This document shows positions 1 through 64,000 of a stretch of DNA of 64,000 nucleotides, piece by piece. Each line of letters opens with the position of its first letter. Positions within the stretch are counted from its first letter, which is position 1. The stretch covers positions 22,710,650 to 22,774,649 of the forward strand of contig NC_134026.1 of assembly GCF_964204645.1 (NCBI RefSeq), in the 5' to 3' direction. The notes beneath the pieces were generated by a model. That model was not told where the DNA came from. It was given only the letters and a program-made list of their open reading frames with translations, and ran no database searches. The translations under genes and the position numbers were made by a program. The stretch comes from Tubulanus polymorphus (taxonomy: Eukaryota; Nemertea; Palaeonemertea; Tubulaniformes; Tubulanidae).

Positions 1-1477
1 ATTTTCTTTTGCTTTTTCTTCAACTTTTTCTTCTTTATCTTCTTCATCTTCCTCTTCGCTGGGTGGCTTCACCATACCGGGAATGGGTGGTAGTTTTGGC
101 ACATCTACAAAAATAGATAGTCGAAAATTTGATACAAGAACGCTATCATGAATTGAGGGTTGACAAATGTATGGAAAGATAAATTGGTAATTGTTGAAAT
201 GATAACTAACCATCGACAGAACCTTTCATAACTATAAGAGCGTTTATTTTCGGGTTGTCAAGATCGCCCTGAAAGAACAGAAATAGTCAGCACAAACAGG
301 ACCAAAATTCAGAAATCATTCACAGATTTGAAAGTTGATAGCTAGCAAACAAAATGGATTTCAAAGTTTACCTTTACAAAGTCTACTCTGATTTGCCCAT
401 TTTTTAGCGACGATGTTTCGCCCATGATTTTGAGTTTTCCATTCTTCACGGAAAATGGGATGATTTCATCATGCGCCGTTCCTCTACCTACTTGGGAATA
501 TATGTCGAGACCTTCGACTACGGTATGTTGACCGTTAACAACAACATCAAATACCTGAAATAGAAAAAATATTACGCCGAATTCAATTCATATATTCCGA
601 TGCCATTTTTCAAGTAGTAAAAACTAACGAAGTGGTTATTCATATGGACACGTACGAATAATTCCGGAGGCTATTCGTACGCACCCATACAGATTACTCT
701 GGAATTATTTGTACGGGATGTGATAGGGTTAGGGTAAGGTCAGGCTATATCTAGTCAAAACATTCGGCTGACTGTCAGTGAGCTCGGTGGTCTAGTGGTA
801 TGATGCTGCGCTAGTTATTCACTGGCCCGGGTTCGAATCTCGCTTGATCCACTCTACTTTTTTCTAACTCTATTCTCCACACTCTCCTTGAATTTTCTAT
901 GTTGCGCACCTCTGTGCCCATGCGCGACGTTAATCGGCCAATCAGCGATACTTATTAGTGTAGTACAGTTCCTAGTTTCGTACGAATAGCCTCCAGAGTA
1001 ATCCGTACGGGTCCGTACGAGTAGCCACAACGAAAAAATAAATATCGTAATCTTTTAAGCTAATTAATTTTGTGATTTTCATCAGGTGGAATAAATGATT
1101 GTGTCGGTCACGTAGAATACCTTTTGTCTGACGGCTGTAAACCAAACTTCGCAGAATTTTAACCAAAGAACATAATCTCCATCCTGTTTGATTGGAATGT
1201 CATATCCGAATGTTTGCGTGTGATATCTTTCCGTTTGGTAGAGTACTTGGTCCTGCGGTACGACGCGTTGGATGACTAGATTACGACCATAATCCGATGG
1301 AATTCCGGCGGTCAACATGTCTTTCTGGTATCGAATACCGTGGATGTCGGTGTGGGCATCACCGCCAGTATTCACCGCCCATATCACTTCGCCTAAGCCA
1401 CTCACATCGGCAAATACGAACAGTGAACTAACCAAAAATATGGATATTTTATAGAACAACGTTTTACCAGTGAACAT
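1..1477 (-). CDS. MLEC: Malectin, ER glucose-bearing N-glycan lectin (3' end beyond window)
   Basis: Four coding exons are visible: 1477-1121, 554-372, 268-211 and 104 to the window edge, all with GT-AG introns and matching phases. The product starts with a hydrophobic signal peptide (about residues 1-26), followed by the malectin fold. Recognisable segments are [56 protein letters not shown] and [20 protein letters not shown]. An acidic Glu/Asp/Lys-rich tail begins before the window ends; in the family a C-terminal transmembrane helix follows. Family knowledge: malectin sits in the ER membrane, binds Glc2-high-mannose N-glycans and works with ribophorin I in glycoprotein quality control. An in-frame ATG at 1519 exists, but the one at 1477 directly precedes the signal peptide and is preferred. 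It is divergent from the clathrin-like gene, with about 400 bp between start codons. Intron 1 holds a TIR element. Confidence 0.93.
632..1028. mobile_element. Non-autonomous TIR element with internal tRNA-like segment
   Basis: Left arm 632-681 and right arm 979-1028 are inverted copies, matching at 41 of 50 positions when one is reverse-complemented. Both contain GGAGGCTATTCGTACG. Each arm is itself partly palindromic around CGTACG, and a further degenerate copy follows the left arm at about 682-716. No ORF lies between the arms. The 100-bp core after about 780 resembles a tRNA. It sits wholly inside malectin intron 1. The target-site duplication is unclear. Confidence 0.75.
782..851 (+). repeat. 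tRNA-derived sequence (SINE head or tRNA pseudogene) with Pol III A and B boxes
   Basis: TGGTCTAGTGG at 788-798 fits the A box and GGTTCGAATC at 830-839 is a perfect B box; their spacing is normal for a tRNA. The 5' part resembles tRNA-Pro/tRNA-Glu. The acceptor ends and anticodon stem do not pair properly, so this is a tRNA-derived relic rather than a working tRNA. It may still recruit RNA polymerase III. Confidence 0.6.
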
Positions 1478-1874
1478 GGTTAATTTTGAAGCTGTTTCGT
1501 GGACAAAACCTCCGTTCAAACGCTAAAACCCAAAACACCGGTCTCTCAAAACCCGGAAATGAGCTGTACGGGTTGTCTCATCGAAATCTGCTATCCACTT
1601 TTTTATATATTTCACCCGAATTCATCCGCTGTATCATGATAAAGTTCATTTATCCACATTGAAATTATCAATATAATTTTGATCAATCAAACGTATATCC
1701 AGAATGTTAAAAAATGAAGCTAGATTGATGTTAGAAAATAAGTAAATCAAAGACTATTTTTGTTGCAACGTCGTGGGTAAAGGAATAAGCGAATAGATAT
1801 TCTCAATACATATCTTGATTAAAATATTGTATTCGAATATATTGAGATGTAAACGAATCAGAACGTGAGAAGGA
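1478..1874. promoter_or_regulatory. Bidirectional promoter region between malectin and the clathrin-like gene
   Basis: This 397-bp AT-rich gap separates two divergent start codons and must hold both 5' leaders and promoters. An X-box-like 14-mer, ATTTTTGTTGCAAC at 1756-1769, agrees with RYYNYYATRRNRAC at 12 of 14 positions and lies about 105 bp before the clathrin-like ATG. I see no convincing TATA box. The promoter role is inferred from position only. Confidence 0.45.
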
Positions 1875-4344
1875 ATGGTCGATGAGGTGCCCCCAATAAC
1901 AATTAGTGAATTAGTCAAGGTAAATGATGTATATTTAACGTATTTTATTTTTTATGATGGTTGATAACGACCACGTCCACACGGGGGCACTGGACTGACT
2001 GACTGGTTGGTGTGGGTATGCAATAATGATTCCTAGATTGATACCCTACACCACAGTTTTTCACTATCCGTGTAAAATTCAATTCATATTGTTACGTGTG
2101 TTTGTTACAGTGAACTACAGAATTTTTAGTCCCATGACTATGGCTGCAGTAATTTTGATTTTTCTCTTCCAGTTGACGGATCTTGATGTGACCCCCGACC
2201 AGATAACATGGAGTCGAGTTACTATGACATCTGATAAATGGATATGCATCCGTCATGACCGTGGAGGAAAGCAATCAGCATCAAAATCAAGAAAGGAGAA
2301 AGGAGACTCGAAATCAATTCAATATTTTGTGAGTGCTGGATATCTTATCTAGGGCCTAATACATTGTTTGAAAGTTGCCCTCACAACCCAATAGACCCTC
2401 AGCTTTAAGTCGTCTTTCAAATTATAACGGACAATTTTAATTTCAGGCTACAGTTTTTACTCCATTTGCAAATCAAAATCCACAAACATGGAGCGTCAGA
2501 GCAGAGTCAATGTTAATGAATCCGCAATTACCAATTCTTGCCTTAAAAGGTAGTCTATACTTTTACGTTGATTTAATTTTTCAACCCTGAGACATTTTAG
2601 ATAGACTTCATTGATCGTATTTTCTTATTCAGCAAAGAAAAAGGTCGAAGTCTTTAACGTTGAGTCTCGGTCCTTGCTTCGTACTGCCGAACTTGCGAAT
2701 GATATTTCTTTTTGGACATGGGCGACTGCAGATGTAATTGCATTAGTTACTGAGAGTGCAGTGTATCATTGGTCATTACACTCAGGTAGGCCTAAATGAT
2801 AAAGACTTTTCCCGAATTTATCAACTCATTCGAGAACTAAGAGTTTCAAAGAATAGATAGGAATTGATCTTGTTAATAAATTTTGATTGACCATCGCAGT
2901 CTATAAGCATTCACAGTCTATATGCATTCAACTGCTACTTACAAGTGGAGTATTATTTCTTTTAGATTTGAAAGACCCAGAATTGGTTTTCATGCGCCAT
3001 AGTCGTTTGAATTATTCGGAAATAATAAGTTACAAAACTGATTCATCATTGAAGTGGTGTGCATTGACAGGACTTTTGCCTGAGGTTGGACTATTGAATT
3101 GCCTGGCAATATACAGTGGAACCTTGTTACAGCGACTTCAAATATAACGATGTCGGTCTATCAGTTATTACAGAACAGTCTGAATTAAGTTTGAAATTGG
3201 TAAATTTTGATAATTTCATACTGGATATAACAGATTTTATTGTCCGCTGAAATTCGTTGAAACAAGGTTTCACTGTACAATCAGGGAGGTACCTCCCGCG
3301 TATGATTCAGTTTTCTCACTAACTAAAAAAACCATGTTTAATCATTCAAGGATACGAGTATTTGTGGAGTTACTCAACTGTTCTCAAAAGAGAATGGAAT
3401 CAGTCAATGTATACCAGCCCATGCAGTCTCATTCACTCGATATAAGTTTGACTGGAACATATTTCCATCGACTGTCATGTGTGTGGCAAGCCGAGATGCA
3501 CAATATGGAAAGGTATTGATCGAAAGGTTTTCTACTTCAAATGTGAATTTTCAACAATTTCTAGTAAGTAATTATTTCTTTGTTATTTTATTTGCTGAAG
3601 TTTCATGTTGTGGAATTGGGTCCTCATAATCCTTCCAACATGGCATTAACCAGTCCGTGCGACGTTATACAATATCCAGACCTGTCGGACAAATATGATT
3701 TTCCTGTTCAAATCCATGTAGGTACCGAGTTAACCTTATTTGAGGATTTCAATCTGTTCTGAACTGTAATGAAGTTGGCCTGTTTACAATAAATAATCTA
3801 CAATTTCAGGCAAGCAGCGATTTAGGTTTGGTATACGTCACTTCAAAATATGGTCGACTTTTCATCTGTGATTTGGAGACTTCTTGTTATCTCGGTGCTA
3901 TTCCTATATCTACTGATGTGGTATTTGCCTCTGCTCTCAACACCCAGACTCAGGGATTAATTTCAATAACTACGGATGGAAGGGTAAGCCTTTTACAATA
4001 ATCCTGCCGCATGTTTGTTCTTATCAATGTACTGTTAATAAAATGGATCCTATCCTAACTAGAAATATATACCGCGGTATTGCAAAGATTTAAAAGTAAC
4101 ACTTGCAGCTATCCAACTTGTATTTTTTTAAACCGGTCCAACTTCTGTTTATTATTGTCTCTAGTACCCTTAACTCTATAATTACTGAACTCTAATATTG
4201 ACAAATTTAGAATTTTTTTCAAATTTTTGCTTCCAGGTTCTGTGTACTGATGTAAAGAAAGAGGCATTAGTCAACTACGTACGTGACGTCGCTCGCAAGC
4301 CATTTGTTGCTGCTCGATTGGAGAAAACATTGGCCAAATTATAA
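1875..4344 (+). CDS. Stand-alone clathrin heavy-chain terminal (beta-propeller) domain protein, possibly decaying
   Basis: Exons: 1875-1919, 2173-2328, 2447-2549, 2633-2785, 2966-about 3115, about 3404-3512, about 3598-3717, 3810-3983, 4237-4344. The chain follows the clathrin heavy chain from its N-terminus: TMTSDKWICIRH (compare TMESDKFICIR), DISFWTWATADVIALVT, ESAVYHWSLHS, TSKYGRLFICDLET and GLISITTDGRVLCTDV. It stops with a TAA at 4342-4344, just after the propeller and first linker helix, so the leg, hub and light-chain regions are missing. The length is about 330-340 residues against about 1,675 for full clathrin. The terminal domain in clathrin binds adaptor clathrin-box peptides; whether this copy does is unknown. 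A Lys/Ser-rich insert (KQSASKSRKEKGDSK) replaces a propeller loop. A transposon interrupts the end of exon 5, and exon 6 (ends with two spare nt) does not join exon 7 in frame by any canonical site I found. It may be a damaged paralogue. Confidence 0.7.
3112..3277. mobile_element. 166-bp MITE inserted in the clathrin-like gene
   Basis: The left end TACAGTGGAACCTTGTTACA (from 3112) and the reverse complement of the right end (TACAGTGAAACCTTGTTTCA) match at most positions and are bounded by TA, as expected for a TA target-site duplication. No coding capacity. The left end overlaps the last readable codons of exon 5 and brings an in-frame TAA at 3145-3147. Confidence 0.75.
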
Positions 4345-5413
4345 ACTACCATATCATCAAGGCACAATATCGCTCACGCCCTAATTTTTGTACAGCACGA
4401 TTTGTTGATCTCATTTGCTGTGATACTGTGGCTAGCCTCGTGTAGAAGACCTTCGTTCAATCATCTGAAAAATTAGGTGCACACTTCGTAGGTACATTAT
4501 TCCAATGCAATTGTCATCTTATATATTAGTCCTTAAGCACTCAGGGTCTTCTTTGTTTAGGAACGATATTTGTAAAATCTTCACACATTCATGAGTGAAA
4601 TGCATATTATAGGTACCCGGTAAATGCAGATTTCTAGTGTATATGTATGTCGCTGTATACCGTTTGTGCCCATCCGTATTTCACATTACAATAGTCTTCT
4701 TATTCCAAGATACAATGGGCTTTTAATAGCCTTATACTAGTACATTGCAGTACCAATCTAGATTGCATTTGAGGTTTCCTCACTTTTTGTAGCATTTAAC
4801 ATTCATGACATCAGCTTATGAATTAGTGTTCACTAAATAGTTGAGGTATTGTTTTTATGAAGCCATGGTATAAATATCTTTGAATTCTACAGCTTGTTAA
4901 TTTCATCTAGTGAATTTACACCTACATATATTTTCTTTGCATTTAGTTCAGCTTGCAACGTACGGTTGAGTTTTTAATAGAAATATTTTTTGCATGTTTA
5001 TGTTAAAGCAGTTATGTAATCTTGATATTATTTTTGTAGATTTTGTACATTTAAGGTATCAATCTAGTCCTTTATCCATAGATAGCTTCATATTATTGAT
5101 GTAAATTGTCTTTTATTGTTTATTTTTATCATCGGTAATTTCACTTGTGCCATTTGATGAAATAATTTTCTGTGAAGAATTGTCTCGAATAATGTACTCA
5201 CATAAATACTAAAATTATGTTATTTATTAATTCATTCAGTAGGTAGTAATTGTTCATAAAACCCAAATTAACTAAGGAGAATACTTCAGGAGAATCTTCT
5301 GAATGTAAGATTTACAATTTTTATTGTAGTGTACATTGGTATGATTTTTTGTAATAACCCGAATATTTTGAATTCTAATCAACTGTCATTATTATTATTG
5401 AATGCTGAATAAA
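4345..5413 (+). terminator. 3' UTR and poly(A) signal of the clathrin-like gene
   Basis: About 1.06 kb of AT-rich sequence without an ORF follows the TAA. AATAAA at 5408-5413, in a TGAATAAAGT context, is the best poly(A) signal. No repeat recognised here. Confidence 0.55.
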
Positions 5414-5785
5414 GTAAGATACCATAATGAAATGATTCTTATTGAATATGTATTGACTGAAGACAGTTTTTCTGTGGATCAGGAAAAATCCCAATATTAA
5501 CTTTGGCCAGATTTAGGTAAAGTCTTTGTGAATACTGAGGGTTGATTAAATAACCAACTTAACCCGACGTAACCCGAATACGAATGTGAACTGTTAACCC
5601 CAGTGTGGTAAGGAGGTGCTGCCATCTTGCGTTCACTATTGGCGTTGTTGTAGCAACGGTAGTGTAGCGCGACACAGGTGCATGTGAAAATTCAACATGT
5701 GAAGTGTCAGTTTTTGACAGGACTGGTGCCACCATTGAAAACAGGTTATCTCTGCAAGTGACATGAATGAAAGATCAAACAGAAG
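5414..5785 (+). promoter_or_regulatory. Promoter/leader of the C1orf87-like gene with YY1-like and X-box-like sites
   Basis: GCCATCTTG at 5621-5629 is the reverse of the YY1 core CAAGATGGC. GTTGTTGTAGCAAC at 5644-5657 matches the RFX X-box consensus RYYNYYATRRNRAC at 13 of 14 positions and is an imperfect palindrome. Both lie 130-165 bp before the ATG at 5786, the usual distance for X-boxes in ciliary genes. That RFX binds here is inference. Confidence 0.55.
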
Positions 5786-8700
5786 ATGCCTAAACAAGGA
5801 AGACGTGTGAGTTCAAAAAGATAACCCTCTACTATTTTTCCTATCATTTTAAAACCAACATTCCAATCCGTATGTATTGACAAAAAGCACAACATTTGAT
5901 TGATTGTGTAACTAATTTCAACCGAGGGAGGAAATGTTTAGAATTTGATAACCAACACCAAACACCAATATTCATTTGTTGATAGTGAAGGATTGCTGCC
6001 ACAAAAAAACATAGTCGAAGTCAGTGGCGCCCCCTCCCACGTCCCACCTATGGGGGCCTGGATTTTAAACCCCTGCGGCCTAGGCGTAACTGAAAATGCT
6101 CACAACTGTAATAAAAATCTAAGGCTTAACCTTTCAAATGGATTAAAATCATTGTTGAAAAAATGTAAGTTAATTGGGCTAATGACATGAATTTGACAAA
6201 AATATGCCCTCCAATTCGAGTAAGCATCCCACGCAACAGGCCTGCGAACGTAGGGCTTATATGATTATTTTTGCTTTAAAACTGTTTCTTAAATTTATCT
6301 ATTCGTTTAGTTCTTTTCTGTATTTAGGGTGTCAATTCAAAAGCTTGAATTAGCGTAGGTTCCCACGGGTTGTTTGAAAACAAGGTATCAAATTTTGCTC
6401 ACTCTTATGTTCTATTGCTCCTATGTGACCATTAACTAGAATTTCACCGGTGACGATTTGATGCACTGCCTAAATTTGCTTGACAAAAATTCTTTTGAAA
6501 TGACTTGATTTGTTCACTGCTCGAGATATTATGCACTGCTTGCCTTATGTTATGGGGATTTAGTGATTGTCTTATGGTTGGGAATTTGTTTTTAACAAAT
6601 GAATTTAACAAATTCCCATTTCTTCTCTTGTATTCTTTCTGTTAAGGGCCACTAGTTTTTTATGAAAATAACTCCTTTTCTTCTGTAATTTTCAAATTGA
6701 CTAAAATCACAACCTCAGTGTTATTACGTACTTACTGGTATCTCATTATAGGCCTATGTTGCTTTGATTGGCAGAATAATCGCCTCAGTCAATTTTTTGA
6801 AATTTATTTACAAACCCACTTAAACGTATTCAAATGACACTGGCCTATATTTCATGATAATAATAGAGTTTAAAGAACTTGATATCTGCATTTTACAGTC
6901 CTGCATAGAAATTACGCATTTAGATGTGATAATAAAGTTAGACCAGATCATTAAGTTAAATGCACTTGGTGCTGTTAAGTAATTTGTTGGATTTGGAATT
7001 CTAAATTAAACTGTTTTTTTAGTCAACATGGTTTGGTGGGATAGGGTAAGTAATGACATAATCATAGCACTTCGAATAATCTATATTATGGAAAATGCAC
7101 TGCGCAATTAATATGACTAATGGTTATAAGCTCACTAAATGATCACACATTTCATCCCTTGAAATCATGTTTGCATTCCTAATTTGATTTATGGATCTTA
7201 AAATCTGAAGAAAAAAGTATGAGGATCATATCAATGACTATGATGTAGGCCTAGGGCCTATGTAAATTTTTCACTTTTTCAATTTTTCATAAGTTCAGAC
7301 TTTCCTTCAAAGATGCATGAATTTGTAAAATCAAGAATTGGTACTGATAGAAAGTAATGATTCATTTGGGGGAATTCAATGAAACTATTATAATTAGCCC
7401 CTTAAATGAAGCTTATAACCCTTTGAATTAAAGTTCATTTGATTTAATTTTTTCAGTTTTCAAGGAATATGTTCGATTACGGAATCATGAACAATTCAGC
7501 TACAAACAAATACGCTCCATTCGGAACAAACTACACTCCAAATGTTCGCATGAAAATAGTTGGCGGAAAACATGTGTATGTTCTAGAAAATGCATCTTCC
7601 GAGTAAGTTCCATTTTGTATAGCTCTAAGACTACCCAGTTACACCTACTGCTTAGAAATCAAATTTGTATTGAAGTCCATGGTTGAACATTTGTGTTGGC
7701 ATTCTTCTGTTTAGAATATCATTCATAGATTTACATTCAAATGTTTACTAAACAAAGAAATCTTTAATATCTACCTGGCTTTGTAATGTAAACAGTGTAC
7801 GCAAGTTCAAGTGTTCAAATGAAATCCTGTGAAAAAGGTTTTCTGTAAATAATTGTAGAATTTTGAATAATGTTGAGATAATCTTTCTTCTAACTGATTC
7901 TAGGGACGAAAGTCCACGGAAATTATCTCGAAAGGAAAGCCCTAAACTCTCAGAAACAACATCCACACATACCCCACCAGTGGTAGCACCACCTGTGCAG
8001 AAAGATACTCAATCCGATGAGATTAAACCACCCCCAGCACGACGAGTGGTGAGTGAACAATCTCTGGCAGTTGACGTACCCAAACTGAAACTGGCTGCAA
8101 AAGAGCAAAGTGACGAACCCGATATAACTTCACCTCGTAAACCCGTTTATTCTAGTGCTCAACCGGTATGCACCTTTTTAACTAACATCGCTGATCTAAG
8201 GCTTCTTCGGTGCGAAAATCTATCGTATATTTGTGTAAATGGTCAATATTATTAATATAATATAATAAGTACTCCTCCGAAACAGCCTTGATGAGTAATA
8301 TTTCAACATTTCATCGTAATATGATAATCATAATGTGTATATCTTAGGCTAGTTATTTTCCTCCCGATCACTTAATTTGTGACCTATGATCTCTAGATTT
8401 TTTACAGTGTTAAAACACCTCGTTCTGTAAGTCTAACATAGTTTCTATTCTGCTGAATATGTTCATGATTTTTCTAGTTCCATGAATTATGTATTCATTT
8501 GCTCAAGGTCCAGTTGCGTAGTCGTGGTTTTAAGTGCAAAATCATTCTACTTGGTCTAAAGTTTAAATCATCAGTAATTTGAGACAACGCTTATCAAGTC
8601 TGCAACTGGGCCGGTGTCTTACAGTCGAACCTTATTAGTACGATGTCCGTGGAAAAATGAAAATTCGTTGACTTACCGAATTTCGTATACCATTTGATAG

Positions 8701-11700
8701 AAAAAATTCCATAATTTCCTCAAACAAACACCCCATAGTGGAGTTTATTGCATGTGTGGTCAGCACCACCACAAAATAGATAACTCAGACGACCAACTTT
8801 AAAAAAGGGGGAGCTCATTATGCTCATTTTTATCATAGAAATGAATAGAAGATGACAAAAATGTTACATTGTGTTACCGGGAGTTTTGTATTAACGTGAT
8901 CGTACTGAGCAAACATTTTTATAGGAAAATGCTATAAGAAAAGCAGGGAATTCTTAGTATCATCGTATTACTGAGGTTTTCGTTGTAAGCCGAATCATAT
9001 TAACGAGGTTCGACTGTATTTCTATTTACTGTAGCTGTGAAACCATTTTTGAGGTTTTCAACTTTTTGGCTTCTTAGTCTTACTATATTGGCCACTGAAT
9101 TGTTCTTCAACTATACAAACATGTACCGGGAGAATCTTTGCCCTGGTGCAATTGAAAATTTCATGAAATTGTTTATTAAGACAATATTAGCTATAGGAGA
9201 GACCAGTTTATTATTTTGTAAATAGCAACCCATTCAGCTCATACAGGACTTATTGATTTTCACTGCTTCGATGAATGAACCAAACAAACTATGAAATTCC
9301 AGTTGAAACGTGCCTATTCGAAATCAAAGAAATTCTTAATGCCAGGCTTTTCAGTCATAGGCGCTGTAATCTCATATTGCAGTCAACTCCTCAGCACCAA
9401 AATATCTTTAATATCCCTAGAAAATTTAATGATATTTGTTCCCTGTAAATGAAAAATTATTCCAAAATGTCAAGAATGTTGATAAAGCTTTAATGAACAG
9501 TTTTCTTATGATTTTTCTCTTTCATCAGGATTACGCAAATTCTCATCGTCACGATTATACGGGTACAAAACTACATAACGGAATCCTGAACCAGAATTCA
9601 GTGCTGCCACCTATATCGACGTTCAGTCCGACGTATCAACCGATGTCAGAGGTATTGCGACAAGAGAACGGCGACGGGTCGGAAGCCGTCTGCCACGGTC
9701 CGAATCGCGCGTACACGCCGAGTATTTCCGATCAGATTCCGGATGAAACGGATTTATATCACTTGTTACCGAGGGATCGGTATCTGCCGAAAGAACCTAT
9801 AGTGCTCAATAAAGGCGAAGAACTACGACTTGCGGAGCTAATCCATCGTGAGTTGCATCGAATCGATCGACAAAAATTAAAGGACATCTACATCGATTTA
9901 ACACACGGTGATGGCAGGCTTACCGGATTCGTGCCTTTTGAAAATCTTAGTATGGCTTTCACGAAAAATCAGGTGTGCATTCTTGTCAATTGGCAGTTCT
10001 GTCACGTAAAGCAAGCTTAACCACAGTCGGATTTTGTGCCAAACAGAACTTACTTCGGGTAGTCCATATCACATATCCCATTCATGTGAATAAAACTTCA
10101 GATAAACCTGATCTAGAGAGACCAGGTTTCACTCAATGGAGTTTGTGGTGCTAATAACTTCAATTTCTTGGCATAAATTTCAGTTCATTAATTCTCACGT
10201 TTCAAGCGTTTGTTAATGATAGCAACGCTAACGTTAGTCTCATTCAATAAATACAATGTGTGGGAACCAACATAGACATAGTCTTGCCTACATAAACTCA
10301 CTGTGGCTTCACTTAAAACCGGGAATACATACTTTCACTTGTTGATTTGCTAGATTAGGACATTACTGTGGGCACAAATACCTTTGATTCTGCTGTGTTT
10401 GGAATGAATTTAGAATCTCTTAATAATACTAATTCTATTACGTTCAGGTATATGTCAACCCGAGATTACTCCGATTGCTGGGTTCTATGTTCTTGAATCC
10501 GAAGGAGAGAAGTTCAATAAATTATGAGAAGGTATTATCGTACATTGACGGTGGATTAAAGTATTCGAATCCAATGGCTTATCGACAAGAAGGAAATTCA
10601 CCCGGAACAAATCGATCCAGAAAGTAAGTTCTCGTAATCCATGTATTTCCACTGTCCAATTTGATTCTGTATTCGCTTGATTGAGTTTTGAATCCTGTTA
10701 TCTTAGAAGCATTTCATTTATATTTCACCCCAACACATTTGTTAAGTTTTGTGTGTCCACCTCTTATATTTTGCTAGTGGGAATCAAAAGCCACTTCCAC
10801 CATATGCATGGGATGCCAACCCTAATCACCCTCCAAGGCCCGAAGGTTTATTACACCAAGGTCATGGTTATTACAAGGTGGATCCTCCATATGGACAACA
10901 CACTTCAAGGTACATATATTTTGATATGTATATATTAATATGTAATAATGCTGATGATTTTCTGTATTTAATTCACAGAAGGTAATCTTTTATGCAAAAT
11001 TATTCAATGAAGCTTGGAAATATTTTTTTCAAAATTGATAAAAGTTTTGTTTATGATAGGTTTGTTCACATTGCTGCACAATTTTTCAGTTTTGATCCAC
11101 TGCAAGATTCACTAGCTGAAAAGTTTCCTCTTTGGAACAGGTTGTTGTCTATGTAGCACCTCTTTCTCATCAAACCTTTTTCGTTGTGTCACTGGCAGTT
11201 TATCATTATACTTTCCTTACCCTTTTACTGAATTTTTATCTTGGTACTTTCCTTACCCTTTTACTGAATTTTCATCTTGGAAACTCTTTTTTTTCTTTTC
11301 AAAAATTTACAACTTGTTTTATTTCAAGATGATAATGCTTCTAGTGAGGGTACAAGAACTGATTACTTTAGTTAAGAATTAATGAATATGGCGATTCAAG
11401 AAGTCTTACCGCGCTTGATTTTGAATTTTTTAGTCCTCTTCCACCTATTCGTGACCGAGAAGATGCCAAGTTGCGTCGAGCAGTCGAGTCACAGTTAGTC
11501 AATAATATGAACTTTGATATCGAGCATTTGCGGCAAGCTGTAATAGAAGCTGATAGATACTGCCGTGGAACATTGTCAGCTCAACAGGTATTTAATATGT
11601 TCAATGGCTCTGTATAGTCTAAATTATTTCGGAATTCAATAAACAGGTGTCTCGACGAACTGGTTTTTATTTTCAATGTTTTCTAGATGAAGGATATATC

Positions 11701-14700
11701 TTGGATGTGTGGACTGCCTTTACAGGAAAATATACTTGATCGTATCATAAATAGATGTGATCATAAAGGACTAGGTCAATATGTGTAAGTATCTGTGAGT
11801 TCATCATTGTGTTATTCAAATCATTAGTTCAGGATTATATAGAAATATTTTATGCTTTTGGTCATAGATGGCAGCAGTTTTTGGATTATATAGAGAAAGT
11901 GACTCCAACACGAACTGGTATGTTTATTCCGACGAGTAAACGACCACTGGAGTACGCTATCGAGCGCCCTACACCCGGTCCAAATTGGCCTCTACCAGAA
12001 GGAGTTGCACCGCTTCATTCACATAGAGGGCGAGAGATCAAAGTACCTCGTGAAGAACCAAAAAAGGTATTTTTTATCACATGCTTTACTTGCACATATA
12101 TGAAAAATTGTTTCTTTATTTGCATGATTTTATGTTTATAGTCCTAAGTCTCTTATGTTAGGATTCCTGGGATAAACCTGTTGTAAATCTTATGTTGTTT
12201 TGTGTTTTTGCAGGCGAAATCAGTTTCACCTCCATTACCAACACCCCCTGCTCCCCCGGCTCAACCATTTGCACCCCCTATTGATATTGGTCGACAAAAA
12301 CGAATCGATGAGTTAGAACACCAACTGAAACAACTTGAAAGTGGTTACACGGTAAGAATCATACTTTACTCGGTGCTACTGTTCAAGAAAATTTATATGT
12401 TGAAACAGTTCCCTAGTTGTTAGGTGAATTTAACTCAATGTTAAAATTGGTTCATTTCTGATGTTTTACCGTGGAGTCATATTTTAACTGGAAACTATGG
12501 GACCAGTTCTGTTTTCTGTTTCTACAGAAGTTTGACTCATTATTAGCTAATACCGGTACTATCATCTTTCACGAATCAGATTTTATCAAAGATTTGTGTT
12601 CATTTTTCATACTATTTATATCAACAAAATGTTTGCGCTGCTGTGTTGTCTTCTGTGAGGGACTAAAAAAGCATTTTAGCTAAAAATGTTTTTAACCACG
12701 TGTAACTGAATCAATATAGGAATTAAAGAAGAATGTGTCTAATGAACGTAAAGCTAACAATGAAAAACGTGAACAAATTCGACAACAAATGATCGATAGT
12801 CTCGAGACACAAATAGGAGACTTAGACACGAAATATCAGGTATTGTTTCTGTTGCAATTATGTTTTCTGTTCTGCATTGTTGTTCTCTTTATTTCTTATG
12901 GTTTGCCAATGTCCATCTAGAGTTCTGATATGTTATATGAATAATAAATGAAATTCTTGAATAATAACGGTAACAGGCACCGGTACTTTTCAGCTACCGT
13001 TTTCAGCTACCGGGTGATTTCTTGAAAATTTGATAATTGTTTGAATATTTCTATACAAGTCAGTATCAATTGTTTAGGATCTTAAAAAGGAACAGAAGCA
13101 AAAACTGGCTGCAAACCAAGTGAAAAAACAACACGATTTACAAGAACAAGCGATTAGTTCATTGGAAAGTCAGATACATAATATTGAAGCTAAACATGAG
13201 GTATAGCTGTGCACTAATATAATTGTTTGTGCATTTATGGAAGTAATGTTTGGAACTAAACCTTTTTACAACCATTTAATAGAACTAAAAAGTGCAGTGA
13301 TTGTGGAATTGAACTAATTGGTCGATCTTTGCCGATTTTTTTGTCAGAAACTAAAAAATGAACGAGACCAAAATGAAGCCTTAGGCCAGTTAAATGAGCA
13401 TGATTTTGCTCATAAACAACTTATCGAAAAATTGGAGGCTCAACTCCATACTCTTAACAACAGATATCAGGTAAACTGAAATGTCTCACTCTTTTGATGC
13501 AGTGTCTTAAATTTTTACATGCACTAACTTTTTTCTAAATTCACATATTGATTATTATGTGTGTGTATACACTGATCAACACTGGTTTTGATTGTGTTAT
13601 GATAATTTAAAAACATAGTATTTCAAGTTGTTGCAAATGCAAATTGATACAAACTAAATGCTAAAGATTAAGGGAATTGTTATTAGGATTTGAGTAATAG
13701 CCGAGAGTTGGAAGAAGAACTGATGTTTACAATCAGTCCTAGGGAAAAAAATCAAGCTATTGCAGACCTGGAAACTCAAATTCGTGATCTTGATTCCAAA
13801 TATAAGGTACATTAGTATTGTCTCTTTTAAGTCCCTTCATCCTTCCTCACTATTTTATGATTCATCTACGTACCGCAATCATAAAAACGATTTGCTTGCT
13901 TTTGTCCTCAGTGTCTTCCTTTCTGATTCCTTTTCATTCATTGATCAGTAGAAATTATCTTGAATCATGAGAAAGACTCGATTTGAAAAACTAGTTACAT
14001 CTATCACTTTCGTGTTAGGATCTTAAAAATAACATTCGCAATCAAAAGGTTTATGCCTATGCTAAAGAACAAGAGGATAAATATCTTAACACTGCCAGAA
14101 AATTAGAAGGCCAACTTCACAATTTGCAAGAGAAATACCAGGTAGATAGATGCATAAAATTATCCATGATAATGCTTTTTGAGTGGATGAGTAGAATATT
14201 GTGATGTCTGAACACACAAAGCTAATCATGATTTTGTTTTGCTCGGAAGTAGAGCCAAAATATATTTATTCACTTGTTTGTTAGGATATGAAATCCGATC
14301 TGGTAAATGCAAATTCAATGGGCTATGCCAAGCAGCAGGAAGATACGTATATAATCAGTGCACGAAACTTGGAACAACATGTTAATCAGCTTGAGGAACA
14401 GTACGAGGTAGTTCCGAATCGAGCTTAAAATTCATTTACTGACGCATTAATAGAAAATAAGAAAACAGTTTGATTTTCCTGTAAACAGAGCTTAAAAAAT
14501 GATCAGAAACGTCAAAAAGAAAAAGAACAACAGCGTCAAGCAGAGTCTCTCCACCAACAAACTGTTCAAAAAATAGAGAATCAATTGAAGAGTCTTCATT
14601 CAAAATATGAGGTATGATACCTCAAATACCTTGAAGAGTATTAAAGAAATTATATCGCTAATCTACATACTAATCATTAAAACTGCCATGAATAAATCTA

Positions 14701-17487
14701 GGGCTTGAAAAAGAAAGGAAAGAGAAAAAAGAAATTAGGCCAGTCGGAGAATCATAAGCGGATGGTTCGTGGAATTGAAGATCAAATTGAGATTCTCGAA
14801 TTGAAATACGAGGACTTGAAAAGAGAGAAAATCCATCAGGAAAATCTTGACGAAATCCGCGCTGAGGAATCATACCATCCGATATATTCCACATTAGAAT
14901 CTCATTTAATTGATTTACAATCCAAATATCAGGTATATCCGTCGATGCCTAGTCGCTGAAATATGTACGGTAGCTTAGCTGCATCGGGTCGGGTTAATTA
15001 ATATTATATATAATGCAGGTTAAGTTGTTGCTTGGATATTCGTTATTAGTGCTGGTGACGTGTTGGTGGAGGTTGACTGTTTAATTCATTATAGTATGTT
15101 CATTACAGAATAGCTTATTAAAATTTTACCCAACATTTATTAATTCTACCGGTATATTTTATGATATTGTTATGATATCTTTATATTATAAGACATTAAT
15201 ATCACCGTTTGCTTTATTTTTCTTACACAGGTATTGTCACATATTGATATTGCTTTTTACCAGCAGCAATGTCTCTTATTAGAAATGTTGTTAGCTCGTG
15301 TTTCGTTATGCAATGCTTCATTTCAGATACGCTTTTTGTATTCGTCAGGAGCCAGATTCAATTTGACTGCAGAGTTACCGGTATACTAACTCGCAATATT
15401 GTGGAACTGGCTCCAAATATATTGTATTGAATGTACCGGTGTAATGTGCATACCAATACTCATTACTGCACTCCTGAGATATCTGCCACTTCATTGTGTT
15501 GTTGCTTTCTTGATCTTGATTATAGTACTGCGTGGACCGCGTATTCGCGTATTGGTGACGCAAGGAAAAAAGCTTTCTACTGATAAAATGTGTCGACTTG
15601 CGGTATATTTTCAGGATACAAAGAAGCGATTGTTACATACCCAACGTTACGGTCCCGATCAAAATATAGATCCACTGGAAAATATACCGTGGTTTCAGCG
15701 ATTTGTTCGTTTAGCCGATGCCTTATACAAAAACGATGTTGATAATTGCGGTTAGTTCCTTGCCTACATTTTATGCTGTAATTCATTAAATCTCATCTCT
15801 GTTTACTGGCAATTTCTGCCGTTGTTGCTGTGATTTTCAGGGTATCTAAAAACCGATGAAGTGCGGTGGTTAACTGATGAATATAATGATGTCTACAGTT
15901 TACATATACCAAATGAGATGATACAAGAAGCGATGCAACGTACCCGTCGTGACAATATGATAGATATTGCTCAATATGTCGACATTCTTGGCATGAATGG
16001 TAAGAAATCAATGTAATCAATCCAGGAGTTTACTCTTTTGCCTACCCATACCTGGCTTGAATACCTTCATGTGTCCCCAGTATATTAACGTCTATCACTT
16101 CTCGTTATCACTGATGATATGTTGTGGTTTACAGGTCCGAGTGATATGAAGTTTTACTGATGCGTACATTTGGATTATAATGTAATTTTGAAGTCGATTT
16201 GATTTTAGATTTCTGAAGAACTTTAGATGATTTTCTCCAATAGACTTTACCATATTAACCCTGTATCCTTGCATTTATGTGGATCTATATTCAACAATCT
16301 TCATCCAACCTTCCCGGACCATTTCATATTTATGTAGTATTTACTAACAGTTCTCGTTCAAAATGCAACTTTCATGTAATTATCCTGCATTTTTCATTAG
16401 CGAAGGAGTATTTTGAGAGATTTCGTGGAACACCTGTTGATCTCATACCAGTAGACCTGGTACAGATACAGTCAGAACCTACCCCACCGCGACCGCAACC
16501 ACCAGTTGTAAAGCCAATGCCACAACCACCTCCCATACCGCAACCTCGTCCATCTAAACCACCTCAACGACCACCTCCTATATTCGAGAGGACTCACTCT
16601 GCATCTCAGTGGTCTACAGAATATAGGCAATCCTATGTGTATGTACCATATAGCATCATAGATTTGTTATACATATGTATGCTTTTAAAGGTTGTGGTGG
16701 TACAGGGCTTAGTTCCACAGTTGTGGGATGGCTTCTCAAAGAAGAAATTGTAATCATTTCAATTTTTGGAATTTAAAAGTCAGCCGCGACTATGGAATTA
16801 GTTTTAGCTTCAGATATTATATGCCAGTTTAAGTGATGTGCTTGTCAAATATTTTCTTTATATAGATATTTTGTAGCCATTTCTGTAGTGATTTTTCATC
16901 ACATGTATCCCATACTAATTTCCTGTGTACAATAACTAATAAGTAGCTATCTGCTTGTTTATGTATGTTTACGTTATCAGTACAGTCTTTATTCATGAAT
17001 GTTATATAATTATCTCTCTATTAATGCTCAATCAGGAGACAAAACTGTTTCTTTAAAAGGTATAAATTAATATACTCTTTTAGTTAATACTGCTTTTTTG
17101 TGGTGGTACGTAGTATATAGTCGTAGTTGTGCAGTAGAATCCTGGTCCCAGTTCCAGAGTTCAAGATTAAATTTGAACTCATCAGAGTTTCAAATTTTAA
17201 CTGATGCATTGAACTGGAACCAGAGCCCAATTTCACAAAAAAAAACCGTATATTTGGTTTAGTTTCTATTAGTTATGTATGTGAAAAGAATGAACAAAAA
17301 TGATTAAATCTGAAATTCTTAGGCATACAATTTTGCAAAAGAAGGCCCAGCATTAAAATCATTAATTTCTTTTAGGAAACGGGTTGGCGAAAGGCCAGAA
17401 ATGGTTACCCCGAGAGAACATGGAAACCCACTGAAGTTTCATTGGACCGACCATGAGGAGAGAGAAGGGAACATTCTGCCGGGATGA
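5786..17487 (+). CDS. C1orf87: C1orf87-like EF-hand protein with inserted coiled-coil repeat array
   Basis: Exons: 5786-5806, 7023-7045, 7465-7602, 7904-8165, 9529-9972, 10448-10623, 10778-10909, 11090-11140, 11434-11587, 11687-11784, 11868-12066, 12214-12351, 12720-12839, 13078-13200, 13348-13470, 13687-13806, 14019-14141, 14285-14407, 14489-14611, 14702-14932, 15526-15750, 15841-15999, 16401-16638, 17376-17487; roughly 1,150-1,200 residues. From memory, segments parallel human C1orf87 (546 aa): N-terminal VRMKIVGGKHVYVLE, SSINYEKVLSYI, KGLGQYVWQQFLDYIEKV and WFQRFVRLADALY. EF-hand-like pairs occur in exons 9529-10623 and 11434-12066. The last one, in 15526-15999, has a full 12-residue loop DVDNCGYLKTDE. 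Between EF pair 2 and 3 lies a run of about nine 40-residue coiled-coil repeats that I do not recall in the human protein. A Pro-rich segment follows. The junction 14932/15526 is uncertain: exon 15526 needs a phase-1 partner, whereas 14932 ends in phase 0. An exon near 15231-15380 may bridge it. Function unknown; a ciliary role is inferred from the upstream X-box. Confidence 0.82.
8620..9018. mobile_element. 399-bp MITE in an intron of the C1orf87-like gene
   Basis: Bounded by TA on both sides. Left end ACAGTCGAACCTTATTAG (from 8621) and the reverse complement of the right end ACAGTCGAACCTCGTTAA form a terminal inverted repeat, 19 of 23 matching. Internal degenerate copies of the same motif occur (for example near 8955-9000). 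No ORF. The ends resemble those of the 3112-3277 element, so the two may belong to one family. Confidence 0.7.
11210..11281. repeat. Two tandem copies of a 36-bp unit
   Basis: Copies at 11210-11245 and 11246-11281 start ACTTTCCTTACCC and differ at two positions. Lies in an intron of the C1orf87-like gene between exons 11090-11140 and 11434-11587. A simple local duplication. Confidence 0.85.
12214..14932 (+). other. Array of one-repeat, phase-0 coiled-coil exons inside the C1orf87-like gene
   Basis: After a half repeat (12214-12351, ending IDELEHQLKQLESGYT), seven exons of 120 or 123 nt (12720, 13078, 13348, 13687, 14019, 14285 and 14489 starts) each encode one 40-41 residue unit. The final exon, 14702-14932, carries two fused units. 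A unit starts (D/E/G/K/S)LK and ends LExQ(I/L)xxLxxKYQ; examples of the ends are LETQIGDLDTKYQ, LEAQLHTLNNRYQ, LETQIRDLDSKYK and LEGQLHNLQEKYQ. Each exon starts and ends in phase 0, so any of them can be skipped or duplicated without changing the frame. The pattern is highly charged with regular hydrophobic spacing, as in a coiled-coil rod. Confidence 0.85.
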
Positions 17488-18912
17488 CACGTTTAAATGC
17501 TTTTCCTCGCCAAAAATAAAAAATGTCTATTGTGATGTTATTGACTCTAATCATTTGTGAAGCGAAATCAAAGTCCATTGATATACATTTGATATTTGTA
17601 TAACGTAGTAGTTTTACATGAACCTTTTTAAATTGAATTTATTTTTTTACTTTCTATAATTTTATGTCTATCAATAATCTAAGGTTCTATTCTTTCCGTC
17701 CATTATTTTGTTAGAGGTAATATATTTTTATATTGTATTGTTCTGATAATGTCTCTAGTCTCTACTTAAAACTGGTGATGTAACCAGCGGTTATGTTTTC
17801 CTATAGTTTATAACTCTATATAATGTAAATACGTATGAAATATACTCCCAATCGGGAAGCTAGGTACAATGTTCCTTGTTAATCTTAATACCTGGGGAAG
17901 TCATTTGAATTTAAGATATATTTTTTCTGAAATCGTGATATTTGCCAAAAAGCTTCTTGAATGAATATGACTTGCAATTACTCTTGAGTTTATCAATGAC
18001 GTGATCACAAATCATGATGAAATTAATTACTTCTATCAGGTGATAGTCGTTTGTTAAAAAGAATCAAAATTTTATAATCGGATAGACATGAAATGAATAA
18101 AAAATTAGTTACTTTAGAATAATATAAAATCAGTTCATCTCATTTGGTTTGGATTTACTGAGGCTTTAAGGACAATCGTCCAAAGAAGGAGGTCATAGAA
18201 AGAATTGATAGAGATTTAGGTTATTTATTGCTATATATTGATATACTGGTACAAAACAAATGATTTTCAGTGTATCATCACAAACGACCACAATGAGGAA
18301 ATCCCTTCTCAAATGATTTCGAACTACAGACTGTGGGTACCGGTACCTTGTTTTATTGGTATGTAACAACATGAACAAATTCAAAATGACGGAAAAGTAC
18401 CCGAAATTCCGTTTATTGACCAGTTTAACTATATACATGTATCTAGGATACTATGAAATCTAGTTGTATATTGCCGCTTGAAATTAACAGTGAATTATAA
18501 TGATCACAATATAGCTTTATATACGTTTGGGTGACATGAAACAATATTTTCAAAAGCAAGAACAATTCTTTTGATATTATTTTGTATATAAATATATCAC
18601 ATTAATTTTCCTTCATATTTCATATTCTACTTGATATATTTTGGTATGTAGCAGTTACGTTATAACTATATAGTGCATAAATATCCCCTTTACGTATACA
18701 ACATTTGAAAAAATACTGTACTGTAACTTGCTCACGATCACTCTTCCTGACTGAAAGCTGAAAAATCTGCATAATTGTCTAATACGAGAACAAACTTGAG
18801 GCCTATGCATAATTCGTATAGATGGATAGGAAATGCAACATTTTGGATGGAGTAGAAAGCATGATATCAACAAAAAATAAGGCTCATATCTAATTCTTAG
18901 TGAGAAATGTTT
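17488..18912. terminator. Convergent 3' UTRs of the C1orf87-like gene and TRPN
   Basis: About 1.4 kb between two facing stop codons. A plus-strand AATAAA occurs at 17515-17520, only about 30 nt after the stop, and another near 18096. On the minus strand, reverse-complement AATAAA signals occur at 18352-18357 and 18224-18229, 560-690 nt beyond the TRPN stop. No further gene seen. Confidence 0.45.
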
Positions 18913-34873
<15,961 letters not shown>

Positions 34874-35060
34874 TTTTAAGCTATGGACTATCTTTTTGCT
34901 AGCCACCGAATAATATAACTGAAATACCAAGTCCGAGCTGCATCGCTTCCGTGCAGTCCATTTTGCCACTTGTGTTCAACTCCCTGGAAAGTATTATGCT
35001 AGCAACAGAAACTTTTCGAGGATAACGAATGCTGCTTGCTTAGCAACCGACATCAGTTTC
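34874..35060 (-). promoter_or_regulatory. TRPN promoter/leader with two X-box-like sites
   Basis: Two 14-mers, ATTATGCTAGCAAC at 34993-35006 and GCTTGCTTAGCAAC at 35034-35047, each fit RYYNYYATRRNRAC at 12 of 14 positions and share AGCAAC. They lie 120-175 bp upstream of the TRPN ATG at 34873. RFX binding is inferred, helped by the known RFX dependence of ciliary mechanosensory genes in flies and worms. Confidence 0.45.
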
Positions 35061-37082
35061 CGAAATGCGGAACGTGCTACTACGTGCAAGGGTAGGTTGG
35101 TCATCCAATCGAATCCGTATCAATATTGAAAATGAATCAATGGCTTTGATTTACGTATCGATCTGAAGTGGATAGTGTAATAATCGTCGATTGAAAACCC
35201 ATGAACAGTATGCTGCATTACTGGTGCGAGCGACGGTTTGGTCCATCTAAGAACCATTTGTCTTTACCTGTTTATCATATTTTCTCTTCAACACTGATGT
35301 AATTTTAGTTATTAGGGGCGAGAATTGGGCTGATGAGAATTGGAAAATATCTTTTTATAATTTTTCTAGGATATAGGACCAAGTAGCAAAGGTAGACATA
35401 TACAACAGTAAAAGCAGATGAAATCATTCCTGATTCTCCTCAGTTTATCGTTCGTATCCAATTCTATGCACCAGCGACCAGTTGTGAACATCATTCCTCC
35501 CTCAGTCTTTTTGTTAAAAGAATCTCCAGAATTGCCAAAGAAAGAACAACACCAACCAATATAGAAATTAATCTTATGTTGAATGAACATTTATTTTTTT
35601 TTCTGAAATATACACAAAATGTATCCACATGAACTATGTAACTACCGGTATATGGGGACAAAACTACACTGCCAGCATTTTTTGATAAAGAGAACGAAAC
35701 TCTGCCAGACTCTCACACTATACATATTCATATAATCATAATCATATATAATCGATGTTTTTAAATGATATTTCCTTTTACTATTACGTGTGTATTGAGT
35801 AAGGTGTAAATGCATAGAATTATTCTACAGAAAAGAAATCCGTGACTTATCTGGACGTAGCCTGCATGAAGACGACTCCCGTGTCATACGCCAGTAGGCA
35901 AAGAAAGGGATGATTGAAATTGAGGGCCAATTGAGTAAAAACTTGCATATCAGAGCCCGGTTGTGATCAATTCACGTTCACTAATCTAATCATGAAACGA
36001 ACAGTCTGATGATAAATATTCTAAGCAGTACTAGTTCTGTAAGTCACTTTTCAGAATGGTGTGTTCGGCTTACAATAAGAAGTAAGGATTTACAAGTGCT
36101 GAAAGAGGTTACAATACGAGCTAAAAGAAACCCCAGTCATAACCATGACGCTATCAAAAATTATTGTTTGGCGCTACACAGACAATGTCTACACAGAATC
36201 CATTGACAATTTCAAGACAACAACAGAAAAGGCGGGTTTTTTTTCGTTTAGAAAAATAATTATCCTTTGGATGCGATAATAAAACTGGCGTCGTAATGTA
36301 AGTAATAGGAGTTCTCTACGTCAACTGAGAATGCAGGTGAATATTGACAGAATAGTTTGTGCACCGTGTTGTAAATTTACAACCCTTCTTTTCTTTAGTA
36401 ATAAGAAGACACGACGACTATGTACAGCTCTCTGTATAGAAAATAAATAATATTTTAGCTTATATATCAGCATTTGCAGTTATTCTTCTTTTTTTTATAC
36501 AGAATATGTACAGAGGATATTTTATTTGTAATGTACGTATGAAAAATAGATGACACAACTTTTACTAATATTCAGCAAGAATTTCTTTTTTTTACTAGGA
36601 AGGCCTTGTGGTATCACATATATGAACTCAACGAGAAAAACGAGAAAAATCTTATTGAAAATCAACTCATCATAAAATAAATCGTAATTTTCATTGCGTA
36701 GTTTCGATTGATTGATTCATTGCTTTGATAAAACAGTTGAAAAACGATTGAAGAATTCAACTAGAGATGGCTCTTGCACGGTAGCAGTGAAGTTGGCCAA
36801 ATCTACAAAGTTCAGTAGATCTATGCGCTTAAACGCTAAATTTGGTAGATTTTCTGAACTTAAACACTGCCTAACGATAAGTCCAATGTCAAGTATTAAT
36901 CCGAATTAAATAAAATCTTTTTCTAAAGCTAAATTCTACAAATAAATTAGGACTACAGCCTTTTTAAGATAATAAATTAAGTACACCACAAGGCAAAGTG
37001 GTGCTAGTTTAGAATTGAAAGTACTTATACATCGTATATAGATTTTTTACTAAATACATAAATTACTAATATTTACATAATT

Positions 37083-37091
37083 ATAATAATG

Positions 37092-37123
<32 letters not shown>
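37083..37123. repeat. (ATA/AAT)n trinucleotide repeat
   Basis: AATAATAATAAT-type run of about 40 bp, directly readable. Confidence 0.9.
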
Positions 37124-37124
<1 letters not shown>

Positions 37125-38171
37125 TGAACTAGGATAGAACAAAATGCACATGCATCTTCCTTGTACGTTGCAACAAACATCAATGAAAAGTAAACGACAA
37201 CTACAAATAAATGCTATTGTAACAAATGAAGACTCCTCACAGTTCCCAGATGCAGACAAAAACATCGAACAAGAACAAACTAACGAAACCGACATGCCTC
37301 GTAAAATTACCACAAAAACCAACGAGAAAATTTGGCCGAAAACTTTCATCAAAGTCACATCTATCAGATCTACTTTTCTTGCGGATACTGCGAGGAGAAT
37401 TGTCCAATAATTGAGACTTCGGATGAATATGAACTATTTACAACCATCGAAAATATACGTGCGAATGAACACGACACAAGCACTAAAAAAGATCATCAGT
37501 TCGACACACATCTAACCGCACACCGTTCACGTATTTATACTTTCTAGTTAAAATTTGTTTTTCAAAGAGTTTGGAAAAATATCATCTGCATTTTTTACAA
37601 TGTGACATCACATACTATATCAATGAATATAAATAGGTAATTGTCATGGCTTGTCAGTGGTTTTATCTACCAGTAATAATAATAGAAATCACTCAGTATC
37701 ATATGAAAAATAAATGCATAATATTCACTGATAATTTCTTTCATTTTTTTAATTTTCCCGTTTGAGCTTACGAAATACAGAGATGCTAATATACGTTTGG
37801 AGAGAGTTCAATTTAGAATATGACCACATCGCACATTCTACATTAATCCATGTTTATCCCATGCAAATTTGGTCCGAGTTGAGAGATAAATCTTAAAATT
37901 GAAGACGAGGGAATCATTTCGAGATTGGTAAGATGTGAGATGTCCTGAACCGGAAAACCAACCGGGGACTACTGGATTCAACAAATAAATGTACCTTTAT
38001 ATGATTGTAAAAATGACACCATACGATAAAATATATTAGGCAGAAACTACGACATAAATAAACAACACTGCCACATATAGAGAATTTCTTAAACCATTTC
38101 AAATCGAATCGGAAAGGCTTTCGACGGAAAAGATTCTAAACCTAATACGTGGAAGTGATTTGTGTACACAT

Positions 38172-38287
<116 letters not shown>

Positions 38288-39161
38288 TTAGATAGGCAGC
38301 AGTATGATAACCAGTTTAGAAAAACATCCTTTATTTCATATATTATGAGTCAATCATACATAGTCGAATGTTACATCATCGGTAACTGGATCAGGAGTAA
38401 ACACATACCCCAGTATATAATTATCATGCCTTCGAGAAGGGGAAATTAACCATTCGTGAGTCTCATTCGAAACGTATAGGGAATATAGCTCAACTTGCTT
38501 GCAGTCTTCAACTTGGTTTATTTTCATATTCTCAAAATTACCGGTATAAATGGAGAGTAGGAACGTGTTGTTCAGTTTTAAGGTATATTGTAGCTTGGCA
38601 TATTTAAAAATCAACTTTTATATACAAACGTAGCAAAAAGTCAATTGCAAGTATAGCACATAACGTCATTGCCTTTTGATATTCACTGTTAGCACCACCC
38701 GTAAATAAGCAATTATTTTCACCCTTTCGCTGTTTATTTCAAATGAAATCATGCAGCAGCAAACAGATCAGCCATTCGATTGATTCGAAAACGTTTTCGC
38801 TTTTCAATTAAAACATCGTCAACTGCATTCGTCGGATGGATTGTAATCAAAATAATTCATGCTAATAAAATTAGAAACCATTTTTCCCTGCCTACTAATT
38901 TTGAGAAAAAAAAACAATCAATAGTACGGCGAATATAACAAATCATCAAAACACATGCCAAAAATCTAACTTCACAACTCCATCAAATGCACAAAATCAA
39001 AATAAATCAAACAAATTTTTTTTCTTGGGGAAATTGTTTTTTCTAAATGTTTAAAAACGCATCTGAACGACAGTATAACATATCAAAATACGTGTACATG
39101 CTTTAGATCAACTGATCAGCTAACTGACTGGTCTGACATCTATCAGGATTTCCTATCGTCG

Positions 39162-39184
39162 TCATCATCATCATCATCATCATC
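39162..39184. repeat. (CAT)n trinucleotide repeat
   Basis: Seven CAT units, GTCATCATC... to CATC, probably in the RFX 3' UTR. Confidence 0.9.
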
Positions 39185-39426
39185 TTGTGGATAAATCAAA
39201 CACAGAGATTACGAATGTACCTTGACGATTCACACGATACCCAATTACATATCTACCTACATATAGCATTTATGTATACAGGCACTTGGAATGATCAACA
39301 CCACCATGTACGTATGTATCTTAAGCCACAATACAACAAAACAGTCGCGATATTCCCATCATATTACACGTAGCCACTGGCAAACATTTCCGACTGTTGA
39401 TTAAACGCGTTTAACGTCGACCAATG

Positions 39427-42400
39427 TTAACCGATTTTGATTTTCTTGGTGGGGTGATGAAATTCAGCAGCATTAGTAGCGGAGACGGGAACGACGACGA
39501 TAGTTTTAGTGCCGGCTGTCGATGACGCCCCGGACGCCACGACAGTCACCGCGTGAGCACCAGCCTGGTTGACGGCGTGGGCAAGGGAGGCAGGAACGGT
39601 AACAGCAGTGGCTCCGGAATTGAGAAGAGATGTGGCTGGGATGCTACTAATGGAATTTACGGTTGTAACTTTCGGTGCTACGGGTGCGCTAGCTGATCTT
39701 CCATTCTCTAAAGTGCTCATTGTGCCCGAACTACCAAAATCTGTCAACTGAAGAAAAGACAAAAACTAATATGAATTAAGATACAATCAGATCCAAACTA
39801 TCCATCAATCAAACTTTACAAGTGATAATATCATTTCTTTCATGATTTCTTTTTCGTTTCTCTAATCTTAAATTAAGTTGATCATGCTTAAATAACTTCT
39901 AACATAATGTCCATTGTTTGCTTAGCTAAACTATTAGGTTAAGTGTTGTGTAAACGATTAACATTTATTTACAATTATCATTAAGGGAACATTGGGCGGA
40001 GTTTTTTTTTGTTGACTAGAATAGTAAATCAGGCCAGTTCCAATGAGCTAGAACATGTCGCACCTCTCCCATGACAGCGATTGGCGTGTCTCCTGTTGCG
40101 GCTGCTACTTTATGCTCAACCAAGTAGAACATGTACTCATCGTACAACAGACGGATTAAATGGAAGGAACCAAAACTGGCCGCACTACGCAGGGTTAAAT
40201 CACGAATAACCATCGAACTAAAAATAGATATAAAATTCATATATTCAATCAGACATTCTCATATTGAGCATCAAGTTTTTAGGTAGTTTGATTGGTAACC
40301 AACCTGTAAAAAGACCATTTTAATAGGAATTGTCGAGCTGCTTTTGCGAATGACGGGCTGCCTTCATGCGGTTTGAGGACCTGGTTCACCACTCCTTCAA
40401 GCCAAATAGCCCACTGTTCAAGTGAGTTTTGTTGCTGCAATGTTTTCTTGAAGTCTTGTTCTAAACGTGTGACGACTGCGTCGTCGCACTGGCAAACCCA
40501 AGATGCTTGCTCCTGAAAATTAGATCAATGCGTATGAGAAACGCTCCTCAAATATCCGCTGACCATTTTAACACCGTTTCACTACCGACTTACTTGGACA
40601 TTATTGAAGTCAACCCTGTTTAAGTCAGTGAGCATCTGATTGATTTGGGACGTATTCTGAAGGACAGCTCTAGCAGCCTGAGCAAGGTGATTTAGGGACG
40701 TATATCTCCTCAGGGTCTGAGCGAATGCACTCACAGCAGTTATCTGCTGCTGTGTCATTTCATCGGGGATTCCTTCCATGGCATTTTTCAGCCATGTTTC
40801 TAGACTCTTCGCGAAGTTACGAATCGCTTGGGTCAAGGAACCTATAAGAAATCAACAAATTTCAAATTGGTATTGATATCTTATAACATTGACATTATGC
40901 ATGGTAAATCAAGTCGGACTTACTCGGAATGGGTCTGAGGACGTCTGGAATGAGTACTTCGACGAGGGACTGATAGAAGGCATAATCTGATTGACGAATG
41001 TATCGCAGTACAGGCTCATATTTACAAACTCCCTGCAATTTATCTTTTGGCAGTCGTTTCTCGATTGCAATATCACTGAAACACAACAATAGTGGATATA
41101 GCTATGAACAACACTACTATTAATGAGTAAATTTTGGGTCGAATATGCCAGCGAAACACTCACTTATGACTACTCTCCTCAGGATTTCGCCAAAACGTTC
41201 TCCATAGATTCTCGATAAGGCTGAATTGTAGATTTACGACAACATCTAAAACTGCCTGAAAATCGAAATGGAGAAGACTGCGATGTTAGATACATATTGT
41301 GAAAACACAAACACAGCCAAATGAATGCATGTGATCTGTCTATATATACCTCGCAATGCTCCCTATACAGCTGCTCCATTATCCTAATGTGGTCCTTGTT
41401 AACTCCTTCAGGTAGGGGTATTGTGACCGTGTCGATGGATCCAAAATGTGGAATGGCACCAGATGCATCGCCGAGGAACTGTTGATGTTGCTGGTTAGAT
41501 GAGGTCTCATGCGATGCGGCGGTTGCGCTATGTGACGCATCTCCACTATCAGATCCTTCGGTTTTGGTGTTCACCGCTTTAAACCTGCAAAACATAAGAC
41601 AAATGAGCAACTACCTGCAACTGAATCAAATACTGGATATTAAGATCAACATTTAAGGAGTTCATATTCTAGGTATTTTTACCTTTTGCCTTGATTGATA
41701 GGCTGTTGTCTCATGGCCATTGTCTGATCATCGGTGAACTGATTCAGCGGAGAATTAGCCTTAATGCGAATTCCGTAATAATGATACTTAGAATTACCCC
41801 TAATAAGAGAATATGCATAAAACATGAAAATGACATTCATTACGATCGTCGTGATATCTTTGAAACGGAGTAAAAATTTCAATCTCAATAGTTGACATCG
41901 AACATCAACATAACAGACAAAGATGAAAGTCAAAACTTAGCAGAAAACCAAAAGCACAACTCAAAACATGCCAACTGTTTTAACATGTGATCAATGTTGC
42001 CCACAATACAATGTATAGATAAACAAATGAGCTACAATATACTGTCAATAATAGACACAAACGCAGTATTTCATCCGTTACAACAACGAATAGTTAAGAA
42101 TGCCAAGCATACCAGATTTTCAATAATATACACAGAATGTACAGACAATACTAAAATAAATTCTAAAAACATTGAAAGCAATAAATAATCTTCACAAAAT
42201 GAAAATGCAACCGGCGTCTTCTCCGAACGAAAGATATATTGTGGGCAACACTGATACTAAGAAAATATGGTAAGTGTTTAAAATGTTCTAGAAACTGAAA
42301 ATCATGAGCACCCGACCCCGAAACTTTGTGAGCTAAAAATGATTAATGTATAAACTATCAATGAATTATGGAATGTGGTTAGGTCTAGAAATTTTGGTGA

Positions 42401-45400
42401 ACCATGAAATTGAATCATCTCTACCTGGTCCCTAATCGACGGGTCCTCAGGCCCAGAAAAACTGAGCGTATGAGCTTGCCAAACGAAGCAGGGTTCATAG
42501 GATCCATTTTTTGTTCATGACAGTGTCGGAGATAATGGTTATATAAGGTGCTCCTCGGCAGGCTCACTCCATCAGCCGTTTCGTAATTTTCAATTAGCCA
42601 CTGAACCTAAGGCAATACACAAAAACAATGATAAACATGACACATATATTAGAAAATAAAGTAGGTAGAAAACATTGACTACCTTTTACCCAACCGACGG
42701 GTCCGTAACCCCATAAACACTGAACGAATCAGCTTTCCGAATGATGCAGCATTCATTGCATCTTGTTTAGTTTCTGCGCAGTGTTGCAGATATAGGTTGT
42801 AAAGAGTACCACGGGGTAAGCTCACACCATCTGTTGCTTCGAAATGCTCAAATAGCCACTGAACCTAACAATCAATATCACAATTGTATATATTCGAAAC
42901 AATTAACCGGCGATGAAGCATTTAAGTCCTCAAGAAGTGTGAGCGATAAGAGAAGGAAATGAATCTGTGATTCATTAGGGGAATCCTATAGTTTGCATGC
43001 TGTAAATGAAAACCAAAGGTAAAGCAACAAAAGAAGACTTCATTACTGGATTTAAAAACATCCTGAAAAAACAGCCAAGCCAGTCTAATCCGTATTTCTC
43101 ATTAGTTGGCAGCAATATGAAATTTATTCAGGATTAGGAGAAGTTCAGATTAAAGAGAGATAAGATGCAGCCAACAAAAACACAAGTCAAGAGCTCAACA
43201 CGGATAAAATTGGATTGACTGTATGAACAACTAAAGCAGGAATGACATGAATATAACAGGTAACCATCATCTGTAGACTTCAGCTGTAAATTAATGATCA
43301 ATGACATATGAGTGAATAGAAACTAAATAAAACAGCCATCATAAAAAGTCATCATATAAATGGATAATTTCAACAAATTCACTGGTCAGTAATCAAAACC
43401 TGCTGCGCATAATGTTAGTTTCTACTGTTAAGTTGCTGAACTGTTAAGTTGCCGATTCATTACCCCAATGTCCAGCTGATAACTGATAATACTTCAGGCA
43501 CTAGTTCCACAATGAAGTCAAATTTAATTGACCTGTGGAACTGGCACCAGGATTTTTCATATCGGGAGTTCATATTTTATAGCGCACAACAAGCTTTGAT
43601 CATTGCTATAATACAGGATTTTGAATAAGCAAACATCTACATATTTCTAAACTCTACGAATACATCTTTATTTGTGCTGCCACTCTTTGCAGGCTACACC
43701 GATCTACCTGGTACCTGGTAGTAGACCCTACTACAGTATTATCGAATGCAGTTTCTTTCAAATGAATATAATTGCATACATACTATTGATGTTAGCATAA
43801 ATGTACCCCGAGACATAAGGTAAAACACTCTTTGTTATCGATCTTTGACAATAGTGAAAGGATTAAAATAGATTAATAAAATTGTATATACAAAAGAAAC
43901 AAATTTACCACATCTGGTCTGATCATGAAATAGGCGTTCACAATATTATTTTCAAAACAGTACTTTTACAAAAACATCAAAGGGAAATGGCTCAATAATG
44001 AAATAACACGACAAAACAGAAAAAATCTGATAATACATATACATAAATACATATTTATAGTTACAATTTTACTTCTTACTTCTGACCTCGACTGAATGAA
44101 ATGAAACTAATAGCTTTTCATTAGGAACTAGACACTGAAATTGCGGTCAATTATTCAATGATAAAACAACCTAGATTGAAAACGTTGGTATCAATAAATG
44201 AATAAAGAACAAGAACAGAACTAATAGTAGGTAAATTGGTAGTGTTAACTAGGAACTAAACGACCACAGCATTGAATTGTTCTAGAAATGAAGATTCTAA
44301 TCCTAATAAAACATATCTCTCTGTGTATAAGGTCTAATAAATGACTGTTGTCTAATAAATCTGCCAACTATTAATGAAAACTTAACTTTTTTTCTTTTTC
44401 TTTTATCACCTTTTATGACAATAACACCAACGAAGTTGAGTATGCTTTCAAAAAACATCTAATATATCTGATAAGACAATTGGATTATTGTCGCAAGGAG
44501 AAACATCAAAATAATCAAACTCAACTGTGATATAAATTTCAAACGAGTCATTAAAAACAGGCAATCACATTCCTTCGAAGCGTCTCTCAAGTCTGACTCA
44601 CTGAACTACCATCATGGGAATTTTGCTGTAATTAACAAGTTTCAGCTTAGACTTTATTCCAGAGTCCATGTTCATAGATTCTACTAGCAAGGTGTCAGTC
44701 TCGCATATAACTGACAGAATACAGACACAGTACAACAAGACGAACAAAGATTACGTCATTGCATTAACAATGGACTCACTAGATAGAAAGAACGGCCAAA
44801 TAAAACTGATTGATATTCAAATCAAACGGTAAGACTGATGTATCCAATAAAATCACCATACGGTATATCCCCATTGATATTGTAGAATTTGCATTTGCCT
44901 GTTTTTAATTGAAAAGCGGGTTTCTTCGAATCTGTCCACACCACACGCGCTGATCGACTGATTGTAGCTCCTATCGACAACTGACTCATCCGCAGAGCAT
45001 GTACCGCCGGGGTGAACAATATACAAACACTAAACAATCACTATATATACCTCTTTTTCGTGGGCCTTCAAATCAACGCGGTTGCTCCACGACGACGGAT
45101 GGTAATTTTGCGCTGGGTCTTCATTACCCGGAGCCTGATCGCTGTATTCCCACTGAAATTATGCAAAGACGAAAAAAACGATGCCAGAATCGCTCGATTC
45201 AACATGTACATACAGGTGCTCGTGATACTTACTGTGGCCGGAGAGGCTCTCGTTGTATGAGTAATTGGGAACCCCTCCCCATCCATAGTTCCCCCTTGTA
45301 GCAGGTACGTGCCCCCGTGTTGAGCCATGAACTGTCGCTGAATGCTCTGCACCTGCAATAAATAGTTTACTCATACTCAGCCGCCAACTCTATCGGTTTT

Positions 45401-48400
45401 AATTCCGATGATTATCTCAATGGTTCCAATTCTTTTTTTATTTTACACTAAATCTATATCTAGGTTTATTAGTACATTTGTCTTTAAGATTTGAGAAAAT
45501 AATTCCAAATATCAACATTCTGAATTGTATTGCTACTAGCTATAATCAATTTTGAAACACTTTTGAAAGCAAACAGGTCTAATTTTCATAAACATATTAT
45601 CTATATATATATTTCATCAAGGATAGTTACTATATGTAATCGTTAATGAATTAGTTTTAGTAATATTAATCAACGAATAATAAAAGTTGAGGAGTTAATA
45701 GTCACGGGTAGTCAGTCAATCGGATTAACACAGGATATAGGTGCAGAGTTTTTATTGACACGGCAATGATGGTGCATACTACGACAGTATAAGCAGCAAC
45801 AGCGGGGGTCACTCCTGATGTGAGAAAATAGAGAAATAGACGAAGAAGATCATCACATTATCATCAGATTAACATATGACATGATGAGCAGTTGGTGGTG
45901 TTATACAATAAACTTCAATGAGCTCTCGATTCTTCCTTTACAACGATCAAAATTGATTTATACCATGCTTTACAACGATTTCCAAAATTTTCACTCAATT
46001 TTCATCAACTTTAACCGGACTCCCTACGAGCTCGTGCAAAGTTTACTGCGATTCGAATGACAGGGTTACAGCGCTATGCACTCATGAATAATATCTATAA
46101 TCTTTTATGCAAACATCCGCTGCTAAAAATAGCGAGGTACGTTTCGGAGGCAAGACAAATACCGGGATTACAAAAAAAATGTATGTGATATAATCTGCAT
46201 ATCAAATCCATCGACAATGTAATGATAAACAGCACAGTATTTGTCCCCACCGCTATAATAATTAATCAGGTGGGTATAGAATTAAGGATATAATGAATAA
46301 ATATCATAAGCAGCATGCGGATGATGCAATATGAGAACAGTATTAAATTCTCAATTCTGTCAGTTTCTTGGATCACTTCCCATCAGGCTTTAGTCATACT
46401 AAATCTGCACAAGGGTTCAAACTATCGACCATATAAAGGGTCTAAGTATCCAACCAGGCTTTTCTATGCAATGCGCCGTTATCATATCTTACAACCCGAT
46501 CTTTCGTAGGTAAAAACCGTGCTTGAGAATCGTGGCCACAGAATGAACGCATCATCGCCACGATCATTTGGTGAATGAAAAGGTTTTTGAAGAGATTCAG
46601 TGCACAAAACATCATACACGAGATTGAGCACGAATTTAGGGGGTTTGAATGATTAATTACACAGCATGAAGTTCAATTTGTTATCGTATTGCTAGGGGGG
46701 TGAACCAAGAAAAGTTATAGTTTTAGCGGTAGAATTCATGGAAAGATCGAGAAAAGTAACACTTACTTGTGATCCGGAAGCTGTCTGATAGTATGTTCCA
46801 GATACAGGAGTATACATAGCTGCCTGAGTATAGTCTGTGTAGTTTTGCCTGAAACATTCATTTACAAACATAGATGATTAACCAAAATAATTCACGATAA
46901 CAATCGGTACACCATTCAATATTCTATTCAGTTCATTTCAATAAATTGCAGTTTATAACACAGAAACATTTTGAGATTCAATCTCAGTAAAACTCAGCTC
47001 TCTACAGATCTAAACATTTAGAAGGATCCAGGAACTGAACACAAATTATATCCGTCAAATACATGTTGGTTACTTTACCTGAATTCAGTTAGAAACGAGT
47101 TTAAAAGAACATTTAAATAAAAAAAATCGAACACATAAATGGACAAGGAGAGGTCCTAGTTACGTTTTCAGATGTTTCTCGATTCAAGTTTTCATCGTCC
47201 CTTTAGAGACTTTTTATGTGAAATATAAATTTCAAAAAAAATAGATGATATACATCAGATGTTGCCCATAGGTCAAATTATAATAACTCAATCAAGAAAC
47301 ATTGTTTAAACAAACTAAGAACAATTAAATCACAGTGAAGTAGGTGAAAGTTTGGTCTCAGAATTTGTAACGGAGCTAGATTTCCATTTCATGATCAATT
47401 TATCAAGTTTTAGCAATATTTTTAATGGAAACCCAGCCCGAACGAACTGTGTGCAAAACAAGAACAAAGCATCAAAATTTTGGCTCAACTATCTGTTACG
47501 AACAACAATATTTGCTTGTGGTGAACAAGAATCAAGTTAGGTCAAATTGTCCGATTCAAAGCTTCTCAAAATCGAAAAAATTTTGCCGCCTACAAACGTA
47601 GCATTCGTGTGAGCTAGCGAGCGGCAAAAAATTCATCGGAATCTTGAATACGGCCATGTGCCACTACAACACTGCAACATTCTTGTGAAAACTCTCACAT
47701 TTGTCCATTTGTAGCGGCATATACAGTAGGATCGGAACTTTCCACATACTGGACATGAGCTGGATATACAGTCTGTCCAGCAGCTGCTTGAAGAGTCACT
47801 GTTTCCGTTGTGTTTGCATTCTCTTGCGTGTTGTTCTGTTCAGCTGCCGCAACTGATGCTTGCAAAGAAAGAAAAAACGTAAGCAACTAGTAACATCCCC
47901 ACTAACAAAATAGAACACGTGACGATCAAATAAGACTATTTCATACAGTTCATTGTGAAGAGTCTCTAATCGGATTAATCTGAATCTCAGGATCGTATAT
48001 CGTTTTTAATGCAGTTTATCTCGATGCAGCTTTGTACTTGATCACAATTCATAGACAAAGCTACATTAGCTAAGATACATACACTTAGATCATCGTTGAA
48101 ACACTGATTCCTCATATTATCTTTTATATATGATAACTTTTTCGATCAATTCGAAGCTTCTTTTTAATCTAGTAGAACACAAAATGAGCAGTTCCACTTT
48201 GTGAAATTAGAAAATAATTGAAAATATCGCGCAATAAAAGATTGGGTTCTTACTTGTTACGATAAACTGCTGTCCGGTTTGAGCGGACTGGATGATAGTA
48301 GCAGTTTGTGGAGCTGCTTTCGTCGGCGTCTGTGGTGACTGACTAGGAGTATTACTCTGTGTTCCTAAAGCCTACAAAGACACGACATTCCGAATATCGC

Positions 48401-48995
48401 CATTAGAAACAATAGCCCGAGTTGCTCTCGCATTCCGAATATGAAGTCAAATCAATTCCCATTTCGTTCATTTCTAGCGGCCATCGTTATCTTAAAGTCG
48501 CTCGCTACTAGTCGAGCGACGATCGATTGGAAATTTCTCGGTCAATATCTGCCCTGAAAACGCACCGTTGAACGGCGTGAACAAAAGATTTCATTATTCC
48601 CATCATCGATTCACATTGTACTCACCTGGATATTATTGGCGTTAATAGCCTGCATCTCTGTAACGTATGTTTGTGTCGCCATGAAACTGTCCTCTTGTTC
48701 TGCCTGAAAATACACAAGGATTGTAAACACGGTCAGCATTACAGTACATTAGATAACGAAAAAAACAAAAACTTACTTTAATCATGAAAAAAGAATCGGT
48801 CATATTTTGCACTAAAACTAGTCTTTCATAAAAATGCTTTATTGAAAGCCAATTATCGATGTTTGTTGCAGGAATTGCACTCGGATAATATCATAAAAGT
48901 AACAATGCAAGCCGACAATTAATTCGTCAAGCGTTATGGATGTCCTGTGGATGCCGAGTTTGTCATTAGCAGATTAAGACTATTGATTCATATGC

Positions 48996-49028
<33 letters not shown>

Positions 49029-49573
49029 GAGGGGGAAGCCAACCACAATAATGCGTGAGCTTTGCAGTATCGATGTTAAACCTGAAAAACACAAACTACC
49101 ACGCTAGGCTTCAAAATATAGATTTATTTTCATTCCTATTCTTAGACGATGCCAAAGTATAAATCAACATCATGCAAAGCCGTTGACAATGCTACATGGA
49201 AATTATGTGATAATGAAACTCAATCTAAATTCAAATACAAATCTTTAACCGGTCCTAGAATATTTACTGGCGTGGCACCAATAGGCAAAAAGTATAAAGC
49301 ATTCTTTTTAAGGGACGTTGCAAATTTGTGACTTCACAGTCCAAAACTTTCATCACAACAAACCTCTACTTAACCACAATAGCCAAACACAATACCCTTG
49401 AAAATAGGATTCAAGCCGAGATCTCAAAGTAGAAATTACGGTTTTACAACAACTTAGCCTTACGCTTGATAATCAAACTAACAACTATTAACGGTGATAA
49501 TAAGATGCGGTCTCACCTGAAGAAAATCCACCCATGGCCCCATGTTTAACACACTGTCAATAGCATCCACCAT
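39427..49573 (-). CDS. RFX: RFX1/2/3-type winged-helix transcription factor with two alternative DNA-binding exons
   Basis: Exons 5' to 3': 49573-49517, 48703-48626, 48371-48254, 47858-47699, 46848-46767, 45352-45233, then either 42864-42683 or 42606-42425, 41799-41683, 41584-41350, 41255-41164, 41075-40924, 40841-40594, 40512-40304, 40217-40064, 39747-39427. With one DNA-binding exon the total is 2,325 nt, exactly 774 codons plus stop. The N-terminal Gln/Thr-rich activation region includes [17 protein letters not shown]. The DBD continues into [24 protein letters not shown] and dimerisation regions follow: [75 protein letters not shown] and [16 protein letters not shown]. The Ala/Val/Ser-rich tail ends KKIKIG. 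The family binds X-boxes as a dimer and drives ciliogenesis genes. The start [10 protein letters not shown] is chosen as the first in-frame ATG; MATQTYV in exon 2 is an alternative. Confidence 0.96.
42425..42606 (-). CDS. RFX: RFX DNA-binding exon A (canonical version)
   Basis: 182 nt; starts in phase 0 after CTTAG and ends with two spare nt (AG) before GTAGAG. Encodes [20 protein letters not shown] ... RTRRLGT, then Arg across the junction to GNSKYHYYG. It keeps the residues typical of animal RFX1/2/3 ([27 protein letters not shown]). It lies downstream (in transcription) of exon B, after an intron of 76 nt. Confidence 0.95.
42683..42864 (-). CDS. RFX: RFX DNA-binding exon B (divergent alternative version)
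   Basis: 182 nt with the same start and end phases as exon A and its own acceptor (TGTTAG) and donor (GTAGTC). Encodes [20 protein letters not shown] ... RTRRLGK. It is 45/60 identical to exon A, with changes in helix 1 (ENYETA to EHFEAT), helix 2 ([12 protein letters not shown] to [12 protein letters not shown]) and the wing entry (LGTR to LGKR). It has no stop or frame damage. Joining B to A would shift the frame, so only one can be used per transcript. Confidence 0.9.
42865..45232 (-). other. RFX intron 6 (2.4 kb)
   Basis: Separates the exon ending [10 protein letters not shown] from the alternative DNA-binding exons. No third DBD copy or other exon recognised. AT-rich, without a clear transposon. 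Confidence 0.6.
48996..49031. repeat. (GA)n microsatellite
   Basis: AGAGAG run with one CAG interruption, followed by a G-rich tail, in RFX intron 1. Confidence 0.95.
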
Positions 49574-52460
49574 CGACAACTCTCATTACATTCACACGTC
49601 TCTGAGTCTCAGTGAACGAACGAACGAATAAGGCAGGGTATTAAATGCCAGGTATGCTGCTAATACCTGCATGCAATTCGCTGCATGCGCATGTTGCACT
49701 TAATTGATTAATCGCATCAAACTGCTTTTGTTCCAAAGCTTCCAATATTTTCAGTGTTTTCACGGTGCAGAAATATCAATCGTCGAATCGCTTAATGAAA
49801 TGACACACACACAGACAAACACACGCGCGAGGTCAGGCGTAATCGTCCGATTCAAAATCTATTTCATTTGACGCTGAATAAACAGGGTCCAGCTTCACAA
49901 ATTTCCGACCAAATGATGTCATTAATAATTAAAACACCATTGTGAAACAAGTCAGTTTAGCAAAACTGGCCCATGAATCATGACAGCACGGCCAAGCCAT
50001 ACAACTGAACGATTCAATATCAGTCCGATAGTACCAAATAACCAGGTCCCTATTATAAGTCAACTTATTTCTGCCGCATTTTTCGATGAAATTATTATTG
50101 TCGGTTTCTTCTTTCCTGTAGTCATTCTTTTTACAGTAGTCATTATATTTCAGCAGCGGAGCATATTACGACTAACTGCATTTTATTACTGTCTTCACAG
50201 TGCAATTTAGCCACCGATATAAGTTTATTTTCTATTCATACACAAACTAATGGGACTGTTCAGCCGGAAGTTCCCCGATGAGCACGGGTTTCAATATAGT
50301 ACCTATGCATGGGGATGATAAAATTGGCACCGAGCGTTCGTCACTCGTTCGAACGTAGTTTACTATAATATGAGCCATCAATGAAAACAATACGCGCGCA
50401 CACACGCTGAAAGAATGGGAATTCTCATGACAAACTGCTATTAATGATTATCTTTATCGAGTGACAGCCACTACGCAGCGACTACAAGACAACCAGACCA
50501 GAAATTGACAAAAAGTTATCTTTCTATATTGCATGTCCCACCAGGATGACGTCTCATTGATCAAATACCTGTTCTAGCGCTCGCATGGCAACCTAATCGC
50601 TGAAGATGTATCCATGGCGAAACTATGGAAGCGGTTAACATGCGATCAGAATTGCTTTCAATTTGCTGACTCGCAGCTTAAGAAAAATCGCTAATTCACG
50701 GAAAGCAATAGACAAATGTACGGAATGTCAGCATGATCAGAATGATGATCACTTGTAGAAGTCATACATAGCCGATTACTGCTGGAATAATTTCCAATAC
50801 AAAGTAAACTTCAGAGCTATGTACAGCTTTCATCTAGCCTACGCGCACTTGAGGCAGACCTTTCACCTTATACGGATGTAAACTTAATTAGGCTTATCTA
50901 TGTTGAAATTTAAACTGGACTCACTTCATTATGTGGTCTTGGGGACTAATAGGTCAATCAAACTCATTACAATGCCTGTAGACCTAACGAATGGCTTTTT
51001 CATGAAAAACGAGAGCAGCCTGCGATACCCTTCACATCGGCCTAAGGCCCTACGCATAGAATTTGAATTTTTCAACCCTCCTTCCAAGGTACGCAAAATC
51101 TGCCATTTTTCCATATACATTTTAAGCATTACAGTGATGCAATTGCTCTTAGCCCTCCCATTCCCCTTATGCGTGTAATAAATCAATGACCCCATACATT
51201 CAAAGTCTAAGACTAGAGCCCGTAGCCTCTACACTTTCTAAACTGATGCTTAAGTAAAGCTTGATCTACAAAAGACCTCTGTGACACATAGGCCTAGTTT
51301 TCATTTATAGGCTTCAGATAACATTGATCTAGAATTATCTAACCTTAATTTTGAAGTAGGGCCTTAATTTTTCCCCTGCTTAATCAAACAACTTTGAGAT
51401 GGGGAAATAACAAAAATCTATATCCCTTGTTGTATGAATTGGTAATTCAACGTACTGAGTAGGCCTACCTTACATCTATCTTTTGTCTGGGATTAGTTTG
51501 AATATTTTGTCTCAAATTTATCTTAAAACGATCGGTGAAACTGTGCAATCGTTTTTATTCATTTTTTGAAGGATTTTCAGAGTCTTCATTTCTCATGAAT
51601 AGAGAAAAGTTATGCCATTAATTTTTAACAATATTATATTTCCTGTGTTTCCATGCCATGAACCATGATTTTTGATGATATGAAAATCATTTCAAATGGG
51701 AGGCATGGAAACATATTGTTAAAATTGATTTAGTTCACAAGATGGAGTCTCTTTGATGAGTTAAGACTATTTGGCAATCCTTGTACATAGTAAAATGGAT
51801 AAAAGAGATGGCAGACCAAAAGTAAACTTCAACAGAATGTAGTATATTGATGAGGAGGCTTAATTAGCCCTTGTATCCTCATAAAACTGGCTAAAGTTCC
51901 ACTTACAAAACAAGCGATGTTTAAATAAGATAGGAGATAAAATTGATATCATTTTCACTTTTTTTGGCATCATCAGCTTTGTTTTCAGTCTGTTCATCAG
52001 TCAGAGAGCGACCAGGATGACAGTTATAATAGGAAGGCGGAGGACAGAGTATCACTGTCAGTGTCAGTGATCACTCAAAACTAAATACCAATACTGGCAA
52101 CCAACAACGAGAGATGATGACGGTAAAATTTAGACCCTAATTCATACTTTCAGTTTATGTTTTAAATGTGTAAGTCTAAATGTGTAAATCTTACACAGTA
52201 TTCAACTGATGAATATTTGCATCACTTGGCAACATTCAGCATATGAATCTCAAGCGCTGAGAAGAATCCCCAGTTGCCAGTGCCTACCTCACAACCACAC
52301 AAACCAATGGCAACCGAGCTGAAAACCAAACGCTTCAATATTAGCCCAAAATACTCGTCGATTCCAACCCAAAATATTTCTAGAACACCTAGATGTAACC
52401 CTGAACGCAACGATAACACTAGAAAATCGACTACTAAAGCGAAAATAACGTAAAAATCAC
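49574..52460 (-). other. Likely RFX 5' leader intron region
   Basis: No ORF in this 2.9-kb stretch shows homology or good coding character. Contents include an imperfect inverted repeat at 51620-51726 and TAGGCCTA palindromes at 51289 and 51460. The acceptor for the leader could not be chosen. Confidence 0.5.
51620..51726. repeat. Imperfect inverted repeat able to form a long hairpin
   Basis: AATTTTTAACAATAT plus GTTTCCATGCC on the left pairs with GGCATGGAAAC plus ATATTGTTAAAATT on the right. An inner stem, ATGATTTT/AAAATCAT, surrounds the loop. Extra bases bulge in the left arm. Could be a small foldback element or an RNA hairpin. Confidence 0.7.
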
Positions 52461-52815
52461 CTGAGCTGTTGGTGGGTAACAGTCGTCACAGCTACCGTGG
52501 CTATGGCGTTTATTCCTACGGCAACAGTTGCCAGACTCACTGCATAATCAAATTCGTCGATTCGTCCGCCGGGAACTAATTTAAATACGGCAAAATTTCG
52601 TAAATTCGCGTCGGATCGACTCGGTACCGTTTTACGATATACGCTAACGATCGTATACGATAATGGTATCCTTTACGATGCGAGTCTTCCGCGTGTTTAG
52701 GGAAGTGTTACGGCTTTCGTAGAAACTAGTTTCTGTGGCGGTGTGGTTGATAGGCAGTTATTCGGCATAGCGACGCCATCTTGGCATCATCTCGGTGACG
52801 ACAAAATGGCGGATC
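52461..52815 (-). promoter_or_regulatory. Probable RFX leader exon and GC-richer promoter with YY1-like sites
   Basis: A minus-strand donor CTCAG/GTGAT ends at 52461, consistent with a noncoding first exon. Upstream the base composition becomes GC/CpG richer. CGCCATCTTGG at 52774-52784 and AAAATGGCGG at 52803-52812 resemble YY1 sites. Everted RFX half-sites GGCAACAGTTGCC occur at 52520-52532. Assignment as the RFX promoter is inferred from position. Confidence 0.5.
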
Positions 52816-53465
52816 AACGAGCGTCATGACAACAAAAGCTTTGTGCACAAAAATCAATATTTTTCCCAAATCTATATTTCAATTTGAAATAAACGATTAA
52901 TACACGGAAAATCACCCCCTGATGAATATATGAAGCTTGATATTGAGTTAAAATGAATTTAAAGAATTATTTTACTAATTCCCGCTAATTCAGTAAAAAG
53001 AAATACGTTGTTGAAAACGCACAGGATCATTTCAAAACGCAAATCATCAAATGAGCGATTAATTCAATTATTTGATAAAAATTTTTTTTCTAATTATTTT
53101 TAATTACATATGAAAAGATATCATTGAATGTGGGTAATTATCATTACACGTAAGAAAAATTAATTGTAATTTCAAATAATTTCAAGGACTGATGCTAAGA
53201 TTAGGATTAATAACTAAAAAGATTTAAATACATACAAAACAAAGACTTTTCATTTCCCAAAACTAGTTTATTGTTAACTTTATAACAAAAATCTCACTTA
53301 CAATTCACCACGCAAACTTGTTTGCAATTTTTTAAAATATCATTTTCTAGTTGATATTTTCGAAATAGTGAGTTTTAGTTCGATTCCTCATAGTCTCTAG
53401 ATCAAACGATGAAGGAAGTGTAAAAAGCAACCTTCGACAAAATGATCCTCAATCTTTCACTTAAT
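52816..53465. other. Region behind the RFX promoter with NME6 3' UTR
   Basis: TTTATT at 53267-53272 is the complement of AATAAA and lies about 195 nt beyond the NME6 stop, making it the likely NME6 poly(A) signal. The rest is AT-rich with nothing else recognised. Confidence 0.5.
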
Positions 53466-54437
53466 TCAAGACACATGTGAAGGATAATGTTGTTTTTTCT
53501 CTGCATCATAAGAAACATTTCCAGTTCTCAAAATAAGTTCTTCATCGTTAAACCACATTTGATAATCGAATTCCGGAAAGAAGAAATTGATTTCTTTTTT
53601 AGCTGATTCTGCAGAATCTGTAAATAAAAGAAACATTTTGCTTATATAGCTTATATGTTTACATAGGAATATTAAATGATAACAGGAACATAAGGAACAT
53701 TTAGATACCTGAACCATGGGTTCCATTTCTTGTATCAGTAAGCCCATATAATCCACGTAGTGTGTTTGGCTGTTCATATAATGTCCTGAAAGTTTTCATT
53801 TTTACTAAATTAACTCTCTCACAACCTTTACTCTCATTTAGTGACTTATTTTATTCTGATAAATCTAACCTGAATACTTTTGTTGGCCCCATCAATTTTC
53901 TCCATTCAGCTATAGCATCTTCTCTGGCTAGTATATGAGCATACAGTGGTCCACTGAAATATAAATATTTGTTTCAAATAATTTGACAAGGACCCAACAT
54001 TCTTTATACATCTTGCAGCATAAAAATGTGAAATTCACCTTGACATGTAGAGCACCAGTCTGTTGTGGAAGAACTTCCCTGAAATTAATCAGAAAATGCT
54101 TTTTATATCATAAATAACATTTTTGGACTTTTTTTGCAATAAATGACGTTGGCCTACCAGTATGTTCCTTATAAAATTCAGCAGCTCTCTCTTGACTTAA
54201 TTTCAGAACTTTAGACCGAACAAATAAGAAATTATTCTGTAATATCCGATCATGGATTCCCTGGAATGGATAAGACAAATTAATTAATCAATTGAGAGGT
54301 CTGTTATCTGGGCATTCACAATATTTTTATTTGAATAGTCTTACCTGAATGAGGTGAGGTTGGGCGACTAGATCAGGCTTCAGTAAAGCTAGCGTCAGTT
54401 GCAAGACATTGCGAGTCACCTGACTATTGATTGGCAT
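53466..54437 (-). CDS. NME6: NME6-type nucleoside diphosphate kinase
   Basis: Exons: 54437-54345, 54260-54158, 54078-54039, 53953-53870, 53785-53709, 53617-53466; 182 residues (human about 186-194). Conserved NDPK parts are LTLALLKPDLVAQPH, SKVLKLSQERAAEFYKEH, EWRKLMGPTKVF and TLRGLYGLTDTRNGTHGSDS, the last holding the active-site His and the following Gly-Ser-Asp-Ser. The C-terminal stretch (EINFFFPEFDYQMWFNDEEL) matches NME6, which extends beyond the group I NDPK core. Family: a mitochondrial NDPK in vertebrates, weakly active alone and linked to RCC1L. A splice acceptor at 54449, 12 nt before the ATG, shows an upstream noncoding or alternative exon. The 3' neighbour is the RFX promoter; the 5' side is divergent from the VWA-Cache gene. 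Confidence 0.95.
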
Positions 54438-54449
54438 TGCACGAAGTAC

Positions 54450-56147
54450 CTAAAATAATTTTAAAAATTCTCGTCTTACGAGAAGAAAAAAATTTCTTTC
54501 ACAGGGGTCTGATGCAACTTCTTTTCACACCAAAGCCTAGCATCATAGAGCTCAGGGTCTTGTATCAGAGTTGTAAAAATCTTTTAATCCAGAATAATTA
54601 TTTTATTGACACAGTATCAACAGATTGAAATACTGTGTCTTATCAATTTAGTTTTTTTTTACACTGATCGAATTCGGAGATAAAAAAAACCATGACGCTC
54701 CTTTGAAAAATTATGTGTCGTTAATCAATTTGAGTTTCTTGGTTTTTTTTAAAATTCAGATTGTGACTGACATAACTTTTTTTCTCAAGTGCTTAGCCTA
54801 TTAATAATAAATCATATATAGAACGTGTACGCGTGGCTCGTGTAGGTACAAAAACGATAAGCTGTTTAGTCCAGTCTACTGTCTAATGTAAAATAAATAG
54901 GCCTTTTAGGCCTACTAAAAAAATGTTTTAGACACAAACAGTATTTCGGCAATTTAGCCATTGGCTGCTACAGCATGGCATCTTTCATTTTGTAAGAGAC
55001 GAATTTCAATACACGCAAGAAGGCACTTTAATGTTAGTAGTAGTAAATTGAGTAATTAAATACAATAATAGGCCTAAAAATGAAATGGACATCAAACTAT
55101 GGACCCAAACTATTTTATTAATGTTTGAACACAGTTATGGTAAACAAAACAAAAAGGTATGTGTAGGCTTCTTACTCAACTATAGAATTATGTACACGTT
55201 GAATTATTAGGCCGAATTATTTCCACATGCAAGATAAGATTTGAAGTGACCAGGGACATCTCGAATTATTAGAGGGCTATACACCAGCCAATCGGATGTA
55301 GCCTAGCAAAATAAGATAACGTCACTGGCCACAGTTTGAATTTGCACCAATCAACAATGGCGTGGCATAAAGCAACCGAGCAGAAACGTCAATAATTGGA
55401 CATATTCTGTTGTACTATCCACATAACATCGGTTGAATATTGTTGTCGATCGGAATAAAAAATGATTGGCTCAATAAGTTAAGAATATAATCAAATTTTA
55501 TATTATGGTTTATGCATGTTGCATTTGATATTTGATTTAATGAAAATCTGTTTCAAATGTCAACCGCTGATAAACTAGAGAAGGCATGTGTAACACATAG
55601 CAGATAGGAATTGCCCCCAATCAATAATTGTCGGGTTCTGTTCGATTTGAGCGTCATAAATATGATTTTGTGCACCAATTAGGTATTTATTGTTTAGTAA
55701 ACATGGGTCGGTGCTACGTCTAGAATAATTATTACCAAACACAGCCCTCTTTTGCTTTATGTTTCATTGAAATAACTGCAATAATGGTCTGGCGAAAGTA
55801 CAACAGCAGGCAAGTGCTCTCTGTTCCACCAGTAGATGGCGCATTAGTTTTTAATTTTTTGTTAATTATCCGTATAAATTAGTGTCTCAAATAAATTATA
55901 TTTTGAATGTTAGTGTGAAGCTGTCTCAGAACTAATAGTTGATGAGATTTTTTAATAATGATTTTTGGAATTTTTTCTTACTGAAGTAAATTGATACGCA
56001 ACCCTCTGTTGTTGGCTCTTGGCCTTCGTGCTTTGCAATTAAAGAAATTCATTTTTCTTTTTTATCCAGGGAGAAGGAGAATGTAGTTGTTATGTATGTT
56101 TACAACAAATAGAGGTATAACCTGTCTAGACGAAGACAGTTGGCATA
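54450..56147. promoter_or_regulatory. Divergent NME6 / VWA-Cache promoter region with CTCF-like site
   Basis: About 1.7 kb between two diverging genes. CCACCAGTAGATGGCGC at 55826-55842 fits the bilaterian CTCF core (TAGATGGCGC). A CCAAT box lies near 55347 beside an ATGGCG. TAGGCCTA palindromes occur at 54907 and 55069. The upstream NME6 exon probably lies here but cannot be placed. Confidence 0.4.
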
Positions 56148-59100
56148 ATGGATGGCTTCGCAGTATTGAACATTATTCTGGTTTTCCTGATAACTTTGAA
56201 TTTCCCGACCAAAGGAACATACCAAACATTCTTGAACAGTAATGATGAAGAAGATGGAAATCTATCTGGAGATGTGCAAAACTGGGCTGTGCTTATTCAG
56301 AATTACATATTGCAGGTAGCTACCTTGTTTATTTGTCAATTAACCAAATGGCTACCTCAGATTTACTCTTGCTCCTCCTTTCTACCTATAGTTAGCCAGT
56401 GATGGAATTAAGAGAGAATATACTCAGAGCTATTTCGATAAGGCAAGTTATACATTTGAAAGGAAAGATGGTATGGCAGTTGTAAGGAAAGTACGCGATA
56501 AGCTTGGAGATTACTTCAGTCAAAAGAAAAAGGCAGCTCAGGTAAAGCCATGTGTGGGATCACTTACTAATCAACTTGTGTATTGAAAATTGTATTCAGA
56601 ATTTTGTCATAGGAAACTTTAATGTCATGTACGTTTACAGATTTAGGTAGATGTCTACTCTATATTGGATTTGCAAAACAGAAGGTTGTAGTTGATTAAG
56701 TTTCATGTTTCTGTTTCAGAGAATTGCTGACAAGATTGTGGAATTGTATGAAGAGTTCCAAGCCAATAACGGCTCATCGAAGATAGCTGGACTGAAATCT
56801 GTTGCAGCATTGTCCAAGGATACGTATAAAGATTCCGATGTACCATCCAGGCTTCCCGATGATATGATATTCAGTCCGTGAGTAAAAAATGATTTTTCCA
56901 GCTTACGTTTTCCACCAAAATCAGAAATGTGAAAGAAGAAAAGTGATGGTGTGGAGTGATTTTTTGAATTATATTGATAAGATTTTCTCTCACTTTGGTC
57001 AAAATATGTGTGAGATTTTGCTATAGGCTTGGATAGAAATTGACTTAATGCATTTGATATGCTTTTTTTCAGCTACTTCAAACAGAAGGTTAGCTTGAAT
57101 CATTCTACTGTAAAGATTTCGGATGAAGTGCCGAGAACTGATCGAGGTGTAATCGATACAGTGATGTTTACAAAAGAATTAGAGGAGATATTTAAACAGA
57201 ATGCCGCTGAAGATCGGTTGCTCAGGTCAGTAAATCTAGAAATATCAAGAGCTGTCAATGTTCAATTCATGGTAATGCTTTGTATAGCAATGCACAACTA
57301 GTAGTGAGTTAGACCTATCTGTATGAGATAATGATTAATAGTCTTCTGTGCTGCTAATAGATTGTTGTATTGATTATTGTTGTGTAATATAAATATTCGC
57401 ATAGCTGTATCTACTGAACAATGGAATCAATCACAATACCATCGATATTCGAAATGCATGTAAACATCTTAAAATTTCTTACGAAGTATTAATCTTATAT
57501 TGTTTTTCAGGTGGCAATATTTTGGATCAATCACAGGAGTTTTACGAATGTATCCCGGCCGAGAATGGGAAACAAATTTTGCCGGTTTCTACAATGATTA
57601 TGATCCACGTACTAGACCCTGGTACATTGCAGCTACTAGCGGACCCAAAGATGTAGTTATAGTTTTAGACTGTAGGTGAGTAAACGAATCCCTATTTTAG
57701 ATGTGATGCCTGCAACAAAATATTTAATTCAAGATTAGTAAACAGTAAATTATTGAAGCATCAAACCACACTTTATGAAATTTCAGTATTTCAATGAATG
57801 GTGAAAAGTTCACCATTGCAAAAGCAGTTGCAAAGACAGTCATCAATACATTGACAAAACAAGATTACCTGAATGTTGTGTGTGCACGTGCCAGTCATTG
57901 GGATGAAGTGGGAAAGTAAGTCATTAAGATTCATGCCACTGAATGAAGTGTGTTGATGTATAAATCAAGCAAGTCCGCCAATTGAAATTAGAAAATTAGA
58001 TCTGCATCTAAACTGTTTTGGTTTCAGGTGGCACTATTTTGATACTGAAGTGTTAAGCTGTCAGCGAGATAAAATGGTACCAGCCACTGTTGCTCATCGA
58101 AAAGATCTGATTGAAAAGATCTACAGTTTAAAACCGGGTGGAACTAGTGAAATGGAGTAAGCAGAAATAAACTTGAATGTACAGTGTACGCAAGTAACTC
58201 AAATTGAGAATATTTGTGAAAGATAATTGATATTTTTTACATCGTAGGAAAGGATTCGATATGGCTTTCGATTTGCTGCAAAGCCAAGGTCGCACTGGTT
58301 GCCATTCATTGATTGTGTTTGTTACTGATGGTAAAGATACAGATGGGGAAAATGTTCGTTGTGGACCAGGTACTGAAAACCTGTGCTTCATATCAAAACA
58401 CCTTTTGATTAAATAAGCTTATTAGGATTCAATATTTACATTTATATTTTGCAATATTTTCGTATCGTTTGAATCTAGGATATTACACAAGGAGTGGATA
58501 TGTTCCAGGACCAATTTGTAAATACAACTGGACAAAAGTGTGGGATGTCGTCGAACGACTTAATTTCAGAACAATACCTCAAGTAAGTCCCAGGACCTTT
58601 TACGTGAAAAGCACATCTTTGCGTTACACATGTACTTTTTATTCCTAATTTATGATATCTTTAGGCGAGAATCTTTAGTTATCTGACAAAAGACGATGGT
58701 GAAGTATTCCCAGGTCGGTTAGCCTGTGCCAATCGTGGAAGTTTACGTAAACTAGAAAATGGTGAGAACCTCATTACACAGATGCACAACTATTTCGGAT
58801 ATTTGTCGCAAAGTTCCAAGAACTTCCATGGTTTGTGGACATCACCATATTTAGATGCTTGGGGTCTGGGTCTGATGGTCACGCATGCAGTGCCGGCAAT
58901 CAGCAAAGATGGAACGTAAGTTTCAAGCAGAAATTACTTTGATTTATCTAAAGTGGTATGAATAATGGATGTATGATATTGACAAAAATATTTTCAAGGA
59001 TAGGAAAAATTTGCGATCTATTTCAAGAGCAAAGTTATTTGTTTAGGACGATTGGTGTAGCTGGTATCGATGCTACTCTAGATGAGATCGAAAACTTCTT

Positions 59101-62100
59101 GACGAAACATCAGTGGGGTTCAGTTACATCGTTTCTGATGAATAACCAAGGACAAGTCATATTCCATCCTCTTCTGAAACAAAGCACGACTGTGAGTATC
59201 TCCATTTAAACGTAGGCTTTCTTCAACTTAAATAAAATGAATTGTTCAATCGTAGTGGGAATTGATGCAGATTTAGAAACATGCGGAATATGTTGCAGAA
59301 AATCTATTTTACTGTAGTAAAATTTCTGTATTATATTCATTTTCATTCAAGTACCTGTAGTGAAATTATGTACCGGTACCCTTGATTATTTAATTACATA
59401 TAAATTACTTAATTACATTTTTTTCATGTGAATATATATACTGTACATATGTTTATTTGCATTTAAAAAATTGCTTATTGTTCATTCTTTGTGACATATG
59501 ATTTCTCTCCAAACTTTTGTTTTATATCAAATTTTTGTGTTATTACTATTTGTGCATTATATATTTTCTCCTCATATCGACAGGACTTTGATCAAGCTTG
59601 TGAGACCAGAGAATGCCTCGTTAGTTTTACATACATGTATTCTTCTAACCGCCCTAGTTCCTCAACACACTCGGAGGGGGTAGGGGCACTCGTCTTTCTT
59701 TTCAATTTTACATTAGTCATCAAGCACTCTATGGTGTATAGTAGTAGTTCCTAGTAGAGTCTCTACCCCATAACTGTTCAAATGGAAGAGTAACTTATTT
59801 CCAACTATCTCCTTGATCCCATTAATGTAACAATTTTAAGTACAGCTGTAAATATGATATGTTTCTGACAATTTAATTGATTGATTGCTATTCAGTAAAT
59901 CTACTGATCTTTAAAATCCTATAAATTGTAACACAATAAAGATAATTATAATCTTGAAGGCAAATTGTTCTGAATTTCAAAGCTTTGAAAAAGCTCTTAA
60001 AATTTAAATAACAGTATAGAAGTTGTTAATTCACAAAGATTTGAAGACACTGTACTTAAAAAGTCTTCGATGAATGACTGTTTACCAGTAGTCGGTGGTT
60101 AGAGGATTATTTTGCTAGCTTGTTGCAGACGTGTATTCTCTTGGCTCTCGGTTCACATGATTAGAATCATGTCATATATGAATCCGATGCATTTACATTT
60201 TTGAAATGTACCGAGTTTCTGTATTTTATGCTAATTCTGTGTATGATTTATTCAAAATTAGGAACCTATCTACAAGATGAGCTCAAAAAAGGTCAAGTTT
60301 TGATATTATTTCTTCTACAATTTATAATATACATAGGCCACCAGTTTGGGACACGTGTCTCTAGATGAGAGGTTTTACGGCACCATGCAGCAATATAATA
60401 ACCTAAACACCAACCATACATAGTGAGTGTACGTAGTTGTCTCACATTATCAAATTTTCAACAGATGACCTGGTGAAAGTATTGCCAAAACCATAAACTG
60501 AAAACCATGAAAATTTTCAAATTTTAACAAAAACTCATAAGATTCTTTATCAAAAGAAGTACACGTAAATCAGGTTTAGAAGACGTTGACTATCACCATC
60601 ATAATTCACTAAAATATATCAGATTCCTCCTAATCTTTCTGTAGTGAATGCACATAATTCATTTCTAAGACTCACTAGTTGTCTTTTATATCATCATTAT
60701 TAAAAACTATGTATAATTTAATCTATTAAAAACTATAATTTCGTTTAATTTATATAATTTTATCGTAACATTTGCTAAATACCCTACAATTTTGAGTTTT
60801 ACATGCTAAGTTATTTTATTTGAATAAAAACCATGCAATTTATTTATTCATTCTTCTGTAAAAAAGATATAGTCCTTAAATTTTAACACTTTATTATCCA
60901 ATAATATTTTAGTGGGGTGTAGAGATTTGCTTGTTGCATTTTGATTTTTCCTGCTCTGCTTTGTTCAGAACATGCAATTTATGTTTCCTTGTTTCTGTTT
61001 CGATGTATCCAACTGAACACTGCGGTTGGATTTGGAGAAATTTGTCACCCTCCTATTCTTTTTTCTCAGAATAATGAATTTCCGCATGGTCTGGACTGGA
61101 GAGGATTCACCGTTGATATCTGCACAATTGACTATAATTGCAAAATGTCTTTTTACAGCTGGTAGACGATCCCATATTTATTCCAATACGACAACTGGAA
61201 CAAGACAAAGAAGGCCAACCTGAACATTTCAATACAGTTGAAGAAAATATGAGAAGGGGACAGACTGGGAAATTATTCATAAAGAATGCCAGAAGAGGAA
61301 TACAGAAGGTATGTCTGATAATGAAAGCTACAATAAGCGGAGGTGATCCAATCCAAGTGGTCTACTACCGCAGTATTTGCTACACAGTAGTTTGGGAGCC
61401 AAGTAGTTTGCTATGATAACTCATATCATTGTCATATTTTCAGGGAGACTATCGAGCCGGTGTCAAATTCATACAAGAACCGGTGACTTACTACTACTCA
61501 GCCCTGAATGATTCAGAATATTCATTTGCGTTTACTCTAGCTGAAACAGATACTGTAAGATATGAAAACTTTTTAGATTGAACTTCGGCTCATTTTCAAT
61601 GCTGAAGTATTTAATCATTGATTCTTTCAGGTTTTCAGACGATCACAACAGCCGCAAGATCTGTCGAAATATTGGACTAGTTACTTCAACTTACTGATTG
61701 AATACAATCGAACCAAATCGCGAAAGGAACTTCCCGGAACATTTGAGGATATGAAGGTGCTGGAAGACACTGAAAAGTATCCAGGACTTCGTGTTACAGA
61801 AAAGTATTCCAGTATTTTTCTTGCTCCTAAATGCCATTGCGATGCGAACAAGTATTTTTACGATGATGACTTGGTTCAAAAAACAATCGATGCACATCGT
61901 TACATAAATAGCTATGATCCAGATATTGGTTGCGCTGCAGGTGGAAAGTATGAAAAAGGAATCAGGTGTGTAGTATGTAAGATTGATTGATTTGAGTCTT
62001 TTGGTTTCACACGAAAACTAGGATATTCAATAGGTGATGAGATATTAAGTTATGGGTTTGTTGTTGTAGAGCTGATGTACTCATTTCGCAACCGATTGAA

Positions 62101-63926
62101 GAAATCTGGAGGAAACGTAACTTTGAATCGATAGACCAAGTGAAATGGACATATGTTGGTATGAGAAGTGGTGTCTTTCGAACGTACCCTGGGCATCGTT
62201 CTCGCAGAACTTATGACCCGACTAAGTATGCGGGCTTGAGTCAAATATATGTACAATAACAAAATTAATGAAGTTTATGAACATTAACTTATTTTGACTT
62301 CCTATATCCCTCATAACAGGAGACCCTGGTATCTAAGAACTGTAGCAGCTCCAGATAAAACGTCTGTATCAACACCATATATGGACTCTGCCGGTGTCGG
62401 CAAAATTATCACAATTTCTCAAGCAGTTTTTGAAGGTATGATGTCACGAACTAATGCAGAATGCCAAAATAAATCCAAAGATGGACGTTTACCAGGTGGA
62501 TGTATCTGTGACAAAGATGAAGATTGCATAATAGGTTAGTCACTTTTCATTTAGATGTAGTCATGCTGCGCTTTTTAGCCCCCTTGGAGGACACACAGTT
62601 TGATCAATTATATTGAGGTTTGGTTATGTATCTCTCGAGGGCCAAGAACAATTGGGTGTATCAGAAACACAATGGCCATCTTAGTTTCATCAGTGTGAAA
62701 CTAGGTACTATTCCATTTATCTTGGGATCTATGCAAATTCTTTTTACCACATTGAATTGCAACGTTCTAGCTTATGGCATTTAATATCATGTGATTGTTG
62801 CGTGTTTCAGAGTTATTGGTATATCCATTGAATATTGGACCACTTCCCAAATGGGAATGGTGTCCCTGGACCCCTAGTTAGTTCTATTCAAGAAAATGTT
62901 CTTACAAAGAGAATGAGAACTTCATATCAAATAACATATTTCTGAGATCATTTTTTCTGACATAGGTTACTGTTATATAAGTAAAGCTCCTGGACTCAGC
63001 GATAGTCCTCGATGCGCTACTGAACGTGTAGAAGCTGTTACAAGTCTCGACATTGCTTACAATGATTTCCACGATCGAGCGATGAAAATCATGGAGTCCA
63101 GTACAGGAGAAAGAAATTGCGGTATGATGTATAACTGTCCAGATGGATCACAAGGCTGTCAGACAAGGTATTAAGAGCTTCTATCTTTCAAAAAGCCTGT
63201 AGAGAACTGTAGATATCTTAATCATTCCTATGCACTTTTCTTTCAATTTAGATGTTATTTATTTGACAATCGAGCGAATATAATCGTTGATGCAGACTTC
63301 AAACTCGCTGACGCTTTAGACACGAGTAAATACAAAGGTGTTACTCTCGGCAAAAAGGAAGGTGAAGTTATGAAAGAGTTGGTTTATGTACATAAGTTCT
63401 TCCATCGAACAGAGAGTATTGATTTTCAAGGGTCTTGTAGCATCTCCCCTTCAAGACCAAAGGTATGTTCTTTGAAATTTTTTGAGTTTTTTGTATCTAC
63501 AAATAATGCTTTTCAGTTGTTATGGTTATTTGAATATTTTCCAGGTTACTTTGATTGGCATTCCAACCAATCCTGAAGCATTAGATGACTATTACAAGGA
63601 CAAAGGTCCCATTCCGAAGTTTTCAAATGAATATGGTTGTATTCAAGATGTGGTTGGATATGAAGCAAATTACTCTGCGTTAGGTTAGTCCGCGGTGTAT
63701 TTCAAAATTGACTTGCTTATCGTACCAGTTGAATATGTACAAATGTCACATCCTTTTTTATAGGCCTTAGTGGCATGATCACCGGAAATGTGTCTGGTCC
63801 ATGTATGTCGGGTTTCTACTATGTTACTTCACTCCCAAAGACGAATTTGTTTCTTTTGACGATTGAAAACTGGAAAAGAATTAAGGAGAAAAATTTCTAC
63901 AATTTCAATTGTAAAATTGCAAAAAG
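56148..63926 (+). CDS. VWA and Cache domain protein, CACHD1 / alpha2delta-like (3' end beyond window)
   Basis: Twenty exons: 56148-56315, 56392-56541, 56720-56877, 57073-57225, 57511-57675, 57787-57915, 58028-58156, 58248-58369, 58479-58582, 58665-58915, 59047-59191, 61159-61308, 61444-61554, 61631-61965, 62070-62225, 62320-62534, 62966-63167, 63252-63462, 63545-63683, 63764-63926; about 1,118 residues so far. A signal peptide (LNIILVFLITLNF) precedes a VWA_N region. A first Cache half contains TGVLRMYPGREW and DPRTRPWYIAA. The VWA domain follows, with an intact MIDAS start DCSIS and FVTDGKDTDGE. Then comes Cache 1's second half (LMVTHAVPAISKDG, TIGVAGIDATLDEIE) and a second Cache-like unit (SGVFRTYPGHRSRRTYDPTK, RPWYLRTVAAPDKTSVSTPY) with a Cys-rich segment (CICDKDEDC). 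This order is that of calcium-channel alpha2delta subunits and CACHD1, extracellular proteins that traffic and modulate CaV channels. I favour CACHD1/CG16868-like, but a divergent alpha2delta is possible. No membrane anchor is reached. Confidence 0.88.
59192..61158 (+). other. 2-kb intron of the VWA-Cache gene
   Basis: Lies between the exon ending HPLLKQSTT and the one starting LVDDPIFIPI. AT-rich; ORFs here are short and run across the intron ends. Nothing else recognised. Confidence 0.65.
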
Positions 63927-64000
63927 GTATGCTGATAGAAAAATTAAAACCATTTAATATGATGGAGGTTTATTTTGAAAGAATTTAGTTTGCTTAATGT

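Follow-up and report, generated by a model that had tools for sequence, protein, structure and literature searches.

The mutually exclusive exons of the Caenorhabditis elegans gene unc-62 encode part of its homeodomain. They are two alternative seventh exons of a gene of the Meis type, and their use is supported by ESTs (PMC3685541). A second system is FOXP1, for which a review describes exons 18 and 18b (16 and 16b in mouse) as mutually exclusive inside the forkhead domain, with a changed specificity of the variant FOXP1-ES (PMC11701043). In the RFX family itself, the isoforms of C. elegans daf-19 arise from alternative promoters and an optional exon, the passages on this gene describing no duplicated DNA-binding exon (PMC3685541), and human RFX2-4 are likewise reported to produce isoforms from one gene (PMC2533330).

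The window analysed here, a 64,000-nt stretch of the Tubulanus polymorphus genome, contains an RFX gene in which the exon for most of the winged helix is present twice. We put at roughly 0.7 the probability that this is a gene of the RFX1/2/3 type in which the winged-helix exon was tandemly duplicated long ago and the copies are now mutually exclusive, giving functionally tuned isoforms. As in unc-62, the pair would be two mutually exclusive internal exons of a transcription factor gene, although unc-62 encodes a homeodomain protein of the TALE class in another phylum; as in daf-19 and human RFX2-4, one RFX gene would give several isoforms. The likeness to FOXP1 extends to the position of the exclusive exons in a winged-helix DNA-binding domain and to the frame being kept by either exon. 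However, FOXP1 belongs to another family, and its swap, as the review presents it, changes critical residues as well as the motif preferred, whereas in the RFX pair the block formed by helix 3 and the first strand of the wing is nearly unchanged and the exon spans most of the domain. A DNA-binding domain with exclusive exons has a precedent in FOXP1. An RFX gene with mutually exclusive DNA-binding exons was not found in the texts accessible in the open-licence literature of PubMed Central, in agreement with an earlier note on this DNA that knew of no such RFX gene. If the reading proposed here is true, the RFX proteins would be the second winged-helix family, after forkhead, with a DNA-binding domain rewritten by splicing, and one RFX gene could yield two different regulators.

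The RFX gene and its exon pair

One RFX gene was modelled from splice signals and reading frame on the minus strand, from ~49.6 to 39.4 kb of the window. Its features are as follows (window positions):

49573-49517, minus strand: candidate first coding exon, which gives 774 codons; chosen to fit the count in the earlier note rather than by homology
48703-48626, minus strand: E1, from splice signals and frame
48371-48254, minus strand: E2, from splice signals and frame
47858-47699, minus strand: E3, from splice signals and frame; one of two possible acceptors chosen
46848-46767, minus strand: E4, from splice signals and frame
45352-45233, minus strand: E5, which precedes the pair and ends in ..RASPAT, phase 0
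45152-45051, minus strand: Ec, candidate in-frame cassette exon of 102 nt (34 codons), proposed from its AG/GT sites and coding-like GC rather than from homology or RNA
42864-42683, minus strand: EA, upstream divergent alternative exon of 182 nt, VQWLF..RRLGK plus 2 nt of an Arg codon
42682-42607, minus strand: intron between EA and EB, 76 nt
42606-42425, minus strand: EB, downstream canonical alternative exon of 182 nt, VQWLI..RRLGT plus 2 nt
41799-41683, minus strand: E7, common exon 3' of the pair, which finishes the domain
41584-41350, 41255-41164, 41075-40924 and 40841-40594, minus strand: E8-E11
40512-40304, 40217-40064 and 39747-39427, minus strand: E12-E14; E8-E14 are the remainder of the gene and hold the BCD dimerisation domain and the stop codon

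With either EA or EB, the product is 748 aa long if translation starts at the first ATG of E1 (one of the two E3 acceptors being used), and 774 codons plus stop once exon 49573-49517 is added. The latter figure, which the earlier note had given for either exon alone, is reproduced but circular: the added exon, one of two candidates, was sought as the 19 codons needed to reach 774. In the 748-aa product with EA, the stretch from residue 350 to 630 matches the Pfam family PF25340 (BCD_RFX) with 393.9 bits, and the B, C and D dimerisation region is thus present. The RFX DNA-binding domain family PF02257 (cut-off 27) scores 107.3 bits with EA and 117.3 bits with EB, each joined to the common next exon, and over the exon EB is identical to human RFX1 (1DP7) at 50 of 61 residues and EA at 43 of 61. 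By both measures the canonical copy is the downstream EB, which reverses an earlier assignment of that role to exon A. Directly 5' of the pair lies the cassette candidate Ec, absent from the earlier note, with a GC content of 0.53 against 0.40 and 0.34 for the introns on either side; the protein is 808 aa long when it is included.

EA and EB each encode the RFX winged helix from residue 2 to residue 62. Each is entered in phase 0 and left with 2 nt, which E7 completes to an Arg codon, and each has its own splice sites (acceptor ..attgattgttag/GTT and donor AAAAG/gtagtc for EA; acceptor ..gtattgccttag/GTT and donor ACCAG/gtagag for EB). The two exons are identical at 126 of 182 nt (69%) and at 45 of 60 residues, contain neither stop nor indel, differ at 16, 7 and 33 first, second and third codon positions, respectively, and were detected as a 190-nt direct repeat with 71% identity. 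These values reproduce the earlier description of two undamaged 182-nt exons, in their coordinates, phases, splice sites and residue identity.

The claim that inclusion of both exons breaks the frame was also borne out: the frame then stops at codon 244, three codons past the junction Arg. When both are skipped, the second codon after ..RASPAT is a stop. As both or neither leads to an early stop, full RFX protein can be made only by inclusion of one of the two. A route to in-frame double inclusion through an alternative donor, GG/GTAAAA, was worked out by hand and rejected, the frame being still broken. Adjacent homologous exons, equal length and phase, separate splice sites and a one-of-two frame rule characterise mutually exclusive pairs; all are found here, and from these features the mutual exclusion of EA and EB is well supported.

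When the 267.8-Mb assembly was searched at the DNA level (very common words skipped), the pair matched itself alone; for this reason, and because the copies share only the above-mentioned 69% of their DNA, an assembly artefact or an allelic duplication was rejected. A search for a third copy in the window by tblastn, with E up to 10, gave E values of 0.13 or more for all hits beyond EA and EB. Among at least 13 RFX-domain matches in the genome, two near-complete neighbouring copies occur at this locus only. A scan of non-animal collections with the EB peptide yielded 89 pattern matches in viral contigs and 593 in genome contigs, none of which is a relative.

Origin of the copies and selection on them

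Over 74 residues, shared exon included, EA and EB are 80% identical to each other. Over the same length, EA and EB are 74% and 84% identical to human RFX1, both 39% to RFX5, 54% and 63% to L005, another RFX gene that we judge to be RFX4/6-like, and 49% and 51% to L001. Since EA reaches at most 54% with the other RFX genes compared, against 80% with EB, the two copies stem from a duplication within this gene. In a tree of six of the eight sequences (two partial ones were dropped), EA and EB form a group (support 0.75) that joins RFX1 (0.89), on branches of 0.21 for EA and 0.05 for EB. The gene is nearer to RFX1 than to the RFX5/7 or RFX4/6 types and is the only one of the RFX1/2/3 type among the genomic matches, at least 13 in number. 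The founding event would have been an ancient tandem duplication of the exon for most of the winged helix, that is, for helices 1-3 together with the first half of the wing.

Two observations concern the other RFX matches of the genome. A second RFX gene (L001, 1084-2877, contig C4) has its DNA-binding and BCD domains in one open frame of 598 aa, and so is apparently intronless there; it may be a retrocopy of old date or else a divergent RFX. Weak RFX-domain matches also occur in open frames of 259-334 aa on contigs C5 (L007, 1450-2286), C9 and C17; these frames look unlike ordinary RFX genes and possibly originate from mobile or viral elements.

Along the exon, EA alone departs from human RFX1 at nine sites (N8H, Y9F, T11A, A12T, S20G, H25L, Q33T, P37A and T61K) and EB alone at two (A40P and M52L), at both of which EA keeps the human residue. 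At four sites EA, EB and human RFX1 all differ, one of them being position 28 (EA Gln, EB Arg, human RFX1 Leu). Relative to the human domain, most departures of EA are found in helix 1-2 and at positions S20 and T61; a hand count gives EA and EB equal net charge. The changes in helix 1, in helix 2 and from T to K listed in the earlier note are thus all present, but in the upstream EA and accompanied by S20G. Within S42-G60 (1DP7 numbering), which we take to span helix 3 and the first strand of the wing, EA and EB differ at position 52 alone. For this block, which was picked after the alignment was seen, the 13 departures of EA from both human RFX1 and EB are all outside (chance 0.0039), and one of all 15 EA/EB differences is inside (chance of at most one, 0.016); 13 of the 15 come before S42.

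The pairwise comparison of EA and EB by the Nei-Gojobori method (NG86) gave a pS of 0.80, at which synonymous sites are saturated and dS is not finite, a pN of 0.16 and a dN of 0.18. Over 1000 bootstraps of the codons, dS had a 2.5% bound of 1.32 and omega a 97.5% bound of 0.156. Because of the saturation, rates on the separate branches are not resolvable; for the same reason, recent gene conversion was rejected. Neutral drift was simulated 2000 times at each of 0.33, 0.66 and 1.3 substitutions per site, with all change placed on one copy. The observed 45 of 60 residues were retained in 0 of 2000 runs at each distance: the best runs kept 44, 28 and 20 residues (means 30.6, 17.5 and 8.2), and 350, 177 and 137 of the 2000, respectively, remained free of stops. 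As neutral copies lose identity and gain stops, both EA and EB must long have been selected as protein. Judged by these pairwise estimates, EA and EB are old copies with long-term purifying selection on both, as expected of mutually exclusive exons.

These data bear on the possibility that EA is a relic, a decaying duplicate that splicing ignores while EB alone is used. Such a relic would be consistent with the larger number of changes relative to human RFX1 in EA (9) than in EB (2); in a relative-rate test this difference (chi-square p 0.035, exact 0.065) is suggestive of faster change in EA. However, EA has retained its splice sites and phases and has neither stop nor frameshift, its changes avoid S42-G60, and both an omega of at most ~0.16 at saturated synonymous sites and the identity kept in none of the simulations speak against decay. 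We give the relic very little credence.

Splice signals around the pair

Donors were scored with a matrix built from 12 donors of this gene (EA, EB and Ec excluded; leave-one-out for the 12). The EA donor scored 0.17, the lowest of 15, and the EB donor 3.39, the third lowest. The pyrimidine fraction at -25..-4 was 0.50 for EA, 0.73 for EB and 0.45 for E5, which was taken as constitutive. With the better acceptor and the better donor, EB looks like the default exon and EA like a helped one: EB would be spliced by default, and EA where a regulator aids its weak sites. The weakest donor of the gene and a pyrimidine tract poorer than that of EB would suit a relic as well, but the value of E5 indicates that a weak tract is not peculiar to EA.

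The firm part of the exclusion is the frame rule, together with the message decay expected from it: transcripts with both exons or with neither would be cleared by nonsense-mediated decay. The 76-nt intron between EA and EB is the shortest of the 15 modelled, seven others measuring 80-98 nt; as introns of the latter size are common in the gene, 76 nt alone is no bar to EA-EB splicing. This leaves room for another role of EA, that of a poison exon, whose joint splicing with EB would introduce the early stop, destroy the message and lower the RFX level. Compatible with such a role are the stop at codon 244, the eight exons that lie 3' of EB, and an intron close in length to the short introns of the gene. 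However, a poison exon requires neither conservation of amino acids nor a matching phase, and EA shows both; we consider this role very improbable, and joint inclusion of EA and EB may be a side effect.

Mutually exclusive splicing can also rest on steric exclusion between the alternative exons, as in alpha-tropomyosin. The pair resembles that type in the short intron between the alternatives and in the closeness of the best branch-site-like word to the donor: the A of CTAAT is 34 nt away from the donor, and no word at 45 nt or more scores above 1.45 (with assumed branch-site weights). Such a branch position is expected by chance about once in four, 501 of 2000 shuffles being equally poor in far branch sites, and the E5-Ec intron is no better. 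In a crude pairing test on 80-nt windows (20, 20 and 10 shuffles), the best intron-intron duplexes, of -27.3, -26.8 and -37.5, were inside the shuffle range (means -30.0, -24.0 with s.d. 2.6, and -40.0), which lends no support to exclusion through RNA pairing. The RBFOX-type word UGCAUG does not occur in 45232-41800, where the shorter GCAUG is present twice. A 19-nt inverted repeat (42237-42255/41990-42008, 95% complementary, 228 nt apart) was observed in the intron after EB; a 278-base query covering this stretch matched itself alone in the genome (common words skipped).

DNA binding by the two isoforms

Recognition by RFX1 is described as centred on the wing (PMC8998557, PMC4333399, PMC2533330): most major-groove contacts are made by the wing and its two strands, and the minor groove is reached by one helix-3 side chain (PMC8998557, PMC4333399). 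Nine residues are reported to contact DNA; Arg is both the first of them, with Lys in its place in RFX5/7, and the third, with Lys in RFX7 (PMC2533330). By alignment these two would be Arg19 and Arg48, both retained in EA and EB. The changes between EA and EB fall in helices 1-2, with in addition T61K in the wing, which adds a charge, and S20G, which adjoins Arg19; the remainder of the wing is encoded by the shared E7.

The earlier note had proposed that splicing switches X-box specificity or affinity. A true switch of sequence preference, of the FOXP1/FOXP1-ES sort and a stronger version of the reading proposed here, has a precedent in the forkhead family as reviewed (PMC11701043), and T61K lies in the wing. 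But the copies hardly differ elsewhere in helix 3 and the first strand of the wing, and both forms share the remaining wing; with Arg19 and Arg48 also kept, the motif is unlikely to change wholesale, and we regard a switch of preference as doubtful. We would rather expect EA and EB to differ in tuned affinity, half-site tolerance, partner choice or dimer behaviour than in a new motif. T61K and S20G could affect affinity, and any change in DNA binding between the two predicted isoforms is hypothetical.

A narrower version of the reading proposed here is that the exons are exclusive for a role other than DNA binding, the helix 1-2 face altering contact with a cofactor or partner, or EA acting as the weaker competitor in heterodimers. 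The position of 13 of the 15 differences before S42, away from the block of helix 3 and the wing, and the encoding of the remaining wing in E7 would fit such a role. Two changes point the other way: T61K, located in the wing, and S20G, whose neighbour Arg19 would be the first of the nine contact residues (PMC2533330). We hold this explanation to be possible, although unlikely.

In the mechanism that we favour, that of functionally tuned exclusive isoforms, both would retain X-box binding, since helix 3 is unchanged, as is the RTRRLG strand, and EA would differ in affinity, partner contacts or half-site tolerance through T61K, S20G and a remodelled helix 1-2 surface (e.g., Gln28). As the dimerisation domain is shared, mixed EA/EB dimers are possible, and the isoforms would form homo- and heterodimers through the common BCD domain. 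A bolder extension, which we offer as improbable, is that mixing of the spliced heads in dimers yields three RFX complexes with different X-box preferences, which serve separate cilia programmes (e.g., motile and sensory, or larval and adult) and have been kept across a lophotrochozoan clade. Batteries of cilia genes are under the control of RFX1/2/3 proteins, and a two-headed gene would allow a direct test of how a single factor can serve several types of ciliated cell: since the isoforms are identical but for one exon, any difference in their targets must stem from the 15 known substitutions.

Other features were observed in the window and elsewhere in the genome. Pieces of ankyrin repeats, at 25328-25600 and 33038-33208 on the minus strand, were found in two of the three stretches tried and belong to a gene adjoining the RFX gene, which by its resemblance is perhaps a TRPN/NOMPC-type channel. 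A weak match to nucleoside diphosphate kinase (25.1 bits, under the family cut-off of 27) lies at 54108-54287, minus strand. A search of the assembly for COX1 gave no match. A lophotrochozoan host is indicated by ten Antp-type homeodomain matches on one strand of contig C6, at 5.32-5.63 Mb (L009-L017 and L019): the ten make up an apparently ordered Hox cluster, and the flanks of three of these homeodomains resemble the lophotrochozoan-type motifs of Lox2, Lox4 and Lox5.
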